This document shows positions 1 to 64,000 of a DNA stretch of 64,000 nt, in pieces. The stretch is from an uncultured Clostridia bacterium. GTDB taxonomy: Bacteria > Bacillota > Clostridia > Oscillospirales > JAAYOS01. Position numbers and translations under genes: made by a program. Location: contig CANRJS010000007.1 in the NCBI GenBank assembly GCA_947631015.1, forward strand, positions 1 to 64,000, in the 5' to 3' direction. Position 1 is the stretch's first letter, and each line of letters starts with the position of its first letter. The notes below the pieces were generated by a model. The model ran no database searches, had not been told where the DNA came from, and was given only the letters and a program-made list of their open reading frames with translations.

Positions 1-46
1 ACCCCCTGATGTAGTACTCTCATTTTCCTACATCAGGGGGCTTTTG
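1..46. terminator. Rho-independent terminator
   Basis: A 13-bp perfect stem (CCCCCTGATGTAG at 2-14, complement at 28-40) is followed by CTTTTG. It probably ends a gene lying left of the window; the upstream gene is not visible, so the served strand is uncertain. Confidence 0.8.
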
Positions 47-99
47 TCTATTGTCTGTTTTTACTGGGGCGGTTCAAACTTCTTTCCGCCGGCTCTTTT

Positions 100-341
100 A
101 AGTCTGTCAAAAGGTTTTGACAGACTTTCGCGGGAAATCGTGCGGGCTTCGCCCGCAACCTATTTCCCGCGAGACCGCCGGACAGAGCAGAGCTCTGCCG
201 GCGGCTTGCACTCCGCTTCGCGCCTCGACGGCTTCGCCGTCTTCGACGCGCGCTACGTGAGAGGTATTTTCGGCGACGTACACGCCGACGCCGAAAATAA
301 TTTGATTCTTTTCGCACCAAAGGCGCGAAACTCTGCGAGGC
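100..341 (+). repeat. Mosaic hairpin repeat, copy 1
   Basis: This gene-free stretch is a chain of hairpins. They are: a 13-bp stem with GG loop (100-127); TCGCGGGAAAT/ATTTCCCGCGA (128-172) enclosing GCGGGCTTCGCCCGC; CCGCCGG-A-CAGAGC (175-204); GACGGC-TTC-GCCGTC (near 226-250); a long stem around loop TACACGC (264-299); and a short stem (311-329) followed by ACTCTGCGAGGC (330-341). The same order and linkers occur in copies 2, 3 and 4 with different stem sequences. The open frames crossing it look like by-products of the repeat. Apart from the start of the next promoter, 342-433 shows nothing recognisable. Confidence 0.8.
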
Positions 342-433
342 TTGTCAAGCGAAATAGCCGGGGCGCGTCCTCTGACAGAAGCCCGGCTCCCCGGACGATT
401 TGGTCATAATTGCATAAATTCTTAAAATCACTC

Positions 434-462
434 TTGTATTATTGTGAAAACGGTTATATAAT
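434..462 (+). promoter_or_regulatory. Sigma-A type promoter for the Cys-rich gene
   Basis: TTGTAT (434-439) and TATAAT (457-462) are 17 bp apart, about 45 bp upstream of the start at 507. An AGAGGAGG ribosome site lies at about 491-498. Confidence 0.65.
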
Positions 463-506
463 ATATTTAACATAGGGCGCGTCCCATTATAAGAGGAGGA
501 TCTGTT

Positions 507-812
507 ATGAAGCTTTTCAAGAATCTCGTGGTTTTCGGCGTCGGCGCTGCCATCGGTTATCTTGTCGCGACCAATCATGTGGAGATAAATCTCAATACCG
601 AGCCCATTGTCGAGAAGATAAAGAGCAAGATAGACGAGATAAAGAACGCCAAGTGCTGCTGCAAGGACGATGAATGTTGCTGCGGCGACGACTGTTGCTG
701 TGAGGACGAAGACGACGAATGCTGCTGTGAGGACAGCGATTGCTGCTGCGGTGAGCCGGAGGAGAAGACCGAAGAGACTCCCGAGACTCCCGATGACGAG
801 GACGAGGAGTAA
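507..812 (+). CDS. Small membrane protein with five CCC triplets
   Basis: A 101-residue protein of unknown function. Residues about 5-24 form a glycine-containing hydrophobic helix (VVFGVGAAIGYLVA), as in YtxH-like small membrane proteins. Residues 25-48 look like an amphipathic helix. The tail, from about residue 50, holds five Cys-Cys-Cys triplets separated by short Asp/Glu runs (CCCKDDECCCGDDCCC and so on) and ends in acidic residues. The thiol and carboxylate density suggests binding of soft metal ions, but that is inference. It has its own promoter and a strong ribosome site, and is followed after 10 bp by a second small membrane protein with a CECC motif, so the two probably work together. 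No catalytic motif is visible. Confidence 0.8.
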   Translation: MKLFKNLVVFGVGAAIGYLVATNHVEINLNTEPIVEKIKSKIDEIKNAKCCCKDDECCCGDDCCCEDEDDECCCEDSDCCCGEPEEKTEETPETPDDEDEE

Positions 813-822
813 GGAGACCGCG

Positions 823-1089
823 ATGGCTGTGAACATCGGCAAAGCTCCGAAAAGCCGCAAAAACCTCACCGGTCTGTGGCTGGCTCTCGCGTTCGGCGCG
901 GGGCTCACGGTCGGGCTGATATGCAGGGGCGGCTTCGGCTGCAACAACGGCAACACGATAAATCACTATCACTGGACCGAGGACGACTTCCCGATACCGG
1001 ACGCCGGCACGGGCGAGCCGGAGAGTTGTGAGTGCTGCCCGGAGGAGAGGACCGACGGGGAGCAGGAAGAAAATTCTTCCTGGGAATGA
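823..1089 (+). CDS. Small membrane protein with Cys motif
   Basis: An 88-residue protein of unknown function. The ATG at 823 is preceded by AAGGAG at 811-816, which favours it over an in-frame extension that would overlap the upstream gene. One hydrophobic segment at about residues 16-34 (LWLALAFGAGLTVGLICRGG) is followed by an Asn/His-rich stretch and an acidic tail carrying CECC. The layout (one helix, then a short acidic Cys-containing tail) resembles its upstream neighbour, and the 10-bp gap implies co-transcription. The operon ends at the terminator just downstream. A role in metal binding or surface charge is only inferred. Confidence 0.75.
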   Translation: MAVNIGKAPKSRKNLTGLWLALAFGAGLTVGLICRGGFGCNNGNTINHYHWTEDDFPIPDAGTGEPESCECCPEERTDGEQEENSSWE

Positions 1090-1110
1090 GCGTCAGAATG
1101 GCAAATAGGT

Positions 1111-1140
1111 AAAAACGGAGGGCATACGCCCTCCGTTTTT
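1111..1140. terminator. Rho-independent terminator
   Basis: AAAAACGGAGGGC and GCCCTCCGTTTTT form a perfect hairpin with runs of A before and T after, so it can act in both directions. It closes the two-gene small membrane protein unit. Confidence 0.9.
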
Positions 1141-1155
1141 CTGTATTTATTCTTG

Positions 1156-1184
1156 TTGCGTAAACCGTCGATGTATAGTAAAAT
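1156..1184 (+). promoter_or_regulatory. Possible purL promoter
   Basis: TTGCGT (1156-1161) and TAAAAT (1179-1184) are 17 bp apart, 37 bp before the purL start. No purine riboswitch-like structure is apparent in the short leader. Confidence 0.4.
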
Positions 1185-1220
1185 ATAGTCACCGATCTAA
1201 AAATACTGTGAGGTGCTCTT

Positions 1221-4200
1221 ATGGGAGTGTTCCGGGCATATACCGAGAGACGGGAGGGCTTCGCCCTCGAGGCGGAGGCTCTGCGTCAGGATCTTCGCGA
1301 GGCGCTCAGGGCGGAGATACCGTCCCTGCGCATATTCAACAGGTATGACCTTGAGGGAGTGGAGCGCGAGGTCTACGAGGCGGCGAAGGCCGGAGTGCTC
1401 GCGCGCGCCCAGACCGACGTCTGCTATGACGAAGAGCTGCCCGAGATACCGGGCGGACACACCGTCTTTGCGGTCGAACCGCTGCCCGGTCAGTACGACC
1501 AGCGCGCGGACAGCCTCGCCCAGTGCATACAGATGATGACCCGTGCCGAACGTCCCGCGTGCGCCGCGGCGAAGGTGTACGTCTTTGGGGCGGAGGTGCC
1601 GGAGGCGCTGCTCGGACGGATTAAGGAGTACATCATCAACCCCGTCGAGAGCCGCGAAGCGTCGCTCGAAAAACCCGCGACGCTGGCGCGGGAGTACGCC
1701 CTTCCGACCAAGGTCGAGACGCTTGAGGGCTTCCGCAGTCTCGACGACGCCGGCCTCGAGGAACTGCTCGAGGCGAAGGGCCTCGCGATGGACATAGCCG
1801 ACCTCAAATTCTTCCAGAGCTACTTTACGGAGGAGGGACGCGACCCGACGATAACCGAGCTCCGCGTAGTTGACACCTACTGGTCGGACCACTGCCGCCA
1901 CACGACCTTTGGCACCGAGCTACGCAATATCGTAATAGACGACGAGCGCGTCCGCGCGGCGTTTGATCAGTACCTGAAGGAGAGGGCGGAGGCGCGCGGA
2001 GAGGCGGAGGCCGCCGCACGTCCTATAACCCTCATGGACATCGCCACCGCCGCCGCAAAGGTGCTGAAAAAGCGCGGCGTCCTCAAAGACCTCGACGAGT
2101 CGGAGGAGATAAACGCCTGCTCCGTGAAGGTCCGCGCCACGGTGGACGGCGAGGAGCAGGACTGGATACTCATGTTCAAGAACGAGACGCACAACCATCC
2201 CACCGAAATAGAGCCGTTCGGCGGAGCCGCGACCTGCCTCGGCGGCGCGATACGCGACCCGCTGAGCGGACGGAGCTACGTCTATCAGGCGATGCGCGTC
2301 ACCGGCGCGGGCGACCCGACCGTCCCCGCGAGCGAGACTATCCCCGGCAAGCTGCCGCAGAGGAAGCTCACCGTCACGGCGGCGCAGGGGTACTCGTCCT
2401 ACGGCAACCAGATAGGTCTCGCTACGGGATTTGTGGACGAGCTCTACCATCCGGGATACGTCGCGAAGCGCCTCGAGATAGGCGCGGTCGTCGGCGCGGC
2501 GCCGGCGGAGAACATCCGCCGCGAGCGTCCCGCTCCGGGCGACCTCGTAATCCTCCTCGGCGGACGCACCGGGCGGGACGGCATCGGCGGCGCGACCGGT
2601 TCGAGCAAGTCGCACACCGCAAAGTCGCTCGAGACCTGCGCGGCGGAGGTGCAGAAGGGCAATCCGCCGGAGGAGCGCAAGCTCCAGCGCCTCTTCCGCT
2701 CGAAGGAAGCTGCGGCGATGATAAAGCGCTGCAACGACTTCGGCGCGGGCGGAGTGTCTGTCGCGATAGGCGAGCTTGCGGACGGACTTGTAATAGAGCT
2801 AGACCGCGTCCCGCGCAAGTACGAGGGGCTTGACGGCACGGAGCTCGCGATAAGCGAGTCTCAGGAGAGAATGGCGGTCGTCGTCGCGCCGGAGGACGCG
2901 GAGAGGTTCGCGGCGCTCGCGGCGCGTGAGAACCTCGAGAGCACCGTCGTCGCGGCGGTGACGGAGGAGCCGCGCCTCCGCATGAACTGGAACGGAAAGA
3001 CCATAGTGGACATCAGCCGCTCTTTCCTCGACACCAACGGAGCGAAGCGCTCCGCCGAGGTACACGTCCTCCCGGCGGAGAAGCTGCCGGAGAGCATATG
3101 CGGACTGAGAGAGCTCGCGCGCTCGCTCCCCGTCGCCTCGAAGCGCGGACTTGTGGAGCGGTTTGACGGCACTATAGGCGCGGGCTCGGTGCTCATGCCC
3201 TACGGCGGCGCGGCACAGCGCACGCCGGCGCAGAGCATGGCGGCGCTTCTTCCCGCGAAGGGGGAGACCTCGACCTGTTCGGTCATGGCATACGGCTTCG
3301 ACCCGTACCTCACGAGCGCCGACCCGTTCGAGGGCTCGCAGCGCGCGGTCATAGCGTCGGTGGCAAAGCTCGTCGCGAGCGGGTGCGACGCGCGCCGCGC
3401 CTACCTCACCTTCCAGGAGTACTTCGAGCGCCTGCGCGACGACGGTGCACGCTGGGGAAAACCCTTCGCGGCGCTCCTCGGCGCGTACACCGCGCAGATA
3501 GGTCTCGGCGCCGCCGCGATAGGCGGCAAGGACTCGATGAGCGGGTCATTCAACGAGCTCGACGTTCCGCCGACGCTCGTGAGCTTCGCCATAGCCGCGG
3601 CGGACGCCCGGGATATAATCACCCCCGAGTTCAAGAGGGCGGGGGAGAACGTCTACCTCGTCTCGACGGCGGAGACGGCGGACTTCGCCGCGCACCTCGC
3701 CGCGTGGGACGGCGTCCGCTCGCTCATGCAGACGGGCAAGGTCACGGCGGCGTGGGCCGCCGGCACCGGCACCGTCGCGGAGGGCATCGTGAAGATGAGC
3801 TTCGGCAACCGCGTCGGCTTTGCGGGCGAGACATACTTTGACGGATGGTACGAGCGCTTCCCGGCGGGACTTATCCTTGTCTCGCCCGAGGAGCTGGAAT
3901 ACACGAAGATAGGCGTCACGACGGAGGACGGAAACGTCTCGCTCGGCGGCGAGACGGTCGCGATAAGCGACCTGCTCCGCGAGTGGGAAGCGCCGCTCGA
4001 GGGCGTGTTCCCGACGCGCGCCGAGGTCGCGGGCGAGGCTCCCGCGGCGGACTGCCGCGAAGGTTCGCCCGTCGTGAGGAGCGGACGCGCGGCGCGTCCG
4101 AAGGCCGTCATAGCGGCGTTCCCCGGCACGAACTGCGAGGAGGACACCGCGCGCGCCGTCGAGCGCGCGGGCGGCGCGGCGGAGATAGTGCTTGTCCGCA

Positions 4201-4895
4201 ACCTCACCCCCGCCTACCTCGAGGAGAGCACGGCGGAGCTCGAGCGCGCCATACGCTCGGCGCAGATGCTCATTCTCCCCGGCGGCTTCTCCGGCGGCGA
4301 CGAGCCGGACGGCTCCGCGAAGTTCATAGAGGCGCTTTTCCGCAGTCCCGCGATAAGCGACGCCGTCGCGGAGCTTCTTGAGAAGCGCGACGGACTGATG
4401 CTCGGCATCTGCAACGGCTTCCAGGCGCTCGTGGCGCTCGGACTGCTTCCCTACGGAAGGATAACGCCGGAGAGCCCGTCCGCGCCGACGCTCACGCATA
4501 ACCTGATAGGCCGCCACCAGTCCCGCTACGTCCGCACCCGCGTGGGCACGACGAAGAGCCCGTGGCTTTCGAAGATGCAGGTGGGAGACGTCCATGCCGT
4601 GCCGGTAAGCCACGGCGAGGGACGCTTCGTCGCGCCGAAGGACGTGCTCGACGCGCTCCTCCGGAACGGCCAGATAGCCTTCCAGTACGCGGACGAAAAC
4701 GGCGTCCCGACTATGGACGCGGAGTTCAACCCGAACGGCTCGATGTACGCGATAGAGGGCATAGTAAGCCCGGACGGACGCATCCTCGGCAAGATGGGTC
4801 ACACCGAGAGAAGCGGGAAGTGGCTCGCGCGGAATATTCCTCTCGAGAAAAAACAGCCGGTATTCGAGGGCGGCGTCGCGTACTTTAGGGACTGA
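1221..4895 (+). CDS. purL: Phosphoribosylformylglycinamidine synthase
   Basis: Catalyses the fourth step of purine synthesis: FGAR plus glutamine and ATP to FGAM, in the cytoplasm. The 1224-residue chain is the fused clostridial type, with synthetase and glutaminase in one protein. An N-terminal PurS-like region leads to the first ATP-grasp-like half with NETHNHPTEIEPFGGAA (about residue 320). The C-terminal class I glutaminase starts near residue 953 with AAFPGTNCEEDTARA. The nucleophile lies in LGICNGFQAL (about 1060) and the His/Glu pair in VSHGEGRF (about 1130), so the triad is intact. It is transcribed alone; no other pur gene lies in the window. Hairpins bound it on both sides. Confidence 0.97.
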   Translation: MGVFRAYTERREGFALEAEALRQDLREALRAEIPSLRIFNRYDLEGVEREVYEAAKAGVLARAQTDVCYDEELPEIPGGHTVFAVEPLPGQYDQRADSLAQCIQMMTRAERPACAAAKVYVFGAEVPEALLGRIKEYIINPVESREASLEKPATLAREYALPTKVETLEGFRSLDDAGLEELLEAKGLAMDIADLKFFQSYFTEEGRDPTITELRVVDTYWSDHCRHTTFGTELRNIVIDDERVRAAFDQYLKERAEARGEAEAAARPITLMDIATAAAKVLKKRGVLKDLDESEEINACSVKVRATVDGEEQDWILMFKNETHNHPTEIEPFGGAATCLGGAIRDPLSGRSYVYQAMRVTGAGDPTVPASETIPGKLPQRKLTVTAAQGYSSYGNQIGLATGFVDELYHPGYVAKRLEIGAVVGAAPAENIRRERPAPGDLVILLGGRTGRDGIGGATGSSKSHTAKSLETCAAEVQKGNPPEERKLQRLFRSKEAAAMIKRCNDFGAGGVSVAIGELADGLVIELDRVPRKYEGLDGTELAISESQERMAVVVAPEDAERFAALAARENLESTVVAAVTEEPRLRMNWNGKTIVDISRSFLDTNGAKRSAEVHVLPAEKLPESICGLRELARSLPVASKRGLVERFDGTIGAGSVLMPYGGAAQRTPAQSMAALLPAKGETSTCSVMAYGFDPYLTSADPFEGSQRAVIASVAKLVASGCDARRAYLTFQEYFERLRDDGARWGKPFAALLGAYTAQIGLGAAAIGGKDSMSGSFNELDVPPTLVSFAIAAADARDIITPEFKRAGENVYLVSTAETADFAAHLAAWDGVRSLMQTGKVTAAWAAGTGTVAEGIVKMSFGNRVGFAGETYFDGWYERFPAGLILVSPEELEYTKIGVTTEDGNVSLGGETVAISDLLREWEAPLEGVFPTRAEVAGEAPAADCREGSPVVRSGRAARPKAVIAAFPGTNCEEDTARAVERAGGAAEIVLVRNLTPAYLEESTAELERAIRSAQMLILPGGFSGGDEPDGSAKFIEALFRSPAISDAVAELLEKRDGLMLGICNGFQALVALGLLPYGRITPESPSAPTLTHNLIGRHQSRYVRTRVGTTKSPWLSKMQVGDVHAVPVSHGEGRFVAPKDVLDALLRNGQIAFQYADENGVPTMDAEFNPNGSMYAIEGIVSPDGRILGKMGHTERSGKWLARNIPLEKKQPVFEGGVAYFRD

Positions 4896-4952
4896 GCCGG
4901 GGCTGTCGTACCGGAAACGGTTCAAATTCAAAATCTTTTGTTTCGATTTTTT

Positions 4953-4983
4953 GCAAAAGGGAGCGATTATCGCTCCCTTTTGC
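4953..4983. terminator. Terminator after purL
   Basis: A 14-bp perfect stem (GCAAAAGGGAGCGA and its complement) with a TTA loop. The A/T part of the stem gives a T-run in either direction. Confidence 0.85.
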
Positions 4984-5044
4984 CTGCCTTGAAGTTTAAA
5001 CTCATATTTTCAACGCAATTTGCAAAGAATTTGCACAAAAAGAC

Positions 5045-5073
5045 TTGCGCCTACCGCGCCGATATTGTATAAT
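5045..5073 (+). promoter_or_regulatory. Sigma-A promoter for the EF-G-like gene
   Basis: TTGCGC (5045-5050) and TATAAT (5068-5073) with a 17-bp spacer, about 70 bp upstream of the start at 5142. Confidence 0.75.
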
Positions 5074-5141
5074 AACTACTATCGGAACATATCAATGTTC
5101 AAAAGTGTGCGACAACTTATATATACTGGGGAGGAAATAGA

Positions 5142-7175
5142 ATGCTCAAGACCGAAAACATACGCAACGTCTGCGTAATGGGACACGGAGGCGACGGCAA
5201 GACCTCGCTTGTGGAGAGCCTGCTGTACGTCACCAAGGGGACAGACCGTCTGGGCAAGGTCACCGACGGAACTACGGTGTGCGACTTTGACCCGGAGGAG
5301 ATAAAGCGCCAGATCTCGATTTCTTCCACTCCGGTGCCGGTGGAGTACGGCGGCTGCAAGCTCAATATAATGGACACTCCCGGTTATTTCGACTTCGAGG
5401 GTGAGGTCCTGCAGTGCCTCCGCGTGGCCGACGCGGGCGTGATAGTTCTCACCGCGAAGGGCGGAGTGCAGGTCGGCACCGAGAAGGCGTGGAAGCGCCT
5501 CAGCGACCGCAAGCTGTCGAAGGTCTTCTACATCTCGAAGATAGACGAGGAGAACGCCGACTACATGAAGGCGTTCGGCGAGCTGCGCGAGAAGTTCGGC
5601 ATTTCGGTCTGCCCGGTCCTCATGCCGATAATGAACGGCGACAAGATGACCGGTATAGTGGACATAATCCGCAAGAAGGCCATGCGCATGAACGGCCTCA
5701 CCCGCGAGGAGATACCCATGCCCGCCGGCATAGACGGACAGATAGAGGAGCTCCGCGCGATGCTCTCCGAGAGTGTCGCGGAGACGAGCGAGGAGTATAT
5801 GGAGAAGTTCTTCGAGGGCGAGGAGTTCACCGAGGAGGAGTTCGTCGCGGGTATCCGCACCGGCGTCCGCGAGGGCTCGATCTGCCCGGTGTTCTGCGGC
5901 TGCGCCCTCACCGGTATCGGCTCGATGACGTTGCTCCAGGGTCTCGTCGACTACGCTCCGTCGCCGCTCGACGGTCACGATAAGATAGACCCCGCCGGCA
6001 AGCCGTCCGCCCTCGTTTTCAAGACCGTGAGCGACCAGTACGGCAAGTTCTCCTTCTTTAAGGCCATGAGCGGGACGATAACCCCAGACCTCACCCTTGA
6101 GAACCCGCGCAGCGAACAGCGCGAGAAGCTCGGTCACATCTACTCGGTCAAGGGCAAGAAGAACACCGAAGTAACGGAGGTCGTCTGCGGCGACATCGGC
6201 GCGGTCTCCAAGCTCGTCGCCACCCGCACGGGCGACACGCTCCGCGACCCCGGAAGCGACGTCGTGTATGACGGTATCGAGTTCCCGGAGCCCTGCTACT
6301 CGATGGCAATCCTCCCGATAGCCAAGGGCGGCGAGGAGAAGATAGCCTCCGGCCTCACAAGGCTCGCGGAGGAGGATCCGACCTTCACCGTCACGAACAA
6401 CGCCGAGACGCATCAGATGGTCCTCAGCGGCATGGGCGACATACACATCGACGTCCTCCGCTCCAAGCTGAAGAGCAAGTTCGGCACCGATACGACCCTC
6501 GAGGTCCCGCGCGTCGCTTACCGCGAGAAGATACGCAAGAAGGTCAAGGTCCAGGGCAAGCACAAGAAGCAGTCCGGCGGCCACGGCCAGTACGGCGACG
6601 TCTGGATAGAGTTCGAGCCGCAGGAGGAGAGCGAGGACCTCATCTTCGAGGTCAACATATTCGGCGGCTCGGTCCCGAAGAACTTCCATCCCGCGGTCGA
6701 GAAGGGCCTGCGCGAATGCATAACGAAGGGCGTCCTCGCCGGATACCCGGTCGTCGGCCTGAAGGCCACGCTTGTCGACGGAAGCTATCACGAGGTCGAC
6801 TCGAGCGAAATGGCGTTCAAGACCGCCGCTTCGCTTGCGTACAAGGCCGGTCTCGCCCAGGCGAATCCGGTCATCATGGAGCCGATAGGCTCGCTCAAGG
6901 TCTATATCCCGGACTCCAACCTCGGCGACATCATCGGCGACATGAACAAGCGCCGCGGCCGCGTCCTCGGCATGACCCCGATGGAGGGCGGAATGCAGCA
7001 GGTCGACGCGGAAGTCCCGATGGCCGAGATGACCACCTACTCGATAGATCTCCGCTCGATGACGCAGGGCAGGGGCAGCTTCTCACTCAAGTTCGAGCGC
7101 TATGAGGAGGCTCCCGTGAACGTCCAGGAGAAAATAGTCGAGGAGGCCAAGCTGTCGGACGAGGGCGACAACTGA
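5142..7175 (+). CDS. Divergent elongation factor G family GTPase
   Basis: A 677-residue translational GTPase with the five-domain EF-G layout. The P-loop is GHGGDGKT (14-21) instead of GHIDAGKT. Switch I reads DFDPEEIKRQISI, G3 is DTPG (78-81), and the G4 base-recognition motif is SKID (132-135) instead of NKMD. Later parts keep EF-G domain IV features (GGHGQYGDVWIEFEP; PNSNLGDI-like PDSNLGDIIGD; RRGRVLGM). It therefore belongs to the EF-G-like paralogue group found in many Clostridia rather than the fusA of the str operon; no rpsL, rpsG or tuf is adjacent. The exact role (translocation, recycling or other) cannot be told from sequence. GGAGGA precedes the ATG, and the gene is monocistronic between a promoter and a terminator. 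Confidence 0.9.
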   Translation: MLKTENIRNVCVMGHGGDGKTSLVESLLYVTKGTDRLGKVTDGTTVCDFDPEEIKRQISISSTPVPVEYGGCKLNIMDTPGYFDFEGEVLQCLRVADAGVIVLTAKGGVQVGTEKAWKRLSDRKLSKVFYISKIDEENADYMKAFGELREKFGISVCPVLMPIMNGDKMTGIVDIIRKKAMRMNGLTREEIPMPAGIDGQIEELRAMLSESVAETSEEYMEKFFEGEEFTEEEFVAGIRTGVREGSICPVFCGCALTGIGSMTLLQGLVDYAPSPLDGHDKIDPAGKPSALVFKTVSDQYGKFSFFKAMSGTITPDLTLENPRSEQREKLGHIYSVKGKKNTEVTEVVCGDIGAVSKLVATRTGDTLRDPGSDVVYDGIEFPEPCYSMAILPIAKGGEEKIASGLTRLAEEDPTFTVTNNAETHQMVLSGMGDIHIDVLRSKLKSKFGTDTTLEVPRVAYREKIRKKVKVQGKHKKQSGGHGQYGDVWIEFEPQEESEDLIFEVNIFGGSVPKNFHPAVEKGLRECITKGVLAGYPVVGLKATLVDGSYHEVDSSEMAFKTAASLAYKAGLAQANPVIMEPIGSLKVYIPDSNLGDIIGDMNKRRGRVLGMTPMEGGMQQVDAEVPMAEMTTYSIDLRSMTQGRGSFSLKFERYEEAPVNVQEKIVEEAKLSDEGDN

Positions 7176-7217
7176 GCATTTCATACCTAATCTTATCCAA
7201 ACCGAAAATATACAACA

Positions 7218-7259
7218 AATCGGGTGAATGAAATGAACCCATTGAGTTCACCCGATTTT
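7218..7259 (+). terminator. Terminator after the EF-G-like gene
   Basis: AATCGGGTGAA (7218-7228) pairs with TTCACCCGATT (7247-7257), followed by TTA. The stem is 11 bp with an 18-nt loop. Confidence 0.8.
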
Positions 7260-7374
7260 AGTCAGATTATATAAAAGTTCTATGTAACATTTGGATATAC
7301 TGAGTATATACTTTCACCAACGAATATGTTAAAATTAAATAAACTCGAGAGAGTTAAAAATTGGAGGTATGAAA

Positions 7375-8487
7375 ATGTCTAGTGTCACTCTTAAAAACGT
7401 CTACAAGCGTTACTCCGGCGGCGTCACTGCGGTCACCGACTTTAACCTCGAGATCGAGGACAAGGAGTTCATAATCCTCGTCGGACCCTCCGGATGCGGC
7501 AAGTCCACCACCCTCCGTATGATAGCCGGCCTTGAGGAGATCTCCGAAGGTGAGCTGTACATCGACGGAAAGCTCTGCAACGACGTTCCGCCGAAGGAGC
7601 GCGACATAGCGATGGTTTTCCAGAACTACGCTCTGTATCCGCACATGACCGTTTTCGCCAACATGGCGTTCGGCCTGAAGCTCCGTCACCTGCCCAAGGA
7701 CGAGATCAAGCGCCGCGTCGATGAGGCCGCGCGCATCCTCGAGATAGAGCACCTGCTCGACCGTAAGCCGGCGGCTCTCTCCGGCGGCCAGCGTCAGCGT
7801 GTCGCCCTCGGCCGCGCAATAGTCCGCAGCCCGAAGGTCTTCCTGCTCGACGAGCCGCTCTCCAACCTTGACGCTAAGCTCCGTGCTTCGATGCGTACCG
7901 AGCTCACCAAGCTCCATCAGAAGCTCGCCACCACCTTCATCTACGTCACCCATGACCAGACCGAGGCTATGACGATGGGTACCCGCATAGTCGTTATGAA
8001 GGACGGATTCATTCAGCAGATCTCCGCTCCTCAGAACCTCTATGATAACCCGGTCAACCTGTTCGTCGCGACCTTCGTCGGCACCCCGCAGATGAACACC
8101 ATCGTCGGCACCGTCGTCGATGAGGGCGGCGTCACCTACATAGAGTTCGGCGAGAGCCGCATAGCCCTCCCGGACAGCAAGGGCCGCAAGCCCGAGGTTC
8201 TCGCCTATGTCGGCAAGGAAGTTATCCTCGGCGTTCGTCCCGAGAACATCCATGACGAGGAGATGTACCTCAGCCAGTATCCGGACGCGATAGTCGACGC
8301 TTCCGTCGAGGTCGTCGAGCCGATGGGCAACGAGAACTATCTGTACCTCGTCTGCGAAGGCCGCAACTTCACAGCCCGTGTCTCCAACCGTTCGACCGCC
8401 CGCAACGGCGACAAGATCAAGGTCGCGTTCGAGACCTCGAGGGTCCACCTGTTCGACAAGGACACCGAGCGTACCATCACCAACTGA
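7375..8487 (+). CDS. msmX: Sugar ABC transporter ATPase, MsmX/UgpC type
   Basis: A 370-residue ATPase that would power carbohydrate ABC importers at the inner face of the membrane. It shows Walker A GPSGCGKST, signature LSGGQRQRVALGRA, Walker B VFLLDEPLSNLDAK, the switch H in YVTHDQTEAM, and a C-terminal MalK-type OB/TOBE regulatory domain (LGVRPENIHDEE). The start is put at 7375: GGAGG at 7363-7367 is 7 nt from it but only 1 nt from an alternative ATG at 7369. No permease or binding protein is adjacent. In related Firmicutes such orphan ATPases serve several sugar systems, so sharing is the likely arrangement here, perhaps including xylan sugars handled by the GH43 enzyme at 53813 (inference). 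Confidence 0.93.
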   Translation: MSSVTLKNVYKRYSGGVTAVTDFNLEIEDKEFIILVGPSGCGKSTTLRMIAGLEEISEGELYIDGKLCNDVPPKERDIAMVFQNYALYPHMTVFANMAFGLKLRHLPKDEIKRRVDEAARILEIEHLLDRKPAALSGGQRQRVALGRAIVRSPKVFLLDEPLSNLDAKLRASMRTELTKLHQKLATTFIYVTHDQTEAMTMGTRIVVMKDGFIQQISAPQNLYDNPVNLFVATFVGTPQMNTIVGTVVDEGGVTYIEFGESRIALPDSKGRKPEVLAYVGKEVILGVRPENIHDEEMYLSQYPDAIVDASVEVVEPMGNENYLYLVCEGRNFTARVSNRSTARNGDKIKVAFETSRVHLFDKDTERTITN

Positions 8488-8539
8488 CATATACAAAAGT
8501 AGACACACATATACAGCCTGCGGTTTATAAGTTGGTTTC

Positions 8540-8573
8540 GCACCCCGTTCCCATACGGAACGGGGTGCGTTTT
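8540..8573 (+). terminator. Terminator after the sugar ATPase gene
   Basis: GCACCCCGTTCC and its complement (8540-8568) form a 12-bp stem, followed by GTTTTG. Confidence 0.9.
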
Positions 8574-8651
8574 GCTCTCGCGCCGCCGAAGGAGCAGGGG
8601 AGAAATACCACGGAAAAGTTCCGGTTTTTGACAAAGGTTCCGAACCGGAGG

Positions 8652-8679
8652 TTGACATAATTCGGAGGCGTGATATAAT
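8652..8679 (+). promoter_or_regulatory. Promoter P1 of the CdaR-like gene
   Basis: Consensus TTGACA (8652-8657), a 16-bp spacer and TATAAT (8674-8679) with an extended -10 TGA. This is one of the strongest promoters in the window. It leaves a leader of about 135 nt before the gene at 8823. Confidence 0.85.
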
Positions 8680-8748
8680 TGTATTATTGTGCCGCAACGG
8701 TTTCAGCCGCTGCCAACCATGTTTTTTGGTTATTTTGCTATATAGGGC

Positions 8749-8777
8749 TTGCAAAAAAACGCGAAGTGCGATATGAT
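8749..8777 (+). promoter_or_regulatory. Promoter P2 of the CdaR-like gene
   Basis: TTGCAA (8749-8754), a 17-bp spacer and TATGAT (8772-8777), about 45 bp upstream of the start. With P1 it makes a tandem promoter pair. Confidence 0.65.
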
Positions 8778-8793
8778 ATACATTAGTTAGAAA

Positions 8794-8808
8794 ACGTTTA
8801 TCAAACGT
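8794..8808. promoter_or_regulatory. Palindrome between P2 and the ribosome site
   Basis: ACGTTTATCAAACGT is an inverted repeat with 6-bp arms and a 3-bp centre, placed between the P2 start region and GGAGGG. It could be an operator for autoregulation or a small RNA hairpin; the choice cannot be made from sequence. Confidence 0.4.
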
Positions 8809-8822
8809 CAGGAGGGAAAACT

Positions 8823-9914
8823 ATGTCGAGCCGCATATTCCAGTCCATCATGCTTCAGATAAAGGAAGCGTCCGACCGCATCATCGGCGTTATAGACGAG
8901 ACGGGGACCGTGATAAGCTGCACGGACCTCAGTATAATCGGCAAGCGCCGCAACCTCAGCGAGGAACAGCTTGAGGACATTGCCGACGGTATCGTCCGTG
9001 CCGACGGCGCCGTGTTCAAGCCGCTTGCGACCTTCGGCAACAGCTTTGACTTCGCCGCCTTCGTCGAGGGCGACGATGACTTCGCGGTATCCATCTGCCA
9101 GATAGCGAGCATCGCGCTGAACGGCGCGAAGCAGTCCCATGACGAAAAGCACGACAAGGCGACCTTCATAAAGAACATCATCCTTGACAATATTCTTCCG
9201 GGCGACATCTATGTGCGTTCGCGCGAGCTGCACTTCGATATCGACGTGCCCTACGCCGTGTTCCTCGTCCGTCTTGAGGGACGCAACGACCTCGCCGCCG
9301 TCGATATGCTCCAGAACATGTTCCCGGACAGACAGCGCGACTTCGTGATAAGCGTGAGCGAGACCGACATAGCGCTCGTCAAGGAGGTCACGAGCGACAC
9401 CGACTCCAAGGAGCTCATGGCGATAGCAAAGCAGATAGAGGAGACGATAGGAAGCGAGCTCTATATGCGCGCGATGATAGGCATCGGCACCGTAACCGAG
9501 CACCTCCGCGATCTCGCCGGATCCTTCAAGGCGGCGCAGGTCGCAATAGAGGTCGGCAAGGTGTTCGACAGCGAGAAGGTCATAATCGCATACGAAAGCC
9601 TCGGTATCGGCCGCCTCATCTACCAGCTTCCGACGACGCTGTGCGAGATGTTCCTCAGCGAAGTCTTCAAGAAGAACACGATAGACAGCCTCGACGCCGA
9701 GACAATATTCACCATCAACAAGTTCTTCGAGAACAACCTGAACGTCTCCGAGACGAGCCGTAAGCTCTTCGTCCACCGCAATACGCTCGTCTACCGCCTC
9801 GAGAAGATAAAGAAGCTCACCGGGCTCGACCTGCGTGAGTTCGACCATGCCATAATTTTCAAGGTGGCGCTTATGGTCCGCAAATACCTCGCAAGCAGGG
9901 AGCCTAAGTATTGA
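8823..9914 (+). CDS. CdaR/PucR-family transcriptional regulator
   Basis: A 363-residue cytoplasmic regulator. The N-terminal ~140 residues resemble the sugar-diacid sensing domain (QIKEASDRIIGVIDETGTVI), the middle is a GGDEF-like fold used in this family, and residues about 300-350 form the PucR C-terminal helix-turn-helix (NVSETSRKLFVHRNTLVYR). Family members are usually activators that sense small acids or purine metabolites; the ligand here is unknown. It lies 1 bp upstream of ftsE and shares a transcript with the division genes, an unusual neighbour for a metabolic regulator, so it may tie FtsEX expression to nutrient state (inference). Tandem promoters and a palindrome precede it. Confidence 0.88.
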   Translation: MSSRIFQSIMLQIKEASDRIIGVIDETGTVISCTDLSIIGKRRNLSEEQLEDIADGIVRADGAVFKPLATFGNSFDFAAFVEGDDDFAVSICQIASIALNGAKQSHDEKHDKATFIKNIILDNILPGDIYVRSRELHFDIDVPYAVFLVRLEGRNDLAAVDMLQNMFPDRQRDFVISVSETDIALVKEVTSDTDSKELMAIAKQIEETIGSELYMRAMIGIGTVTEHLRDLAGSFKAAQVAIEVGKVFDSEKVIIAYESLGIGRLIYQLPTTLCEMFLSEVFKKNTIDSLDAETIFTINKFFENNLNVSETSRKLFVHRNTLVYRLEKIKKLTGLDLREFDHAIIFKVALMVRKYLASREPKY

Positions 9915-9915
9915 T

Positions 9916-10596
9916 ATGGTCGTATTCAACAACGTATCCAAAACCTACGCAAACGGTACGAAAGCACTGAAGGGGATAGACCTCCGCGTTGAGGACGGGG
10001 AGTTCGTGTTCTTCGTCGGGCCGAGCGGCTCGGGCAAGAGCACGGTCGTCAAGCTGATAACGGCGGAGGTCGACCCCACGGACGGCGAAATGCTCGTCAA
10101 CGGCTTCGACCTGTCGAAGCTGCGCCGGCGGCAGATACCCGCGCTCCGAAGGACTATCGGGGTGGTGTATCAGGACTTTCGCCTCATAGAAAACATGACG
10201 GTTTATGAGAATGTTGCGTTCGCCATGCGCGTCATCGGCGAGGGTTCGCGCAACATCAGTAAGCGTGTGCCGATAATGCTCGACCTCGTGGGTCTCGCCC
10301 ACAAGAGCCGCCGCTATCCGCGCGAGCTCTCCGGCGGTGAGCAGCAGCGCGTCTCGATAGCGCGCGCGCTCGTGAACAACCCGCAGGTCATCATAGCGGA
10401 CGAGCCTACCGGCAACCTCGACCCGGCGCGTTCGGGAGAGATTATGGATCTGCTCCGCAAGATAAACGACCTCGGAACGACGGTCATAGCGGTGACGCAC
10501 GAAAAGGACATAGTAAACAGCTTCGGTAAGCGCGTTGTCGCTTTCGACGGAGGAAGGATAGTCAGCGACGCGCGCGACGGGTATTATCAGGTATGA
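9916..10596 (+). CDS. ftsE: Cell division ATP-binding protein FtsE
   Basis: A 226-residue ABC ATPase that with FtsX controls peptidoglycan hydrolases at the cell membrane. It has Walker A GPSGSGKSTVVKLI, signature ELSGGEQQRVSIARA, Walker B VIIADEPTGNLDP and the switch H in VTHEKD. The typical FtsE opening FNNVSKTYANGTKALKG is present. Its stop overlaps the ftsX start by 4 nt, indicating translational coupling. Confidence 0.96.
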   Translation: MVVFNNVSKTYANGTKALKGIDLRVEDGEFVFFVGPSGSGKSTVVKLITAEVDPTDGEMLVNGFDLSKLRRRQIPALRRTIGVVYQDFRLIENMTVYENVAFAMRVIGEGSRNISKRVPIMLDLVGLAHKSRRYPRELSGGEQQRVSIARALVNNPQVIIADEPTGNLDPARSGEIMDLLRKINDLGTTVIAVTHEKDIVNSFGKRVVAFDGGRIVSDARDGYYQV

Positions 10597-11492
10597 ACGG
10601 ACGCAACTTTATCTACTTCATCAAAGAGGGCATCAAGGGCATCTTTGTGCACGGATTTATGAGCTTTGCCGCGGTGAGCGTCATCGTGGCGTGTCTCATC
10701 ATCACCGGTACGTTCTCGCTCGTCGTGATGAACGTGAACGTGCTCATTGACAGGGTGGAGGACGAGAACGAGATCCTCGCCTTTGTGGACGACAGTCTTG
10801 ACGACACCGAGGCGCTCGCGCTCATTACACAGATAGCGGCGGTGCCGAACGTCGCCTCCGCGACGTTCGTGACGCGGGACGAGGCTCTCGACGAGTGGGC
10901 GGCGACCCTGCCGGAGGACTATCGGGACATGATGCTCACCGGCATCACCTCCGCCGACCTCCGCCACAGGTACGTGATAAAGACCGAGGATCTGAGCCTC
11001 GCGGAGGATACGGCGGCCGAGATAGCCGAGATCGACGGCGTCGAGGTACAGTTTGACCCGCGCCTCAGCGACGCGACGCTCTCCATGCAGAACGTCATCC
11101 GAATAGTCAGCTACATACTCGCGGTGATACTTTTCATCGTCTCGATGTTCATGATAGCCAATACCGTGAAGCTCGCGACGTTTGACCGGCGCGAGGAGAT
11201 AGGCATAATGAAGATCGTCGGCGCGACGAATTCGTTCATACGCTGGCCGTTCGTCATTCAGGGCGCGCTGCTTGGGCTTGTCGGCGGTGCGATAGCGTTC
11301 TTTGCACAGTGGGGGATATACAACTACGCCTGCAATCTCATGCTGAACTACGTCGGCCTCGAGATGCTCGGAGACGAGCTCATTTCGTTTGCGTCGATAG
11401 CGATAAGGATGCTCCTGATATTCCTCGGCGTCGGCTTTACGGTGGGCGTGCTCGGAGGCTCGCTCACGATTCGCAAGTTCATGCGGGTGTAG
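10593..11492 (+). CDS. ftsX: Cell division protein FtsX
   Basis: A 299-residue membrane partner of FtsE. A first transmembrane helix (about residues 20-42) is followed by a large extracytoplasmic loop (45-165) that in this family contacts the hydrolase, then three more helices (about 170-295). The C-terminal half has the FtsX permease pattern (ANTVKLATFDRREEIGIMKI, then a WPF segment). The next gene encodes a coiled-coil M23 hydrolase, the expected FtsEX target. Confidence 0.95.
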   Translation: MNGRNFIYFIKEGIKGIFVHGFMSFAAVSVIVACLIITGTFSLVVMNVNVLIDRVEDENEILAFVDDSLDDTEALALITQIAAVPNVASATFVTRDEALDEWAATLPEDYRDMMLTGITSADLRHRYVIKTEDLSLAEDTAAEIAEIDGVEVQFDPRLSDATLSMQNVIRIVSYILAVILFIVSMFMIANTVKLATFDRREEIGIMKIVGATNSFIRWPFVIQGALLGLVGGAIAFFAQWGIYNYACNLMLNYVGLEMLGDELISFASIAIRMLLIFLGVGFTVGVLGGSLTIRKFMRV

Positions 11493-11544
11493 ACCGGTTG
11501 ACGCAGGAAGATTTGTATTTTGATATGCCGGAGGTGGAACGGGG

Positions 11545-12738
11545 TTGTTTTTTGTAAAGTATAAGAAGCAGATAGTGATGGTGCTCGCGGCGTTTCTCGC
11601 GGTGCTGATGGTGCTCTCCATAGTCGTGATGGCGCTGCCGGCGAAGGCTGCGGACGTCAGCGAAAAATCGCTCAACAACCTCAAGAGCGAGCAGAACAGA
11701 CTTATGAATGACAAAAAAGCGCTCCAAAACGAGCTTGCGGGTCTGCAAAGCCAGGAGCGGAGCGCCATAGCGGAGAAGTCAAACCTCGAAAGCCAACTCT
11801 CCGTCCTCGACGAGCAGATAACGAACGCCGAGATGCTTATTTCCGCGCTCGACGAGGAGATAGCAAACAAGGAGCAGGAGATAGTCCTTGCCATGGAGGA
11901 CGAGGACGACGAGTACGAGCTCTTCAAAAGGCGCGTCCGCGCCATGGAGGAGTCGAGCCACGTATCGCCGTGGGCGGTCCTGCTCGGAGCGACGTCTTTT
12001 TCAGACTTCCTGGCCCGCTCCGAGGTTGTGCGCGACGTCATAGACTACGACAACGATCTCATGGACGACCTGCGGGGCGTCCGCGAGAGTATCGAGAGTC
12101 TCAAGGCCGGTCTCGAGGACGACCGGGCGTTCAACGCGAGCGTCAAGGAGGAGCTTGAGGCCGCGCGCGACGAGGCGACGGCGAAGGCCGCCGAGGTCGA
12201 GAGCCTTATCAAGGGACTTCAGGAGGAGCAGACCTACACCTCGGGCGAGATAGAGAAGCTCACCAAGGAGATAAATGACTGCAGCAAGGAGATAGACCGC
12301 GTCGCAAAGGAGCTCGCGAAGCGCAAGACCTACGTCGGCGGCGACTATCTATGGCCGCTTCCGTACCCATATTACAGCAACTATATCACCCAGGGCTTCA
12401 AGTACCGCAAGCACCAAATAACCGGCGTGTACGGCCTGCACAACGGCATAGACATCGGCGCGCCGAACGGCACCACCATCTTTGCCGCAAACTCCGGAAC
12501 GGTGATACAGAGCGGCACGAACACTGCGTGGGGCGAGTACATCATGATAGACCACGGCGGCGGGAACGTCACCCTCTACGCGCACATGTCAAAGCGCCTC
12601 GCGAAGGTCAATCAGGAAGTCAAGCAGGGCGAGACGATAGGATACGTCGGCCTCACAGGATACACCACGGGGTACCATCTCCACTTCACGATATATGTGA
12701 ACGGAACGGCGGTCGACCCGATGAAGTATTTCAAGTGA
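11545..12738 (+). CDS. Secreted coiled-coil M23 murein hydrolase
   Basis: A 397-residue exported peptidoglycan endopeptidase of the EnvC/CwlO-like layout. An N-terminal signal/anchor (about 8-32, ending ALPAKA) leads to a long coiled coil (about 40-260) and a C-terminal LytM/M23 domain (about 285-397). Zinc ligands are visible in HNGIDIGAP and YHLHFTIYVNG, so the domain should be active. The start is a TTG at 11545 about 10 nt after GGAGG; no better ATG fits. A weak TTGACG/TGATAT pair before the gene might be an internal promoter. Directly after ftsEX, its coiled coil is expected to dock on FtsX and be switched by FtsE ATP hydrolysis. Confidence 0.92.
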   Translation: MFFVKYKKQIVMVLAAFLAVLMVLSIVVMALPAKAADVSEKSLNNLKSEQNRLMNDKKALQNELAGLQSQERSAIAEKSNLESQLSVLDEQITNAEMLISALDEEIANKEQEIVLAMEDEDDEYELFKRRVRAMEESSHVSPWAVLLGATSFSDFLARSEVVRDVIDYDNDLMDDLRGVRESIESLKAGLEDDRAFNASVKEELEAARDEATAKAAEVESLIKGLQEEQTYTSGEIEKLTKEINDCSKEIDRVAKELAKRKTYVGGDYLWPLPYPYYSNYITQGFKYRKHQITGVYGLHNGIDIGAPNGTTIFAANSGTVIQSGTNTAWGEYIMIDHGGGNVTLYAHMSKRLAKVNQEVKQGETIGYVGLTGYTTGYHLHFTIYVNGTAVDPMKYFK

Positions 12739-12759
12739 TAAATGTTCATAATTTATAGC

Positions 12760-12787
12760 TTGATTTTTCCCGCACGATGCGTATAAT
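12760..12787 (+). promoter_or_regulatory. Promoter for the S41 protease gene
   Basis: TTGATT (12760-12765) and TATAAT (12782-12787) with a 16-bp spacer. The predicted start of transcription is only about 8 nt before the hairpin at 12802. Confidence 0.65.
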
Positions 12788-12801
12788 AGCGGATAAGAAG
12801 G

Positions 12802-12834
12802 CGCCCCGGAAGGCTCTTCCGGGGCGTTTCGTTT
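12802..12834 (+). terminator. Terminator or leader hairpin before the S41 gene
   Basis: CGCCCCGGAAG pairs perfectly with CTTCCGGGGCG around a GCT loop, followed by TTTCGTTT. It would stop readthrough from the ftsEX unit, but it also lies between the promoter at 12760 and the ribosome site at 12835, so it may attenuate the next gene. Confidence 0.8.
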
Positions 12835-12847
12835 GGAGGTAGCCAAG

Positions 12848-14062
12848 ATGAAAAAGAGGTTCAATTTAGCGACCGTGATAGGCTTCGTACTGCTCGCGGC
12901 GGCGCTGTCCTTCATGTTCACTTACTTTGCCGTGGAAAGGCAGTTCGAGAACATCCTTCAGGTCGAGCAGAACGAGCAGCGTCAGCTGAAGAAGCTTACG
13001 CGCATGCTTGACATAATCGACGAGGAGTTCGTCGGCGACTACGACAAGGACACGCTCCTAGACGGCGCGGCGGCCGGGATAATCGCCGCCACCGGAGACA
13101 GATGGTCCTTCTACATGACGGCGGAGGACTACGCGGAGTACCAGCAGTCGGTGCTGAACTCCTACGTCGGAATAGGCACGACGGTCGTATTCGACACGGA
13201 GCGGAACGGCATACTCATAGCAAAGATACATGATGGCTCCCCGGCGGCGGCAAGCGACCTCAAGGAGCGCGACCTCATCGTGTCGGTGGACGGAAAGCGC
13301 GTTGAAGACGTGGGCTACGAGGAAGCGGTCGAGCTCGTGCGCGGCGAGGAGGGGACTACCGTGACCCTCGGCGTCGTATCCGCGGGAGAGACGGCGGAGC
13401 ACAGCGTTATCGTAGAGCGGGCAAGCTACATCTACAACCCGGTGAGCTCTGAGATAATCGACGGCAATATCGGATACGTGAAGATTGACAACTTCGACGA
13501 GCACGCCTCCGACTACTTCGAGGAGGCGATACAGCGCCTCGTCGCGGCGGACGTGAAGGGCATAATATTCGACGTCCGCAACAACGGCGGCGGCATGAAG
13601 AACGAGATGGTGAAGATGCTCGACCTGCTCTGCCCGGAGGGGAAGCTGTTTATCATGCGGGACAAGCAGGGGAACGAATCCGTCGACTACTCGGACGCGG
13701 AGCACGAGGTCGACCTGCCGATGGTCGTCATAGTCAACGAGAACACCTACTCGGCGGCGGAGTTCTTCGGCGCGGCGCTCCGCGAGTACGGCAAGGCGAT
13801 GATAGTCGGCGTCGAGACGAGCGGCAAGGGCTACGCCCAGCAGACCCGCACCCTTGGGGACGGCAGCGCCATGAACATCTCGATAAGCGAATACTTCACG
13901 CCGTCCGGCGTGAGCCTTATCGGCACCGGCGTACCGCTCGACATCGAGGTGGAGCAGGAGGACGACACGAACCTCTACCTCATAGACCGCGAGGACGACA
14001 CGCAGTTCACGGCGGCGCTCGACCTGATGAACGACGCGATAGCCGTCGACGCGGGAGTGTAG
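12848..14062 (+). CDS. S41 carboxyl-terminal processing protease
   Basis: A 404-residue exported serine protease of the CtpA/CtpB family. An N-terminal signal anchor (about 8-28) is followed by a helical region, a PDZ domain (about 95-185; GIGTTVVF, LKERDLIVSVDGKRVED) and the catalytic domain. The nucleophile Ser lies in ENTYSAAEFFGAAL and the general base Lys in TSGKGYAQQT, so it should be active. The ATG at 12848 follows GGAGGT by 7 nt; an upstream in-frame TTG lies inside the ribosome site and is rejected. In Firmicutes these proteases trim cell-wall or sporulation proteins. It follows the FtsEX-M23 genes but has its own promoter. Confidence 0.94.
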   Translation: MKKRFNLATVIGFVLLAAALSFMFTYFAVERQFENILQVEQNEQRQLKKLTRMLDIIDEEFVGDYDKDTLLDGAAAGIIAATGDRWSFYMTAEDYAEYQQSVLNSYVGIGTTVVFDTERNGILIAKIHDGSPAAASDLKERDLIVSVDGKRVEDVGYEEAVELVRGEEGTTVTLGVVSAGETAEHSVIVERASYIYNPVSSEIIDGNIGYVKIDNFDEHASDYFEEAIQRLVAADVKGIIFDVRNNGGGMKNEMVKMLDLLCPEGKLFIMRDKQGNESVDYSDAEHEVDLPMVVIVNENTYSAAEFFGAALREYGKAMIVGVETSGKGYAQQTRTLGDGSAMNISISEYFTPSGVSLIGTGVPLDIEVEQEDDTNLYLIDREDDTQFTAALDLMNDAIAVDAGV

Positions 14063-14103
14063 AAGACCGGCATATTTCGCTCCTGCGCCGCATAGTATGG
14101 CGT

Positions 14104-14982
14104 ATGCTTACGCTTATTCTTGAACACGCGGCGCGGCCTGAGCGCCGGGGAATATTTCGCAGAAGGAGAGCGCCCGAGCTCCGATGGGACGCGGCAGTGC
14201 GTTTCGGAGTGCGGGCGCTCGAGCTGTCCGTGCCGGCGTGCGGCGACCCCGCGCGGGACGCCGAAGCTTTGGACACGGCGGCGGAGCTGCTCCGCGGGCG
14301 CGGCGTTCGCGAGGCGGTGTCCGCCACGCCGCGCCTCGAAAGAGAGATGGCGGCGCGGGGCGTCCCGCCGCCGCAGAGACGTCCGCTCGAGCAGGCGATG
14401 CTGCTTCGGACGGCGCTCGAGGTCGCGCGCCTTCGCGGCGCGGAGAGCGCCGCCGTGGTCGCGCGCCGCCGCTCGCGGGAGCTTGACGCGGCGGTGAAAA
14501 GTCTTGCCGCGCAGGTGAGAAACGTCGCGGTGCTGCTCCCCCCCGGGGCGGAGGACTACGCCCGCGAGCTCAGATGGTCGCTCGGACTGTCGGTGCGGAC
14601 GGACGCGGCGGCGCTTGCGTCGGCGGAGGTGAAGTTGCTCCTCGCGGAGCCGTGGTCGCCGCTCGGAAGGGGAGCGGCGGTCGGATACGTCCCGCACGCG
14701 GAAATAGGGCTGGAGGTCGTGCAGAGGCTCGGATACGCCTTCCCGCCGGCGGTGAGCGGGAGCGTCTACCCGCCGGAGCGCGTGGCATCCGCTTTGATCA
14801 GGGCGGGTGCGATGCGGCCGGAGGAGGTCGGGATAAAAGACCTCCGCCTCGCAAACGCTATTGACAATTTGCCGTTTTCTCATTATAATGCAATTTGGAA
14901 CGCTGAAATCCGGGAAGCGGAAAACTTCTCTGCGGCGGCGGAAGTCCGTCGCCCGAGTAATCGAAAGGCGGGGTCAATATGA
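14104..14982 (+). CDS. Unknown Arg/Ala-rich protein upstream of greA
   Basis: A 292-residue protein I do not recognise. It is rich in Ala, Arg, Leu and Glu with no membrane helix or catalytic motif; a central stretch (VAVLLPPGAEDYARELRWSL to LLAEPWSPLGRG) looks like alternating strands and helices. No good ribosome site precedes the ATG. Its last ~40 codons run over a consensus promoter (14861-14889) and its stop overlaps the greA start by 4 nt, so the C-terminus may be a recent read-through of what was intergenic DNA. It could be a lineage-specific regulator or enzyme; no function is assigned. Confidence 0.6.
   Translation: MLTLILEHAARPERRGIFRRRRAPELRWDAAVRFGVRALELSVPACGDPARDAEALDTAAELLRGRGVREAVSATPRLEREMAARGVPPPQRRPLEQAMLLRTALEVARLRGAESAAVVARRRSRELDAAVKSLAAQVRNVAVLLPPGAEDYARELRWSLGLSVRTDAAALASAEVKLLLAEPWSPLGRGAAVGYVPHAEIGLEVVQRLGYAFPPAVSGSVYPPERVASALIRAGAMRPEEVGIKDLRLANAIDNLPFSHYNAIWNAEIREAENFSAAAEVRRPSNRKAGSI
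14861..14889 (+). promoter_or_regulatory. Consensus promoter for greA inside the upstream gene
   Basis: TTGACA (14861-14866), a 17-bp spacer and TATAAT (14884-14889), a perfect match to the sigma-A consensus, 90 bp before the greA start. It lies within the 3' end of the preceding reading frame. Confidence 0.85.
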
Positions 14983-15458
14983 ATCAGCAGAGCCAGAAAA
15001 TCCACAAGCTTACAAGCGACAGGTACCACGAGTACGAAGAAGAATTGAAGTATCTCAAGACGGTGCGCGAGAAGGAAGTCGCGGACGCGATAGCGACCGC
15101 GCGCGCCTTCGGCGACCTCAGCGAGAACAGCGAATATGATGAGGCAAAGAACGAGCAGGGCAAGCTGTACAGCCGCATAGCGGAGATAGAGGACATCCTT
15201 GCCCATGCCGTATTCATCGACGAGGACGGCGGCAGCGAGCGCGTCGATGTCGGCTGCGAGGTAGTCATCACGATGAACGGGCGCGAGTTCACCTACCGCA
15301 TCGTCGGCTCGAACGACGCGGACCCGCGTCAGGGCAAGATCTCCGACGAGAGCCCGCTCGGCCACGCGCTGATAGGCGCCGCCGCGGGCGACGAGATAAG
15401 CTACGAGACTCCGAGCGGGAAGCTCGCCACGGCAGAGATAGTGAGCATCACCCGCTGA
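14979..15458 (+). CDS. greA: Transcription elongation factor GreA
   Basis: A 159-residue factor that stimulates transcript cleavage by stalled RNA polymerase. An N-terminal coiled coil (about 10-80) carries the acidic tip region (GDLSENSEYDEAKNEQGK), and the C-terminal FKBP-like domain ends with the family motif ISDESPLGHALIGAAAGDEI. Full length. It has its own consensus promoter and also overlaps the upstream gene by 4 nt. lysS follows 19 bp later, a common Firmicutes pairing. Confidence 0.97.
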   Translation: MNQQSQKIHKLTSDRYHEYEEELKYLKTVREKEVADAIATARAFGDLSENSEYDEAKNEQGKLYSRIAEIEDILAHAVFIDEDGGSERVDVGCEVVITMNGREFTYRIVGSNDADPRQGKISDESPLGHALIGAAAGDEISYETPSGKLATAEIVSITR

Positions 15459-15477
15459 AAACGAAAGGATAAAGAGT

Positions 15478-16944
15478 ATGGACAGGAATACGGCGATAAG
15501 CGAGCAGCAGCAGATACGCATGGACAAGCTCTCCGCGCTTGTGGAGGAGGGCTGCGACCCGTTTGCGATAAAGACCTACGACCAGAACGCGCACTCCGCC
15601 GAAATAAAGGAGAACTTTGAGAAGCTCGAGGGAACGACCGTCCGCATAGCGGGACGGATAATGAGCAAACGCGGAATGGGCAAGGCTGCATTCTGCCACC
15701 TCTCCGACCGCTACGGCGATATTCAGATATACGTCCGTCAGGACATGGTGGGCGAGGAGAACTACGTCCGCTTCAAGAAGGTAGATATTGCCGACATCGT
15801 GGGCGTCGAGGGCGAGGTGTTCCGCACGAACGCGGGCGAGATAACCGTCCGCGCGACGAACGTCACGCTGCTTGCGAAGTCGCTCCATCCTCTGCCCGAG
15901 AAGTTCCACGGGCTGAAGGATCCCGACCTCCGCTACCGCATGCGCTACCTCGACCTCATAATGAACCAGGACGTGCGCGACACGTTTGTCAAGCGCGCGA
16001 AGATAATCGGCATACTCCGCCGCGTTCTCGAGGAGCGCGGGTTCATGGAGGTAGATACGCCCGTTCTCCAGAACAAGCCAACGAACGCCGCCGCGCGTCC
16101 CTTCCATACCCACCACAACGCGCTCGACATCGACATGGTGCTCCGCGTCGAGCAGGAGCTTCATTTGAAGCAGCTCATCATCGGCGGATTTGAGCGCGTG
16201 TACGAGATGGGCCGCGTCTTCCGCAACGAGGGCATGGACCAGCGCCATAACCCGGAGTACACCGGCTTCGAGATGTATCAGGCGTACACCGACTACCACG
16301 GAATGATGGAGCTCTGCGAGACGATGTTCCGCACCGTCGGCGCGGCGCTCTGCCCGGACGGGAAGCTTGTCTATCAGGGCAAGGAGATCGACATAGCGAG
16401 TCCGTTCAGGCGCATCACCATGATTGACGCCGTGAAGGAATACTCCGGCGTGGACTTCAACACGATTCAGACCGACGAGGAGGCGAAGCGCGCCGCCGAC
16501 GAGCATGAGCTCCACTATGAGAAGGAGCACAAGCGCGGCGACATCATCAACCTTTTCTTCGAGGAGTACGTCGAAAAGAACCTCATTCAGCCGACTTTCG
16601 TGTGCGACTACCCGGTGGAGATAAGCCCGCTCGCGAAGCGGACGAGCTACGATCCGAGGCTCGTCGAGCGCTTCGAGGTGTTCATAAACGGCTGGGAGTT
16701 TGGCAACGCCTTTACCGAGCTCAACGACCCGATAGACCAGCGCGGACGCTTTATCGAGCAGGCGAAGAAGAAGGCCGTCGAGGGCGAGTTCGAGATAGAC
16801 GAGGACTTCGTCACCGCGATGGAGTACGGCATGCCCCCGACGGGCGGCATGGGCATCGGCCTCGACCGCTTCGTGATGCTCTTTACCGACAGCGCGTCGA
16901 TAAGGGACGTTCTGTGCTTCCCGACGATGAAGCCGCTCGAGTGA
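15478..16944 (+). CDS. lysS: Lysyl-tRNA synthetase, class II
   Basis: Charges tRNA-Lys in the cytoplasm. The 488-residue protein has an N-terminal OB fold (about 55-145; GRIMSKRGMGKAAFCHL) and the class II catalytic core: motif 1 near RMRYLDLIMN, motif 2 (RVFRNEGMDQRHNPEYTGFE) and motif 3 (GMGIGLDRFVMLF). AAAGGA precedes the ATG. It is full length and co-transcribed with greA. Confidence 0.97.
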   Translation: MDRNTAISEQQQIRMDKLSALVEEGCDPFAIKTYDQNAHSAEIKENFEKLEGTTVRIAGRIMSKRGMGKAAFCHLSDRYGDIQIYVRQDMVGEENYVRFKKVDIADIVGVEGEVFRTNAGEITVRATNVTLLAKSLHPLPEKFHGLKDPDLRYRMRYLDLIMNQDVRDTFVKRAKIIGILRRVLEERGFMEVDTPVLQNKPTNAAARPFHTHHNALDIDMVLRVEQELHLKQLIIGGFERVYEMGRVFRNEGMDQRHNPEYTGFEMYQAYTDYHGMMELCETMFRTVGAALCPDGKLVYQGKEIDIASPFRRITMIDAVKEYSGVDFNTIQTDEEAKRAADEHELHYEKEHKRGDIINLFFEEYVEKNLIQPTFVCDYPVEISPLAKRTSYDPRLVERFEVFINGWEFGNAFTELNDPIDQRGRFIEQAKKKAVEGEFEIDEDFVTAMEYGMPPTGGMGIGLDRFVMLFTDSASIRDVLCFPTMKPLE

Positions 16945-16957
16945 AGCTGGCGTTTCC

Positions 16958-17212
16958 AAGGAACAATATACCCTGTGGAAGCTTATGATAGATAAAGAGC
17001 ATCAGAACCGGGGGTACGGCAGGGAGGCGCTGCATCTGAGCATACGGCTCCTTGCGGACAGCTTCGGCGCAACGGAGATATACACGGCGTATGAGTCGTC
17101 AAATTCAGTGGCGAGAAACCTGTATCGCTCCCTCGGCTTCCTTGAAACCGGCGAGGTCGCGGGAAACGATGTGGAAATGAGGCTGGTGCTCGACGGCGCG
17201 CACGAATCATAG
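16958..17212 (+). pseudogene. GNAT acetyltransferase remnant, 5' deleted
   Basis: Only the C-terminal half of a GNAT fold remains. In one frame it reads EQYTLWKLMIDKEHQNRGYG, the acetyl-CoA binding strand and Q/RxxGxG/A-type motif A, then motif B ending YRSLGFLETGEV. The N-terminal ~80 residues expected for the family are missing, and the homologous frame starts abruptly 13 bp after the lysS stop. An ATG at 16985 could start a 75-residue product, but it would lack the substrate half of the fold. A deletion that joined the fragment to the end of lysS is the simplest reading. Confidence 0.65.
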
Positions 17213-17282
17213 ACTCGTCTCCCGGACGGTGAAGCCGCTCGCGCGACCGAAAATGAGCAATAACGGATATGGCAAAGCTGCA

Positions 17283-17336
17283 AACGGTGCTGATTCCCGC
17301 GTTTCAAGGCCGCGGGATTTCCGGCGCCGTTTTGTT
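17283..17336 (+). terminator. Two-tier hairpin terminator
   Basis: AACGGTGC (17283-17290) pairs with GCGCCGTT (17324-17331), enclosing TCCCGCG/CGCGGGA, and is followed by TTTTGTT. It ends the greA-lysS-GNAT fragment transcript. Confidence 0.7.
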
Positions 17337-17392
17337 CGCCTTGCGATTTGTACCGGCGGCATACACGAAATTTTATGCAGGAGGCTGTGATA

Positions 17393-18328
17393 ATGTACTT
17401 AAACAATATCCTTGAAGCCGTGGGAAACACTCCGCTCGTAAAGCTCAACCGGATGACCGGGCCGGAGGACGCAGATATATTTGTGAAGTTCGAGGCTGTG
17501 GGTATCGGTGGCTCGGTAAAGACGAGGACCGCGCTCAATATGATAGAGGCGGCGGAGCGGGAGGGAAAGCTGAACCGCGACTCGGTGATATGTGAGCCAA
17601 CGAGCGGCAATCAGGGCATCGGTCTCGCCCTCGTCGGCGCGGTGAAGGGGTACAAGGTGAAGATAGTCATGCCGGACTCCGTCAGCAAGGAGCGGCGCAT
17701 GCTGATACGGCAGTACGGCGCCGAGGTCATCCTCATACATGACGAAGGGGACATCGGCAAGGCTGTCCGGGACTGTATGAAATATGTGGAGGATATGGCG
17801 GCAAGCGACCCGAAGGTCTATGTGCCGCAGCAATTTGAAAATCCGAACAATCCGGCCGTGCATTTTGAAAAGACCGGCGAGGAGATCATCCGGCAGATGG
17901 AGGGACTGTCCATTGACGGATTTTGCTCGGGCTACGGCAGCGGCGGGACGATAACGGGCGTCGGCCGCGCTCTGCGCCGGGTCAATCCCGACGTCCGCAT
18001 CGCCGTTCTGGAGGTGCAGAACGCCCCGGCGCTTCTGGGCGGCCCAATCGGCAGCCACTTTCAGCAGGGAATAGGCGACGGTTTTGTGCCGAAGAACTTT
18101 GACACCGGCATCTATGACGAGGTGATAATAGTAAGCGACGACGACGCCATTGACACGGCGCGGAGGCTTGCCCGCGAGGAGGGACTTCTGACGGGTATCT
18201 CCGCCGGAACAAACGTCTGGGGAGCAATGCAGCTCGCAAAGAAGCTCGGCTGTGGGAAGAACGTCGTCTGCCTTGCGCCGGACACCGGCGAGCGTTACTG
18301 CTCTACGGTACTTTTCGACGAAGAGTAG
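17393..18328 (+). CDS. cysK: Cysteine synthase family PLP enzyme
   Basis: A 311-residue fold-type II PLP enzyme, most likely O-acetylserine sulfhydrylase making cysteine from O-acetylserine and sulfide. The PLP lysine sits in GGSVKTRTALNMIE, the substrate loop is PTSGNQGIG, and the phosphate-binding glycine loop is GYGSGGTITGVGRAL. GGSVKTR replaces the more common GSVKDR, as in a clostridial subgroup. The ATG at 17393 follows AGGAGG by 8 nt; a longer in-frame start at 17348 has no ribosome site. The next genes (deaminase and acetyltransferase) lie close by but are not linked to cysteine synthesis. Confidence 0.9.
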   Translation: MYLNNILEAVGNTPLVKLNRMTGPEDADIFVKFEAVGIGGSVKTRTALNMIEAAEREGKLNRDSVICEPTSGNQGIGLALVGAVKGYKVKIVMPDSVSKERRMLIRQYGAEVILIHDEGDIGKAVRDCMKYVEDMAASDPKVYVPQQFENPNNPAVHFEKTGEEIIRQMEGLSIDGFCSGYGSGGTITGVGRALRRVNPDVRIAVLEVQNAPALLGGPIGSHFQQGIGDGFVPKNFDTGIYDEVIIVSDDDAIDTARRLAREEGLLTGISAGTNVWGAMQLAKKLGCGKNVVCLAPDTGERYCSTVLFDEE

Positions 18329-18373
18329 GGCGGATAAAGAAAATTTCGGGATTTTGTGAAAGGATGTGCCCGG

Positions 18374-18766
18374 ATGGAGCAAATATGGAAAGAGATGTTT
18401 GAAGCCGCAAAGGCGGTGCAAAACGGCAGGAAAATATCAGAGTATGTGGAAGCGGGAGAGGTCGCAGCGGCGGTACTGTCCTCCTCGGGGAAGATATATA
18501 CCGGCGTCTGCGTTGACACCTGCTCCACGTTGGGTATCTGCGCCGAGAGAAACGCCATCTTTAACATGATAACGAACGGCGAGCAGGAAATAAAGAAGGT
18601 GCTTGCGATAATGTCGGACGGAAAGGCGGGACCTCCGTGCGGCGCGTGCCGTGAGCTGATGGTCCAGCTCATGCCGGACGGTTATCGGGATATAGAAGTG
18701 ATGCTGGACTATGAAACAGGGGAAGTCGTCACTCTCGGTGAGCTGACCCCGAGGTGGTGGATATAA
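18374..18766 (+). CDS. cdd: Cytidine deaminase-like zinc hydrolase
   Basis: A 130-residue protein with the cytidine deaminase zinc site: CAERNAIF (ligand plus catalytic Glu) and PPCGACRELM (two Cys ligands). Likely reaction: cytidine or deoxycytidine to uridine or deoxyuridine for pyrimidine salvage. The short length and ending LTPRWWI also suit blasticidin-deaminase-like members, so the substrate is uncertain. The start at 18374 is placed 9 nt after AAAGGA; an upstream in-frame GTG at 18356 is less likely. The next gene starts 1 bp after its stop. Confidence 0.88.
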   Translation: MEQIWKEMFEAAKAVQNGRKISEYVEAGEVAAAVLSSSGKIYTGVCVDTCSTLGICAERNAIFNMITNGEQEIKKVLAIMSDGKAGPPCGACRELMVQLMPDGYRDIEVMLDYETGEVVTLGELTPRWWI

Positions 18767-18767
18767 A

Positions 18768-19253
18768 ATGGTGGATTTTCAGCTGGAAGAGTTGACTCAC
18801 GACAACCTCCCGCTGGTGAGGATGTTTGACAGAAGCGATGTTCCCGAAGCGTATGTCGGCTCCGTCGATGAGATAATGGAGGTAACGGACTACGGCGTGG
18901 AGCATCACTGCATCGGTCACGCCTTTGCCGTAAAAGCGGACGGGAAATACATAGGCCTGCTGCTCCTTGGCGAGGCGCTTGAGTGGGATACCGACCCGCC
19001 CGAGATGAGGGCGACGCCGTTTTACCGCTTAATGGGTTTTGCCATAGACAGAAATTATCGGAACATGGGGATAGGCAGCAGAGTGCTCGAAAAGGCGATA
19101 GAAATAGTGTACCGGGATTTCGGCATAAGGCCTATCGCTCTGGGCTGCCATAAGGACAATCGTTCCGCCGAGAGGTTTTATCTGCGGCACGGCTTCCGCA
19201 AAACGGAGTACCGCGAGGGGGAGGATTTCTACTTTATCCGATACCCGCAGTGA
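18768..19253 (+). CDS. GNAT family N-acetyltransferase
   Basis: A 161-residue acetyltransferase. The acetyl-CoA binding motif A is FAIDRNYRNMGIGSRVL (R-N-M-G-I-G in the pyrophosphate loop), and motif B is CHKDNRSAERFYLRHGFRKT. The N-terminal half (VPEAYVGSVDEIMEVTDYG) is specific and gives no clue to the substrate. The gene abuts the deaminase gene (stop TAA, 1 bp, ATG), so the two are co-transcribed. Confidence 0.88.
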   Translation: MVDFQLEELTHDNLPLVRMFDRSDVPEAYVGSVDEIMEVTDYGVEHHCIGHAFAVKADGKYIGLLLLGEALEWDTDPPEMRATPFYRLMGFAIDRNYRNMGIGSRVLEKAIEIVYRDFGIRPIALGCHKDNRSAERFYLRHGFRKTEYREGEDFYFIRYPQ

Positions 19254-19323
19254 CAAACGCCGGTTTGTCCGGCCGAGAGCGCCAAGCGGTGAAGCAACAG
19301 AGCGTAAATGCAATCGCGCAAAC

Positions 19324-19357
19324 TCCCCTGAGAAAACTGCTTTCTCGGGGGATTTTT
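19324..19357 (+). terminator. Terminator after the GNAT gene
   Basis: TCCCCTGAGAAA pairs with TTTCTCGGGGGA (one G-U pair), followed by TTTTTG. It ends the cysK-cdd-GNAT group. Confidence 0.85.
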
Positions 19358-19492
19358 GCGTTTCGGCGGCCGATTGAAGGCTTCACCGCCGGGGTGATGC
19401 CCGGGCCTGACGCAGAGGACCTCTTAACGGAAAATGCCGCCGGCGGTCTGCGGGATTTGGTTTTATTCAATGACTTGGCGCGGGAAAGGTAC
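19358..19492. other. Gene-free stretch with no clear feature
   Basis: This part of the 368-bp gap between the GNAT gene and the next start contains no plausible gene with a ribosome site. A reading frame open across it lacks coding character and runs through the terminator before it and the promoter after it. Confidence 0.5.
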
Positions 19493-19521
19493 TTGCAAAA
19501 GCAAAAAAACTGCTGTATAAT
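19493..19521 (+). promoter_or_regulatory. Promoter with structured leader
   Basis: TTGCAA (19493-19498), a 17-bp spacer and TATAAT (19516-19521). The leader to 19621 holds a two-level hairpin: CCGCAGGCA (19551-19559) with TGCCTGCGG (19586-19594), enclosing GGCGGC/GCCGCC (19566-19581). Confidence 0.75.
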
Positions 19522-19621
19522 AAGAGCCGTATATTTGAAAGGCGCTTCCGCCGCAGGCAATTTCCGGCGGCGGGAGCCGCCGAGCTGCCTGCGGATGCGC
19601 AGGCGCGAAGGGAGCGGCAGC

Positions 19622-20302
19622 ATGGCAAAGAAGAACAGCGAGCGCGAGCGTCTGCTCGCGGATATGCGGGCGGCGGGCAATCAGCCCACCGGCTTCAAGG
19701 GCTGGTTCAAAAACGTATTCGTCTACCACTACCTGAAGTTTGTGCTGATAGGCATAGCGGCGCTCATCATCGTAGGAATTTTCATTCACGACATGACAAA
19801 GGACACCTCTCCCGACTTCACGCTCACCGCCGTCTCTCTGAACTTCGCAAACGAGGAGGGCAAGGCCGCCGTGCAGAGCAAGCTCACGTCCGAGCTCGGC
19901 GACCTGAACGGCAACGGCGAGACGAGAATCGACATTCAGGACTACGCCGTCATGAGCGCGGAAGGCACGAGCGACCTTGCGTACATGATACAGACGCTCC
20001 AGACGAGCTTCGTCGCCGACCCGTCCTCGGTGCTCTACGTCATCCACGAGGATATGAAGAACTACTTTGACCCGGATGCGAGCTATTTCCCGGTCTCCGA
20101 CTTCGGTATAGAGTCGGACGAGACCTACTTTGTTTCGGCGGCGGGGTGCGAGGCGATAGAGCAGATGTTCCCGGAGGAGGGAGCGTCGAAGTACTACTTC
20201 GCCTTCAAGGCCTGCCAGGAGTCAAAGCGGAACGAGCCGGAGTATGCCGCCTACTATGACGCTGCCGTGGCGGCGTACAACGTCCTCACGTCCGGCAGCT
20301 GA
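19622..20302 (+). CDS. Membrane-anchored extracytoplasmic protein, unknown
   Basis: A 226-residue protein of unknown function. A basic N-terminus of about 40 residues leads to one transmembrane helix (about 41-60, YLKFVLIGIAALIIVGIFIH), then an outside domain. That domain contains GDLNGNGETRIDIQDYA, which fits a calcium-binding EF-hand/dockerin-type loop (D-x-N-x-N-x-x-x-I-x-x-x-D). The start is the ATG at 19622, about 10 nt after GGGAG. Its own promoter and a structured leader precede it and a hairpin follows. A role in envelope homeostasis is only a guess. Confidence 0.78.
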   Translation: MAKKNSERERLLADMRAAGNQPTGFKGWFKNVFVYHYLKFVLIGIAALIIVGIFIHDMTKDTSPDFTLTAVSLNFANEEGKAAVQSKLTSELGDLNGNGETRIDIQDYAVMSAEGTSDLAYMIQTLQTSFVADPSSVLYVIHEDMKNYFDPDASYFPVSDFGIESDETYFVSAAGCEAIEQMFPEEGASKYYFAFKACQESKRNEPEYAAYYDAAVAAYNVLTSGS

Positions 20303-20312
20303 CACGACCGCG

Positions 20313-20340
20313 CCGCGCCGGATAGTCCGGCGCGGACTTT
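20313..20340 (+). terminator. Hairpin terminator
   Basis: CCGCGCCGGA and TCCGGCGCGG form a 10-bp stem with a TAG loop, followed by ACTTTCGG. The T-run is short, so strength is uncertain. Confidence 0.6.
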
Positions 20341-20370
20341 CGGTATTTTCGGGAAGGAGTTGAGCGCGCC

Positions 20371-21726
20371 TTGCATAAGTTCCTCCGCAGGCTCCTGTCG
20401 GTCTCGCCGACAAGGATAGTCGCGCTCGGCTTTCTCGCGATAATACTCATAGGTACGGCTCTGCTCGCGCTCCCGTTCGCGACGCGCGCGGAGGGCTCCT
20501 GCGGCTTTGTACCCGCGCTCTTTACCGCCACGAGCGCCACATGCGTCACCGGCCTCGTCGTCGCGGACACGTGGACGATGTGGACGGCGTTCGGGCAGGT
20601 GGTGATAATCCTGCTCATACAGACGGGTGGGCTGGGGTTTATGACGGTGTTCGCGGTGTTCAGCTTCCTCCTGCACCGCAGGATAGGGCTGAAGGAGCGC
20701 CTCGTCATGGTGCAGAGCTTCAACTTAAACGACATCAGCGGAGTCGTGCGGCTCGTGCGCCACGTCCTGTTCGGAACGCTTGCGATAGAGGGTGCGGGCG
20801 CGGCGGTGCTGACAGTCTGCTTTGCGCGCCGCTTCGGCTTCTGGGGCGGACTTGCGAGGGGAGTGTTCCACTCGATATCCGCGTTCTGCAACGCGGGCTT
20901 TGACCTCATGGGCAAGGCGAGCCCCGGCTCGTCGCTTGCGCTCTACGCCGCAGACCCGGTTGTAAACATAGTCATAATACTTCTTATCGTGCTCGGCGGA
21001 CTGGGCTTTTTCGTGTGGGAGGACCTCGCCTCCGCGCGGTCGTGGAAGCGCCTCGGCGTCCACTCGCGGATAGTCCTCACGATGACCGCCGCGCTCCTTC
21101 TCGGAGGCTGGGCGCTCTACGCCGCCTTCGAGTGGACGAATCCCGCGACGATAGGCGGCATGAGCACCGGGGGGAAGCTCCTCGCGTCGCTTTTCCAGTC
21201 CGCGACGACGAGGACGGCGGGCTTTGCGACGATCCCGCAGGAGAACCTCACCGGCGCGGGAAAGCTTGTCACGCTGATACTTATGTTTATAGGCGGAAGC
21301 CCCGGCTCCACCGCCGGCGGCGTCAAAACGGTGACGATAGCGGTCACGCTCGTGAGCCTCCACGGAGTGCTTCGCGGGAAGGAGGACGTGAACCTGTTCG
21401 GCCGCAGGATCAGCGCGGCGCAGGTGCGCGACTGCACGGCGCTCGTGAGCATGGTGGCGCTGCTCGACGTGCTCGGAACGCTGCTCCTTATTGCCTTCGA
21501 CGGGGCGCCGGTCTCGGCGGCGGCGTTCGAGGTCGTGAGCGCGCTCGGGACGGTCGGCCTCTCCATGTCGCTCACGCCGACGCTCGGGACGGCGTCGCTC
21601 CTGCTGCTCACGGCGCTGATGTACGTCGGCAGAGTGGGCATAATGACCATCGGACTTGCGACGATGATCACCTCGCGCCGGAGCGGGAAGCTCCGCTATA
21701 CGGAACAGCGAATTATGATAGGATAG
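20371..21726 (+). CDS. trkH: Trk/Ktr potassium channel subunit
   Basis: A 451-residue membrane protein forming the potassium (or Na/K) pathway. It has four M1-P-M2 repeats with filter sequences TSATCVTGL (about 54), SAFCNAGFDL (about 170), TTRTAGF (about 280) and GSPGSTAGG (about 310), each keeping the filter glycine. The length and lack of extra N-terminal helices are closer to KtrB than to enteric TrkH. The start is a TTG at 20371 about 11 nt after GGAG. The next gene encodes the matching nucleotide-gated regulatory subunit. Confidence 0.93.
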   Translation: MHKFLRRLLSVSPTRIVALGFLAIILIGTALLALPFATRAEGSCGFVPALFTATSATCVTGLVVADTWTMWTAFGQVVIILLIQTGGLGFMTVFAVFSFLLHRRIGLKERLVMVQSFNLNDISGVVRLVRHVLFGTLAIEGAGAAVLTVCFARRFGFWGGLARGVFHSISAFCNAGFDLMGKASPGSSLALYAADPVVNIVIILLIVLGGLGFFVWEDLASARSWKRLGVHSRIVLTMTAALLLGGWALYAAFEWTNPATIGGMSTGGKLLASLFQSATTRTAGFATIPQENLTGAGKLVTLILMFIGGSPGSTAGGVKTVTIAVTLVSLHGVLRGKEDVNLFGRRISAAQVRDCTALVSMVALLDVLGTLLLIAFDGAPVSAAAFEVVSALGTVGLSMSLTPTLGTASLLLLTALMYVGRVGIMTIGLATMITSRRSGKLRYTEQRIMIG

Positions 21727-21784
21727 ACTGCTTTGCCGGACGCGGCGTCCGGCGGCTCGGATCTGATTTGAGGGAGGCGGTACG

Positions 21785-22438
21785 GTGAAGTCTTACGTCG
21801 TGATAGGGCTCGGGCGCTTCGGAAGCGCCGTCGCGCAGGAGCTCATGCGGATAGGGAGCGAGGTGCTCGCCATTGACAGCGACGAGGAGCGGGTAAACGG
21901 AGTAGCGCCGTTTGTCACCCATGCGCTGATAGGAGACGCGACGGACGAGGCGGTGCTCCGCTCTATAGGCGTGCAGGATTTCGACTGCGTCATCGTCGCC
22001 ATAGGCGAAAACCTCGAGCACAGCGTTCTCATAACGCTCGCCCTGAAGGACCTCGGGGCGAGGAAGATAGTCTGCAAGGCGCGGGACGACACATACAAGC
22101 GCGTGCTTGAGAAGGTCGGCGCGGACCGCGTCGTCGTCCCGGAGAGGGACATGGGACGCCGCCTCGCGCAGACGCTGAACAATTCCAACATTCTTGACTA
22201 CATCGAGCTCTCGAACACCTTCGGGCTCGTGGAGATGACCGCTCCGCGCGTGTGGGTGGGGCAAAGCCTGCTTGAATCGCACATCCGCGAGAGGTTCGGC
22301 ATAACCGTCCTCGCGGCGCACGACCCGGACGGCTCGAACTTCGTCATCTCGCCGCCCGCCGGCTACGTCGTAAAGGAGAACGACGTGCTTATCGTCGTCG
22401 GACGGAGCGAGGACTTCGAGAAGGTGCAGAAGCTGTGA
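21785..22438 (+). CDS. trkA: Trk/Ktr potassium uptake regulatory subunit
   Basis: A 217-residue RCK protein that gates the potassium channel encoded upstream. The N-terminal Rossmann fold has GLGRFGSAVA (8-17) and acidic DSDEE after the second strand, indicating NAD(H) or ATP/ADP binding. The C-terminal RCK_C domain (about 140-217) is where di-nucleotides such as c-di-AMP act in related proteins. It starts at a GTG 7 nt after GGAGG. A GC-rich hairpin (21735-21753) lies between the two genes. The last codons overlap the next gene by 4 nt. Confidence 0.94.
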   Translation: MKSYVVIGLGRFGSAVAQELMRIGSEVLAIDSDEERVNGVAPFVTHALIGDATDEAVLRSIGVQDFDCVIVAIGENLEHSVLITLALKDLGARKIVCKARDDTYKRVLEKVGADRVVVPERDMGRRLAQTLNNSNILDYIELSNTFGLVEMTAPRVWVGQSLLESHIRERFGITVLAAHDPDGSNFVISPPAGYVVKENDVLIVVGRSEDFEKVQKL

Positions 22439-23172
22439 ACGTCATAACAAGCAGACAGAACCCGCTCGTGCAGCACATCTCGCGGCTGCTCGCACAGGCA
22501 AAGTACCGCCGGGAGACCGGAGAGTTCGCGGCGGAGGGCACAAAGCTCCTGTTCGACGCGGCGGAGGCCGGCGTGGAGATAACCTCGGTAATAGCGCCGG
22601 AGTCCTCGGCGGCGGAGCTGCCGGACACGCTTCCGGTGACCGTCGTAAGCGACCGGCTCTTTGAGGCTCTCTCCACGCAGAGAACGCCACAGGGCGCGAT
22701 ATTCTCGGCGAGGATACCGCGCATACCGGCAGGCGGCGGCGGGAAGATCGCCCTCGACGGCGTGCAGGACGCGGGAAACGTCGGAACGGTGATACGCACG
22801 GCGGCGGCGCTCGGTTTGGGAGAAGTCCTGCTCGTCGGCGGATGTGCCGACCCGTTCGGCTACAAGGCGGTGCGGGCGTCGATGGGCGGAGTGTTCCGCG
22901 TGTCGGTGCGGCGCTGCACGCCGGAGGAGCTGAGAGACGCGGCGGGGGGACTTCCTCTCCTCGCGGCGGAGCCCCGCGCGGACGCGAAAGACATAAGGAC
23001 TATAGAGGGCGGCTTCCTGCCGGTGATAGGCAGCGAGGGACAGGGAATTTCAAAGAGCGTCGCGGATAAGACGGACGGCGCATTTACGATACCGATGAGC
23101 GGCACCACCGAGTCACTGAACGCGGCGGCCGCCGCAGCGATAGTTATCTGGGAAATATCAAGGCGGAGGTGA
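22435..23172 (+). CDS. TrmH/SpoU-family RNA 2'-O-methyltransferase
   Basis: A 245-residue SPOUT enzyme that methylates ribose in rRNA or tRNA using S-adenosylmethionine. An N-terminal L30e-like RNA-binding region (EFAAEGTKLLFDAAEAG) is followed by the knot domain with LDGVQDAGNVGTVIRTAAA, VIGSEGQGIS and IPMSGTTESLNAAAAAAI. The target base is unknown. It is distinct from the RlmB homologue at 60231. Its GTG start overlaps the trkA stop, which couples an RNA modifier to potassium uptake genes by position only. Confidence 0.92.
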   Translation: MNVITSRQNPLVQHISRLLAQAKYRRETGEFAAEGTKLLFDAAEAGVEITSVIAPESSAAELPDTLPVTVVSDRLFEALSTQRTPQGAIFSARIPRIPAGGGGKIALDGVQDAGNVGTVIRTAAALGLGEVLLVGGCADPFGYKAVRASMGGVFRVSVRRCTPEELRDAAGGLPLLAAEPRADAKDIRTIEGGFLPVIGSEGQGISKSVADKTDGAFTIPMSGTTESLNAAAAAAIVIWEISRRR

Positions 23173-23174
23173 AC

Positions 23175-24413
23175 ATGTTGGCGACGGCAGAACAGTGGGT
23201 CTGGCTTTCACTCATGGATAAGCTCGGAGCGGCGCTCCGCGCCGAGCTGCTGCGGCGTTTCCGCTCGATGGACGCGCTCTATCACGCGGAGCGCGGCGAG
23301 CTCGAGCGTCTCGGCATACTCTCCGAGGAGAATATACGCCGGCTCCTCGACAAGGATCTCGACCGCAGCAAACGCGTGCTCGAGAAATGTGACGCGGAGA
23401 ATATACGCATAGTCACGCTTCAGGACGCGGAATATCCGGAAATACTGCGCAACATCCCCGACCCTCCGGGAATACTCTACTACAAGGGGCGTCCGCCCGC
23501 CCGCAAGGACGAGCTCGCGATAGCGATGGTCGGAACGCGCCGCCCCTCCGCCTACGGCATGGCCGCGGCGGAGCGGATAGCGCGCGGCATCGCGCGCGGA
23601 GGCGGAGAGATAATCAGCGGTATGGCGCGCGGGCTCGACAGCGCCGCACATCGCGGCGCGCTCTTTGAGCGCATGCCGACGACGGCGGTGCTCGGCGGCG
23701 GGGTGGACGTGGTCTATCCGTCCGAGAACCAGCAGCTCTATGAGGACATAGTGGCACAGGGCACCGTCCTCAGCGAGTACGCGCCGGGCACCCGGCCTGA
23801 GGGACAGCACTTCCCGGAGCGGAACCGGATAATCAGCGGCCTTGCGCAGGGCGTCGTCGTAGTCGAGGCGGGCGAGCACAGCGGCGCGCTGATAACCGCG
23901 CGCCGAGCCGACGAGCAGGGGCGCGACGTCTTTGCCGTCCCCGGCCCGATAGACTCGCAGCTGAGCGAGGGAACGAATATGCTCATACGCGACAAGTACG
24001 CGAAGCTCATCACCTGTGCCGAGGACGTGCTTGTGGAGTACGAGTTCCTGTTCCCGGTGAGGATACGCCGCGAGGAAAAGCACGGCGAGCGGCGGCAGAA
24101 CAGCCGGGGAAGCGGGGAGCAGTCCTCCGCGCCGGAGAAGAAAAAGCCCCAGGAGAAGCCCGTCGCCAGGGAACCGCAGGAGAGCGCGGGCGCGAAGAAG
24201 TTCAACGAAAAAGTGCTTGAGGGACTGAGCGAGGACAGGCGGAACATACTGCTCCGCCTCGCGGACGGCCCAAAGTATATCGACGACATCGTGGACGCCA
24301 CCGGCCTCAAGGCCAACGTCGTCATAGCGGAGCTCACGATGATGACGATAGAGGGTCTTGCGGCGGAGCTTGCGGGCGGGCGTTACGCGCCCGGCGCGGC
24401 GCTTCTTGAATAA
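23175..24413 (+). CDS. dprA: DNA processing protein DprA
   Basis: A 412-residue loader of RecA onto incoming single-stranded DNA during transformation. An N-terminal SAM-like helical region is followed by the Rossmann domain (about 105-290) with MVGTRRPSAYG, GMARGLDSAAHRGAL and FAVPGPIDS. A charged linker (about 295-345) leads to a C-terminal winged helix (about 345-412). The ATG at 23175 is 6 nt after GGAGG; an in-frame GTG at 23169 abuts the ribosome site and is rejected. topA follows 28 bp later, a classic Firmicutes order. No com genes are present here, so competence itself is not shown. Confidence 0.95.
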   Translation: MLATAEQWVWLSLMDKLGAALRAELLRRFRSMDALYHAERGELERLGILSEENIRRLLDKDLDRSKRVLEKCDAENIRIVTLQDAEYPEILRNIPDPPGILYYKGRPPARKDELAIAMVGTRRPSAYGMAAAERIARGIARGGGEIISGMARGLDSAAHRGALFERMPTTAVLGGGVDVVYPSENQQLYEDIVAQGTVLSEYAPGTRPEGQHFPERNRIISGLAQGVVVVEAGEHSGALITARRADEQGRDVFAVPGPIDSQLSEGTNMLIRDKYAKLITCAEDVLVEYEFLFPVRIRREEKHGERRQNSRGSGEQSSAPEKKKPQEKPVAREPQESAGAKKFNEKVLEGLSEDRRNILLRLADGPKYIDDIVDATGLKANVVIAELTMMTIEGLAAELAGGRYAPGAALLE

Positions 24414-24441
24414 CCATAATCGAAACGAACGGGAGAGAGCA

Positions 24442-26718
24442 ATGTCGGATCTTGTTATTGTGGAGTCGCTTGCCAAGGCAAAGACCATCGAAAAGTACCT
24501 CGGCAGGGGATACAAAGTAAAGGCGTCCATGGGACACCTGCGCGACCTGCCGAAGTCGAAGATGAGCATCGACTTCGAGCACGGCTTTGAACCGGACTAC
24601 CAGCCCATAAAGGGTAAGGAGAATATCATAAACGACCTCAGGAGCGAGGCAAAGAAGGCGGATAACATCTACCTCGCGACCGACCCGGACCGCGAGGGTG
24701 AGGCCATCTCGTGGCACCTCAAGGAGCTGCTCGGGATACCGGACGACCGCGTGCTCCGCGTCACCTTCAACGAGATATCGAAGAAGGTCGTCACCGAGGG
24801 TATAGCGCACCCGCGCGCGATAGACCAGAACCTCGTCGACGCGCAGCAGACGCGCCGCCTGCTCGACAGGATAGTTGGCTACCGCCTCTCGCCGCTGCTC
24901 TGGCGGAAGATACGCCGGGGACTTTCGGCAGGGCGCGTGCAGTCGGTCGTCACGCGCATGGTCGTCGACCGCGAGGAGGAGCGGCGCGCGTTTGTGCCGG
25001 AGGAGTACTGGAGCATCGACGCGCTCCTGCGCCTCGACGGAACGCACAGTTTCACCGCGCGCTTCGTCGGCGACACGGACGGTAAGATAGACCTCACCTG
25101 CGAGGACGACGTGAACACCGTCCTCCGCGCGGTGGAGAACGCCGCGTGGAAGGTCGCGGCGATAAAGGACGGCACGAAGCACCGCAGTCCAGCGCCGCCG
25201 TTCAACACCTCGACGCTCCAGCAGGAGGCGAACCGCAAATTAAACATGCAGGCGCGCCGGACAATGGCCGTCGCGCAGCAGCTCTACGAGGGCGTAGAGA
25301 TAGCGGGTCAGGGCTCGGTCGGACTTATCACTTATATGCGTACCGACTCGCTCCGCCTGTCGGACGACGCGGTGGCGGCGGCGCGCGGCCTCATCGCCTC
25401 GCGCTACGGGCGCGAGTACGTCCCGTCCTCGCCGAAGGTCTACCGCACCCGCTCCGGCGCGCAGGACGCGCACGAGGCGATACGCCCGACCGACGTGGAC
25501 CTTACCCCCGAGGCGGTGCGCCAGTCGCTCACGAGCGACCAGTACCGCCTGTACAAGATGATATGGAGCCGCTTCCTCGCCTGCCAGATGGAAAACGCCG
25601 TCTACGACACGCAGGCGGTGGACGTCGAGGCGGCGGGATATATCTTCCGCGCGAACAGCCAGCGCGTCCGCTTCGCGGGCTTTACCGCAGTCTACGAGGA
25701 GGGGCGGGACGACCCCGAGGAGGAGCAGGCGGCGCGGCTGCCCGCAATGAAGCCCGCGCAGCAGCTCGAGCTCGGCGAGCTGAAGCCGGAGCAGCACTTC
25801 ACCCAGCCGCCGGCGCGCTACACAGAAGCCTCGCTGATAAAGGCGATGGAGGAGCGCGGGGTGGGACGTCCGTCGACCTACGCGCCGTCGGTCTCCACGA
25901 TAATCGACCGAGACTATGTCATAAAGGAGAACAGGAACCTGCGCCCGACGCCGCTCGGCGAGACGATAACGAACATGATGAAGGAGCACTTCACCGACAT
26001 CATCGACGTCGAGTTCACGGCGAACATGGAGCGCACCCTAGACGGCATCGAGGAGGGCAAGAGCGCTTGGCGGGACGTCCTCTCGGACTTCTACGACGGG
26101 TTCGAGAAGGAGCTTGCCGACGCGGAAAAGGCGCTCGAAAACGAGCGCATCCGCGTGCCGGACGAGGAGAGCGACGAGGTGTGCGAGCTCTGCGGGAGGA
26201 AAATGGTCATAAAGAACGGACGCTTCGGGCGCTTCCTTGCCTGCCCGGGCTACCCCGAATGCAAGAATACAAAGCCGATAACCGAGCCGACGCCGGGCGT
26301 CTGCCCGAAATGCGGCGGCAGGATACTCAAGAAGAAGTCGAGAAACAATTATACCTACTACGGCTGCGAGCATTACCCGGACTGCGACTTCATGACCTGG
26401 GACGTGCCTACCGAGGAGACGTGTCCCAGCTGCGGCGGGACGCTCTTCAAGCTGAGCGGGCGCGGACAGAAAAAGACGTTCTGCATAAACGAGAAATGCG
26501 CCGAGTTCGTGCCGGAGGAGAAGAGAGGCTACCGCCGCCGCGCGCCGGCCGAGGGGACAGAGCCGGCGGAGGGTGCGGAGACCGCAAAGAGCGCCAAAGC
26601 GGCGCCGAAAAAGGGCGCAAAGACCGCGGCAAAGCCCGCGGCGAAGAGGACGGGAACGTCCGGCGCAAAGCGGACGTCGTCCGCGCGGCGCGGAGCGGGT
26701 AACGGAAATGAAGGTTAA
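24442..26718 (+). CDS. topA: DNA topoisomerase I
   Basis: A 758-residue type IA topoisomerase that relaxes negative supercoils. The TOPRIM domain opens with VIVESLAKAKTIEKYLG and has DPDREGEAISWH. The catalytic Tyr lies in LITYMRTDSLRLS (about residue 298). Three C-terminal four-Cys zinc ribbons follow (CELCGRKM, CPKCGGRIL, CPSCGGTLF), then an Ala/Lys/Arg-rich tail of about 60 residues that probably binds DNA non-specifically. The ATG at 24442 follows GGGAGAG. The last 11 nt overlap trmFO. Confidence 0.97.
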   Translation: MSDLVIVESLAKAKTIEKYLGRGYKVKASMGHLRDLPKSKMSIDFEHGFEPDYQPIKGKENIINDLRSEAKKADNIYLATDPDREGEAISWHLKELLGIPDDRVLRVTFNEISKKVVTEGIAHPRAIDQNLVDAQQTRRLLDRIVGYRLSPLLWRKIRRGLSAGRVQSVVTRMVVDREEERRAFVPEEYWSIDALLRLDGTHSFTARFVGDTDGKIDLTCEDDVNTVLRAVENAAWKVAAIKDGTKHRSPAPPFNTSTLQQEANRKLNMQARRTMAVAQQLYEGVEIAGQGSVGLITYMRTDSLRLSDDAVAAARGLIASRYGREYVPSSPKVYRTRSGAQDAHEAIRPTDVDLTPEAVRQSLTSDQYRLYKMIWSRFLACQMENAVYDTQAVDVEAAGYIFRANSQRVRFAGFTAVYEEGRDDPEEEQAARLPAMKPAQQLELGELKPEQHFTQPPARYTEASLIKAMEERGVGRPSTYAPSVSTIIDRDYVIKENRNLRPTPLGETITNMMKEHFTDIIDVEFTANMERTLDGIEEGKSAWRDVLSDFYDGFEKELADAEKALENERIRVPDEESDEVCELCGRKMVIKNGRFGRFLACPGYPECKNTKPITEPTPGVCPKCGGRILKKKSRNNYTYYGCEHYPDCDFMTWDVPTEETCPSCGGTLFKLSGRGQKKTFCINEKCAEFVPEEKRGYRRRAPAEGTEPAEGAETAKSAKAAPKKGAKTAAKPAAKRTGTSGAKRTSSARRGAGNGNEG

Positions 26719-28039
26719 GGTCGTCGGAGCCGGCCTCGCGGGAAGCGAGGCGGCGTGGCAGCTCGCGCGGCAGGGAATAGACGTCGAGCTTATCGAGATG
26801 AAGCCGAAGAAGCGCACACCCGCGCATTCGAGCGACCTCTTCGGGGAGCTCGTCTGCTCGAACAGTCTGCGCGGAGCGGGGCTCGAGAACGCTCCGGGGC
26901 TCCTCAAGCAGGAGCTGAGGATGTTCGGCTCACTCATAATGACGTCGGCGGACGAGAACCGCGTCGAGGCGGGCGGAGCGCTCGCGGTCGACCGCGAGGG
27001 CTTCGCGCAGGGAATAACCCGGCGGCTCCGGAGCCATCCGAGGATAACCGTAGTTGAGGACGAGGTGACGGAGATACCGGAGGGCGACGTAATAATCGCC
27101 ACCGGCCCGCTCACGAGCGACCCGCTCGCGGACGCCATAGGGCGGTTCTTCGGCGAGGGAAGCGCGCTCAGCTTCTACGACGCCGCCGCGCCGATAGTCA
27201 CCTTCGAGAGCGTGGACATGTCGCGGGCGTTCTTCGCCTCGCGCTACGACAAGGGCGGCGCGGACTACATCAACTGCCCGATGGATAAGGAGACCTACAC
27301 GGCGTTCCGCGCGGAGCTCGCTTCGGCGCGGGAGGCGGAGGTTCACGGCTTTGAGGACGGCAAGGTGTTCGAGGGCTGTATGCCGGTGGAGGTCATGGCG
27401 CGCCGGGGCGAGGATACGCTCCGCTTCGGGCCGCTCAAGCCGAGGGGGATATTCGACCCCGAGACCGGGAAAAGTCCCTACGCCGTAGTGCAGCTCCGCC
27501 GCGACAACCGCGAGGGGACGCTTTACAACATCGTGGGCTTCCAGACACACCTCGCCCACCCCGAGCAGAAGCGGGTGTTTTCGATGATACCGGCGCTCGA
27601 ACACGCGAATTTCGTGCGGTACGGCGTTATGCACCGCAACACCTACATCAACTCGCCGAGGCTGCTCGACCGCTTCTACCGCGCGCGGAAGGAGCCGCGC
27701 GTCGTGTTCGCGGGACAGATGACCGGCGTCGAGGGCTACATAGAGAGCTGCGCATCCGGGATGTATGCCGCGATAAACCTCGGACTGCGCCTGCGCGGAC
27801 GCGCGCCGCTCGAGCTCGGAAACTTCAGCGCCGTCGGGGCGCTCGCGGAGTACATAAGCGGCGGCGCGGAGAGCGACAGCTTCCAGCCGATGAACATAAA
27901 CTTCGGCATAATGCAGCCGTGGGACGGCGGAAAAATGAAAAAGCGTGACCGTTACCGCGCGATAAGCGCGCGGTCGCTTGAAAAACTGGAGGAAATACTG
28001 AAGGAACGGAAGGGGGATCTCGATGAAGATAATCATTGA
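26708..28039 (+). CDS. trmFO: tRNA (uracil-54-C5)-methyltransferase TrmFO
   Basis: A 443-residue folate/FAD-dependent enzyme that makes ribothymidine at position 54 in tRNA. The FAD-binding motif VVGAGLAGSEAAWQLA opens the protein, followed by the family stretches HSSDLFGELVCSNSLR, YINCPMDKETY and FAGQMTGVEGYIESCASG. Full length. The start lies 11 nt inside topA and the end overlaps plsX by 17 nt, giving a tightly packed operon. Confidence 0.96.
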   Translation: MKVKVVGAGLAGSEAAWQLARQGIDVELIEMKPKKRTPAHSSDLFGELVCSNSLRGAGLENAPGLLKQELRMFGSLIMTSADENRVEAGGALAVDREGFAQGITRRLRSHPRITVVEDEVTEIPEGDVIIATGPLTSDPLADAIGRFFGEGSALSFYDAAAPIVTFESVDMSRAFFASRYDKGGADYINCPMDKETYTAFRAELASAREAEVHGFEDGKVFEGCMPVEVMARRGEDTLRFGPLKPRGIFDPETGKSPYAVVQLRRDNREGTLYNIVGFQTHLAHPEQKRVFSMIPALEHANFVRYGVMHRNTYINSPRLLDRFYRARKEPRVVFAGQMTGVEGYIESCASGMYAAINLGLRLRGRAPLELGNFSAVGALAEYISGGAESDSFQPMNINFGIMQPWDGGKMKKRDRYRAISARSLEKLEEILKERKGDLDEDNH

Positions 28040-29054
28040 CGCCATGGGAGGCGACAACGCGCCGCAGGCTCCGGTACTGGGGACGCTGAAAGCGAGGGAG
28101 CAGCTCGGCGTGGACGTCTGCCTCGTCGGACGGATAACCGACATGCTCGGCGTGCTCAAGGAGGCGGGCATAGGCGACCTGCCGCAGGGCGTGGAGCTGC
28201 GGGACGCGCCGGAGGTCGTTGAGATGTGCGACGACCCGGCGAAGGTCGTCCGCACGAAGAAGGAGTCCTCGATGGTCGTGGGGCTCAATATGCTCACGGA
28301 GGGGTACGGAGACGCGTTCGCGTCCGCCGGCTCGACCGGCGCGCTCCTCACCGCCGCGACGCTTGTCGCAAAGCGGGTGCGCGGCATCCGCCGCGCCGCG
28401 CTCGGCTCGCTCATACCTACGGCGAAGGGAAAGGCGCTGCTCATCGACTGCGGCGCAAACCTCGAGTGCACGCCGGAATATCTGCTCCAGTTCGCGTATA
28501 TGGGCAGCTATTACATGGACAGAATGATGGACGTGAAAAACCCGACGGTCGGCATACTCAACATCGGCGCGGAGCCGACGAAGGGCCGCGACCTCCAGGT
28601 CGAGACCTACAAGGTCCTCGAGGCGGAGAAGGCTGCGGGACGGCTCAATTTCGTCGGAAACGTCGAGAGCCGCGAAGTCATGTCGGGCGACTGCGACATA
28701 ATTGTCTGCGACGGATACTCGGGCAACATATTACTCAAGGGAATAGAGGGCGTGGGCGTGTTTTTCAAGAACGCGCTGAAGGACATCTTCTACAAGAGCC
28801 TCCGCACGAAGCTCGGCGCGCTCATGGTTAAGGACGGAATCGACGATCTCAAGAACATGATGGACTACAACTCCGTCGGCGGAGCGCCGCTGCTCGGTAT
28901 ATCGCTTCCGGTGTACAAAATACACGGCTCGGCGGGCGAACAGGCGGTCACGAGCGCTATAGGCGGCGTGAAGAAGTACGTCGAGAGCGGCATAATAGAG
29001 GAGATAGCGAAAAACATCGAATATATGCGTCTTGAGCCGGCCCCCGGAAAATAG
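28023..29054 (+). CDS. plsX: Phosphate acyltransferase PlsX
   Basis: A 343-residue enzyme that turns acyl-ACP into acyl-phosphate, the donor for glycerol-3-phosphate acylation in phospholipid synthesis. The opening IDAMGGDNAPQA and later FASAGSTGALLTAA and VCDGYSGNILLKG are family signatures. It is followed by the gene for its acyl carrier, acpP, which has its own promoter. The ribosome site AAGGGG lies within the end of trmFO. Confidence 0.96.
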   Translation: MKIIIDAMGGDNAPQAPVLGTLKAREQLGVDVCLVGRITDMLGVLKEAGIGDLPQGVELRDAPEVVEMCDDPAKVVRTKKESSMVVGLNMLTEGYGDAFASAGSTGALLTAATLVAKRVRGIRRAALGSLIPTAKGKALLIDCGANLECTPEYLLQFAYMGSYYMDRMMDVKNPTVGILNIGAEPTKGRDLQVETYKVLEAEKAAGRLNFVGNVESREVMSGDCDIIVCDGYSGNILLKGIEGVGVFFKNALKDIFYKSLRTKLGALMVKDGIDDLKNMMDYNSVGGAPLLGISLPVYKIHGSAGEQAVTSAIGGVKKYVESGIIEEIAKNIEYMRLEPAPGK

Positions 29055-29065
29055 TTAAAAAGGGG

Positions 29066-29094
29066 TTGACAATCGGGCAAAATATGAATATCAT
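29066..29094 (+). promoter_or_regulatory. Promoter for acpP
   Basis: TTGACA (29066-29071), a 17-bp spacer and TATCAT (29089-29094), about 55 bp before the acpP start. It allows acyl carrier protein to be made in excess of PlsX. Confidence 0.75.
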
Positions 29095-29148
29095 CATTTT
29101 AGAGGAATGCGTTATGCCTTCCGAGAACGACCGGAGGAGGTGAACAGC

Positions 29149-29388
29149 ATGGACATGGAGATATTTGAAAAGATAAGAGGGATAGTGGCGGAGCAGTTCG
29201 GCGTAGACCCGGATGAGATCACCCCGATCACCAGCTTTGAGGATAACCTTAGTGCCGACTCGCTTGACGTGGTGGAGCTCACAATGTCGCTTGAGGAGGA
29301 ATTCGACCTCGGCGAGCTTGAGGACGAGGCACTGGAAAACCTTCGCACGGTCGGAGATGTCGTGAATCTGATCGCATCGAAGCAGTAA
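29149..29388 (+). CDS. acpP: Acyl carrier protein
   Basis: A 79-residue carrier of fatty-acyl chains. The phosphopantetheine-accepting Ser is in [11 protein letters not shown] (about residue 38), and the protein is strongly acidic with the usual four-helix pattern. The ATG at 29149 follows a strong GGAGGAGG by 8 nt. A partly open frame upstream is rejected because it lacks a ribosome site and runs into the promoter. Confidence 0.96.
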
Positions 29389-29394
29389 GCAAAA

Positions 29395-29419
29395 CTGCCC
29401 TCGCCAGCGGCGGGGGCAG
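29395..29419 (+). terminator. Hairpin after acpP
   Basis: CTGCCCTCGCC pairs with GGCGGGGGCAG (one G-U pair) around AGC. The following sequence, CTTCATATTTG, is only moderately T-rich, so partial readthrough into rnc is likely. Confidence 0.65.
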
Positions 29420-29472
29420 CTTCATATTTGCCGAGACTGACTTTTAAGGCTGTATATGTGAAAGGGATCGCT

Positions 29473-30156
29473 TTGAACGGAAGTATTGAAAGCTACGAAA
29501 AAATAATAGGCTACGAATTTAAGGACAAGTCGCTCATAGAGACTGCGCTTACGCACAGCTCGTACACAAACGAGCACCACGGAGACGGCGAGGACTATGA
29601 GCGCCTTGAGTTCCTCGGGGACAGCATACTCGGCTTCTTTGCGGCGGAGTATCTCTTCGGCGAATGCCGCGACGCGGAGGGCGAGCTTACGCGCATGCGC
29701 GCGGCGCTCGTCTGCGAGGAGAGCCTTGCTTCGGTGGCGGAGGAGCTTCGCATCGGGGAGCACCTGCGCATCGGCAGGGGCGAGGAGGCAAGCGGCGGAA
29801 GACAGCGCCGCTCCGTCCGCGCCGACGTGGTGGAGGCGACGCTGTGCGCCATCTACCTAGACGGCGGGGAGGAGCCGGCGCGCGAATTCGTGCACCGTTT
29901 TATCCTGACGCCGGAGAGGGTGGCGGCGTCCTCGCGGACCGAGGACTACAAGACCGTTCTCCAGGAATACGTTCAGCGTGACCGCGCCTCGGTGCTCTGC
30001 TACCGGCTCGTGGGAGAGTCCGGACCGGATCACCGCAAGCGCTTCGAGTCGGAGGCGATAGTCAACGGCGAGGTCATGGGGCGCGGCGTCGGAAGCTCCA
30101 AGAAGAAGGCGGAGCAGGCGGCGGCGCAGGACGCGTGCAGGCGGCTCGGCGTATGA
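29473..30156 (+). CDS. rnc: Ribonuclease III
   Basis: A 227-residue double-strand-specific RNase that processes rRNA and mRNA. The RNase III signature is ERLEFLGDSILGFF (from residue 43), with the second metal-site helix DVVEATLCAIYLDGG (about 118). A C-terminal double-stranded RNA-binding domain runs about 153-225 and ends GSSKKKAEQAAAQDACRRL. The start is placed at TTG 29473, 5-6 nt after AAAGGGA, which gives the usual length; upstream frames lack a ribosome site. It overlaps the next gene by 4 nt. Confidence 0.94.
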   Translation: MNGSIESYEKIIGYEFKDKSLIETALTHSSYTNEHHGDGEDYERLEFLGDSILGFFAAEYLFGECRDAEGELTRMRAALVCEESLASVAEELRIGEHLRIGRGEEASGGRQRRSVRADVVEATLCAIYLDGGEEPAREFVHRFILTPERVAASSRTEDYKTVLQEYVQRDRASVLCYRLVGESGPDHRKRFESEAIVNGEVMGRGVGSSKKKAEQAAAQDACRRLGV

Positions 30157-31145
30157 GAGCGAGAAGGAGCATCATACCGGTGTTCGTGCCGCACCTCGGA
30201 TGCCCGAGAAACTGCGTCTTCTGCAACCAGCGCTCGATAGCGTCCCCGCACGAGCCGTCGGCGGAGGAGGTCTCGCGCGAGATAGAATCCGCGCTCGGGC
30301 GCTCCGGGGACGGAGCGGAGCTCGCGTTCTACGGCGGCAGCTTTACCGCAATAGAGCGTGAAAAGCGGCTTGCGTATCTCGAGGCGGCGCAGCCGTTCCT
30401 TCGGGACGGTCGCCTCTCGTCGATACGCGTGTCCACACGACCGGACGCGATAGACGGCGGGATAATGAGTGAGCTGCATCGTTACGGCGTGGAGACGGTC
30501 GAACTCGGCGCACAGTCCACCGACGACCGCGTGCTCGAGCTCTCGGAGAGAGGACACACCCGCGAGGACATCGCGCGCGCAAGCGAGCTGCTGAAGCGCG
30601 AGGGCTTCACGCTCGGCCTTCAGATGATGATAGGGCTTCCCGGAGAGAAGCCGGACGGACATATCGAGACGGCGCGCGACCTCGTGCGCTTCGGCGCGGA
30701 CTTCGTGCGCGTCTACCCGACGGTCGTCGTAAAGAACACGGCGCTCGAGAATATGTGGCGCGCGGGACTGTATACCGCGCTCACGCCCGAGCAGGCGGCG
30801 GAGCTCTCCGCCGATGTGCTCGAGATATTTGAGAAGGCGGGAGTGCCGGTCATCCGTCTCGGACTCAACCCCACAGAGGAGCTGCGCGGCGAGGTCGCCG
30901 CGGGCGCATATCATCCGGCGCTCGGGGACATGGCGCGCGGCGTTCTCATGCGCCGCCGCGCGGAACAGGTGCTCCCGCCGTACCGCCACGCGAAGGAGGC
31001 GGCGCTTTTCGTCGCGCGCGGGAGGACGTCCACCATGACGGGTCAGCACAGACGCAACCTGGAACTTCTGGAGAAAGAATTTGACATAGGACGCCTCAAA
31101 GTCATCGAGCGGGACACTCTCGAGGGCTTTGAGGTGGTTATATGA
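30153..31145 (+). CDS. Elp3-like radical SAM protein
   Basis: A 330-residue radical SAM enzyme. The [4Fe-4S] cluster motif is CPRNCVFC (CX3CX2C, about residues 17-24), followed by the glycine-rich SAM strand AFYGGSFTAIE and an Elp3-like core (LGAQSTDDRVLELSERGHT; MMIGLPGEKPDGH). It lacks the acetyltransferase domain of true Elp3. This rnc-radical SAM-smc order is common in Clostridia, where the protein is thought to act on RNA, but its substrate is not established. It overlaps rnc by 4 nt. Confidence 0.9.
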   Translation: MRARRSIIPVFVPHLGCPRNCVFCNQRSIASPHEPSAEEVSREIESALGRSGDGAELAFYGGSFTAIEREKRLAYLEAAQPFLRDGRLSSIRVSTRPDAIDGGIMSELHRYGVETVELGAQSTDDRVLELSERGHTREDIARASELLKREGFTLGLQMMIGLPGEKPDGHIETARDLVRFGADFVRVYPTVVVKNTALENMWRAGLYTALTPEQAAELSADVLEIFEKAGVPVIRLGLNPTEELRGEVAAGAYHPALGDMARGVLMRRRAEQVLPPYRHAKEAALFVARGRTSTMTGQHRRNLELLEKEFDIGRLKVIERDTLEGFEVVI

Positions 31146-31196
31146 CAATATCCTGCCCGCGTGGCGGCGTCCGCCGGGAGAAATGAGGAGAAAAGA

Positions 31197-34100
31197 TTGT
31201 TCTTAAAATCACTTCAACTGCAGGGCTTCAAGTCCTTTCCGGACAGGACGGTGCTCGACTTCGACAGAGGCATGAGCGCCGTCGTCGGTCCGAACGGGAG
31301 CGGGAAGTCAAACATCGCGGACGCGGTGCGCTGGGTGCTCGGCGAACAGTCAAGCAAGACCCTGCGCGGCGCGAAGATGGAGGACGTGGTGTTCAAGGGC
31401 ACGGCGGAGCGCGGCCCCGTGGGGTACGCGGAGGTGTCGCTCGTCCTTGACAACGGCGACGGGACGCTTCCCATCGAGGCGGGAGAGGTCATGGTGACCC
31501 GCCGCTACTTCCGCTCCGGCGAGAGCGAATACTACATCAACCGCGAGCCGGTGCGCCTGAGGGACGTCCACGAGCTTTTTATGGACACCGGCCTCGGCAG
31601 AGACGGATATTCGATAATCGGGCAGGGACGTATCGATGAGATACTTTCCACCCGCAGTACCGACCGTCGCGAGATTTTCGAGGAGGCGGCGGGCATCTCC
31701 AAGTACAGGTACCGCAAGGAGGAGGCGGAGAGAAAGCTGGACGCCACCGAACAGAACCTCCTGCGGATAAACGACAAAATAGCCGAGCTGGAGCTTTCGG
31801 TGGGGCCGATGCGCGAGCAGGCCGAGACCGCGAAGAAATACCTCGTGCTCCGCGACGATCTGCGCGTCGCCGAGACCTCCGTCTGGATGGCAACGCTCGA
31901 ACGGCTTAGACAGTCGGCGCAGAAGTCGCGAAGCGACCTCGCGATAGCCACGGAGCAGCTAGAACGCGAGCAGGCCGAGCTGGACAGCCTTTACGCGCGC
32001 GCGGAGGCGCTCGCGGAGAAGATGACAAAGGGCGACGTTGAGGCGGAGGCGGCGCGCGCCGCGCTCTCCGAGTCTGAGCAGCGGCTCGCCGCCGCGCGGA
32101 GCGAGGCGGAGCTTATTGAGGGACGCATAAAGAACCTCGAGGAGAACATCGAACGCACGGAGGGCGAGCTTGAGGACGAGAGGACGCGCGAGAAGTCCCG
32201 CTTCGAGCAGATAGCAGACCGCGAGCGCCGCGCGGGCGAATGCGAGGAGGATGTATCCCGGGCAGACTCCGAGATCTCCGAGCTCGAGAAGAAGATAAGC
32301 GAAATGCTTGCAAGCGAGGGAGAGATCGGCGGAAAGGCCGACGCGCTCGCGGCGAGAATAGCGGACGAGGACGCGGAGCTGTCACAGCTGCGTCTGGAGC
32401 TCGGCACGATCGAAGCGGCGAACGCGGAGACCGAGCGCCGCCGGTCGGAGGCGGAGAGCGGTCTTGAAGCAAAGCGGGCGGAGCTTGCCGCCGCCGAGAC
32501 TGAATTTGCCGGGAAGAACCGGGAACTTGAGGAGGAGCGCGGGCGTCTTGAGGAACTTGCAAACGCTATCTCCGGATACGCGATGCGCCTCGAGCGCCGC
32601 CGCGCAAAGCTTGGCGGCCTGCGTGAGGAGAGCACGAAGCTTAGGATGAGCCTCGCGGCGGCGGACGACCGCATAAAGCTCCTCACCGATATGGAACGTG
32701 AGAACGAGGGAGCGCCCCGCGCGGTGAAGATGGTCCTTTCGGAGGCGGAGCGCGGCGGGCTTCACGGCATACACGGTCAGCTCGCGCGGCTGATAAGCGC
32801 GGACGACCGCAGCGCCCTTGCCATAGAGACGGCGCTGGGGGCGGCGCTGCAGAACGTCGTCGTCTCCACCGAGGAGGACGCGAAGGACGCCATAGCCTAC
32901 CTCAAGCGCCGCGACGGGGGACGCGCCACCTTCCTGCCGGTATCCGCGATACGCGCGCGGGACTTCGGTGAGAACGTGGCCGGAGAGAAGGGCTTCATCG
33001 GCGTCGCAAGCGAGCTCGTCACATGCGACGCGAAGTACCGAGACATCGTCTCGAACCTCCTCTCGCGCACCGTCGTCGTAGACAACATGGATAACGCCAT
33101 AGCGATGGCGCGGCGGCACTCGCAGCGATTCCGCATAGTCACCTCCGACGGACAGATAATCAACACCGGCGGCTCGATGACCGGCGGCTCCGCCGGGCGC
33201 GGGACGGGAGTTCTGAGCCGGGCAAACGAAATATCACGCCTCAGGACGGAGCGCGAAAAGCTCGCGCAGAAGCTCTCGGAGCAGGAAAAGACCGTGCGCG
33301 AAGCGGAGCGCGAGGTCACGGCGGCGGAGTATGAGAACAGCGTCGCCGAAGACGAGCGCCGCGAGGCGTCCGAGGCGGTAATACGCCTCGAGGGCGAGCT
33401 GCACACTATTGAGGCGCGGCTCGGGTCCGCACGGGAAGCCGCCGCGTCGCTCGAGGGCGAAACGTCGTCCGCCGCGGAGCGCCTGAAGGAAAACGCGGAG
33501 CGCGCGGTGGAACTTTCGGAAGAAATATCGCGGCACGAGTCCGCACGGGACGCGGCGTCCTCCGAGCTTGACAGGCTGAAGGAGGGGAGCGGCGAGCTTA
33601 CCGAACAGCGCGGCAGCTTCTCCGAGAAGATGGCAGAGCTCCGCGAGAAGCGGAGCGCGGCGGCAGCAGAGTTAGAGTCGCTTCGCGGGAGCATAGAGGA
33701 CTTCCGAAAGATGGGCGAGCAGTACGCGTCCGACACTCTGCGCCGCGAGGAGCAGATAGAGGGCTACCGTAAGGAAAAGGACGGTCTCATGAACTCCGCC
33801 GAAGAGAAACGCGGAGAGATAGCGGAGCTTGAGCGCGAGCGGGACGGGAAGAACGCCGCAGTCGAGGCGCTTAGGCGCGAGCGTATGGCGACCGACGCAG
33901 AGAGGTCTGCCGTTGACCGCGACGTGCAGGAGCGGAACCGCGCGGTGGTGAACCTCACAAACGAGCGCGCGCGCCTCGAACAGCGCACCGGCGAGGCGGA
34001 CATGCAGGAAAAGCAGATCCTCGACCGTATGTGGGAGAGCTACGAGCTGACGCCGCTCACGGCGGCGGAGGTCGCAAAGCCGGTAGAAAACTTACAGAGC

Positions 34101-34769
34101 GAACAGCGCCGGGCGTCCTCGCTGCGCAGGGAAATGACGGCTCTGAGGCCGGTCAACATCGGCGCTATAGACGAGTGGGCGCGGCTCAGCGAACGGTACG
34201 AATATCTCACTAGCCAGCGCGACGACGTGACGGGCTCCGCAGACGAATTGAAGAAGATAATCGCGGAGATAACGGGCGAGATGAAGGAGATTTTCACCCG
34301 CGAGTTCGAGCGCATAAACGAGAAGTTCGGAGAGACGTTTGCGGAGCTCTTCGGCGGCGGAAAGGCTTCCGTCCGCCTTGAGGACGAGAGCGACGTGCTC
34401 GGAAGCGGCATAGCCATAGACGTCCGCCTGCCGGGTAAGACGACGCTCGCGATAGGCTCGCTCTCCGGCGGAGAGAAGGCCTTCGTCGCGACGGCGCTTT
34501 ACTTTGCAATACTTAAGGTGCGCCCCACACCGTTCTGCATAGTCGACGAGGTGGACACCGCCCTCGACGAGCGGAACGTCCTGCGCGCGGCGGCGTACAT
34601 GAAGCGTCTCTGCGAGTCGACGCAGTTCATAGCGATAACGCACAAGCGCGGCACGATGGAGGCCTGCGACGCGCTCTACGGAGTGACGATGCAGTCGCCG
34701 GGAGTATCGAAGATACTGCCGCTCAGCATAAGCGAAGTCGAGCGCGAGCTCGGCATGGAGCTGAAATAG
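31197..34769 (+). CDS. smc: Chromosome segregation protein SMC
   Basis: A 1190-residue condensin ATPase. The N-terminal head has Walker A GPNGSGKSN (31-39), followed by a coiled coil (about 165-490), a hinge (about 500-650; GIHGQLARLISADD to TGGSMTGGSAGRGTG) and the returning coiled coil (about 680-1030). The C-terminal head has signature LSGGEKAFVATAL and Walker B FCIVDEVDTALDE. The start is TTG 31197, 6 nt after GAGGAG, giving the standard beginning MFLKSLQLQGFKSF; an in-frame GTG at 31161 has no ribosome site. scpA and scpB are not in the window. ftsY follows after 15 bp. Confidence 0.97.
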   Translation: MFLKSLQLQGFKSFPDRTVLDFDRGMSAVVGPNGSGKSNIADAVRWVLGEQSSKTLRGAKMEDVVFKGTAERGPVGYAEVSLVLDNGDGTLPIEAGEVMVTRRYFRSGESEYYINREPVRLRDVHELFMDTGLGRDGYSIIGQGRIDEILSTRSTDRREIFEEAAGISKYRYRKEEAERKLDATEQNLLRINDKIAELELSVGPMREQAETAKKYLVLRDDLRVAETSVWMATLERLRQSAQKSRSDLAIATEQLEREQAELDSLYARAEALAEKMTKGDVEAEAARAALSESEQRLAAARSEAELIEGRIKNLEENIERTEGELEDERTREKSRFEQIADRERRAGECEEDVSRADSEISELEKKISEMLASEGEIGGKADALAARIADEDAELSQLRLELGTIEAANAETERRRSEAESGLEAKRAELAAAETEFAGKNRELEEERGRLEELANAISGYAMRLERRRAKLGGLREESTKLRMSLAAADDRIKLLTDMERENEGAPRAVKMVLSEAERGGLHGIHGQLARLISADDRSALAIETALGAALQNVVVSTEEDAKDAIAYLKRRDGGRATFLPVSAIRARDFGENVAGEKGFIGVASELVTCDAKYRDIVSNLLSRTVVVDNMDNAIAMARRHSQRFRIVTSDGQIINTGGSMTGGSAGRGTGVLSRANEISRLRTEREKLAQKLSEQEKTVREAEREVTAAEYENSVAEDERREASEAVIRLEGELHTIEARLGSAREAAASLEGETSSAAERLKENAERAVELSEEISRHESARDAASSELDRLKEGSGELTEQRGSFSEKMAELREKRSAAAAELESLRGSIEDFRKMGEQYASDTLRREEQIEGYRKEKDGLMNSAEEKRGEIAELERERDGKNAAVEALRRERMATDAERSAVDRDVQERNRAVVNLTNERARLEQRTGEADMQEKQILDRMWESYELTPLTAAEVAKPVENLQSEQRRASSLRREMTALRPVNIGAIDEWARLSERYEYLTSQRDDVTGSADELKKIIAEITGEMKEIFTREFERINEKFGETFAELFGGGKASVRLEDESDVLGSGIAIDVRLPGKTTLAIGSLSGGEKAFVATALYFAILKVRPTPFCIVDEVDTALDERNVLRAAAYMKRLCESTQFIAITHKRGTMEACDALYGVTMQSPGVSKILPLSISEVERELGMELK

Positions 34770-34784
34770 TACGGAGGTAGAACA

Positions 34785-35690
34785 ATGGGATTTTTTGACA
34801 AGATACGCAAGGGGCTCACAAAGACGAAGGAGGGCGCGGGCGGAAGGCTCCGCGGCATCTTCGGCGGCTACACAAAGGCGGGCGAGGAGTTCTTCGAAGA
34901 GCTCGAGGAGACGCTTATCCTCGCGGACGTCGGAGCGCCGGTGGCGATGAAGGCGACCGACGAGCTCCGCGAGCGCGCAAGGCGGGACAGGCTCGACTCG
35001 GCGGAGGAGCTCCGCGCGGAGTTTGAAAATATAGTCCTCGAGATACTCGAGAGCGGAAAGAGCGAGCCGAAGACCGGGTATCCCACCGTGATACTTGTCA
35101 TAGGCGTCAACGGCGTGGGCAAGACCACGACGATAGGGAAGCTCGCCGCGCAGTACGTCGCGGAGGGGAAAAAGGTCCTGCTCTGCGCGGCGGACACTTT
35201 CCGCGCGGCGGCGGCGGACCAGCTCGAGATATGGGCGGAGCGCGCCGGATGCGGGATAGTCCGTCAGTCGGAGGGCTCCGACCCGGCGGCGGTCGTGTTC
35301 GACGCGTGCGCCGCGGCGAAGGCCCGCGGCGTCGACGTGCTCATTTGCGACACGGCGGGACGTCTCCAGAACAAGCAGAACCTCATGAACGAGCTGACAA
35401 AGATAAGCAGGGTCCTCGAGCGCGAGATGCCCGGCGCGGCGCGCGAGACCTACCTTGTCATCGACGCGACGACAGGTCAGAACGGTCTCGAGCAGGCAAA
35501 GCAGTTCGACGCGTCCGCAGAGCTCACCGGCCTCGTCCTCACGAAGCTCGACGGAACGGCCAAGGGCGGCATAGTCATTGCCATAGCCGACGCGATGAAG
35601 GTCCCGGTGCGCTACATCGGCGTCGGGGAGCAAACGGACGACCTCATGCCCTTCGACGCGAAAGGCTTCGTGGACGCGCTTTTCGAGTAA
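34785..35690 (+). CDS. ftsY: Signal recognition particle receptor FtsY
   Basis: A 301-residue GTPase that docks ribosome-SRP complexes at the membrane. A short N domain (about 1-95) is followed by the G domain with VNGVGKTTTIGKLAA (about 107), CAADTFRAAAADQLE, DTAGRLQNK and TKLDGTAKGG. There is no long acidic A domain, as in other Firmicutes. GGAGG precedes the ATG. rdgB starts 4 bp after its stop. Confidence 0.97.
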   Translation: MGFFDKIRKGLTKTKEGAGGRLRGIFGGYTKAGEEFFEELEETLILADVGAPVAMKATDELRERARRDRLDSAEELRAEFENIVLEILESGKSEPKTGYPTVILVIGVNGVGKTTTIGKLAAQYVAEGKKVLLCAADTFRAAAADQLEIWAERAGCGIVRQSEGSDPAAVVFDACAAAKARGVDVLICDTAGRLQNKQNLMNELTKISRVLEREMPGAARETYLVIDATTGQNGLEQAKQFDASAELTGLVLTKLDGTAKGGIVIAIADAMKVPVRYIGVGEQTDDLMPFDAKGFVDALFE

Positions 35691-35694
35691 GAAT

Positions 35695-36291
35695 ATGAAG
35701 CTGATACTTGCAACAAGGAACGCGCACAAGACCGGGGAGATGCGCGAGATACTTGCTCCGTGGGAGGTGCTGAGCCTCACGGACATAGGCTTTGAGGGCG
35801 AGATAACGGAGGACGGCGCGACCTTCGAGGAAAACGCCATGATAAAGGCGCGGGCGGCGGCGTCCGCTGCGCCGGGGTGCGTCGCGTTCGCGGACGACAG
35901 CGGCATAGCCGTCGACGCGCTCGGCGGGGCGCCGGGAATATTCTCCGCGCGCTTCGGCGGTGAGCTCTGCAAAAGCGACCGCGAGCGGACGGAACTCCTG
36001 CTCCGCAACATGCGCGGCGAACCGAACCGCGCGGCGAAGTTCGTGTGCTGCATAGCCTGCGTCCTTCCGGACGGAGAGAGCTTCACCGTTCGCGGGGAGT
36101 GTCCCGGAACACTCGCGGAGGAGTACCGGGGCGAGGGCGGCTTCGGCTACGACCCGATATTCGTCCCGGAGGACTTTGACAGGACGATGGGGGAAATATC
36201 CCCGGAGGAAAAGAACAGGATCTCACACCGCGCCCGAGCGCTCGCGTTCTTCCGTGAGGAGCTTGCGCGCAGGGCGGAAAGGAGCAGATAA
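35695..36291 (+). CDS. rdgB: XTP/dITP diphosphatase RdgB
   Basis: A 198-residue pyrophosphatase that removes ITP and XTP to keep deaminated purines out of nucleic acids. The Ham1 signature LATRNAHKTGEMREIL opens the protein; FADDSGIAVDALGGAPG and GGFGYDPIFVPE are the substrate and metal motifs, and SHRARAL closes it. Its stop overlaps the next start (TAATG). Confidence 0.96.
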   Translation: MKLILATRNAHKTGEMREILAPWEVLSLTDIGFEGEITEDGATFEENAMIKARAAASAAPGCVAFADDSGIAVDALGGAPGIFSARFGGELCKSDRERTELLLRNMRGEPNRAAKFVCCIACVLPDGESFTVRGECPGTLAEEYRGEGGFGYDPIFVPEDFDRTMGEISPEEKNRISHRARALAFFREELARRAERSR

Positions 36292-36572
36292 TGCTGACGG
36301 GAAAGGACAGGGCGCGTCTCCGCGCCATGGCAAACGGAATAGACACGATAGGGCAGGTCGGCAAGGACGGAATAAACGAAAACCTCGCCGCGCAGATGCG
36401 GGACGCGCTCGCGGCGCGGCAGCTCGTGAAATACCGCGTGCTCGAGAACTGCCCGCTCTCCGCGCGCGAGGCCGCGCAGGAGCTGGCGGAGCTTACCGGC
36501 GCGGAGATAGTACAGGTGATAGGCTACCGCTTCGTTCTCTACCTCGCGGACAAAGAAAATCCGCTTATCTGA
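36291..36572 (+). CDS. yhbY: CRM-domain RNA-binding protein YhbY
   Basis: A 93-residue single CRM domain that associates with pre-50S ribosomal particles. The pattern ARLRAMANGIDTIGQVGKDG followed by YRVLENC and the end IGYRFVLYLADKENPLI is typical. It sits in the usual yhbY-nadD-yqeK-LCP-rsfS order and overlaps rdgB by 1 nt. Confidence 0.93.
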   Translation: MLTGKDRARLRAMANGIDTIGQVGKDGINENLAAQMRDALAARQLVKYRVLENCPLSAREAAQELAELTGAEIVQVIGYRFVLYLADKENPLI

Positions 36573-36584
36573 CGGGAGCGCAAG

Positions 36585-37202
36585 ATGGCTGAAAATAAGG
36601 AAATGCGGATAGGAATATACGGCGGGACGTTTGACCCTCCGCACTACGGTCACGTCGTCGCGGCGGCGGAGGCGATGAGAAAACTTTCGCTCGACCGGCT
36701 GCTTGTCATCCCCGCGAAGACGCCGCCGCACAAGCCGGCGGCGGGACACAGCTCCGCCGAGGACCGCTTCGCGATGGCGGAGATAGCGTTCCGGAAGATA
36801 CCAGGCGCGGTCGTGAGCGACATGGAGCTGCTGCGCGAGGGGCCGAGCTACACCGCCGACACGCTCGAGGAACTTTCACATCAATACCCGGACGCGCGCT
36901 TCTACCTGCTGATGGGGGCGGACATGTTCCTATCGCTTCAGAGCTGGCGGCGCTCGGAGGAGATACTTTCGGAGTGTACGCCGGTGGCGTTCGCGCGCGA
37001 CGAGGGACAGTATGACGAGCTCGTGCGCCACGCCGGATTCCTCATGGAGCGCTACGGGGCGCACTGTGAGGTCATTGAGAACCACGCGCTTCCGGCGTCG
37101 TCAAGCGAGATACGGGAAGCGCTTCGCAGGGGGGAGAAGAGTGAGTTCCTTCAGGACGGAGTCCTTGAATATATCGGAAGCAGACACCTTTACAGGGATT
37201 AG
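36585..37202 (+). CDS. nadD: Nicotinate-nucleotide adenylyltransferase
   Basis: A 205-residue enzyme joining nicotinate mononucleotide and ATP to give deamido-NAD. The nucleotidylyltransferase motif GIYGGTFDPPHYGHV is at residues 9-23 and the second ATP motif is ASSSEIREALRRGE. An internal ATG at codon 7 would remove only six residues. The 3' end overlaps the yqeK start by 62 nt. Confidence 0.95.
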   Translation: MAENKEMRIGIYGGTFDPPHYGHVVAAAEAMRKLSLDRLLVIPAKTPPHKPAAGHSSAEDRFAMAEIAFRKIPGAVVSDMELLREGPSYTADTLEELSHQYPDARFYLLMGADMFLSLQSWRRSEEILSECTPVAFARDEGQYDELVRHAGFLMERYGAHCEVIENHALPASSSEIREALRRGEKSEFLQDGVLEYIGSRHLYRD

Positions 37203-37767
37203 CGCGGGATTCCGCGAACGCGCGCTCGCGCTTGTCAAGGAGAAGCGGCGCGCGCACGTCCTCGGATGCGCGGAATGCGCGAGGACGCTCGCCCGTGCCT
37301 TCGGCGCGGACGAGACCGCCGCCGTGCGCGCGGCGCTGCTGCACGACTGCACAAAGCGCCTCGGCGACGATGAGCAGTTGAAATTGTGCGGGGAGTATGG
37401 TATAATACTGACTCAGGCGGACATCGAGAGTCCGCAGGTGATACATGCGATAACCGGCGCGGAGGTCGCGCGGCGCGAGTTCGGACTCAGCGAGGAGGAA
37501 TGCGGAGCTATCCGCTTCCACACCACCGGCCGCGCGGACATGACCCCGCTCGAAAAGACGGTCTACCTTGCCGACGTCATAGAGCCGACCCGGAGCTATG
37601 ACAACGTCAAGCGGCTCCGCAAGCTCGCAGCAAAGGACGCGGAGAAGGCTCTGCTCGAGGCGGCGGCAAGCACCGTGGCTCTGCTCGTCAAAGAGAAGCG
37701 GCCGGTGCACCCGCTTACCGTCGATATGTATAACTTCCTATTGAACCCTCAGAGAAAGGCACAGTGA
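37141..37767 (+). CDS. yqeK: HD-domain Ap4A hydrolase YqeK
   Basis: A 208-residue HD phosphohydrolase expected to split diadenosine tetraphosphate symmetrically to two ADP. Metal ligands are visible in RRAHVLGCAE, ALLHDCTKRL, HAITGAEVA and VYLADVIEPTR. The start is GTG 37141, 5 nt after AGGGGGGAG and inside nadD; longer frames lack a ribosome site. Nested placement with nadD suggests translational coupling of NAD synthesis and dinucleotide turnover. Confidence 0.9.
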   Translation: MSSFRTESLNISEADTFTGISAGFRERALALVKEKRRAHVLGCAECARTLARAFGADETAAVRAALLHDCTKRLGDDEQLKLCGEYGIILTQADIESPQVIHAITGAEVARREFGLSEEECGAIRFHTTGRADMTPLEKTVYLADVIEPTRSYDNVKRLRKLAAKDAEKALLEAAASTVALLVKEKRPVHPLTVDMYNFLLNPQRKAQ

Positions 37768-37770
37768 CAA

Positions 37771-39360
37771 ATGGCTCCGAAAAAGACGAAGATAGCGAGC
37801 GGCTCGGGCAAACGGGCAGGCTCGATAAAGCGCACAGCACCTAAGAGAAACGAGGAACGGCCGGCGCACGCCGCGGTAAAGACAAAGCAGAACCTCTGGG
37901 AGCGGCTGACGCCCGGGAAGCGGGCGCTCGTGGTGCTCGGCTCGGTCGTGCTTATGGCAGGCCTTCTCGCCCTGCTGATGTGGACAAGCTTCAGTTCCAT
38001 CGTCCGGCCGCCGGTGATAACGCCTCCGCCCGCAGGCTCCTCCGAGCCGGCGGCGCCGAACGTGTCGCGCGACCCGTCCTCGAGCGTACAGCCGTCGGAT
38101 GGCGGCACGGCGTCCTCCCGCCTTGACGGAATGTACACCGTGCTCGTCATGGGGCACAATCAGGGCCTCACCGACGTGATGATGGTCGTCGGCTTCGATA
38201 CCGCGGCGAACAAAATCGACGTCGTCAACATTCCGCGCGACACCTACTCAAACGATATACCTTCCTATCCCAAGAAGATAAACGGCGCGTACAACATCGG
38301 CGGCATGGACCTCGTGTATGAGGCGGTGGAGGGGGTCATAGGCTTCCGGCCGGACAAGTACGTCTTAATAGACTACGACGGGTTTGTCGCCCTTGTGGAC
38401 ACTCTCGACGGGGTGGAGTTCGACGTTCCGCAGAACATGCGCCACGTCTCGGACAGCGGCAAGGTCGATATCGACCTGAAGAAGGGTCTCCAGACGCTCA
38501 CGGGCAAGCAGGCGCTCGGACTTGTCCGCTACCGCTCCGGCTATGCCGACCAGGACCTGGGAAGGATAAGGACGGCGCAGAAGTTCCTCGCCGCCTGCGC
38601 CCGGAAGATGGTGGACACCATATCGTTTGCAAAGATCGGCGACTACGTGAATATTTGCATCGACTACCTCGACACCGACCTCACGGCGGGCGAGATGATA
38701 TGGTTCGTGCAGCAGGCGTTTGACGTCGATATGGAAAACGATTTGAACTTCCACACGCCGGAGCTGAACGCCTACACATATCAGGGCGCGGCCTACGTCT
38801 TCCTGCACGCTGACGCGATGGCCGACCTGATAAACAGAACGGTAAACCCGCTCTCGCACGACATCAGGGCGGAGGATCTTGACATCTTCAACCCGATAAC
38901 GAGCGGCGCGGGCGCAGTCCCGGAGACTAGCACGAGCGGAGGTTCGACAAGCACCGGAGGCTCGTCCGGCTCCTCGGGCGGCAGCGCGACGGGTTCGGGA
39001 GGTTCGTCGGGCTCCTCGGGCAGCGGTTCCGCGGGCTCCGGTTCGTCCGGGTCCTCGGGCGGCGGCTCGGGCAGTTCTCAGACGGCGGCGCCGTCCGCCG
39101 AGCCAAGCATGACGCCGCCTTCGGCGCCGAGCGCAGAGACGACAGAAGCGCCGGCCTCCTCCGAACCCACGTCGGAGCCGAGCGGAACGCCGGTCTCGGG
39201 CGGAGAGACGTCGGGCGCGAGCGCGGAGCCGAGCGTAACGCCTACCGCCGAGCCCACGGTGGAACCCTCGGAGAGTCCGGCGGAGACCGCCGAGCCCACC
39301 GTCACACCGACGGAGGAAGCGACGGAGGAACCGTTCGTTCCCGCCACGCCGGAGGCGTAA
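37771..39360 (+). CDS. LytR-CpsA-Psr cell-wall ligase
   Basis: A 529-residue membrane protein that transfers lipid-linked polymers such as teichoic acids to peptidoglycan outside the cell. A basic cytoplasmic head of about 48 residues is followed by a transmembrane helix (about 50-72) and the LCP domain (about 125-375) with VVNIPRDTYSN, KINGAYNIGGMDL and LGLVRYRSGYADQDLGRI, which carry the active-site Arg/Asp residues. Residues from about 385 on are low complexity: Gly/Ser runs and then Ser/Glu/Pro/Thr repeats, probably a wall-spanning stalk. It starts 3 bp after yqeK. Confidence 0.94.
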   Translation: MAPKKTKIASGSGKRAGSIKRTAPKRNEERPAHAAVKTKQNLWERLTPGKRALVVLGSVVLMAGLLALLMWTSFSSIVRPPVITPPPAGSSEPAAPNVSRDPSSSVQPSDGGTASSRLDGMYTVLVMGHNQGLTDVMMVVGFDTAANKIDVVNIPRDTYSNDIPSYPKKINGAYNIGGMDLVYEAVEGVIGFRPDKYVLIDYDGFVALVDTLDGVEFDVPQNMRHVSDSGKVDIDLKKGLQTLTGKQALGLVRYRSGYADQDLGRIRTAQKFLAACARKMVDTISFAKIGDYVNICIDYLDTDLTAGEMIWFVQQAFDVDMENDLNFHTPELNAYTYQGAAYVFLHADAMADLINRTVNPLSHDIRAEDLDIFNPITSGAGAVPETSTSGGSTSTGGSSGSSGGSATGSGGSSGSSGSGSAGSGSSGSSGGGSGSSQTAAPSAEPSMTPPSAPSAETTEAPASSEPTSEPSGTPVSGGETSGASAEPSVTPTAEPTVEPSESPAETAEPTVTPTEEATEEPFVPATPEA

Positions 39361-39421
39361 CGGACATACCTTCGCTTACAATAAATACGGTTTTGCAGCC
39401 GAATAAGGAAAGGAGAACCCT

Positions 39422-39772
39422 ATGGAATCCCTTGAGCTTGCCATGAAGATAGCGAAGATCCTCGACGACCGCAAGGCGCGGGATCTGCAGGTGATAAAGA
39501 TAGAGGAGCTGACGGTGATAGCGGACTACTTCGTTATCGCGACCGGCACCTCCACCACCCACGTCCGCTCGCTTTCGGACGAGGTGGAGTTCAGACTGAA
39601 GCAGGAGGGCGTGACGCCGCTTAACATCGAGGGTTACGACTCCTCGAGCTGGGTGCTCACCGACTACGGAACGGTCGTCCTGCACGTCTTCCTCGAGGAC
39701 GCGCGCGGGTTCTACGCGCTCGAGCGCCTGTGGGGAGACGCGCCGAGAGTGGAGCTCGACTTCAACAAGTAA
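39422..39772 (+). CDS. rsfS: Ribosome silencing factor RsfS
   Basis: A 116-residue protein that binds L14 on the 50S subunit and blocks subunit joining when nutrients run out. The family core is visible: DDRKARDLQVIKIEELTVIA, DYFVIATGTSTTHVRSL, and YGTVVLHVFLEDARGFYALE followed by LWGDAP. GGAAAGGAG precedes the ATG. Next to LCP, yqeK and nadD as in other Firmicutes. Confidence 0.96.
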   Translation: MESLELAMKIAKILDDRKARDLQVIKIEELTVIADYFVIATGTSTTHVRSLSDEVEFRLKQEGVTPLNIEGYDSSSWVLTDYGTVVLHVFLEDARGFYALERLWGDAPRVELDFNK

Positions 39773-39799
39773 TCAAATTCTTTTGGAAGTGATAGAGAT

Positions 39800-42325
39800 A
39801 TGAAGTACGATTTTACCGCAATAGAGAAGAAGTGGCAGAAGCGCTGGGAGGACGAGAAGGCTTTCCGCACCGAGGGTCCCGAGTCGAAGAAGCCGAAGTA
39901 TTACGTCCTGATCGAGTTCCCGTATCCGTCGGGGGACGGACTGCATGTCGGCCACCCGCGTCCGTACACCGCCATGGACATCCTCGCGCGCAAGCGCCGC
40001 CGCGACGGATACAACGTCCTCTTCCCGATGGGCTTCGACGCGTTCGGACTTCCCACCGAGAACTACGCGATAAAGAACCACATCCACCCGGCGGCGGTGA
40101 CCGAGAAGAACGTCGCGCACTTCGAGGAGCAGCTTAAGGCGATAGGTTACAGCTTCGACTGGGAGCGCGAGATAAGGACCACCGACCCCGAGTACTATCG
40201 CTGGACGCAGTGGATATTCCTCCAGCTCTTCAAGAAGGGACTCGCGTACAAGACGAATATGCCCGTCAACTGGTGCACCAGCTGCAAGTGCGTGCTCGCA
40301 AACGAGGAGGTCGTCGACGGCGTCTGCGAGCGCTGCGGAAGCCCCGTCGTGCGCCGGGAGAAGAGCCAGTGGATGCTGAAGATAACCGACTACGCTCAGA
40401 AGCTCCTCGACGGGCTTGACGAGGTGGACTACCCCGAGCGCGTCAAGACCCAGCAGCGCAACTGGATAGGCCGCTCCACCGGCGCGGAGGTCGACTTCGG
40501 GACGACGGCGGGGGACAAGCTCACGATATACACTACGCGCCCCGACACCCTCTACGGCGTCACTTACATGGTCGTCTCGCCGGAGCATCCGCTGATAGAA
40601 AAGTGGGCGGATAAGATATCCAACATGGACGAGATACACGCCTACCAGGAGGCCGCCGCGCGCAAGAGCGACTTTGAGCGGAGCGAGCTTGCAAAGGACA
40701 AGACCGGCGTCCGCATTGAGGGCGTTGAGGGCATCAACCCGGTAAACGACGAGAAGATACCGATATACGTCTCGGACTACGTCCTCATGACCTACGGCAC
40801 CGGCGCGATAATGGCCGTTCCGGGTCACGACACGCGCGACTGGGAGTTTGCAAAGAAGTTCGGTCTGCCGATAATCGAGGTCGTGGGCGGCGGCAACGTC
40901 GAGGAGGCCGCGTTTACCGACGTCGAGACCGGCATACTCGTGAACAGCGGCATACTCAACGGCCTTGAGGTCGCGGACGCGAAGAAGAAGATAATCGCCT
41001 TCCTCGAGGAGAAGGGCGTCGGCCGCGCGACGGTGAATTACAAGCTCCGCGACTGGGTGTTCAGCCGCCAGCGCTACTGGGGCGAGCCGATACCGATAAT
41101 CAACTGCCCGCATTGCGGACACGTCCCGCTCGACGAGAGCGAGCTCCCGCTCCTCCTGCCGGACGTTGAGAGCTACGAGCCTACCGACTCGGGCGAGAGC
41201 CCGATAGCCGCCATGAGGGACTGGGTGGAGGTCACATGTCCGATATGCGGCGCGAAGGCCGAGCGCGAGACCGACACCATGCCGCAGTGGGCGGGTTCGA
41301 GCTGGTACTTCCTCAGATACATGGACCCGCACTTCGACGGCGGCCTCGCTTCGAAGGAGGCGCTCGACTACTGGGGTCAGGTCGACTGGTACAACGGCGG
41401 CATGGAGCACACCACGCTCCACCTGCTGTACAGCCGATTCTGGAACCAGTTCCTGCACGACATCGGCGTCGTGCCCTACTCCGAGCCGTATGCGAAGCGC
41501 ACGAGCCACGGCATGATCCTCGGCCAGAACCCGCACTGCTTCAGCTGCATGTCCCCCGAGGAGCAGAAGAAGCTCGTCGAGGAGCACGGCAGCGAGAAGG
41601 CCGCAAAGAAGTGGCTCGTCTCGAAGTACGGCGAGATGGCGGAACGGCCGGTCGTGAAGATGAGCAAGTCGCTCGGCAACGTCGTCAACCCGGACGACAC
41701 GATTCGTCAGTACGGCGCGGACACTCTCCGCCTCTACATCATGTTCATCGGCGACTTTGAGAAGGCCGCGAGCTGGTCGGACGATGCGGTTAAGGGCTGC
41801 AAGCGCTTCCTCGACCGCGTGTGGAACCTCGCGGAGGCCGCGACGGATTCGGACGAGATACGCGAGAAGTACGAGTCAAACATCCACCGCACGATAAAGA
41901 AGGTCAGCGCGGACATCGAGGAGCTGAAGTTCAACACCGCGATAGCCTCGCTTATGACGCTCGTAAACGACCTCTACGACACCGGCGCTACGCGCGGCGA
42001 GGTGAAGGTCCTGCTCCAGCTTCTCAACCCGTTCGCTCCGCACATCACCGAGGAGCTGTGGGAGATGCTCGGCGGAGAGGGACTGCTCTCGCTCGCTCCG
42101 TGGCCGCAGTATGACGAGGCGAAATGTACGGCAAGCCACATCACATTCGCCGTGCAGGTCAACGGCAAGCTCCGCTCGACGGTCGAGCTCGCGTCGGACG
42201 CCCCCGACGAGGATATTGTCGCGGCGGCCATGGCGGACGAGAAGGTGCAGCGCCACACCGAGGGCAAGTCGCTTGTAAAGACGATAGTCGTCAAGGGCAA
42301 GCTCGTAAACCTCATAGTGAAGTAA
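39800..42325 (+). CDS. leuS: Leucyl-tRNA synthetase
   Basis: An 841-residue class I synthetase. The HIGH-type motif is in [19 protein letters not shown] (about residues 40-58), the CP1 editing domain (about 225-420) has [14 protein letters not shown], and [10 protein letters not shown] (about 620) is the second ATP loop. A Cys-containing ZN1-type insert is present ([14 protein letters not shown] with CERCG). Full length. A GC-rich hairpin follows. Confidence 0.97.
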
Positions 42326-42329
42326 AAAA

Positions 42330-42355
42330 CGGCCGCACCGAAAACGGTGCGGCCG
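42330..42355. terminator. Hairpin after leuS
   Basis: CGGCCGCACCG and CGGTGCGGCCG form an 11-bp stem with an AAAA loop. The T-rich flank lies on the minus strand, so plus-strand termination may be weaker or helped by the AT palindrome at 42373. Confidence 0.65.
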
Positions 42356-42372
42356 AGCCCTGCCCGAAAATA

Positions 42373-42394
42373 TTTTTTGAAAATTTTCAAAAAA
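42373..42394. repeat. 22-bp perfect AT palindrome
   Basis: TTTTTTGAAAA is followed directly by its complement TTTTCAAAAAA, with no spacer. It lies between the leuS hairpin and the next gene. It may be a protein-binding site or part of a compound terminator. Confidence 0.6.
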
Positions 42395-42492
42395 GCTGTC
42401 CTCAAAACCGGATGTGCGGACATATACAGTCGGAATGTCGGAGAGGGCGGGCTTTGCCGCCGCTCCGCATAAACCGGAGGAGGTGCTTTTGA

Positions 42493-43491
42493 ATGAAAAG
42501 AAAGGTATTGGCGGCGCTGCTTGTCATTGCGGTATTCGGAACGCTCGCGGCGGCGGAGACGGCTGTGCTTCGGAACCGCGTGAACGCGGACTTCGGGAAC
42601 GTCCGCGACGTATATTATTACCAAAAGTGGCGCGTGTACCACGCTCCCGAAGACGAGATAAAGATAGAGAACATGGCGGGCGACACAAATCTGCTGAACA
42701 TCACGAATATCTATGGCTTCAGCACGGGGTCGGGGGGCCGGCGATGCTCCGATGTGGATGTCTACTATGACGCATCGGTGGATATCGCGTTTACGACAGG
42801 ATACTACAAGGACGGAAGAATATTGGACGAACCGGTCTATCAGAACGCGGTGTATAAGCTGGACACGGACGGAGATTGGGATTGGTACTCGGTGCCGATG
42901 TACGGATTCACCACTCCGGCAATAGCCGACGGAAGTCCGGTATATCCCGTACTGAAAAAAGGCGAGTCCAGGTATACGATACTTGCGCTCCCAGTATGCG
43001 AGCCGGGAAGGTACAAATGCTGCCTGTACTTCCGTCACGCCGTGAGCAGCGAAAACTTCCACTACGAGACAGGTCTGAACATTTTCGGTATTTCCTTTGA
43101 GTATGAGATACCGGAGCCAAGTGCCAACGGGTTTGACCTGGCCACGCTAACGGTTCTTAATGCGGATGGGCTGATTGTGTCCCCGATAATACGCGCTAAC
43201 CGCGGCAAGCCTCCGTATCTCGACCGGGCCGACGGAAAGCTCGAGCGGAGGACGGAGGACGGCTGGGAGGACGCCTCGAACCTGATGAAATACTGGCCGG
43301 AGGAGTTGGAGACCCGTTACTCAAGCTACGCCGTGGACGATCATTCGAGCGTAAGCACCATGCACACGGAACCGCTCGAGCCCGAAGGCGAGTACCGCAT
43401 GACGCTCTACTACTACGAAAACGAGGACGGCACGGGAAAGCGATACGAGCTCATACTGCACCTGATGCCCGCGGAGGAGCCGACGGAGTAG
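42493..43491 (+). CDS. Secreted protein of unknown function
   Basis: A 332-residue exported protein. An N-terminal signal peptide (about 1-22, LAALLVIAVFGTLAAAE) is followed by Tyr/Asp/Gly-rich beta-type sequence. The part from about 225 to the end (EPLEPEGEYRMTLYYYE) looks like an Ig-like sandwich, but I cannot name a family. Codon use is slightly less GC-biased than in neighbouring housekeeping genes, fitting accessory content. GGAGGAGGTG precedes the ATG by about 9 nt. No convincing promoter was found. A leuS-rpsU insertion of a cargo gene is plausible. Confidence 0.75.
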   Translation: MKRKVLAALLVIAVFGTLAAAETAVLRNRVNADFGNVRDVYYYQKWRVYHAPEDEIKIENMAGDTNLLNITNIYGFSTGSGGRRCSDVDVYYDASVDIAFTTGYYKDGRILDEPVYQNAVYKLDTDGDWDWYSVPMYGFTTPAIADGSPVYPVLKKGESRYTILALPVCEPGRYKCCLYFRHAVSSENFHYETGLNIFGISFEYEIPEPSANGFDLATLTVLNADGLIVSPIIRANRGKPPYLDRADGKLERRTEDGWEDASNLMKYWPEELETRYSSYAVDDHSSVSTMHTEPLEPEGEYRMTLYYYENEDGTGKRYELILHLMPAEEPTE

Positions 43492-43549
43492 CGTCGGCGA
43501 GGATGTCGGAGCGGTTTTGCGCATCATTTCCTCTTTGTATGAAATTGTC

Positions 43550-43578
43550 TTGACAAAGCATAGAATGTGAGTTATAAT
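43550..43578 (+). promoter_or_regulatory. Consensus promoter for rpsU
   Basis: TTGACA (43550-43555), a 17-bp spacer and TATAAT (43573-43578): a perfect sigma-A consensus, about 50 bp before rpsU. Confidence 0.9.
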
Positions 43579-43628
43579 AGTAGCCACGAACAAGTATGTT
43601 CAGTCGTCACCCGGGGGGAGGGATACAA

Positions 43629-43811
43629 ATGTCGGAAGTACATGTCAAGGAAAACGAGAGTCTTGACAGCGCACTGAAGCGCTTTAAGCGCAGCTGTGCA
43701 AAGGCCGGCGTACTCGCCGAGGTGCGTAAGCGTGAGCATTACGAAAGCCCGAGCGTCAAGCGCCGCAAGAAGAGCGAGGCCGCGCGCAAGAACAAGCGTA
43801 AATTCCGCTGA
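43629..43811 (+). CDS. rpsU: Ribosomal protein S21
   Basis: A 60-residue basic 30S protein ([20 protein letters not shown], then [17 protein letters not shown]). The ATG at 43629 follows a very strong GGGGGGAGGG; an upstream in-frame ATG at 43596 lacks one. It is monocistronic between a consensus promoter and a strong terminator. Confidence 0.97.
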
Positions 43812-43823
43812 AAAGCAAACTCC

Positions 43824-43853
43824 AAACGGGACGGTTCACACCGTCCCGTTTTT
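43824..43853 (+). terminator. Terminator after rpsU
   Basis: AAACGGGACGGT and ACCGTCCCGTTT form a 12-bp stem with a TCAC loop, and the T-run continues beyond it. Confidence 0.92.
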
Positions 43854-43868
43854 CGTACCGAAAAGCCG

Positions 43869-43897
43869 TTGATTTTTGTGCGTCGCGGGTATAAAAT
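43869..43897 (+). promoter_or_regulatory. Promoter for the zinc-ribbon/SPFH cluster
   Basis: TTGATT (43869-43874), a 17-bp spacer and TAAAAT (43892-43897), about 70 bp before the first gene at 43966. Confidence 0.6.
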
Positions 43898-43965
43898 ATA
43901 AAAGGAAAGATATATACATTTGCTCCGAACTCGGGAGCACCGGCCCCGAAAGCGAGGAAAACCGT

Positions 43966-44715
43966 ATGGAATACACAAGAGAATTTGAGTTTAACGGCGT
44001 CCGCTACCGCAGCTCGGAAGACTCCGTCGAACTCAGCCTCAGCGGTGCGGGCAGGTGCCGCGTGGACGCGAAGGACGAGGAAACGGCGGACGCCTTTCGG
44101 GACGTGCTTACGGCGCTTCTGCCGAACATCTTCGAGCTTTGCGGAGACAGCGGCGTACCGTATAATTTCATAGCCGTCAAGCCGGACGTCATCACGCAGG
44201 TCACAAAGGAAGTGTTCGCGCAGATACTGCCGGAGGACTCGCCTACGCTGATAAGCCTCGCGTTCACGGCGCTCTGCCCGGATGACGAAAGCGTCAAGCG
44301 GCTCATCGAGTCGAAGCGGATGCTCTCGGTTCGCCGCCTCTGCCCGAGGTGCGGCAAGGACATGACCGCCACGCCCAATGCGGCGTTCTGCACCGCGTGC
44401 GGCACGAAGCTCGGCGCTCCGCCGGAGCCGCCTAAGACGTATTCCGCCGTGGAGGAGTACATACTTACAAACTTCCGGGGGTTCGAGAGGGTGGAGGCGG
44501 TCAGCTACTACCGCCGCGCGACCGGCGCGGACGCCAAGACCGCGAGAGAGGCCGTCGCGAACCTCTACAAGCAGAAGAACAAGCAGCGCGGCCTCATAGA
44601 CGCCCTGTACTCGGTGGACGTGACCCCGACCGAGAAGATAGACTATGTGGTGGACGGCATAAGCAAGGGCATAAACAAGCTGAAGACCTTCTTCGGCGGC
44701 GGAATGAAACAGTAG
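43966..44715 (+). CDS. Zinc-ribbon protein, first gene of the SPFH cluster
   Basis: A 249-residue cytoplasmic protein of unknown function. Residues 1-115 form an unrecognised domain. A zinc ribbon follows (LCPRCGKDM with FCTACGTKLG, about 126-150). The segment GFERVEAVSYYRRATGADAK with the following TAREAVANLYKQ resembles the ribosomal L7/L12 C-terminal fold found in several bacterial adaptor proteins. The end is a helix with a Gly-rich tail. The ATG at 43966 follows GAGGAAA. It leads a four-gene operon with another zinc-ribbon protein, a small unknown and an SPFH protein, so it may be an adaptor in that assembly (inference). Confidence 0.8.
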   Translation: MEYTREFEFNGVRYRSSEDSVELSLSGAGRCRVDAKDEETADAFRDVLTALLPNIFELCGDSGVPYNFIAVKPDVITQVTKEVFAQILPEDSPTLISLAFTALCPDDESVKRLIESKRMLSVRRLCPRCGKDMTATPNAAFCTACGTKLGAPPEPPKTYSAVEEYILTNFRGFERVEAVSYYRRATGADAKTAREAVANLYKQKNKQRGLIDALYSVDVTPTEKIDYVVDGISKGINKLKTFFGGGMKQ

Positions 44716-44727
44716 GAGGTGTCATAG

Positions 44728-45708
44728 ATGCAGGATTACAGCGGTATCACGATGCTGCCGTTCCAGGCTGTCCCCGGTATTGACAACTGGACGTTCCGGC
44801 TCTATCTCGAGACCCTCGACAGGGGCGGAGAGAAGCTCCAAAAGCAGCTCGAGGAGCGCTCAAAGAGGCTTGAGGAGCGCAAAAAGCCCGGCAAGCTGTG
44901 CTGGATGACCTGTTGGATAGACGACGAGCGCTGTGCGGCGTGCGCCGCCGCGCAGGAGAAGGTCTACAACGGCATAGACGAGGTACACCAGATGGAGAAG
45001 GCGCTCATGTATCCCGAGCTGCGGAGCGTGAAGAAGTGCGACAAATGCACCTTCTGCGGCGCGCCCTACGAGCCGGGAGAGACGGTTTGCTCCTACTGCG
45101 GCACGGAGTACCCCGAGGGCGCGGTGTCGATAGACCTTCCGACAAACCCGGAGGAGCTCAAGCGGCTCATGCGCCGCCGCGCGGTAGAGGTATGGAACCT
45201 CTATCCGGACGTTATCGTGACGCAGATTAGTCAGCTCCTGAATGACGCCACCGCGGCAGACGACCTTATCTACAGAGTGACCTATGCCATGCTGTCACAG
45301 AACCTTGCCGAGTCGTATGCAATGACGCTCGAACAGCTTGAGCACGGGGCGGAGATCAACGCTATGTCGCTTTCGGAGTACATGATGGCGGTGATAAAGG
45401 GTCAGGTGGAGGCCGAATCGCTGAAGGTAGTGAAAGCACAGCGGGAGGCGCTGAACAAGCAGCGGCGGGAGGCGATGAACGCGCAGCATGAGCGCGAAAT
45501 GGCGTCCATCGAGCGTCAGAAGCAGGCCAACGCCGAGTTCTGGCAGCGGCGGCAGGCGATGCAGAGCGCGCCGCAGTACAGCGGCGGGGGCGGATGGACC
45601 CGCACCTGTGCCGACTGCACCTACTATTCCCCCGGAGCCGGAAAGTGTGCCTATAAGGACTGGAAAACGAACGCCGGCGACTCCTGCGGATTTTTCCGCA
45701 TCAAATGA
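44728..45708 (+). CDS. Zinc-ribbon coiled-coil protein
   Basis: A 326-residue protein of unknown function. An N-terminal helical part (LQKQLEERSKRLEERKKPG) is followed by two Cys groups (CWMTCW, RCAACAAAQ), a zinc ribbon (CTFCGAPYEPGETVCSYCG, about 109-127), a helical middle and a coiled coil rich in Gln/Arg/Ala (about 230-275). The C-terminus has a second Cys cluster (CADCTYYSPGAGKC and DSCGFFRIK). No membrane helix. AGGAGG precedes the ATG by about 8 nt. It overlaps the next gene by 4 nt, so the cluster is translated as a unit. Confidence 0.82.
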   Translation: MQDYSGITMLPFQAVPGIDNWTFRLYLETLDRGGEKLQKQLEERSKRLEERKKPGKLCWMTCWIDDERCAACAAAQEKVYNGIDEVHQMEKALMYPELRSVKKCDKCTFCGAPYEPGETVCSYCGTEYPEGAVSIDLPTNPEELKRLMRRRAVEVWNLYPDVIVTQISQLLNDATAADDLIYRVTYAMLSQNLAESYAMTLEQLEHGAEINAMSLSEYMMAVIKGQVEAESLKVVKAQREALNKQRREAMNAQHEREMASIERQKQANAEFWQRRQAMQSAPQYSGGGGWTRTCADCTYYSPGAGKCAYKDWKTNAGDSCGFFRIK

Positions 45709-46010
45709 TGACAGGCGCGGATATGCACGGCGCGGACGGCAGGAGGCTCTACCGCGTGGGCGACCGCACCGTCGTCTGGCTGTTCGATGAGAACGAGTGC
45801 GACGCGGCAAAGCTCCCGCCGGACAACCTCTCCATCCTCGACGGGGACGGCGCGGAGGTGTGGAACCTCCGCCGTGCGACGGGCAGGGAGGACGTCTGCG
45901 TGCTTCTCCGCATAGACGGCGAAGAGATGTATTTTACGACCTTCAACGGATTTTCGGCGCGGGTGGACGTCCGCACTCTCGTTCTTATCCGCTTTCCTTC
46001 ACAGAAATAG
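45705..46010 (+). CDS. Small unknown protein in the SPFH cluster
   Basis: A 101-residue protein with no recognised domain; predicted as mostly beta strands (YRVGDRTVVWLFDENE, VCVLLRIDGEEMYFTTFNG). It starts 4 nt inside the preceding gene, so its translation is probably coupled; there is no separate strong ribosome site, and a later ATG at 45723 is possible. Its position between a zinc-ribbon protein and an SPFH protein suggests a structural or adaptor part. Confidence 0.65.
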   Translation: MMTGADMHGADGRRLYRVGDRTVVWLFDENECDAAKLPPDNLSILDGDGAEVWNLRRATGREDVCVLLRIDGEEMYFTTFNGFSARVDVRTLVLIRFPSQK

Positions 46011-46028
46011 TGCTTTTGAGGTGACAGT

Positions 46029-47216
46029 ATGGGACTTATCAAGGCGTTTACAGACAGCGCGCTCGGCTACATAGGCGACATGTGGGCGGACTACATATAC
46101 TGCGACGCGCTTCCGGGGGACGTGCTCGTGAGCAAGGGACGCAAGCGCCGCTCCGGCGGCGGCGACCGCGCGAATGAGAACGTGATAACCGAGGGGAGCC
46201 GCGTCGCCGTCAACGCGGGTCAGGCGCTCATCGTGGTGGAAAACGGCCGAGTTATCGACTTCACGGCGGAGCCCGGCGGATACGAATATCTGAGCACGAC
46301 CGAGCTCTCGATGTTCCGCGGCGACCTCGGCGCGTCGCTTGACGCGGCGGTGGAGCGGATAAAGGAGAGGGTGAAGTTCGGCGGCATACCCGCAAACGAC
46401 CAGCGGGTATACTTCGTCAACACCAAGGAGATACTTGACAACCGCTTCGGCTTCGGCCGCGTGCCTTATCGCGACAGCGAGTTCAATCTTTCGATATACC
46501 TTCAGGGCTTCGGGGTGTACAGCTTCCGCGTGACCGACCCGATGGCGTTCTACGAGAACGTGTGCGGCAATGTCGTGGAGAGCTACAACAAGACGGAGCT
46601 CAACGCCCAGCTCAAGGCGGAGCTCCAGAACGAGATGCTGCCGATACTCGGCGAGCTTTCCGGGCGCGGACTGCACTACGACCGTCTGCCTCTCGAGAGC
46701 GCGGAGATATTGAAGCTGCTGAAGGAGAGACTCAGTCGCAAGTGGCACGACGAGCGCGGCGTCGAGATAATGACGCTGACGTTCGGCAGCATCCTCCCGG
46801 ACGACGAGAGCTTTGACAAGATACGCGACCTCCAGGAGTCGCGAGTGTACTCCGAGAGCCGCGCGATGCTCGGTGCGAGGGTGGGCGCGGCCTCCGCGAA
46901 TGCCATGGAGTCGGCGGCGGAGAACCCGTCCGGCGCGGTGAACGGCTTTGTCGGCATGGGTATGGCGCGAGGCAGCGCCCCGATAGACGTCGCCGAGCTG
47001 ATGCGGGACGTCCCCTCGGAACCGGCTCCGCAGAAGCCCGAAAGTCCGCAGGACAGCTGGACCTGCGTCTGCGGCATGGTCAACACCATGTCTTTCTGCC
47101 CCAACTGCGGTAGGAAGCGTCCCGAGCCGAAGAAGTGTCCCTCCTGCGGCTTTGTCTTCCCGCCGGAGCTCGCGGGGATGAAGTTCTGCCCGAACTGTGG
47201 GACAAAAGTAGAGTGA
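46029..47216 (+). CDS. SPFH-domain protein with two zinc ribbons (YdjI-like)
   Basis: A 395-residue protein. The N-terminal SPFH (stomatin/flotillin-like) domain of the so-called virion core type covers about 1-290: VITEGSRVAVNAGQALIVVE, RVPYRDSEFNLSIYLQGFGV and a long amphipathic helix. The C-terminus holds two zinc ribbons (CVCGMVNTMSFCPNCG and CPSCGFVFPPELAG with FCPNCG). It resembles Bacillus YdjI, an SPFH protein linked to a PspA-type membrane stress operon; no PspA gene is present here. It probably scaffolds complexes at the membrane, with the three upstream proteins as partners (inference). GAGG precedes the ATG. Repeat copy 2 begins right at its stop codon. Confidence 0.88.
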   Translation: MGLIKAFTDSALGYIGDMWADYIYCDALPGDVLVSKGRKRRSGGGDRANENVITEGSRVAVNAGQALIVVENGRVIDFTAEPGGYEYLSTTELSMFRGDLGASLDAAVERIKERVKFGGIPANDQRVYFVNTKEILDNRFGFGRVPYRDSEFNLSIYLQGFGVYSFRVTDPMAFYENVCGNVVESYNKTELNAQLKAELQNEMLPILGELSGRGLHYDRLPLESAEILKLLKERLSRKWHDERGVEIMTLTFGSILPDDESFDKIRDLQESRVYSESRAMLGARVGAASANAMESAAENPSGAVNGFVGMGMARGSAPIDVAELMRDVPSEPAPQKPESPQDSWTCVCGMVNTMSFCPNCGRKRPEPKKCPSCGFVFPPELAGMKFCPNCGTKVE

Positions 47217-47217
47217 T

Positions 47218-47533
47218 TTCGCAGAAAATCGCGCGGGCTCTGCCCGCGCGATTTTCTGCGAAGCCGCCGGACAGAGCGAAGCTCTGCCGGCGGCAACGCT
47301 ACGCTTCGCACCGAGTTTTCCGCCTTTGGCGGAAAATCGACGCACGCTCCGCGCAGAGAGTTTTTTCCGACGTACACGCCGTCGGAAAAAACGGATTTGA
47401 CTTTATTTCGCGCCGTTGGCGCGAAACTCTGCGAGGCTTTTGGCGGGACGTCGGCGCCCTCGTGTTTGCCGAGCATTTCAATCAAAGGGCTCCCAAACGG
47501 CGCCTGCGCCGTTTGGGATAAACTCTGCGAGGC
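47218..47533 (+). repeat. Mosaic hairpin repeat, copy 2
   Basis: This fills the gap after the SPFH gene. It opens with a perfect 21-bp hairpin (arms 47218-47238 and 47242-47262, loop TCT) that begins 1 bp after the stop codon. Then come the GCCGCCGG-A-CAGAGC stem, TTTTCCGCC/GGCGGAAAA, a stem around TACACGC, and TTCGCGCC/GGCGCGAA with ACTCTGCGAGGC (47426-47437). A second module follows: GTCGGCGCCCTCGTGTTTGC, AGCATTTCAATCAAAGGG, hairpin TCCCAAACGGCGC/GCGCCGTTTGGGA, and a second ACTCTGCGAGGC (47522-47533). Confidence 0.85.
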
Positions 47534-47540
47534 ATACAAT

Positions 47541-47575
47541 AAGGCCGCCACGGTTTTCCGCGGCGGCCTTGTTTT
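47541..47575. terminator. Terminator of the AraC-type gene
   Basis: AAGGCCGCC and GGCGGCCTT form the arms, with CGG/CCG inside, and GTTTTATT follows on the plus strand. It lies at the 3' end of the minus-strand regulator and also blocks plus-strand readthrough. Confidence 0.75.
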
Positions 47576-48398
47576 ATTCTCCTTTGCCTTCGCGGTACTC
47601 GCCGGGGGTGACGCCGCAGTGGCGTTTGAACACCTTCGCGAAGTAGCCCCTGTCCGAGAAGCCGCAGCGGTTCGCGACCTCGTCAAACGGAAGCGAGGTC
47701 TCGCGCAGAAGCTCCTTTGCCTTGGACACACGCACCTTGACGAGGTATTCGCCTATCGAGCAGCCGTTCGCCGCGCGGAAGGCGCTTGTGATGGTGGCGC
47801 GGCTGCAGTACAGAGTCTCGCACAGGCGCTCGAGGGTTATCTTTGAGGCGTAGTGCTCGTCGAGGTACTGCCGTGCCTGGGTCGCGAGGTCGCGCGTGTC
47901 GGTGCGGAGCTGGTTTGTGAGTGTTATGTAGGAGGCGCAGATGCTCATTATCTTTATCGCGCTGCGTATCTGGTCGTCGCTGCGAACCGGGACGAGGTTC
48001 AGCGCCTCGTTCAGCACTTTTTCGTCCTTTATCAGCTCGAGCGCCGCCGAGCGGCAGCGTTCGCGGCTGAGGGGAGAGGGGTCTATCGTCTGGCCCATCA
48101 TCATGTAGCCGGAAAGTATGCCGAAGCTGTATATCGGCACGACCGCCTCGTGAAGCCCCATGTGGCAGCGGTAGACGCACGCCTGTCCCGTTCTTCTGAC
48201 CTTCTCGAAGGAAGCTATGTCGCACGCTTTGCACCGGCGGTGAGCCTCCGGATTTTCGCGCATGAGCCGGCAGAAGGGCAGCGGCTCCTGCGGATACGCA
48301 TAGATCTCCTTGAAATCTATGTCGTGTATCGTGATTCTGAAACCGGATATGTTGTGCAGCTCGCGCATCACGTCCAACAGCTCATGATATTCGTTCAT
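47574..48398 (-). CDS. PocR-AraC transcriptional regulator
   Basis: A 274-residue regulator. The N-terminal PocR sensor (about 1-165) keeps the Cys/His set of the family (CRLMRENPEAHRRCKACD, CVYRCHMGLHEAVVPIYSFG), which may hold a metal or hydrocarbon ligand. The C-terminal AraC domain (about 175-270) has two helix-turn-helix motifs (TLERLCETLYCSRATITSAF; PFDEVANRCGFSDRGYFAKV). The start is the ATG at 48398, 8 nt after GGAGGA. PocR-AraC proteins in gut Clostridia often control small-carbon-compound use; the target here is unknown, with the upstream GH18-like gene the nearest candidate. Confidence 0.9.
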   Translation of the reverse strand: MNEYHELLDVMRELHNISGFRITIHDIDFKEIYAYPQEPLPFCRLMRENPEAHRRCKACDIASFEKVRRTGQACVYRCHMGLHEAVVPIYSFGILSGYMMMGQTIDPSPLSRERCRSAALELIKDEKVLNEALNLVPVRSDDQIRSAIKIMSICASYITLTNQLRTDTRDLATQARQYLDEHYASKITLERLCETLYCSRATITSAFRAANGCSIGEYLVKVRVSKAKELLRETSLPFDEVANRCGFSDRGYFAKVFKRHCGVTPGEYREGKGE

Positions 48399-48495
48399 TT
48401 TACAGTTCCTCCGATGCCCCGGCGGGGCAGGCAAGCAGGCGGACGATGAACCGATGCGGGCGGTAAGTCCTTACGGACTTTTCGCCTGTATATCT

Positions 48496-48523
48496 ATTAT
48501 AGCACAATTTTTAGAATAATCAA
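48496..48523 (-). promoter_or_regulatory. Promoter of the PocR-AraC gene
   Basis: On the minus strand: TTGATT, a 16-bp spacer and TATAAT with extended TGC. The start of transcription would be about 90 nt before the ATG. Confidence 0.75.
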
Positions 48524-48548
48524 ATATTTATTTTGCAATTTGATTATT
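48515..48548. promoter_or_regulatory. Inverted repeat overlapping the AraC promoter
   Basis: AATAATCAAAT (48515-48525) and ATTTGATTATT (48538-48548) are perfect 11-bp arms 12 bp apart. One arm covers the -35 box, the other the last codons of the GH18-like gene. It could be the regulator's own operator or a weak terminator. Confidence 0.5.
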
Positions 48549-49332
48549 TGAATTTATTCAAATCGTCAAGCACATCGGAGACGTCCGGCCAGCACAGAAA
48601 CGCTTCACGGAAGCCGCACCCCCGCGCGATATTCAGCTTGCGGAGCATGGAGCGCTCGTCGTCAAAGAGCGCGAAGCGGCTCTCGCCGGAGGACGTGCGG
48701 TAGGTGAAATAGTTTGCCGAGAGCTCGTGGGAGAAGTACACCATCGAGCCGTGCTCCGCACGTATCTCCTCGAGGCGCTGCGGCGTAGTGAAGTCCTCCG
48801 CGCCGCGCGGGGAGGGCATGGCGAAGTCGACGCACACCGGCTCAAACAGCAGCGTCGCGCGTCCCGGGCCGTACCTGAACACGGCGCGGCGGACCGACTC
48901 CTCGTAGGAACCGCCGAGCGTCGCGCCGGATATGAGAAGCGTCGCGCCCGGCGCGGTGTCCGCGAACGCCTCCGGCACGCAGAGACGCATCCGGAGCGAG
49001 GAGAAGTACAGCGCCGCCTCGTAGGCAAAGCGCGAGGTGAAGGCGTTCGGCGGCTGCTCGAAGTCGCAGAGCACGCCGTCAAAGCCGCGCGCGTCGCACT
49101 CGCGGCGTATGTCGCGGAGCAGGTCGGCAGGGTAGGGCGTGGCGTCGGTGACGCCGCGGTCGCTCACTCCGAGCAGTCCACCCCTCACGCCGACGCCGAG
49201 GTCGCCCCGGCACAGTCTGCCGTCCTCGCCGAAGCCGTAGGCGAGGTGGCAGAGCGAGAAGCCGTGTCCCTCCGCCGCGCGGACGTCGGAGGGAAGAACG
49301 CATATCGTAATTTTGAAGCTGTCGGACGGCAT
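48544..49332 (-). CDS. GH18-like TIM-barrel protein
   Basis: A 262-residue protein without a signal peptide. The motif FDGVLCDFEQPP fits the glycoside hydrolase 18 DGxDxDxE pattern with the catalytic Glu and preceding Asp kept but the first inner Asp replaced by Leu. The end, FALFDDERSMLRKLNIARGC with GFREAFLCWPDV, resembles the last barrel strands of spore-cortex enzymes such as SleL/YaaH. The start at 49332 follows GGAGG; a longer frame into the repeat is rejected. It may be a forespore or cytoplasmic member, or a non-catalytic relative. It lies 5' of the PocR-AraC gene on the same strand. Confidence 0.7.
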   Translation of the reverse strand: MPSDSFKITICVLPSDVRAAEGHGFSLCHLAYGFGEDGRLCRGDLGVGVRGGLLGVSDRGVTDATPYPADLLRDIRRECDARGFDGVLCDFEQPPNAFTSRFAYEAALYFSSLRMRLCVPEAFADTAPGATLLISGATLGGSYEESVRRAVFRYGPGRATLLFEPVCVDFAMPSPRGAEDFTTPQRLEEIRAEHGSMVYFSHELSANYFTYRTSSGESRFALFDDERSMLRKLNIARGCGFREAFLCWPDVSDVLDDLNKFK

Positions 49333-49377
49333 GGAAAACACCTCCGCTGTAAAATTGAGCGACGCCGCAAAAAAGAT

Positions 49378-49406
49378 TTGTGTATTGCGGCGGCATTTGA
49401 TATAAT
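49378..49406 (+). promoter_or_regulatory. Promoter facing repeat copy 3
   Basis: TTGTGT (49378-49383), a 17-bp spacer and TATAAT (49401-49406) with extended TGA. Predicted initiation near 49413 is exactly where the first hairpin of copy 3 begins, so the repeat would be transcribed as RNA, about 590 nt before the next gene. Confidence 0.75.
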
Positions 49407-49412
49407 AGTGTC

Positions 49413-49631
49413 GGCGCGAAATGTGCTCGCTTCGCTGCGCACCCTTTCGCGCCGAGACCGCCGGACAGAGCGGAGCTCTGCCGGCGGCGGGCGCTCCGCT
49501 ACGCGCCGAGTTTTCCGCCTTCGGCGGAAAATCGACGCACGCTCCGCGAGAGGTGTTTTTTCCGACGTACACGCCGTCGGAAAAAACGATTAAAATTTAT
49601 TTCGCGCCGTAGGCGTGAAACTCTGCGAGGC
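49413..49631 (+). repeat. Mosaic hairpin repeat, copy 3, module A
   Basis: GGCGCGAAA/TTTCGCGCC (49413-49453), then the CCGCCGG-A-CAGAGC stem, TTTTCCGCC/GGCGGAAAA, TTTTTTCCGACG around loop TACACGC, and TTCGCGCC with GGCGTGAA followed by ACTCTGCGAGGC (49620-49631). It is nearly identical in linkers to copy 2, but stems differ. Confidence 0.85.
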
Positions 49632-49975
49632 ATTGGTGGGACGTCGGCGCTCTGCGCCGTTCCGCACCACAAAATGCTCAAAGTCGGGCAATATTCGCGG
49701 AGCGAATATTGCGGGCGAAAGCAGTAAAGTGTCGGATGAAGAACAGATTCGCGCTTTCGCTGTTCGCAGCGGTTGAAGTTAGCGGCGAAGCCGCTAACTT
49801 CGCGCAGGACGGTTAGTAATGTTTGGCTTTGCCAGCGAAGCGGGTAAAGCTCACGAGGGTTGAACCCGTTCCGATGCGGAATATGTCGGCGCCCTCGTGT
49901 TCGCCACGAGCATTTCAATCGGAGGGGTCCCCAAAACGACGCTCTGCGCCGTTTTGGGGTCGTTACACAATAAAA
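49632..49975 (+). repeat. Mosaic hairpin repeat, copy 3, module B and extra hairpins
   Basis: This gene-free stretch holds further hairpins: GCAATATTCGC/GCGAATATTGC (about 49685-49712) and GAAGTTAGCGGC-GAA-GCCGCTAACTTC (49775-49801). Module B follows (about 49817-49959): GGCTTTGCCAGCGAAGCGGG, GGCGCCCTCGTGTTCGCC, AGCATTTCAATCGGAGGGG and the stem CCCCAAAACG/CGTTTTGGGG. Module B is shared with copies 2 and 5 and appears inverted in copy 4. No coding gene fits. Confidence 0.75.
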
Positions 49976-50003
49976 CTATGCCCGGCATGACGGAGGTATG
50001 AGA

Positions 50004-50525
50004 GTGTTTTTGCGGCTGAGAGCGGACGCGGAGTTTTACGACGTGTGCGACATATCGGCGGAGTGGCTGTGCGCGCACGGCGTCCGCGCCGTAGCGCTCG
50101 ATATGGACAACACCATAGCGAAATACTCCGAGAACGAGCCGGACGCGCGCGTGAAGGCGTGGCTCCGCTCGCTTGAGGACGTGGGCATCCGCGCGGCGAT
50201 AGTCTCAAACACGCGGCGCGAGGCGCGCGTGAGCGCCGTCGCCGGAGTGCTCGGGATACCCTACCGCCTCGGCTGCCGCAAGCCCGGGAAAAAGGGCTTC
50301 CTGTGGGCGGCGAAGACGCTCGGCGTCCGCCCGGACGAGTTGCTGTCGATAGGCGACCAGATATTCACCGACGTGTGGGGCGCGAAGCGCGCCGGCTGCA
50401 AGGCGGCGATAGTCTATCCGCGCGGGATGGACGAAAACCCGCTGTTCCGCCTGCGCCGCCTCGCGGAGAGACCGTTTATAGCGCTTTCGCGCGAAAGATA
50501 CGGAAGGAAGGTCAAGAATGGCTAA
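50004..50525 (+). CDS. yqeG: HAD phosphatase YqeG
   Basis: A 173-residue HAD IIIA phosphatase, family related to phosphatidylglycerophosphatase GEP4. The nucleophile motif is ALDMDNTIAKY (Asp33 and Asp35), motif II is IVSNT, the Lys is in CRKPGKKGF, and the acidic motif is IGDQIFTDVWGAKRAG. The start is placed at GTG 50004, 7 nt after GGAGG; an in-frame ATG at 49998 abuts the ribosome site. The leader is the long repeat copy 3. The end overlaps the next gene by 8 nt. Confidence 0.92.
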   Translation: MFLRLRADAEFYDVCDISAEWLCAHGVRAVALDMDNTIAKYSENEPDARVKAWLRSLEDVGIRAAIVSNTRREARVSAVAGVLGIPYRLGCRKPGKKGFLWAAKTLGVRPDELLSIGDQIFTDVWGAKRAGCKAAIVYPRGMDENPLFRLRRLAERPFIALSRERYGRKVKNG

Positions 50526-51384
50526 GAAACTTGCGCTCTTCGGCGCGGCGGGAAACTCGGACAGCTTCTCCGCCGTAAGCAAGAGCTCGCTCGACGCACC
50601 GAAGTGGCTGCGTGAGACGATGGGCATAGACGCATACGAGTACCAGTGCGGCAACGGCGTCCGCATAAGCGGAGAGACCGCCGCGAAGCTCGGCGAAAAC
50701 GCGAGGGCACATTCGATAGCGCTCTCGCTCCACTCGCCGTACTTCATAAGTCTCACGAACCTCGCGAACATGGAAAAGAACATAGGCTACGTTCTGCAGT
50801 CCTGCGCCGCCGCGAAGGCGATGGGCGCGGACCGCATAGTCATACATTCCGGCTCGACGACCGGCCGCGCGCGCGAGGAAGCCCTCGCGGACGCGAGGAC
50901 GACGCTTCTCGAGTGCCTCCGCGCGGCGGACGCGGAGGGATACGGAGACATCACGCTCTGCCCCGAGACGATGGGAAAAATAAACCAGCTCGGCGACTTC
51001 GACGAGGTGACCGAGCTCTGCCTTGCGGACGACCGCTTGCTTCCGTGCGTCGACTTCGGGCACCTCTACGCCCGCACACTCGGCGCCCTCGAGGGCAGGG
51101 AGGCAACGGCGGAGCTCCTTGACAAGCTTGAAAGAAAGCTCGGGCGCAAACGCGCCGAGAGCTTCCACATACACTTCTCGCACATCGAGTTCTCAAAGGG
51201 CGGGGAGAAGAAGCACCTCGTCCTCTCGGACGGATCGTTCGGGCCGGACTTCCGTCCGCTCGCGCGGCTCCTCGCGGAGCGCGGACTTGCGCCGCGCATT
51301 ATATGCGAGAGCGCGGGGACGCAGGCGGAGGACGCCGCCGAAATGAAGCGGATATATCTCGAGGAGCTTGAGAAGCTGGGGTAG
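50518..51384 (+). CDS. nfo: Endonuclease IV-family TIM barrel protein
   Basis: A 288-residue AP endonuclease 2 / xylose isomerase-like barrel. Metal-site motifs typical of deoxyribonuclease IV are present: LSLHSPYFISL, IVIHSGSTTG, LCPETMGKINQLGD, CVDFGHLYART and FHIHFSHIEF. Expected role: cutting DNA 5' of abasic sites in base excision repair. The N-terminus (LALFGAAGNSDSFSAVSKSS) is close to the clostridial subgroup. It overlaps yqeG by 8 nt. Confidence 0.87.
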   Translation: MAKKLALFGAAGNSDSFSAVSKSSLDAPKWLRETMGIDAYEYQCGNGVRISGETAAKLGENARAHSIALSLHSPYFISLTNLANMEKNIGYVLQSCAAAKAMGADRIVIHSGSTTGRAREEALADARTTLLECLRAADAEGYGDITLCPETMGKINQLGDFDEVTELCLADDRLLPCVDFGHLYARTLGALEGREATAELLDKLERKLGRKRAESFHIHFSHIEFSKGGEKKHLVLSDGSFGPDFRPLARLLAERGLAPRIICESAGTQAEDAAEMKRIYLEELEKLG

Positions 51385-51440
51385 GCAGACACGCGCACAG
51401 CGCGACAAAATATGCAAACAATTCACAGGAGGCAGATATT

Positions 51441-52511
51441 ATGTCCAACGTAGAAAAAATCCGTTCGATCCTCTCCGAGGCGGGCACCGACGCGATGCTC
51501 ATAACCTCGGGCGTGAACCGCAGAGCCGCCACCGGGTTCCCGTCGAGCGCGGGCGCGGCGGTCGTGACTGCGGACGGAGCGTGGTTCTTCACCGACTCCC
51601 GCTATATCGAGGCGGCCGAAGCGAAGATAGAAGGCTACAAGGTCCTCCCGGTGGGACGCGGCCGCCGCTATCAGGCGCTCATAAGCGAGGTGCTCGCGGA
51701 GGCCGGCGCAAAGACCGTCACCTTTGAGGACTCGCGCATGACTATAGGCGAGTACAACGTCTGGAAGAGCGGCCTCGAGGGGTACGAGCTTGTCCCGCTG
51801 GGCTCGAAGCTCGAGCTCGCGCGCGGCTCGAAGACCGACGAGGAGATAGAGCTGATGATAAAGGCTCAGCGCATAAGCGAGAAGGCGCTCGAGGAGGTCC
51901 TGCCGAAGATAAAGCCCGGCGTCACCGAGAAGGAGATAGCGGCGGAGCTCGTGTATCGCCAGCTTCTGAACGGGGCGGAGAACGTCAGCTTCGACCCGAT
52001 AGTCGTGAGCGGAAAGAACTCGTCCATGCCTCACGGCGTCCCGTCCGACAAGAAGATAGAGGACGGCGACTTCATCACGATGGACTTCGGCAGCAAGTAT
52101 CACGGCTACTGCTCGGATATGACCCGCACCGTCGCCGTCGGCCACGTCACCGACGAGATGAGGAAGGTATACAACACCGTCCTCGAGGCGCAGCTTGCGG
52201 GCATCGCCGCGAGCAGGGCGGGCGTCCCCGGAGAGGACATCGACGCCGCCGCGAGAAAGGTCATAGAAGACGCCGGATACGGTGAGTTCTTCGGCCACAG
52301 CTACGGTCACAGCCTTGGCCTCGAGATACACGAGGGTCCGAACGCCGCGCCGGGAGTGAAGACGCCCATGCCGCTGAACGCCGTCGTCTCCGCCGAGCCG
52401 GGCATCTACATACCGGGACAGTTCGGAGTGCGCATCGAGGACGTCGTCATCATGCGCGAAAACTGCGGCGAGGACATCACGAAAGCGCCCAAGGAGCTCA
52501 TAATTCTTTGA
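51441..52511 (+). CDS. Xaa-Pro aminopeptidase (M24)
   Basis: A 356-residue metallopeptidase removing N-terminal residues before proline. A creatinase-like N-terminal domain (1-125) is followed by the pita-bread domain with metal ligands in ITMDFGSKYHGYCSDMTRT (two Asp), SLGLEIHEGP (His), VVSAEPGIYI (Glu) and VRIEDVVIM (Glu). All are intact. AGGAGG precedes the ATG. It lies just before efp, a frequent Firmicutes order that links it to proline-rich protein metabolism. Confidence 0.94.
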   Translation: MSNVEKIRSILSEAGTDAMLITSGVNRRAATGFPSSAGAAVVTADGAWFFTDSRYIEAAEAKIEGYKVLPVGRGRRYQALISEVLAEAGAKTVTFEDSRMTIGEYNVWKSGLEGYELVPLGSKLELARGSKTDEEIELMIKAQRISEKALEEVLPKIKPGVTEKEIAAELVYRQLLNGAENVSFDPIVVSGKNSSMPHGVPSDKKIEDGDFITMDFGSKYHGYCSDMTRTVAVGHVTDEMRKVYNTVLEAQLAGIAASRAGVPGEDIDAAARKVIEDAGYGEFFGHSYGHSLGLEIHEGPNAAPGVKTPMPLNAVVSAEPGIYIPGQFGVRIEDVVIMRENCGEDITKAPKELIIL

Positions 52512-52529
52512 GCTTCCGGAAAAAAGGTA

Positions 52530-52558
52530 TTGCAATAGCGCGGGATATAGTGTAAAAT
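52530..52558 (+). promoter_or_regulatory. Promoter for efp
   Basis: TTGCAA (52530-52535), a 17-bp spacer and TAAAAT (52553-52558), about 48 bp before the efp start. Confidence 0.65.
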
Positions 52559-52605
52559 AACTTAGTTAGACTGTGTATAAACAGGTTTTATGGAGGTTTT
52601 GAAAT

Positions 52606-53166
52606 ATGATTTCTGCCGGTGATTTCCGTAACGGAGTAACTTTTGAGCTTGACGGCCAGGTAATGCAGGTCATCGAGTTCCAGCACGTCAAGCCGGGCAA
52701 GGGCGCGGCGTTCGTCCGCACGAAGATGCGCAACGTCATCAACGGCGGCGTCGTCGACCGCAGCTTCAGCCCGACCGAGCGTTTCCCGACCGCGTTTATC
52801 GAGCGCCGAGACATGCAGTACCTTTACAGCGAGGACGATCTTTACTACTTCATGGATAACGAGACCTACGACCAGATCCCGATAAGCAAGGACAAGCTTG
52901 ATGACAACTTCAAGTTCGTCAAGGAGAACGAGAACGTCAAGGTCCTTAGCTACAAGGGCAACATCTTCGGCATCGAGCCGCCGACGTTCGTCGTGCTCGA
53001 GATAACCGACTGCGAGCCGGGCGTCAAGGGCGACACCGCCACGAACGTCATGAAGCAGGCGACCCTCGAGACCGGCGCGACCATCAAGGTCCCGCTCTTT
53101 GTCAACGTGGGCGAGTTCATACGCATAGATACCCGCACCGGCGAGTACCTCGAGCGTGCGAAGTAA
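52606..53166 (+). CDS. efp: Translation elongation factor P
   Basis: A 186-residue factor that relieves ribosome stalling at polyproline. Domain I has [19 protein letters not shown], where the Lys in PGKGA is the modification site. Domains II and III end with [25 protein letters not shown] precedes the ATG. It is followed after 10 bp by the His/Asp-rich zinc-ribbon gene. Confidence 0.97.
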
Positions 53167-53176
53167 GGCGGGCAGT

Positions 53177-53755
53177 ATGGAGCTGAAAAAGCAGATCTCC
53201 TACGTCAAGGGACTTGTCGAGGGTATGACCCTCGACGCCGGCACGCCGGAGCACAAGCTGATAGCCGCGCTTATCGACGTCATAGGCGGTCTCGAGGAAC
53301 AGACCGAGACCCTTGAGGAGCGCGTGAAGGCGCTCCAGGACACCGTCGACCTGATGGACGAGTCGATAGACGACATCTTTGAGATACTTGCGGACGATGA
53401 CGAGGACGACGATGATGATGACGGCTGCGGCTGCGGTCACTGCCACCACCATCACGACGGCGACGATGAGTCCGAGGACGATGAGGACGAATGCGGCTGC
53501 GGCCATTGCCACCACCATCACGACGATGAGGACGATGATGACGACGTACCCGAGCTCGGTCTTGAGCTTGCGTGCCCCGTCTGCGGCGAGAAGATAGAGC
53601 TCACCGAGGAGATGTGGCGCGACCGCGTCTTCGAGTGCCCTCACTGCGGAGACCGTCTCGAGCTCGACTTCGGCGAGGACGAGCATCACCACCACCATCA
53701 CCATCATCACCACGGCGGGGACGCCGAGGGTGAGGATACCCACGAGGAAGAATAA
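53177..53755 (+). CDS. CD1247-type protein with His/Asp/Cys metal repeats
   Basis: A 192-residue protein whose N-terminus (about 1-75, LKKQISYVKGLVEGMTLDAG then paired helices) matches the clostridial CD1247 N-terminal domain, of unknown function. Next come two near-identical CGCGHCHHHHD blocks (about 83-93 and 106-116) set in long Asp/Glu runs, then a zinc ribbon (CPVCGEKIELTE with CPHCGDRLELD), and a run of ten His followed by an acidic end. Strong binding of zinc, nickel or similar ions is likely. It shares a transcript with efp. The family usually has the zinc ribbon, but this His/Asp load looks exceptional. Confidence 0.85.
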   Translation: MELKKQISYVKGLVEGMTLDAGTPEHKLIAALIDVIGGLEEQTETLEERVKALQDTVDLMDESIDDIFEILADDDEDDDDDDGCGCGHCHHHHDGDDESEDDEDECGCGHCHHHHDDEDDDDDVPELGLELACPVCGEKIELTEEMWRDRVFECPHCGDRLELDFGEDEHHHHHHHHHHGGDAEGEDTHEEE

Positions 53756-53768
53756 GCAGGTAATATCG

Positions 53769-53790
53769 GAGCGGCACTCTTGTGCCGCTC
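53769..53790 (+). terminator. Hairpin after the efp unit
   Basis: GAGCGGCAC and GTGCCGCTC form a 9-bp stem with a TCTT loop; the following CGTCCTTC gives only a weak T-run. Confidence 0.6.
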
Positions 53791-53812
53791 CGTCCTTCAG
53801 GAGGGAGAATTT

Positions 53813-55408
53813 ATGATACATAACCCGATAATCCCCGGATTTAACCCCGACCCGTCGATAGTCCGCGTGGGGGACGACTTCTATCTCGCGACCTCGTCCT
53901 TCTCCTACTTCCCGGGCATACCGCTCTACCACAGCCGCGACCTCGAGCACTGGGAGCTCGTAAACTACGCGTTCACAAACCCGGACTATCTTCCCCTCGC
54001 GCCGGACGGCATTTCGGGCGGACTGTTCGCCCCGACGCTCCGCTGGCACGACGGGAAGTTCTACCTGATAGTCGTCAACATGAGCGTCCTCACCACCTAC
54101 ATCGTCACGGCGGACGACCCGCGCGGGGAGTGGAGCGAGCCGCACAAGTTCCCGATGCTCTTCGACCCGGACATCTTCTGGGACGACGACGGCTCCTGCT
54201 GGATAACATATGCAGGCTCAATGATGCCCGGCGGGAACGACAAATACCGCATAGTCCACCGCGAGCTCGACCTTGAGAAGTGGGAGCTCGTGGGGGAGGA
54301 GTACGGGCTCTGGACGAGCGCCCTCGTGGACGCGTCCGCGCCGGAGGCTCCGCACATCTACCACGTCGGCGGCTGGTACTATCTCATGATAGCCGAGGGA
54401 GGCACTGAACACTACCATGCCGTGACGATAGCGCGCAGCCGCACCTTGCACGGCCCCTACGAGGGCTACCGCGGCAATCCGATACTCACGCACCGCCACC
54501 TCTCGAACATGCACCCGATATGCAACGTCGGCCACGCAGACCTCGTAGAGCTGAAGGACGGGTCGTGGTACGCGGTCTTCCTCGGCAGCCGCATCTACGG
54601 CGGCTACCACAAGAACATGGGGCGCGAGACCTTCATAGCTCCTGTCGTCTGGGAGGACGGCTGGCCGGTCATATCGCCCGAGACCGGAAAGTGCGAGTTC
54701 ACCTATCCGTCTTCCGACCTGCCGGCGCATCCGTTCCCTGAGAAGCCCGCGCGGGACGACTTCGACGGCGAAAAGCTCGCCCTAGAGTGGAACTGGCTCG
54801 GCACGCCCGCGAATACTCCCGTGCGCCTCGAGAACGGAAAGCTCGTCATCCGCGCGGAGGGGACGATACGTCCCGAGTTTGTAAAGCCGGACATCGAGAT
54901 GATAATGCAGGGCGGCATGAAATTCACGCCGCACGCGCTCGGCTTCCTCGGGCGGCGCCAGCAGCACATGAGCTTCGAGGCAAAGACGCATATCGGGTTC
55001 ACGCCGGATGCCGGCAGCTTCGCGGGGCTTGCGATAGTCCAGAACAACTACGCGGGAATGAGCATCGAGCTTGCGGAAAAGGACGGACGCCGCGTCCTCC
55101 GCGCCGTGAAGCACGCCGCGTGGCAGGAGGGAGAGAGCTTCACGGATATGCAGATAAAGAGCGAGACCGAGATTCTTGCCGAGGTCGAGTGGGAGCACGA
55201 CTGCGCCGTCCTTGAGATAAAGGCGGCGGGCCAGAGCCACAGCTTCCTCTACGGCGAGGACGAGGCGCATCTGCGCCCGCTGTACGAGGGCCTTGACGGC
55301 GGTTACATCGGCAGCGAGACCGCCGGAGGCTTCGTCGGGGCGTTTATCGGGATGTTCGCCTCGGGTGACGGCGGCGAGGCAAAGTTTGACTGGTTCGAGT
55401 ACGCCTGA
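53813..55408 (+). CDS. GH43 beta-xylosidase / arabinofuranosidase
   Basis: A 531-residue glycoside hydrolase acting on xylan or arabinoxylan oligosaccharides. The five-blade propeller opens with IPGFNPDPSIVRVGDDFYLA (catalytic base Asp13) and has FDPDIFWDDDGSCW (pKa-modulating Asp) and a general acid Glu in APEAPHIYHVGGWYYLM. A C-terminal beta-sandwich (about 310-531) is typical of xylosidase members. No signal peptide, so it works in the cytoplasm on imported sugars. GGAGGGAG precedes the ATG. No transporter or regulator is adjacent; the orphan ATPase at 7375 may power uptake. Repeat copy 4 begins at its stop codon. Confidence 0.93.
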   Translation: MIHNPIIPGFNPDPSIVRVGDDFYLATSSFSYFPGIPLYHSRDLEHWELVNYAFTNPDYLPLAPDGISGGLFAPTLRWHDGKFYLIVVNMSVLTTYIVTADDPRGEWSEPHKFPMLFDPDIFWDDDGSCWITYAGSMMPGGNDKYRIVHRELDLEKWELVGEEYGLWTSALVDASAPEAPHIYHVGGWYYLMIAEGGTEHYHAVTIARSRTLHGPYEGYRGNPILTHRHLSNMHPICNVGHADLVELKDGSWYAVFLGSRIYGGYHKNMGRETFIAPVVWEDGWPVISPETGKCEFTYPSSDLPAHPFPEKPARDDFDGEKLALEWNWLGTPANTPVRLENGKLVIRAEGTIRPEFVKPDIEMIMQGGMKFTPHALGFLGRRQQHMSFEAKTHIGFTPDAGSFAGLAIVQNNYAGMSIELAEKDGRRVLRAVKHAAWQEGESFTDMQIKSETEILAEVEWEHDCAVLEIKAAGQSHSFLYGEDEAHLRPLYEGLDGGYIGSETAGGFVGAFIGMFASGDGGEAKFDWFEYA

Positions 55409-55854
55409 AATTGCGCAGGCGCAATTTCAAGTGAAGCCGTCGGACAGAGCGGAGCTCTGCCGACAGCAACGCTGCGCTCCGCGCCGAGTTTTCCGCCTTC
55501 GGCGGAAAATCGACGCATTCCCACGCGGTCGGCGACCGCGTGGGAACCCTTCCGATTGAAATGCTCGCCCCGAATGAATCGGGGCTCCGCGAAGTTGGCG
55601 GATTTGCCGCCAACTTCAACCGCGCGAACCGGCGCGGTTTTCGCCTTCGGCGGAAAATCGACGCACGCTCCGCGAGAGGTGTAAATTTCGCCGCTCTCTG
55701 GTGCGTATAAAGTCGGGACGTCGGCGCGAAGCGCCGAGGTCTGATGCGCCCGGTAGAAAGTTACGGTGCGTAACAAGTCGGCGGGCGCATTGACGCCAGA
55801 AATTTACAGATTTAACTTTATTTCGCCGCAAAGGCGGCGAAACTCTGCGAGGCT
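55407..55854 (+). repeat. Mosaic hairpin repeat, copy 4
   Basis: The longest copy fills the gap after the xylosidase gene. It starts with GAAATTGCGC/GCGCAATTTC (55407-55428) overlapping the stop codon, then GTCGG-A-CAGAGC with its changed partner CCGAC. The TTTTCCGCC hairpin segment occurs twice: 24 nt are identical at 55494-55517 and 55642-55665. Between them lie a CCACGCGGTCG stem, an inverted module B piece (CCGATTGAAATGCTCG) and GAAGTTGGCGG/CCGCCAACTTC. A nested structure closed by TGTAAATTTC/GAAATTTACA follows, then TTCGCCGC/GGCGGCGAA and ACTCTGCGAGGC. Confidence 0.85.
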
Positions 55855-55868
55855 ACAAAAAAGATGTA

Positions 55869-55894
55869 GGAGCGGGCTTTTAGCCCGCTCCTTT
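55869..55894. terminator. Convergent terminator
   Basis: GGAGCGGGC and GCCCGCTCC form a 9-bp stem with a TTTTA loop, followed by TTTA. It separates repeat copy 4 from the minus-strand M56 gene. Confidence 0.8.
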
Positions 55895-57788
55895 ACCTAT
55901 TTTCCGCAAAATCATTCCAATCGACAGAAAATGCATATTCCGCGCGGCAGGTCTCGCCGTCGCCGCAGTCGAGCTCGACCTTTACCCTGTACACGGCGGC
56001 GAAGTCCGCCGGGTCGACGGCAAACACATCGTCCTCGGGACGCGCCTCCGCGCGGACGGTTTCGCCGCCCGCTGTGGGGAAGTATTCGACCTCGACCTCC
56101 GAGACCACCGGCACCGAGAACGAAAGCTGCATCCTGTCCGGCTGCATTCCGAAGATGCCGCTCACGTCGCTCACGCTTCGTGCGCGCTCGCGGACTGTCC
56201 GCTCGCTCCCGTCCGCGTCGATGAAGGTGAGAACGTCCGGCGTGACTTCCAACGAGTGACCGGCCACGCTGTTGCTGTTGTCGGAGAGCCGGACATCCAG
56301 CTCGGGTATCTCCGGCGCGATCTGCCGGAGGAAGTCCGCGTCCGCGCCGCCCCGGATAAAGTAGTTCGAGGTGCGGAGCTTGAGGCGGCTGTCATACTTT
56401 GCGACCGTAAGGTAGTTTTCGTATATGCCAAGATAGAGAGACAGACCGTCCGCCCGGTCGTACACCGCTTCCATCAGCCGGTCCTCATCGGGCGGGTCGA
56501 GAAGGAAGGAGGACATATTTTCAAGCTCCAGCCCGGAGAGATATTCGGAGAGCGCGTCCGCGTCGATGTTGTCCGGCGTGTTACCGGTGAGGTCGTAGCT
56601 GCCGCCGGTGAAGTAAGTCCTGCCGTCGTTTCTTCGGACTGAGGCGAGTGTGTACTCGTCTGAGCCGAATATCGCGTCGCTTCCGGAGACTTCTCCGTAA
56701 GCGAGCGCAACGCTCCCGCTGCATACGAGCAGCAGAAACACCAGGACGCCGACGACCAGCGCGCCCGCTTTCCGCGCCTTGGGACGCATGACAGCGCCGA
56801 GACGGTAGCGCACCGACGCGGCGGAGGAGGAGAGACAGGTCGAAAATCCGCTGTCGTCCCCTGCGGTATTCAGTATCAGCTCGGCGTAGAGGCGCTTCGT
56901 CTCGGCGTCACAGCCGAGAAGGACCGTCTCGTCGCAGCTGAGTTCAAGGTCTTCCGCATTCTTCCTCGACGCTATCCAGATAAGCGGGTCAAACCAGCAT
57001 ACCGCCGAGCAGAAGACCATGAAGTACTTGCACCACACGTCCTCACGCTCGATGTGGACGACCTCGTGGCGGAATATCAGGCGAAGCTCCTTCGGCGTGT
57101 ACTTTCTCTCCGGCAGGACTATCCTCGTCGTAAAGCGGAAGAGACCTATCGAGAGCGGGGAACGCACCGCGTCCGAGACGACGGGGCGGTACAGCGAGCG
57201 CTGCTTCCGCTTGCCGGGACGGTACCTCCACGCCTCCTCGAGCAGTATTGTGACGGATTCGGGATCATCAAGCGACCTCGCGTTCTTGAGTATCCTGTGC
57301 CGGAAGACGAGGTGCGAAGTTATCTTCCACAGAAAGACGACGGCAAAGCCCGCGCCCCAGACGCCAATCAGCCACCATATATTTATCCCACGAAGATGAA
57401 GGACAAGCACCGGCACATCAAAGCCGTTGTATACGTTGCTCCAGACGACGGTGAAAAGGAGAAAGTCGGGGAGCATCCAGATGAGCGCCACGGTCCTCGC
57501 GCCGATGTGCCGCCGAAGCACCGGCAGAAGTGGGAGAAGCAGAGCGTAGTAGACGCAAATTTCCGCAAATATCGGGAAAAACACCGCAAACAGTTCGGGA
57601 AGCGACCCTGTGCCGTATTTGTATACACAGACGCCGCAGATGAGGAGAACGTAAAGCGGCAGAATTACCGAGTAGCTGAAAAGGCGGTGACTTCCTTTTT
57701 CGCTCTCCTTGCCCTCCTCCGGGTCAAACCACATCAGGACGGCGAAGGCGAATATCGCGCTCACGAGCGCCGAAAAGAATATGCTCAT
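55893..57788 (-). CDS. BlaR1/MecR1-like M56 membrane peptidase
   Basis: A 631-residue sensor protease. Several N-terminal membrane helices surround a cytoplasmic zinc protease domain with HEVVHIE (HExxH) and ELSCDETVL, expected to cleave the BlaI-type repressor encoded upstream. After a further helix (about 345-365) comes an outside domain of about 260 residues that shows no penicillin-binding SxxK/SxN/KTG set, so the signal is probably not a beta-lactam. The start is the ATG at 57788, overlapping the repressor stop; a GTG one codon earlier is possible. No beta-lactamase gene is nearby. Confidence 0.9.
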   Translation of the reverse strand: MSIFFSALVSAIFAFAVLMWFDPEEGKESEKGSHRLFSYSVILPLYVLLICGVCVYKYGTGSLPELFAVFFPIFAEICVYYALLLPLLPVLRRHIGARTVALIWMLPDFLLFTVVWSNVYNGFDVPVLVLHLRGINIWWLIGVWGAGFAVVFLWKITSHLVFRHRILKNARSLDDPESVTILLEEAWRYRPGKRKQRSLYRPVVSDAVRSPLSIGLFRFTTRIVLPERKYTPKELRLIFRHEVVHIEREDVWCKYFMVFCSAVCWFDPLIWIASRKNAEDLELSCDETVLLGCDAETKRLYAELILNTAGDDSGFSTCLSSSAASVRYRLGAVMRPKARKAGALVVGVLVFLLLVCSGSVALAYGEVSGSDAIFGSDEYTLASVRRNDGRTYFTGGSYDLTGNTPDNIDADALSEYLSGLELENMSSFLLDPPDEDRLMEAVYDRADGLSLYLGIYENYLTVAKYDSRLKLRTSNYFIRGGADADFLRQIAPEIPELDVRLSDNSNSVAGHSLEVTPDVLTFIDADGSERTVRERARSVSDVSGIFGMQPDRMQLSFSVPVVSEVEVEYFPTAGGETVRAEARPEDDVFAVDPADFAAVYRVKVELDCGDGETCRAEYAFSVDWNDFAENR

Positions 57789-58165
57789 CACAGCGCCCCC
57801 TCGTCAAGCAGCCGCCGAAGCTCGGCTATCTCCTCCTTCGTAAGTCCACCGTCGCAGAGCGCGGACGCAAAAGCCGATACGCTCCCGCCGCACAGCTTGT
57901 CAAAGAAACGGCGGCTCTGCGAGGCGAGGTAGTCCTGTTTTGCGACGAGCGGGACGTACTCCGAGCGCCGGCCGTTCTTTTCTATCGAGATAAAGCCCTT
58001 CTCCGAGAGGCGGGTGAGGAGGGTGAGAAGCGTCGTCTGCGCCATGGGGTGGGTCTTTCTGAGTATCTCGTCGACGCCCGCGCGCGTGACAGGCGGGGCG
58101 CAGTCCCAGACGGCCTGCATGACCTCCAACTCCGCGTCCGGCAGACGGCGAAAGGCTTTGTTCAT
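57788..58165 (-). CDS. blaI: BlaI/MecI-family repressor
   Basis: A 125-residue winged-helix repressor. LPDAELEVMQAVWDCAPPVT and the recognition region TTLLTLLTRLSEKGFISIEK are typical; a C-terminal dimer helix region (about 85-125) contains the site usually cut by the partner protease. AGGAGG precedes the ATG. Two TACA-N2-TGTA operators sit over its promoter, giving autoregulation. Gene order repressor-M56 on the minus strand with a 1-nt overlap. Confidence 0.94.
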   Translation of the reverse strand: MNKAFRRLPDAELEVMQAVWDCAPPVTRAGVDEILRKTHPMAQTTLLTLLTRLSEKGFISIEKNGRRSEYVPLVAKQDYLASQSRRFFDKLCGGSVSAFASALCDGGLTKEEIAELRRLLDEGAL

Positions 58166-58181
58166 AGAGATGCCTCCTTTA

Positions 58182-58224
58182 TTCTACAAATGTAGAAGCT
58201 AATATAATTCTACATTTGTAGAAT
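58182..58224. promoter_or_regulatory. Double BlaI operator
   Basis: TTCTACAAATGTAGAA (58182-58197) and ATTCTACATTTGTAGAAT (58207-58224) are perfect palindromes with the TACA/TGTA core of BlaI/MecI boxes, centres 26 bp apart. The second covers the -10 box. Confidence 0.9.
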
Positions 58225-58235
58225 GAAGTTGTCAA
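58207..58235 (-). promoter_or_regulatory. Promoter of the blaI-M56 operon
   Basis: On the minus strand: TTGACA, a 17-bp spacer and TAGAAT. The -10 box lies inside the upstream operator, so bound repressor would block polymerase. Confidence 0.8.
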
Positions 58236-58263
58236 GCCTCTCCGCAGAAATTCCTCAAATTTC

Positions 58264-58295
58264 GGAGAAAAAGACGGACGGCGTTAGCCGTCCGT
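58264..58295 (-). terminator. Terminator of the GT-C gene
   Basis: ACGGACGGC and GCCGTCCGT form a 9-bp stem with a GTTA loop; on the minus strand it is followed by CTTTTTC. Confidence 0.85.
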
Positions 58296-58310
58296 TTCGT
58301 TTGTACTTAG

Positions 58311-59651
58311 TTAGGTTTCGCGCTCGGGCTTGGAGCCGCCGGAGCGTCTGCCGAATAGACGCGTCACGACCGTCGCCGTGACGACGGCGAGCGCCGCCGC
58401 CATAAGCAGAGCCGCGAGCGACTGCCGGAAGCGGTAGACGCCGTTGAGGTACGCGTCATAGCATATCATGCTCGCCGCCTGTACAAGCACCGGCGCGGTG
58501 AAGTGTACCGCGCCCGCGCAGGCGCATACGACGCTCAGCACCTCCGCGATATAGAAGTACCGCTCGTGCATGTACGGCAGAAAGAAGGGGATGCCGATGC
58601 ACATGGCGAGCGTGAGGAGCATTATCCCGCGGTCGTCGAGGCTCTCCCGGCGAAGGTACGCCGCGCCGAGCAGCGCCGCGAGGAACAGAAACGCCAGCAC
58701 GACGAGCAGAAGCGCGTAGGGCTGCGGGTTTTCCGCGTCTTTGAACAGGACGGCGAAGTTCGGCGCGTTCAGGGTTATGCGCGAGGAGTATTCGCCCGCC
58801 TGACGGACGTATATCAGTATCGCGTCGAGCGGGGGACGGCCCGCGATTATCGCGGGAAGCGCCGTCGCCGCATAGAAGGCGGGGAAGAGCGGAACGTGCC
58901 GCCACTTTATATGCCCGAGCATGAGGAACACCGCAAACACCGGCAGAAGGAATACCGCCTGTAGCTTGAACGCAAACGACACCGCGCCGAACAGCATCGC
59001 GAGCACCGGACGTCGCTCGAACGCGAAGTACAGCGCGCCGAGCGCGAACGCTGTGTAGATACTGTCGCACTGTGCCCAGAGGGAGCTGTTGAGGAAAACC
59101 GTCGGCAGCAGCAGGACGGCAAAGTATGCCGCAAGGCGCGCCGCGAGGCTTTCGGTGAGCCGCGACGTGAGCCGCAGAGCGAAGAACGCCGCAAGCACGT
59201 CGAACGCTACAGACGACAGCTTTATCAGATAGAGGTCGTCGATGGGGATATAGGAGAAGAAGGCGAGCAGGTAGAGGTAGGGGAGATTGTAGTCTCCCAC
59301 CGGCACGTCAAGCGCCGCAAAGCCGCCGTTCTCGCGGTAGAACTGCACCCAGTTCACAAGGAACGAGTTGTAGTCGCCCGAGCGGTAGTCGATAAAGCAT
59401 ATCCGTATGACGAACGCCGCCGCTGCCAACGCTATCGAGAGGGCGAGGACGCCGCCGCGCTCGAGATATCCGTCCCGCCACAGAAGAAAGAGCGAGAGGA
59501 ACATCAGCGCGCCGAACAGCAGGTAGACAGCAATTTCGTTCCGGGCGCGGTAGCACCCGTAGTTTGCCATGAGAGCAAAGGCCAGCGACGCCGCGCCGCA
59601 GACCGCGAGGGTCACGGGGGCGCGGCGGCATGGCGCCTTGTCCTTTGCCAT
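58311..59651 (-). CDS. GT-C type membrane glycosyltransferase
   Basis: A 446-residue protein with about ten membrane helices. The first outside loop has DYRSGDYNSFLVNWVQFY, an acidic motif like those of polyprenyl-phosphate-sugar dependent mannosyl/glucosyltransferases (GT87/PIG-M-like). Later loops show NSSLWAQCDSIY and LPYMHERYFYIAEVL. It probably adds sugars to a cell-surface lipid or polymer using a lipid-linked donor; donor and acceptor are unknown. It starts directly after the stop of the VOC gene (TAA then ATG), so the two share a transcript. Confidence 0.83.
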   Translation of the reverse strand: MAKDKAPCRRAPVTLAVCGAASLAFALMANYGCYRARNEIAVYLLFGALMFLSLFLLWRDGYLERGGVLALSIALAAAAFVIRICFIDYRSGDYNSFLVNWVQFYRENGGFAALDVPVGDYNLPYLYLLAFFSYIPIDDLYLIKLSSVAFDVLAAFFALRLTSRLTESLAARLAAYFAVLLLPTVFLNSSLWAQCDSIYTAFALGALYFAFERRPVLAMLFGAVSFAFKLQAVFLLPVFAVFLMLGHIKWRHVPLFPAFYAATALPAIIAGRPPLDAILIYVRQAGEYSSRITLNAPNFAVLFKDAENPQPYALLLVVLAFLFLAALLGAAYLRRESLDDRGIMLLTLAMCIGIPFFLPYMHERYFYIAEVLSVVCACAGAVHFTAPVLVQAASMICYDAYLNGVYRFRQSLAALLMAAALAVVTATVVTRLFGRRSGGSKPERET

Positions 59652-60026
59652 TTACTCCACCTCGAAGAATTCTATCGACTCGCCGTCCGGCCCGAACACA
59701 AATGCGTTCGTCATCGGCGCATTGCCGCCGAGGTTGCCGTCCCGCGGTTCGCTCTTGACCGTGGCGCCGTTCGCGACGGCGCGGTCGAACGCCTCGCGCG
59801 CGTTGTCGGTGTGCAGGGCGATGTGCGCCCAGGGCTGATTCTCGCTGCCAGTGGCGTGCGGGATGAGCTCGACCGTGGCTCCCGGCGCGAGCTCGACCAT
59901 GTAGATTTTGTGGTCGTCCGGGCCGAAGCTCATAGTCACCCTGCCGCCGAGCGCCTCGGTGTAGAATTTCAGGCTGCGCGCCGTGTCGCTTACGTACAGT
60001 CCGATGTGATGATAACCCTTGATCAT
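59652..60026 (-). CDS. VOC/glyoxalase-family protein
   Basis: A 124-residue single-fold VOC protein. Possible metal ligands lie in GYHHIGLYV, ELIPHATG, AHIALHT and SIEFFEVE. It resembles lactoylglutathione lyase-like and methylmalonyl-CoA epimerase-like members, but the substrate is not determinable. The start is the ATG at 60026 about 9 nt after GGGAGGG; a longer frame lacks one. The pairing with a glycosyltransferase is unusual and may be incidental. Confidence 0.87.
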   Translation of the reverse strand: MIKGYHHIGLYVSDTARSLKFYTEALGGRVTMSFGPDDHKIYMVELAPGATVELIPHATGSENQPWAHIALHTDNAREAFDRAVANGATVKSEPRDGNLGGNAPMTNAFVFGPDGESIEFFEVE

Positions 60027-60073
60027 TTTGTTTGCCCTCCCAAAAGATATTCTCAAAGACCGTGTACGCGACT

Positions 60074-60102
60074 ATTATACTACATCTGTGCAGGCATAAC
60101 AA
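60074..60102 (-). promoter_or_regulatory. Promoter of the VOC-GT-C unit
   Basis: On the minus strand: TTGTTA, a 17-bp spacer and TATAAT, about 48 bp before the VOC start. It is back to back with the rlmB promoter. Confidence 0.7.
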
Positions 60103-60138
60103 GGCATAAAATGTTTGTAAAAAATTATCGTCACACCC

Positions 60139-60167
60139 TTTCATACGCGGTCGAAACGTGCTATAAT
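60139..60167 (+). promoter_or_regulatory. Promoter of the rlmB unit
   Basis: TATAAT (60162-60167) with an extended TGC and a weak -35 TTTCAT (60139-60144), 17-bp spacer. The predicted start near 60174 begins the leader hairpin. Confidence 0.65.
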
Positions 60168-60171
60168 ATGA

Positions 60172-60217
60172 AACAGGTATATCCCGGAATCTGTCTTCGG
60201 ATATACGCATACCTGTT
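60172..60217 (+). promoter_or_regulatory. rlmB leader with two competing hairpins
   Basis: AACAGGTAT (60172-60180) pairs with ATACCTGTT (60209-60217), which runs into TTGGAGG. GTATATCC (60177-60184) pairs with GGATATAC (60199-60206). The two share four bases, so the leader may fold in two ways next to the ribosome site. Confidence 0.5.
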
Positions 60218-60230
60218 TTGGAGGATGAGC

Positions 60231-61013
60231 ATGAGAGACGAGCGCGCGAGGGAGAGGGACGCGGCTTCCGAAGACCTCGTAGAGGGCAGGAACCCGGTGC
60301 TTGAGGCACTGGAGGCCGGCAAGATGATAGACAAGCTCTATATCGCGCGTGACCCGGACGGGACGCTCCGCCGCATCGCCGCCATAGCCCGCGAGAAGGG
60401 CGCGGCGGTGGTCGAGGTCGACCGCCGCAAGCTCGACGCGATGAGCCGCACGCGCTCGCATCAGGGCATCATAGGCAGGCTTCCGGCAAGGGAGTACGCC
60501 GAGCTTGACGACATCCTTGCGGCCTGCTCGGCAAAGCCGAAGGACACGCTGCCCCTGCTCGTCATATGCGACGGGGTGACCGACCCCAATAACCTCGGCG
60601 CGATAATCCGCTCTGCGGAGGCCGCCGGGGCGGACGGGGTGATAACCCGCGAGAGACGCGCGGCAGGGCTCACCGCCATGGTGAGCAAGGCGTCCGCCGG
60701 AGCGCTCGAGCATATACCGGTGGCGCGCGTCGCGAATATCGCGTCGCTTATCGAACGGCTGAAAGAGGAAGGCTTTTGGATATTCGGAACGGCCGGCGGC
60801 GGCAGTACGCCGCTCTATGAGACCGACTTCAACACCCCCGCTGCGATAGTCGTCGGGGCGGAGGGAGACGGAGTGAGCCGGCTCGTGCTCGAACGGTGCG
60901 ACTATACGGTGTCGATACCGATGCTCGGAAAGATGAGCTCGCTCAACGCGAGCGCGGCGGCGGCCGTCGTACTGTTCGAGGCGGTCCGTCAGCGCATGAA
61001 GAAGCAAGACTGA
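60231..61013 (+). CDS. rlmB: 23S rRNA 2'-O-ribose methyltransferase RlmB
   Basis: A 260-residue SPOUT methyltransferase; the family modifies G2251 of 23S rRNA or an equivalent. An N-terminal L30e-like domain (LVEGRNPVLEALEAGKMIDKL) is followed by knot motifs ICDGVTDPNNLGAIIRSAEA, VVGAEGDGVS and IPMLGKMSSLNASAAAAVVL. The start is placed at 60231, 6 nt after GGAGG; an in-frame ATG at 60225 abuts that site. It is followed after 18 bp by the degenerate P-type ATPase gene. Confidence 0.95.
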   Translation: MRDERARERDAASEDLVEGRNPVLEALEAGKMIDKLYIARDPDGTLRRIAAIAREKGAAVVEVDRRKLDAMSRTRSHQGIIGRLPAREYAELDDILAACSAKPKDTLPLLVICDGVTDPNNLGAIIRSAEAAGADGVITRERRAAGLTAMVSKASAGALEHIPVARVANIASLIERLKEEGFWIFGTAGGGSTPLYETDFNTPAAIVVGAEGDGVSRLVLERCDYTVSIPMLGKMSSLNASAAAAVVLFEAVRQRMKKQD

Positions 61014-61031
61014 TTAGGGCGGTGAATGCAG

Positions 61032-63488
61032 ATGGATGACAAACGCAGAGATGCTGAGCGGGACAAGTCCTCTCCGGAGGAGAGGCGCGACCCCGCGAGC
61101 ACTGCGGAGATACTTGCGGATATAGACAGGAGCGTGGAGGAGTACAGCTTCTCCATAGACGATATACTCGCGGAGTTCGGCGTGGAGCGCACGGCGGAGC
61201 CGGAGCCCGAACCCGCACCCGAGCCGGAGCCTCAGGTGCCGGCGTATGAGATGACGAGCGAGGAGCTCACCGATAAGCTCGGCGAGGTCGCGGCGAGGAT
61301 GCAGGAGGAGCGCGAGGAACAGAAGCTTCGCGAGACCGAGGAGCAGCTTCGCTCCGAGAAGGAAGAGCGTGAGCGCGCCGAGGCCGAGCGCGAACGGGAA
61401 AAGCGTGAGAGAGAGCTTGAGCTTGAGATAAAGCGGCAGGTGGAGCTTGCCGCCGACCACGTAACCGAGGAGCAGAACGAGTATCCCGCGGAGCCCGGTC
61501 AGCGGGACGAGATGGGCAGGATACATATCTTCGAGGAGGAAAAAACTCAGGACACGGAAAAGCGCCGCCGCTTCGGCGGAAAGAAGCGCGAGGACGAGGA
61601 GCCCGCCGAGCGCCGCACCGTGATGAAGGAGGCAAAGGCCGAGGAGGGAAAGAAGGTCTTCGGCGGTAAGCTCGAAGGGATATTCGGCCACGACGCGGAG
61701 TTCCGTCCGCAGCTGCGCGGCGGAGACGTGAGCGAGGAGACCTTCAAGCAGGAGCACGAGGAGAAGCTCCGCAAGCACCGCAGGAGGCGTCCCGAGCCGG
61801 AGGAGCCTGCGGCGGAGCCGTCTGAGACTGAGCCGGATATCGAACCCGAAGAGGAAGTGAGCCTGCTCGTAAGGGAGCTCGGACGGGGACGTCTGCGCCT
61901 TCTCTTGGCGGCGCTGCTCACGGCGCTGCTGGCGTTTATCAGCTTTGCGCCGTATATCGGCATCGGCCTTCCCGCGATATTCACATACGTCGAAAAGCCG
62001 TACATTTACATATTCTTCAACGTGCTGCTTCAGGTCGGGGTGATGGCGCTCTGCTTTGAGACGACGGCGGCGGGCGTGCGAGACATAGCGACCTTCCGCC
62101 CGAATATGGAGAGCGTCGTCGTATTCGCGAACCTCACGTCGCTTGTCTACCTGTTCTTCGTCGCGATAAAGCCGGAGTGGGGAGGATACTACGGATTCTC
62201 GACGGTCGGCGCGGCGTCGATGCTCGCGGCGGCGTACTACTCGAGAAAGCTGACTCTCGCGAAGCTAAAGAGCTGCCGCGCGGCGGCGGGAATGAGCCGC
62301 CCGTACATAATAGCGGCGGAGCCGGAGCTTTATGACGGAGAGAATACGGCGGTCAAATACCGCGCGCAGAAGCCGATAGGATTTGTGAGCCGCCTCAACA
62401 GTCCCGACCACGCGCGTAAGGTGTGGCGCGTGACCGCGCCGATAGTCATTTTGGCGTCGATAGTCCTCGCGGCGGTGGCGAGCTTCGGCACCGGCGGCGG
62501 GACGAGGTTCGTGTGGTGCCTCGCCGCGATATCCGCGGCGGGCGCGCCGCTGTCGCTGATGATGCCGTTCTGCCTTGCGTTCTCCCGCGCGGCAAAGCAC
62601 CTCTACGGTCTCGGCGAGGCGATAACCGGCTGGGCGGCGGCAGAGAGTCTGAGCGGCGTCACGAACGTCGTAGTCACCGACCTTGACATATTCCCGCCCG
62701 GAAACACCGCTCTGAACGGGCTCAAGGTGTACCGGGGGTACCCGAAGGACAAGGTCATAACCTACGCCGCGAGCCTGATAAACGCATCCGGCGCGGCGAT
62801 ATCACGTCCGTTTGCGGAACAGCACAGCAATCAGACGCCCGAGCCGCTGATGAAGGTACAGAACTTCAAGTTCTACGAGAACGGCGGCATCAGCGGCGAG
62901 ATAGAGGGGAATATGGTCCTCGCGGGCAGCGCGACGTTCATGGTGCGGAACAACATCAGCATCCCGAAGGACGTCAGCGGAAAGACGAACGTGTTTATCG
63001 CCGTCAATCTCGAACTCGTCGGCGTGTTTGCCGTGAGCTACAACACGTCCGGCTCGGTAAAGCGCGGACTTGCGATGCTTATGCGGCAGCACCTCATGCC
63101 GGTGTTCGCCACGCGGGACTTCAATATCACCCCGTCGATGATAGAGTCGAATTTCAGCGTCTCGACCGATACTATAGACTTCCCCAAGGAGGCGGAGCGG
63201 ATAGCGCTCTCCGACCCGGACAGGTTGTTTGTCGGAAAGATCTCCGCCGTTGTCAGCCGCGAGGGACTGAAGCATTACGCTGAGTGTATCGCCTGCGCGC
63301 GGAACCTCCGGCGCGCGGTGCGCATATCGACGGGGCTCACGCTCGCGTCGGTGGCGCTCGGTATGCTGATAATGTTCTATCTATGCTTTACTCAGACCCC
63401 GACGGTCGCGACGCCGCTGAATCTCCTGCTCTACTCGATACTCTGGCTCATCCCCGGATTCATCGCTTCCAGGTGGGCGAGCGCCTGA
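61032..63488 (+). CDS. Degenerate P-type ATPase-like membrane protein
   Basis: An 818-residue protein. Residues 1-275 are highly charged with Pro/Glu repeats, a coiled coil and Arg/Lys/Glu stretches, without a metal-binding Cys motif. Residues 276-818 follow the P1B-ATPase order: paired helices, FRPNMESVVVFANLTSLVY (matching NMD-LVALGT of copper pumps) and a membrane helix with AAGAPLSLMMPF where CPC-ALG-P is expected. VVVTDLDIFPPGN (549-558) stands in for the DKTGTLT phosphorylation site, FATRDF for TGD, no GDGxND is seen, and two closing helices end the chain. It probably cannot pump and may be a scaffold or sensor. The start is set at 61032 (alternative 61026). Confidence 0.82.
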   Translation: MDDKRRDAERDKSSPEERRDPASTAEILADIDRSVEEYSFSIDDILAEFGVERTAEPEPEPAPEPEPQVPAYEMTSEELTDKLGEVAARMQEEREEQKLRETEEQLRSEKEERERAEAEREREKRERELELEIKRQVELAADHVTEEQNEYPAEPGQRDEMGRIHIFEEEKTQDTEKRRRFGGKKREDEEPAERRTVMKEAKAEEGKKVFGGKLEGIFGHDAEFRPQLRGGDVSEETFKQEHEEKLRKHRRRRPEPEEPAAEPSETEPDIEPEEEVSLLVRELGRGRLRLLLAALLTALLAFISFAPYIGIGLPAIFTYVEKPYIYIFFNVLLQVGVMALCFETTAAGVRDIATFRPNMESVVVFANLTSLVYLFFVAIKPEWGGYYGFSTVGAASMLAAAYYSRKLTLAKLKSCRAAAGMSRPYIIAAEPELYDGENTAVKYRAQKPIGFVSRLNSPDHARKVWRVTAPIVILASIVLAAVASFGTGGGTRFVWCLAAISAAGAPLSLMMPFCLAFSRAAKHLYGLGEAITGWAAAESLSGVTNVVVTDLDIFPPGNTALNGLKVYRGYPKDKVITYAASLINASGAAISRPFAEQHSNQTPEPLMKVQNFKFYENGGISGEIEGNMVLAGSATFMVRNNISIPKDVSGKTNVFIAVNLELVGVFAVSYNTSGSVKRGLAMLMRQHLMPVFATRDFNITPSMIESNFSVSTDTIDFPKEAERIALSDPDRLFVGKISAVVSREGLKHYAECIACARNLRRAVRISTGLTLASVALGMLIMFYLCFTQTPTVATPLNLLLYSILWLIPGFIASRWASA

Positions 63489-63503
63489 CAACAGAAAAAC
63501 GCA

Positions 63504-63539
63504 AAAGAGGCGGGATGCACTGCATCCCGCCTCTTTGAT
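63504..63539 (+). terminator. Terminator after the P-type ATPase-like gene
   Basis: AAAGAGGCGGGATGCA and its complement (63521-63536) form a long stem with a minimal loop and T-rich end. Confidence 0.9.
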
Positions 63540-63570
63540 TTGTTATCAATATCTGCGCAGGGCTATATAT

Positions 63571-63750
63571 CAATGTTCGGCTTTGCCCGCGAAGCGGGTA
63601 AAGCTCACGAGGGCTGAATATGTGCCGATGCAGAATTGGTGGGCGCCCTCGTGTTTCCGAGCGAGCATCTAAATCAAAGGGGGCACCAGGCGGTGCGAAG
63701 CGCCGCTTGGGGAAGCATAGGCTCCCGCGCGGTCGCAGACCGCGTGGGAA
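63571..63750. repeat. Mosaic hairpin repeat, copy 5 (module B)
   Basis: It matches module B of copy 3 closely (GTTCGGCTTTGCCCGCGAAG, GGGTAAAGCTCACGAGGG, GGGCGCCCTCGTGTTTCCGA, AGCATCTAAATCAAAGGGGG). It ends with TCCCGCGCGGTCG/CGACCGCG-type arms, which copy 4 also carries (CCACGCGGTCG). Module A is absent. It lies between the terminator and a minus-strand gene. Confidence 0.78.
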
Positions 63751-63752
63751 TA

Positions 63753-64000
63753 TCAACTTATCAGCTCCGAATACTCCACCACAAGCTGAGGAAATGCGGT
63801 GTCCGAGGCAAGCGTCTCCTGCGCGAGGCGCGGCGTGTAGCCGGCGTTCTCGGGGGAGATGACGGCGGTGAGGACGCCGTGCCCGTCCTCCCGCATAAAG
63901 CGGAGATAGCCGGACGAGCGCGCGGCAAGCTCGCTTGCGAGCCGCAACTCGAGCCCGCTGCCGACGGCGATGAATTTTCCGAGCGACTCCGGCAGTTCGA
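63753..64000 (-). CDS. C-terminal end of an unknown protein (partial)
   Basis: The frame is open from the right edge of the window (codons readable from 63998) to a TGA at 63753-63755, giving 81 residues of a C-terminus: ELPESLGKFIAVGSGLELRL through TAFPQLVVEYSELIS. It looks like real alpha/beta protein sequence with typical codon use. I do not recognise the family; the start and most of the gene lie beyond the window. Confidence 0.6.
   Translation of the reverse strand, partial: ELPESLGKFIAVGSGLELRLASELAARSSGYLRFMREDGHGVLTAVISPENAGYTPRLAQETLASDTAFPQLVVEYSELIS

Follow-up and report, generated by a model that had tools for sequence, protein, structure and literature searches.

The 818-aa protein encoded at positions 61032–63488 (+ strand) of the window, by which we mean the whole 64,000-nucleotide stretch of contig CANRJS010000007.1 that was analysed, is almost certainly a pseudo-P-type ATPase derived from the copper-type (P1B) pumps. 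The first-pass annotation had proposed a P1B pump architecture with catalysis lost, and this proposal was supported by the predicted fold, by a profile match and by the loss of the catalytic motifs throughout the protein family. Nearly all sampled genomes of a dominant gut order encode the pseudo-pump, and no Pfam model matches it; a near-universal single-copy gene without such a match is a promising place to look for an important, unrecognised function. Because the gene is kept intact and lies nearly always behind rlmB, the pseudo-pump probably has an undescribed, non-pumping job.

Locus, kinship and predicted fold

The ORF is open over its full length at the coordinates first noted. An alternative in-frame ATG is located at 61026, and the upstream sequence agggcggtg fits a start at 61032. 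The sequence blocks quoted in the first reading were all found where they had been placed, namely FRPNMESVVVFANL at residues 355–368, AAGAPLSLMMPF at 502–513, TDLDIFPPG at 549–557 and ENGGISGEIEGNMVLAGSATF at 616–636. Upstream on the same strand, rlmB (60225–61013), encoding a 262-aa 23S rRNA 2′-O-methyltransferase, is the first gene of a two-gene unit; its start was picked inside a longer ORF (59811–61013). A consensus scan detected a 15-bp hairpin, terminator-like on both strands, at 63504–63536, 16 bases past the stop codon of the pseudo-ATPase. Long minus-strand ORFs opposite the gene, including one of 254 aa at 61014–61778, were assumed to be by-products of coding bias.

A Pfam search of the protein gave no match, and NCBIfam returned weak matches to CopA and TIGR01525 (heavy-metal ATPase) over residues 461–704 (E values of 3e-6 and 1.5e-5). 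Profile–profile alignment with genuine P1B pumps of the class gave an E value of 2.6e-15. The AlphaFold model of the core (residues 270–818, built from 66 sequences) had a pLDDT of 91.8 and a pTM of 0.87 and contained eight membrane helices. When this model was compared with the PDB using Foldseek, the best match was LpCopA (4bbj, E value of 1e-17), CopA 7r0g was matched with a TM-score of 0.60–0.62, and the best 50 matches were P-type ATPases throughout. The comparison with CopA suggested in the first reading thus yielded a P-type fold, and an unrelated fold was rejected. Taken together, the NCBIfam, profile–profile and fold results place the P-type kinship of the protein beyond chance. A viral fold library gave ordinary P-type ATPases of giant viruses as its sole matches. 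The genome that carries the pseudo-pump also encodes three pumps with DKTGT, TGE and GDGxND.

The model and the profile alignment together indicate the layout of the protein. A charged head (residues 1–277; 61032–61862) precedes two membrane helices (272–309 and 323–353; 61845–62090), which are probably equivalent to P1B helices MA and MB. These are followed by the M1–M2-equivalent helices (359–379 and 390–419; 62106–62288), with the NMD-like PNMES at their start, a β-hairpin that is the remnant of the actuator domain (425–444; 62304–62363), and the M3–M4-equivalent helices (460–485 and 490–527; 62409–62612). The cytosolic part comprises TDLDIFPPG (62676–62702), a nucleotide-binding-type (N) domain (559–670; 62706–63041), whose GxG region is kept as (N/G)GG, and RDFNITP (695–701; 63114–63134). 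The last two helices (746–786 and 795–817; 63267–63482) correspond to M5–M6. The protein therefore shares with P1B-type ATPases (CopA; 4bbj and 7r0g; TIGR01525 and NF007952) the overall fold, the eight-helix membrane domain, the N-domain, part of the P-domain, the NMD-like sequence and the order of elements, but differs from them in lacking CPC, TGE, DKTGT, HP and GDGxND, in its reduced actuator, in a P-domain deletion and in having a disordered head in place of the metal-binding domains.

Catalytic motifs and new invariant residues

In the profile alignment with P1B pumps, DKTGTLTEG paired with TDLDIFPPG without gaps, so that Thr549 stands at the place of the phosphorylated Asp. The first-pass annotation was therefore right in putting TDLDIFPPG at the phosphorylation site, but its candidate for phosphorylation, Asp550, lies one residue beyond the catalytic position, and phosphorylation there is unsupported and not a natural prediction. 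CPC paired with GAP (504–506), and TGD with TRD (694–696). The actuator domain, which spans more than 100 residues in pumps, is reduced to the β-hairpin and lacks TGE. Approximately 33 P-domain residues, including the GDGxND region, are missing, indicating that this motif, reported as changed or missing, was deleted with the part that carries it rather than mutated. The claim that every catalytic motif had been changed or lost accordingly held for CPC, TGE, DKTGT and GDGxND, whereas TGD is altered only in its Gly and retains Asp696.

The same losses were observed across the family. Among 121 distinct family proteins, none contained DKTGT, GDGxND or CPC, and none carried a CPC, CPH, CPS or SPC metal site; homologues with an intact DKTGT, the finding that would have marked the window protein as a decayed single case, were thus looked for and not found in this set. 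Counted wherever they stood in the sequence, the string TGE[ASP] occurred in a single member (L016) and TGD in four of the 121, and an xHP string was present somewhere in the core of 14, while HP was absent from the aligned N-domain site in the window protein and in the members listed. Judged from its sequence, the protein falls outside the P1B pumps on every catalytic feature checked. It also departs from the HAD phosphatases, which combine a DxD motif I with an acidic motif IV: a DxD-like pair is present and a GDGxND-type motif IV is absent.

Other residues at the old active-site loops have become nearly invariant. Conservation was counted in 48 non-redundant members (pairwise identity below 70%), in which Asp550 and Asp552 were each kept in 41, Phe554 in 46, Pro555 in 43, Arg695 in 38, Asp696 in 47, Asn698 in 45, Gly619 in 46, and Gly632 and Trp805 in all 48. 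The Gly of TGD was replaced by Arg in the 38 members with Arg695. Position 549 was more variable (Thr in 25, Ser in six and Asp in four of the 48), and distant members with Asp at this position lacked the pump-type Lys-Thr-Gly after it, some of them also lacking Asp550. The central block, suspected earlier of being a new functional motif, was conserved family-wide as TDxDLFPPG. On sequence grounds this is a new signature of the family, with RDFN as its counterpart where TGD used to be; a functional role would fit this conservation. In P-type pumps the DKTGT and TGD loops meet in the active site, so that, if the fold is kept, Asp550, Asp552, Arg695, Asp696 and Asn698 would meet in space in the pseudo-pump as well. 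Such a near-invariant acidic cluster exceeds the needs of a pure scaffold and could reflect a ligand site or unrecognised chemistry.

Distribution, selection and gene context

The order to which the family belongs was called Oscillospirales-type from its named relatives (Flavonifractor, Pseudoflavonifractor, Papillibacter and Oscillospiraceae). In 40 relatives, amino acid identities to the pseudo-pump were 91–97% within the genus (64% over a partial copy in genome G003), 38–46% within the family and 20–36% across the order. A profile search of 291 genomes of the class detected near-full-length proteins in all 12 genomes of the own order (E values of 1e-75 or better); in the 279 Clostridia genomes of other orders the family was not found, and the matches there, at best 1e-36, came from ordinary pumps and covered only the part of the profile common to both. 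Within the order, 109 of 117 genomes carried the protein at E≤1e-50 (92 of 96 among good-quality genomes), and none had more than one match at this threshold. In a sample of the phylum, two of 200 genomes matched, both belonging to the order. The pseudo-pump seems to have become fixed in the order's common ancestor.

The core is under strong purifying selection. Relative to the three closest relatives, dN/dS (ω) was 0.06–0.08 in the core and 0.06–0.16 in the head; relative to the more distant L005, values near saturation were obtained (0.25 and 0.39, respectively). A decaying pump gene retained by chance, for which the loss of every catalytic motif might speak, is hardly credible, since the gene is an order-wide single copy free of stop codons in 108 of the 109 matches, its ω is low, and its new residues are conserved as in an enzyme. 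The possibility of a decayed single case, raised in the first reading, is refuted by the same data, and the family-wide motif loss combined with purifying selection characterises the protein as a conserved pseudoenzyme. The sole member with an in-frame TGA (L018, genome G030) may represent a sequencing error, decay or recoding.

The gene rlmB was found directly upstream on the same strand at all 68 testable close loci, with a median gap of 37 bp, and at 19 of 20 loci of distant families, the window itself being one of the 20. The expectation that the two genes are always adjacent therefore held with one exception, locus L164 (genome G010), where obgE, named by eye and also ribosome-linked, takes this place. 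No other neighbour was found to be constant across families. Co-transcription of rlmB and the pseudo-pump gene is likely, and the pseudo-pump may also be functionally linked to RlmB. An ftsH-like gene was observed divergently upstream of rlmB, mainly in the Flavonifractor-like branch (L061, L071, L073, L088, L100 and others).

Head motif and proposed functions

In the model of the full-length protein the head was mostly disordered, a large part of it scoring a pLDDT below 50; helices were predicted at residues 79–142 (a long charged helix, 61266–61457, with pLDDT of approximately 76–92 for most of its length), near 237–251, and at 42–50. The 275-residue charged domain described earlier was therefore correct in length and charge, but it is a mostly disordered arm rather than a folded domain, and it differs between family members in both length and sequence. 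Its conserved element is the short linear motif FSIDDILAEFG (residues 40–50; 61149–61181), which includes the short helix. Across the family the motif reads FSLDDILAEFG, and its strict form was present in 64 of 96 heads, which are phylogenetically non-independent; when each head was shuffled, the mean was 0.055. Not every member needs the motif, because a third of the heads lack the strict form and family f9 (L170 and others) has nearly headless members of approximately 550 aa consisting of the core alone. A relative at L229 has three similar copies.

The head-motif pattern had a single match in the own genome. In related genomes it was detected in flexible-looking tails of further membrane proteins, at the very C-terminal end of LspA in two genomes (L185 and L213) and near the N-terminus of MltG (L198, L199, L200 and L249), a TagG-like ABC permease (L223–L226), a sortase (L228) and a separate degenerate pump (L186). 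Pfam assigned L185 and L213 to signal peptidase II, L198 to YceG, L223 to ABC2_membrane and L228 to Sortase; the other carriers were assigned by similarity on sight. A tag system of the order can be imagined in which FSLDDILAEFG on the cytosolic tails of the pseudo-pump, LspA, MltG, a teichoic-acid-type ABC exporter and sortase docks to one common partner, the dead pump being the most widely conserved client or the hub; judged from sequence, we consider this unlikely. Matches also occurred in folded helices of glycosyltransferase-like, FtsY-like and phosphatase-like proteins (by eye), which counts against the motif as a unique tag, and 16 matches lay outside the order; a shared tag is therefore a lead and not a result. 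At L243, a protein of 293 aa that appears to have a membrane segment at its N-terminus carries an acidic tail ending in YDIDDILNEFSGKGNK.

We favour, with a probability of roughly 0.45, a reading drawn from what is missing, in which the pseudo-pump would serve in the membrane as a scaffold or receptor, without pumping, and would be co-expressed with RlmB. On this simplest reading the pump body, unable to run the pump cycle, would have been retained for binding: the phosphorylation site, actuator and Mg site are gone, but the membrane core is intact and the N-domain stays, with a cleft that would have been rebuilt. The old catalytic centre may have turned into a fixed site that brings together Asp550, Asp552, Arg695, Asp696 and Asn698, with Arg695 in the place of the TGD Gly, the backbone of which holds the phosphoryl group in pumps; with such a site, the cytosolic N and P lobes would act as a rigid module for interactions. 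The flexible head would reach into the cytosol and hold a partner through the helical motif. On this sequence the protein would neither hydrolyse ATP nor move metal.

Next to the scaffold or receptor we place a ligand sensor, a clearly less probable reading, in which the cleft between the N- and P-domains would still bind a small molecule, such as a nucleotide, without hydrolysing it and would report its level to a cytosolic partner. The N-domain fold is retained with high confidence in the model, the GxG region and Gly619/Gly632 are nearly invariant and the conserved acidic, Asn and Arg cluster faces the cleft by homology; however, HP, which positions adenine in P1B pumps, is lost and Arg replaces the TGD Gly. 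Ranked third, and somewhat more doubtful, is a regulatory or obligate partner subunit, the dead pump packing on an active transporter or envelope enzyme and controlling it. The complete eight-helix core, its conserved helix residues, among them Trp805 and Pro808 of the last helix, and the recurrence of the head motif on tails of envelope membrane proteins are consistent with such a role, but rlmB is the sole constant neighbour across families and no transporter gene is constantly nearby. Because the P-domain of P-type ATPases is HAD-derived, the well-kept Asp550-x-Asp552 and Asp696 might suggest a repurposed HAD-type enzyme with a phosphatase-style DxD pair and a new activity. This is improbable, since motif IV, which binds Mg in HAD enzymes, is absent from all 121 members, Asp550 is offset by one residue from the nucleophile position, and some distant members carry an Asp at 549 instead of 550. 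More improbable still is an active unorthodox ATPase or a passive ion channel formed by the retained membrane helices, given that DKTGT, GDGxND and CPC occur in no member and an actuator domain with TGE is lacking.

The family lends itself to asking what else a pump body is good for once it no longer pumps, and its conserved head motif gives direct access to the partner, by peptide pull-down. A literature search, with most subscription papers outside its scope, found nothing on dead bacterial P-type ATPases, on the head motif or on the pair of rlmB and pseudo-pump; as far as the searched literature shows, dead P-type ATPases are undescribed as a stand-alone bacterial family. The nearest published parallel found was guanylyl cyclase beta of Plasmodium falciparum, which carries a degenerate P4-ATPase domain that has lost most signature residues and is evolutionarily kept (PMC6592433). 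That domain is eukaryotic, of P4 type and fused to a cyclase, whereas the pseudo-pump is bacterial, of P1B type, stand-alone and encoded beside rlmB. A second degenerate pump, the 629-aa P0002 (L186, 1038–2924, − strand), has NKTGT for DKTGT and SEAGHD at the place of GDGxND. It was rejected as an evolutionary intermediate because it is a singleton, no close relative having turned up in 114 genomes. P0002 resembles the pseudo-pump in its shortened actuator region, its short head motif and its mutated catalytic Asp, but it retains HP and TGDN and is a separate, independent case.
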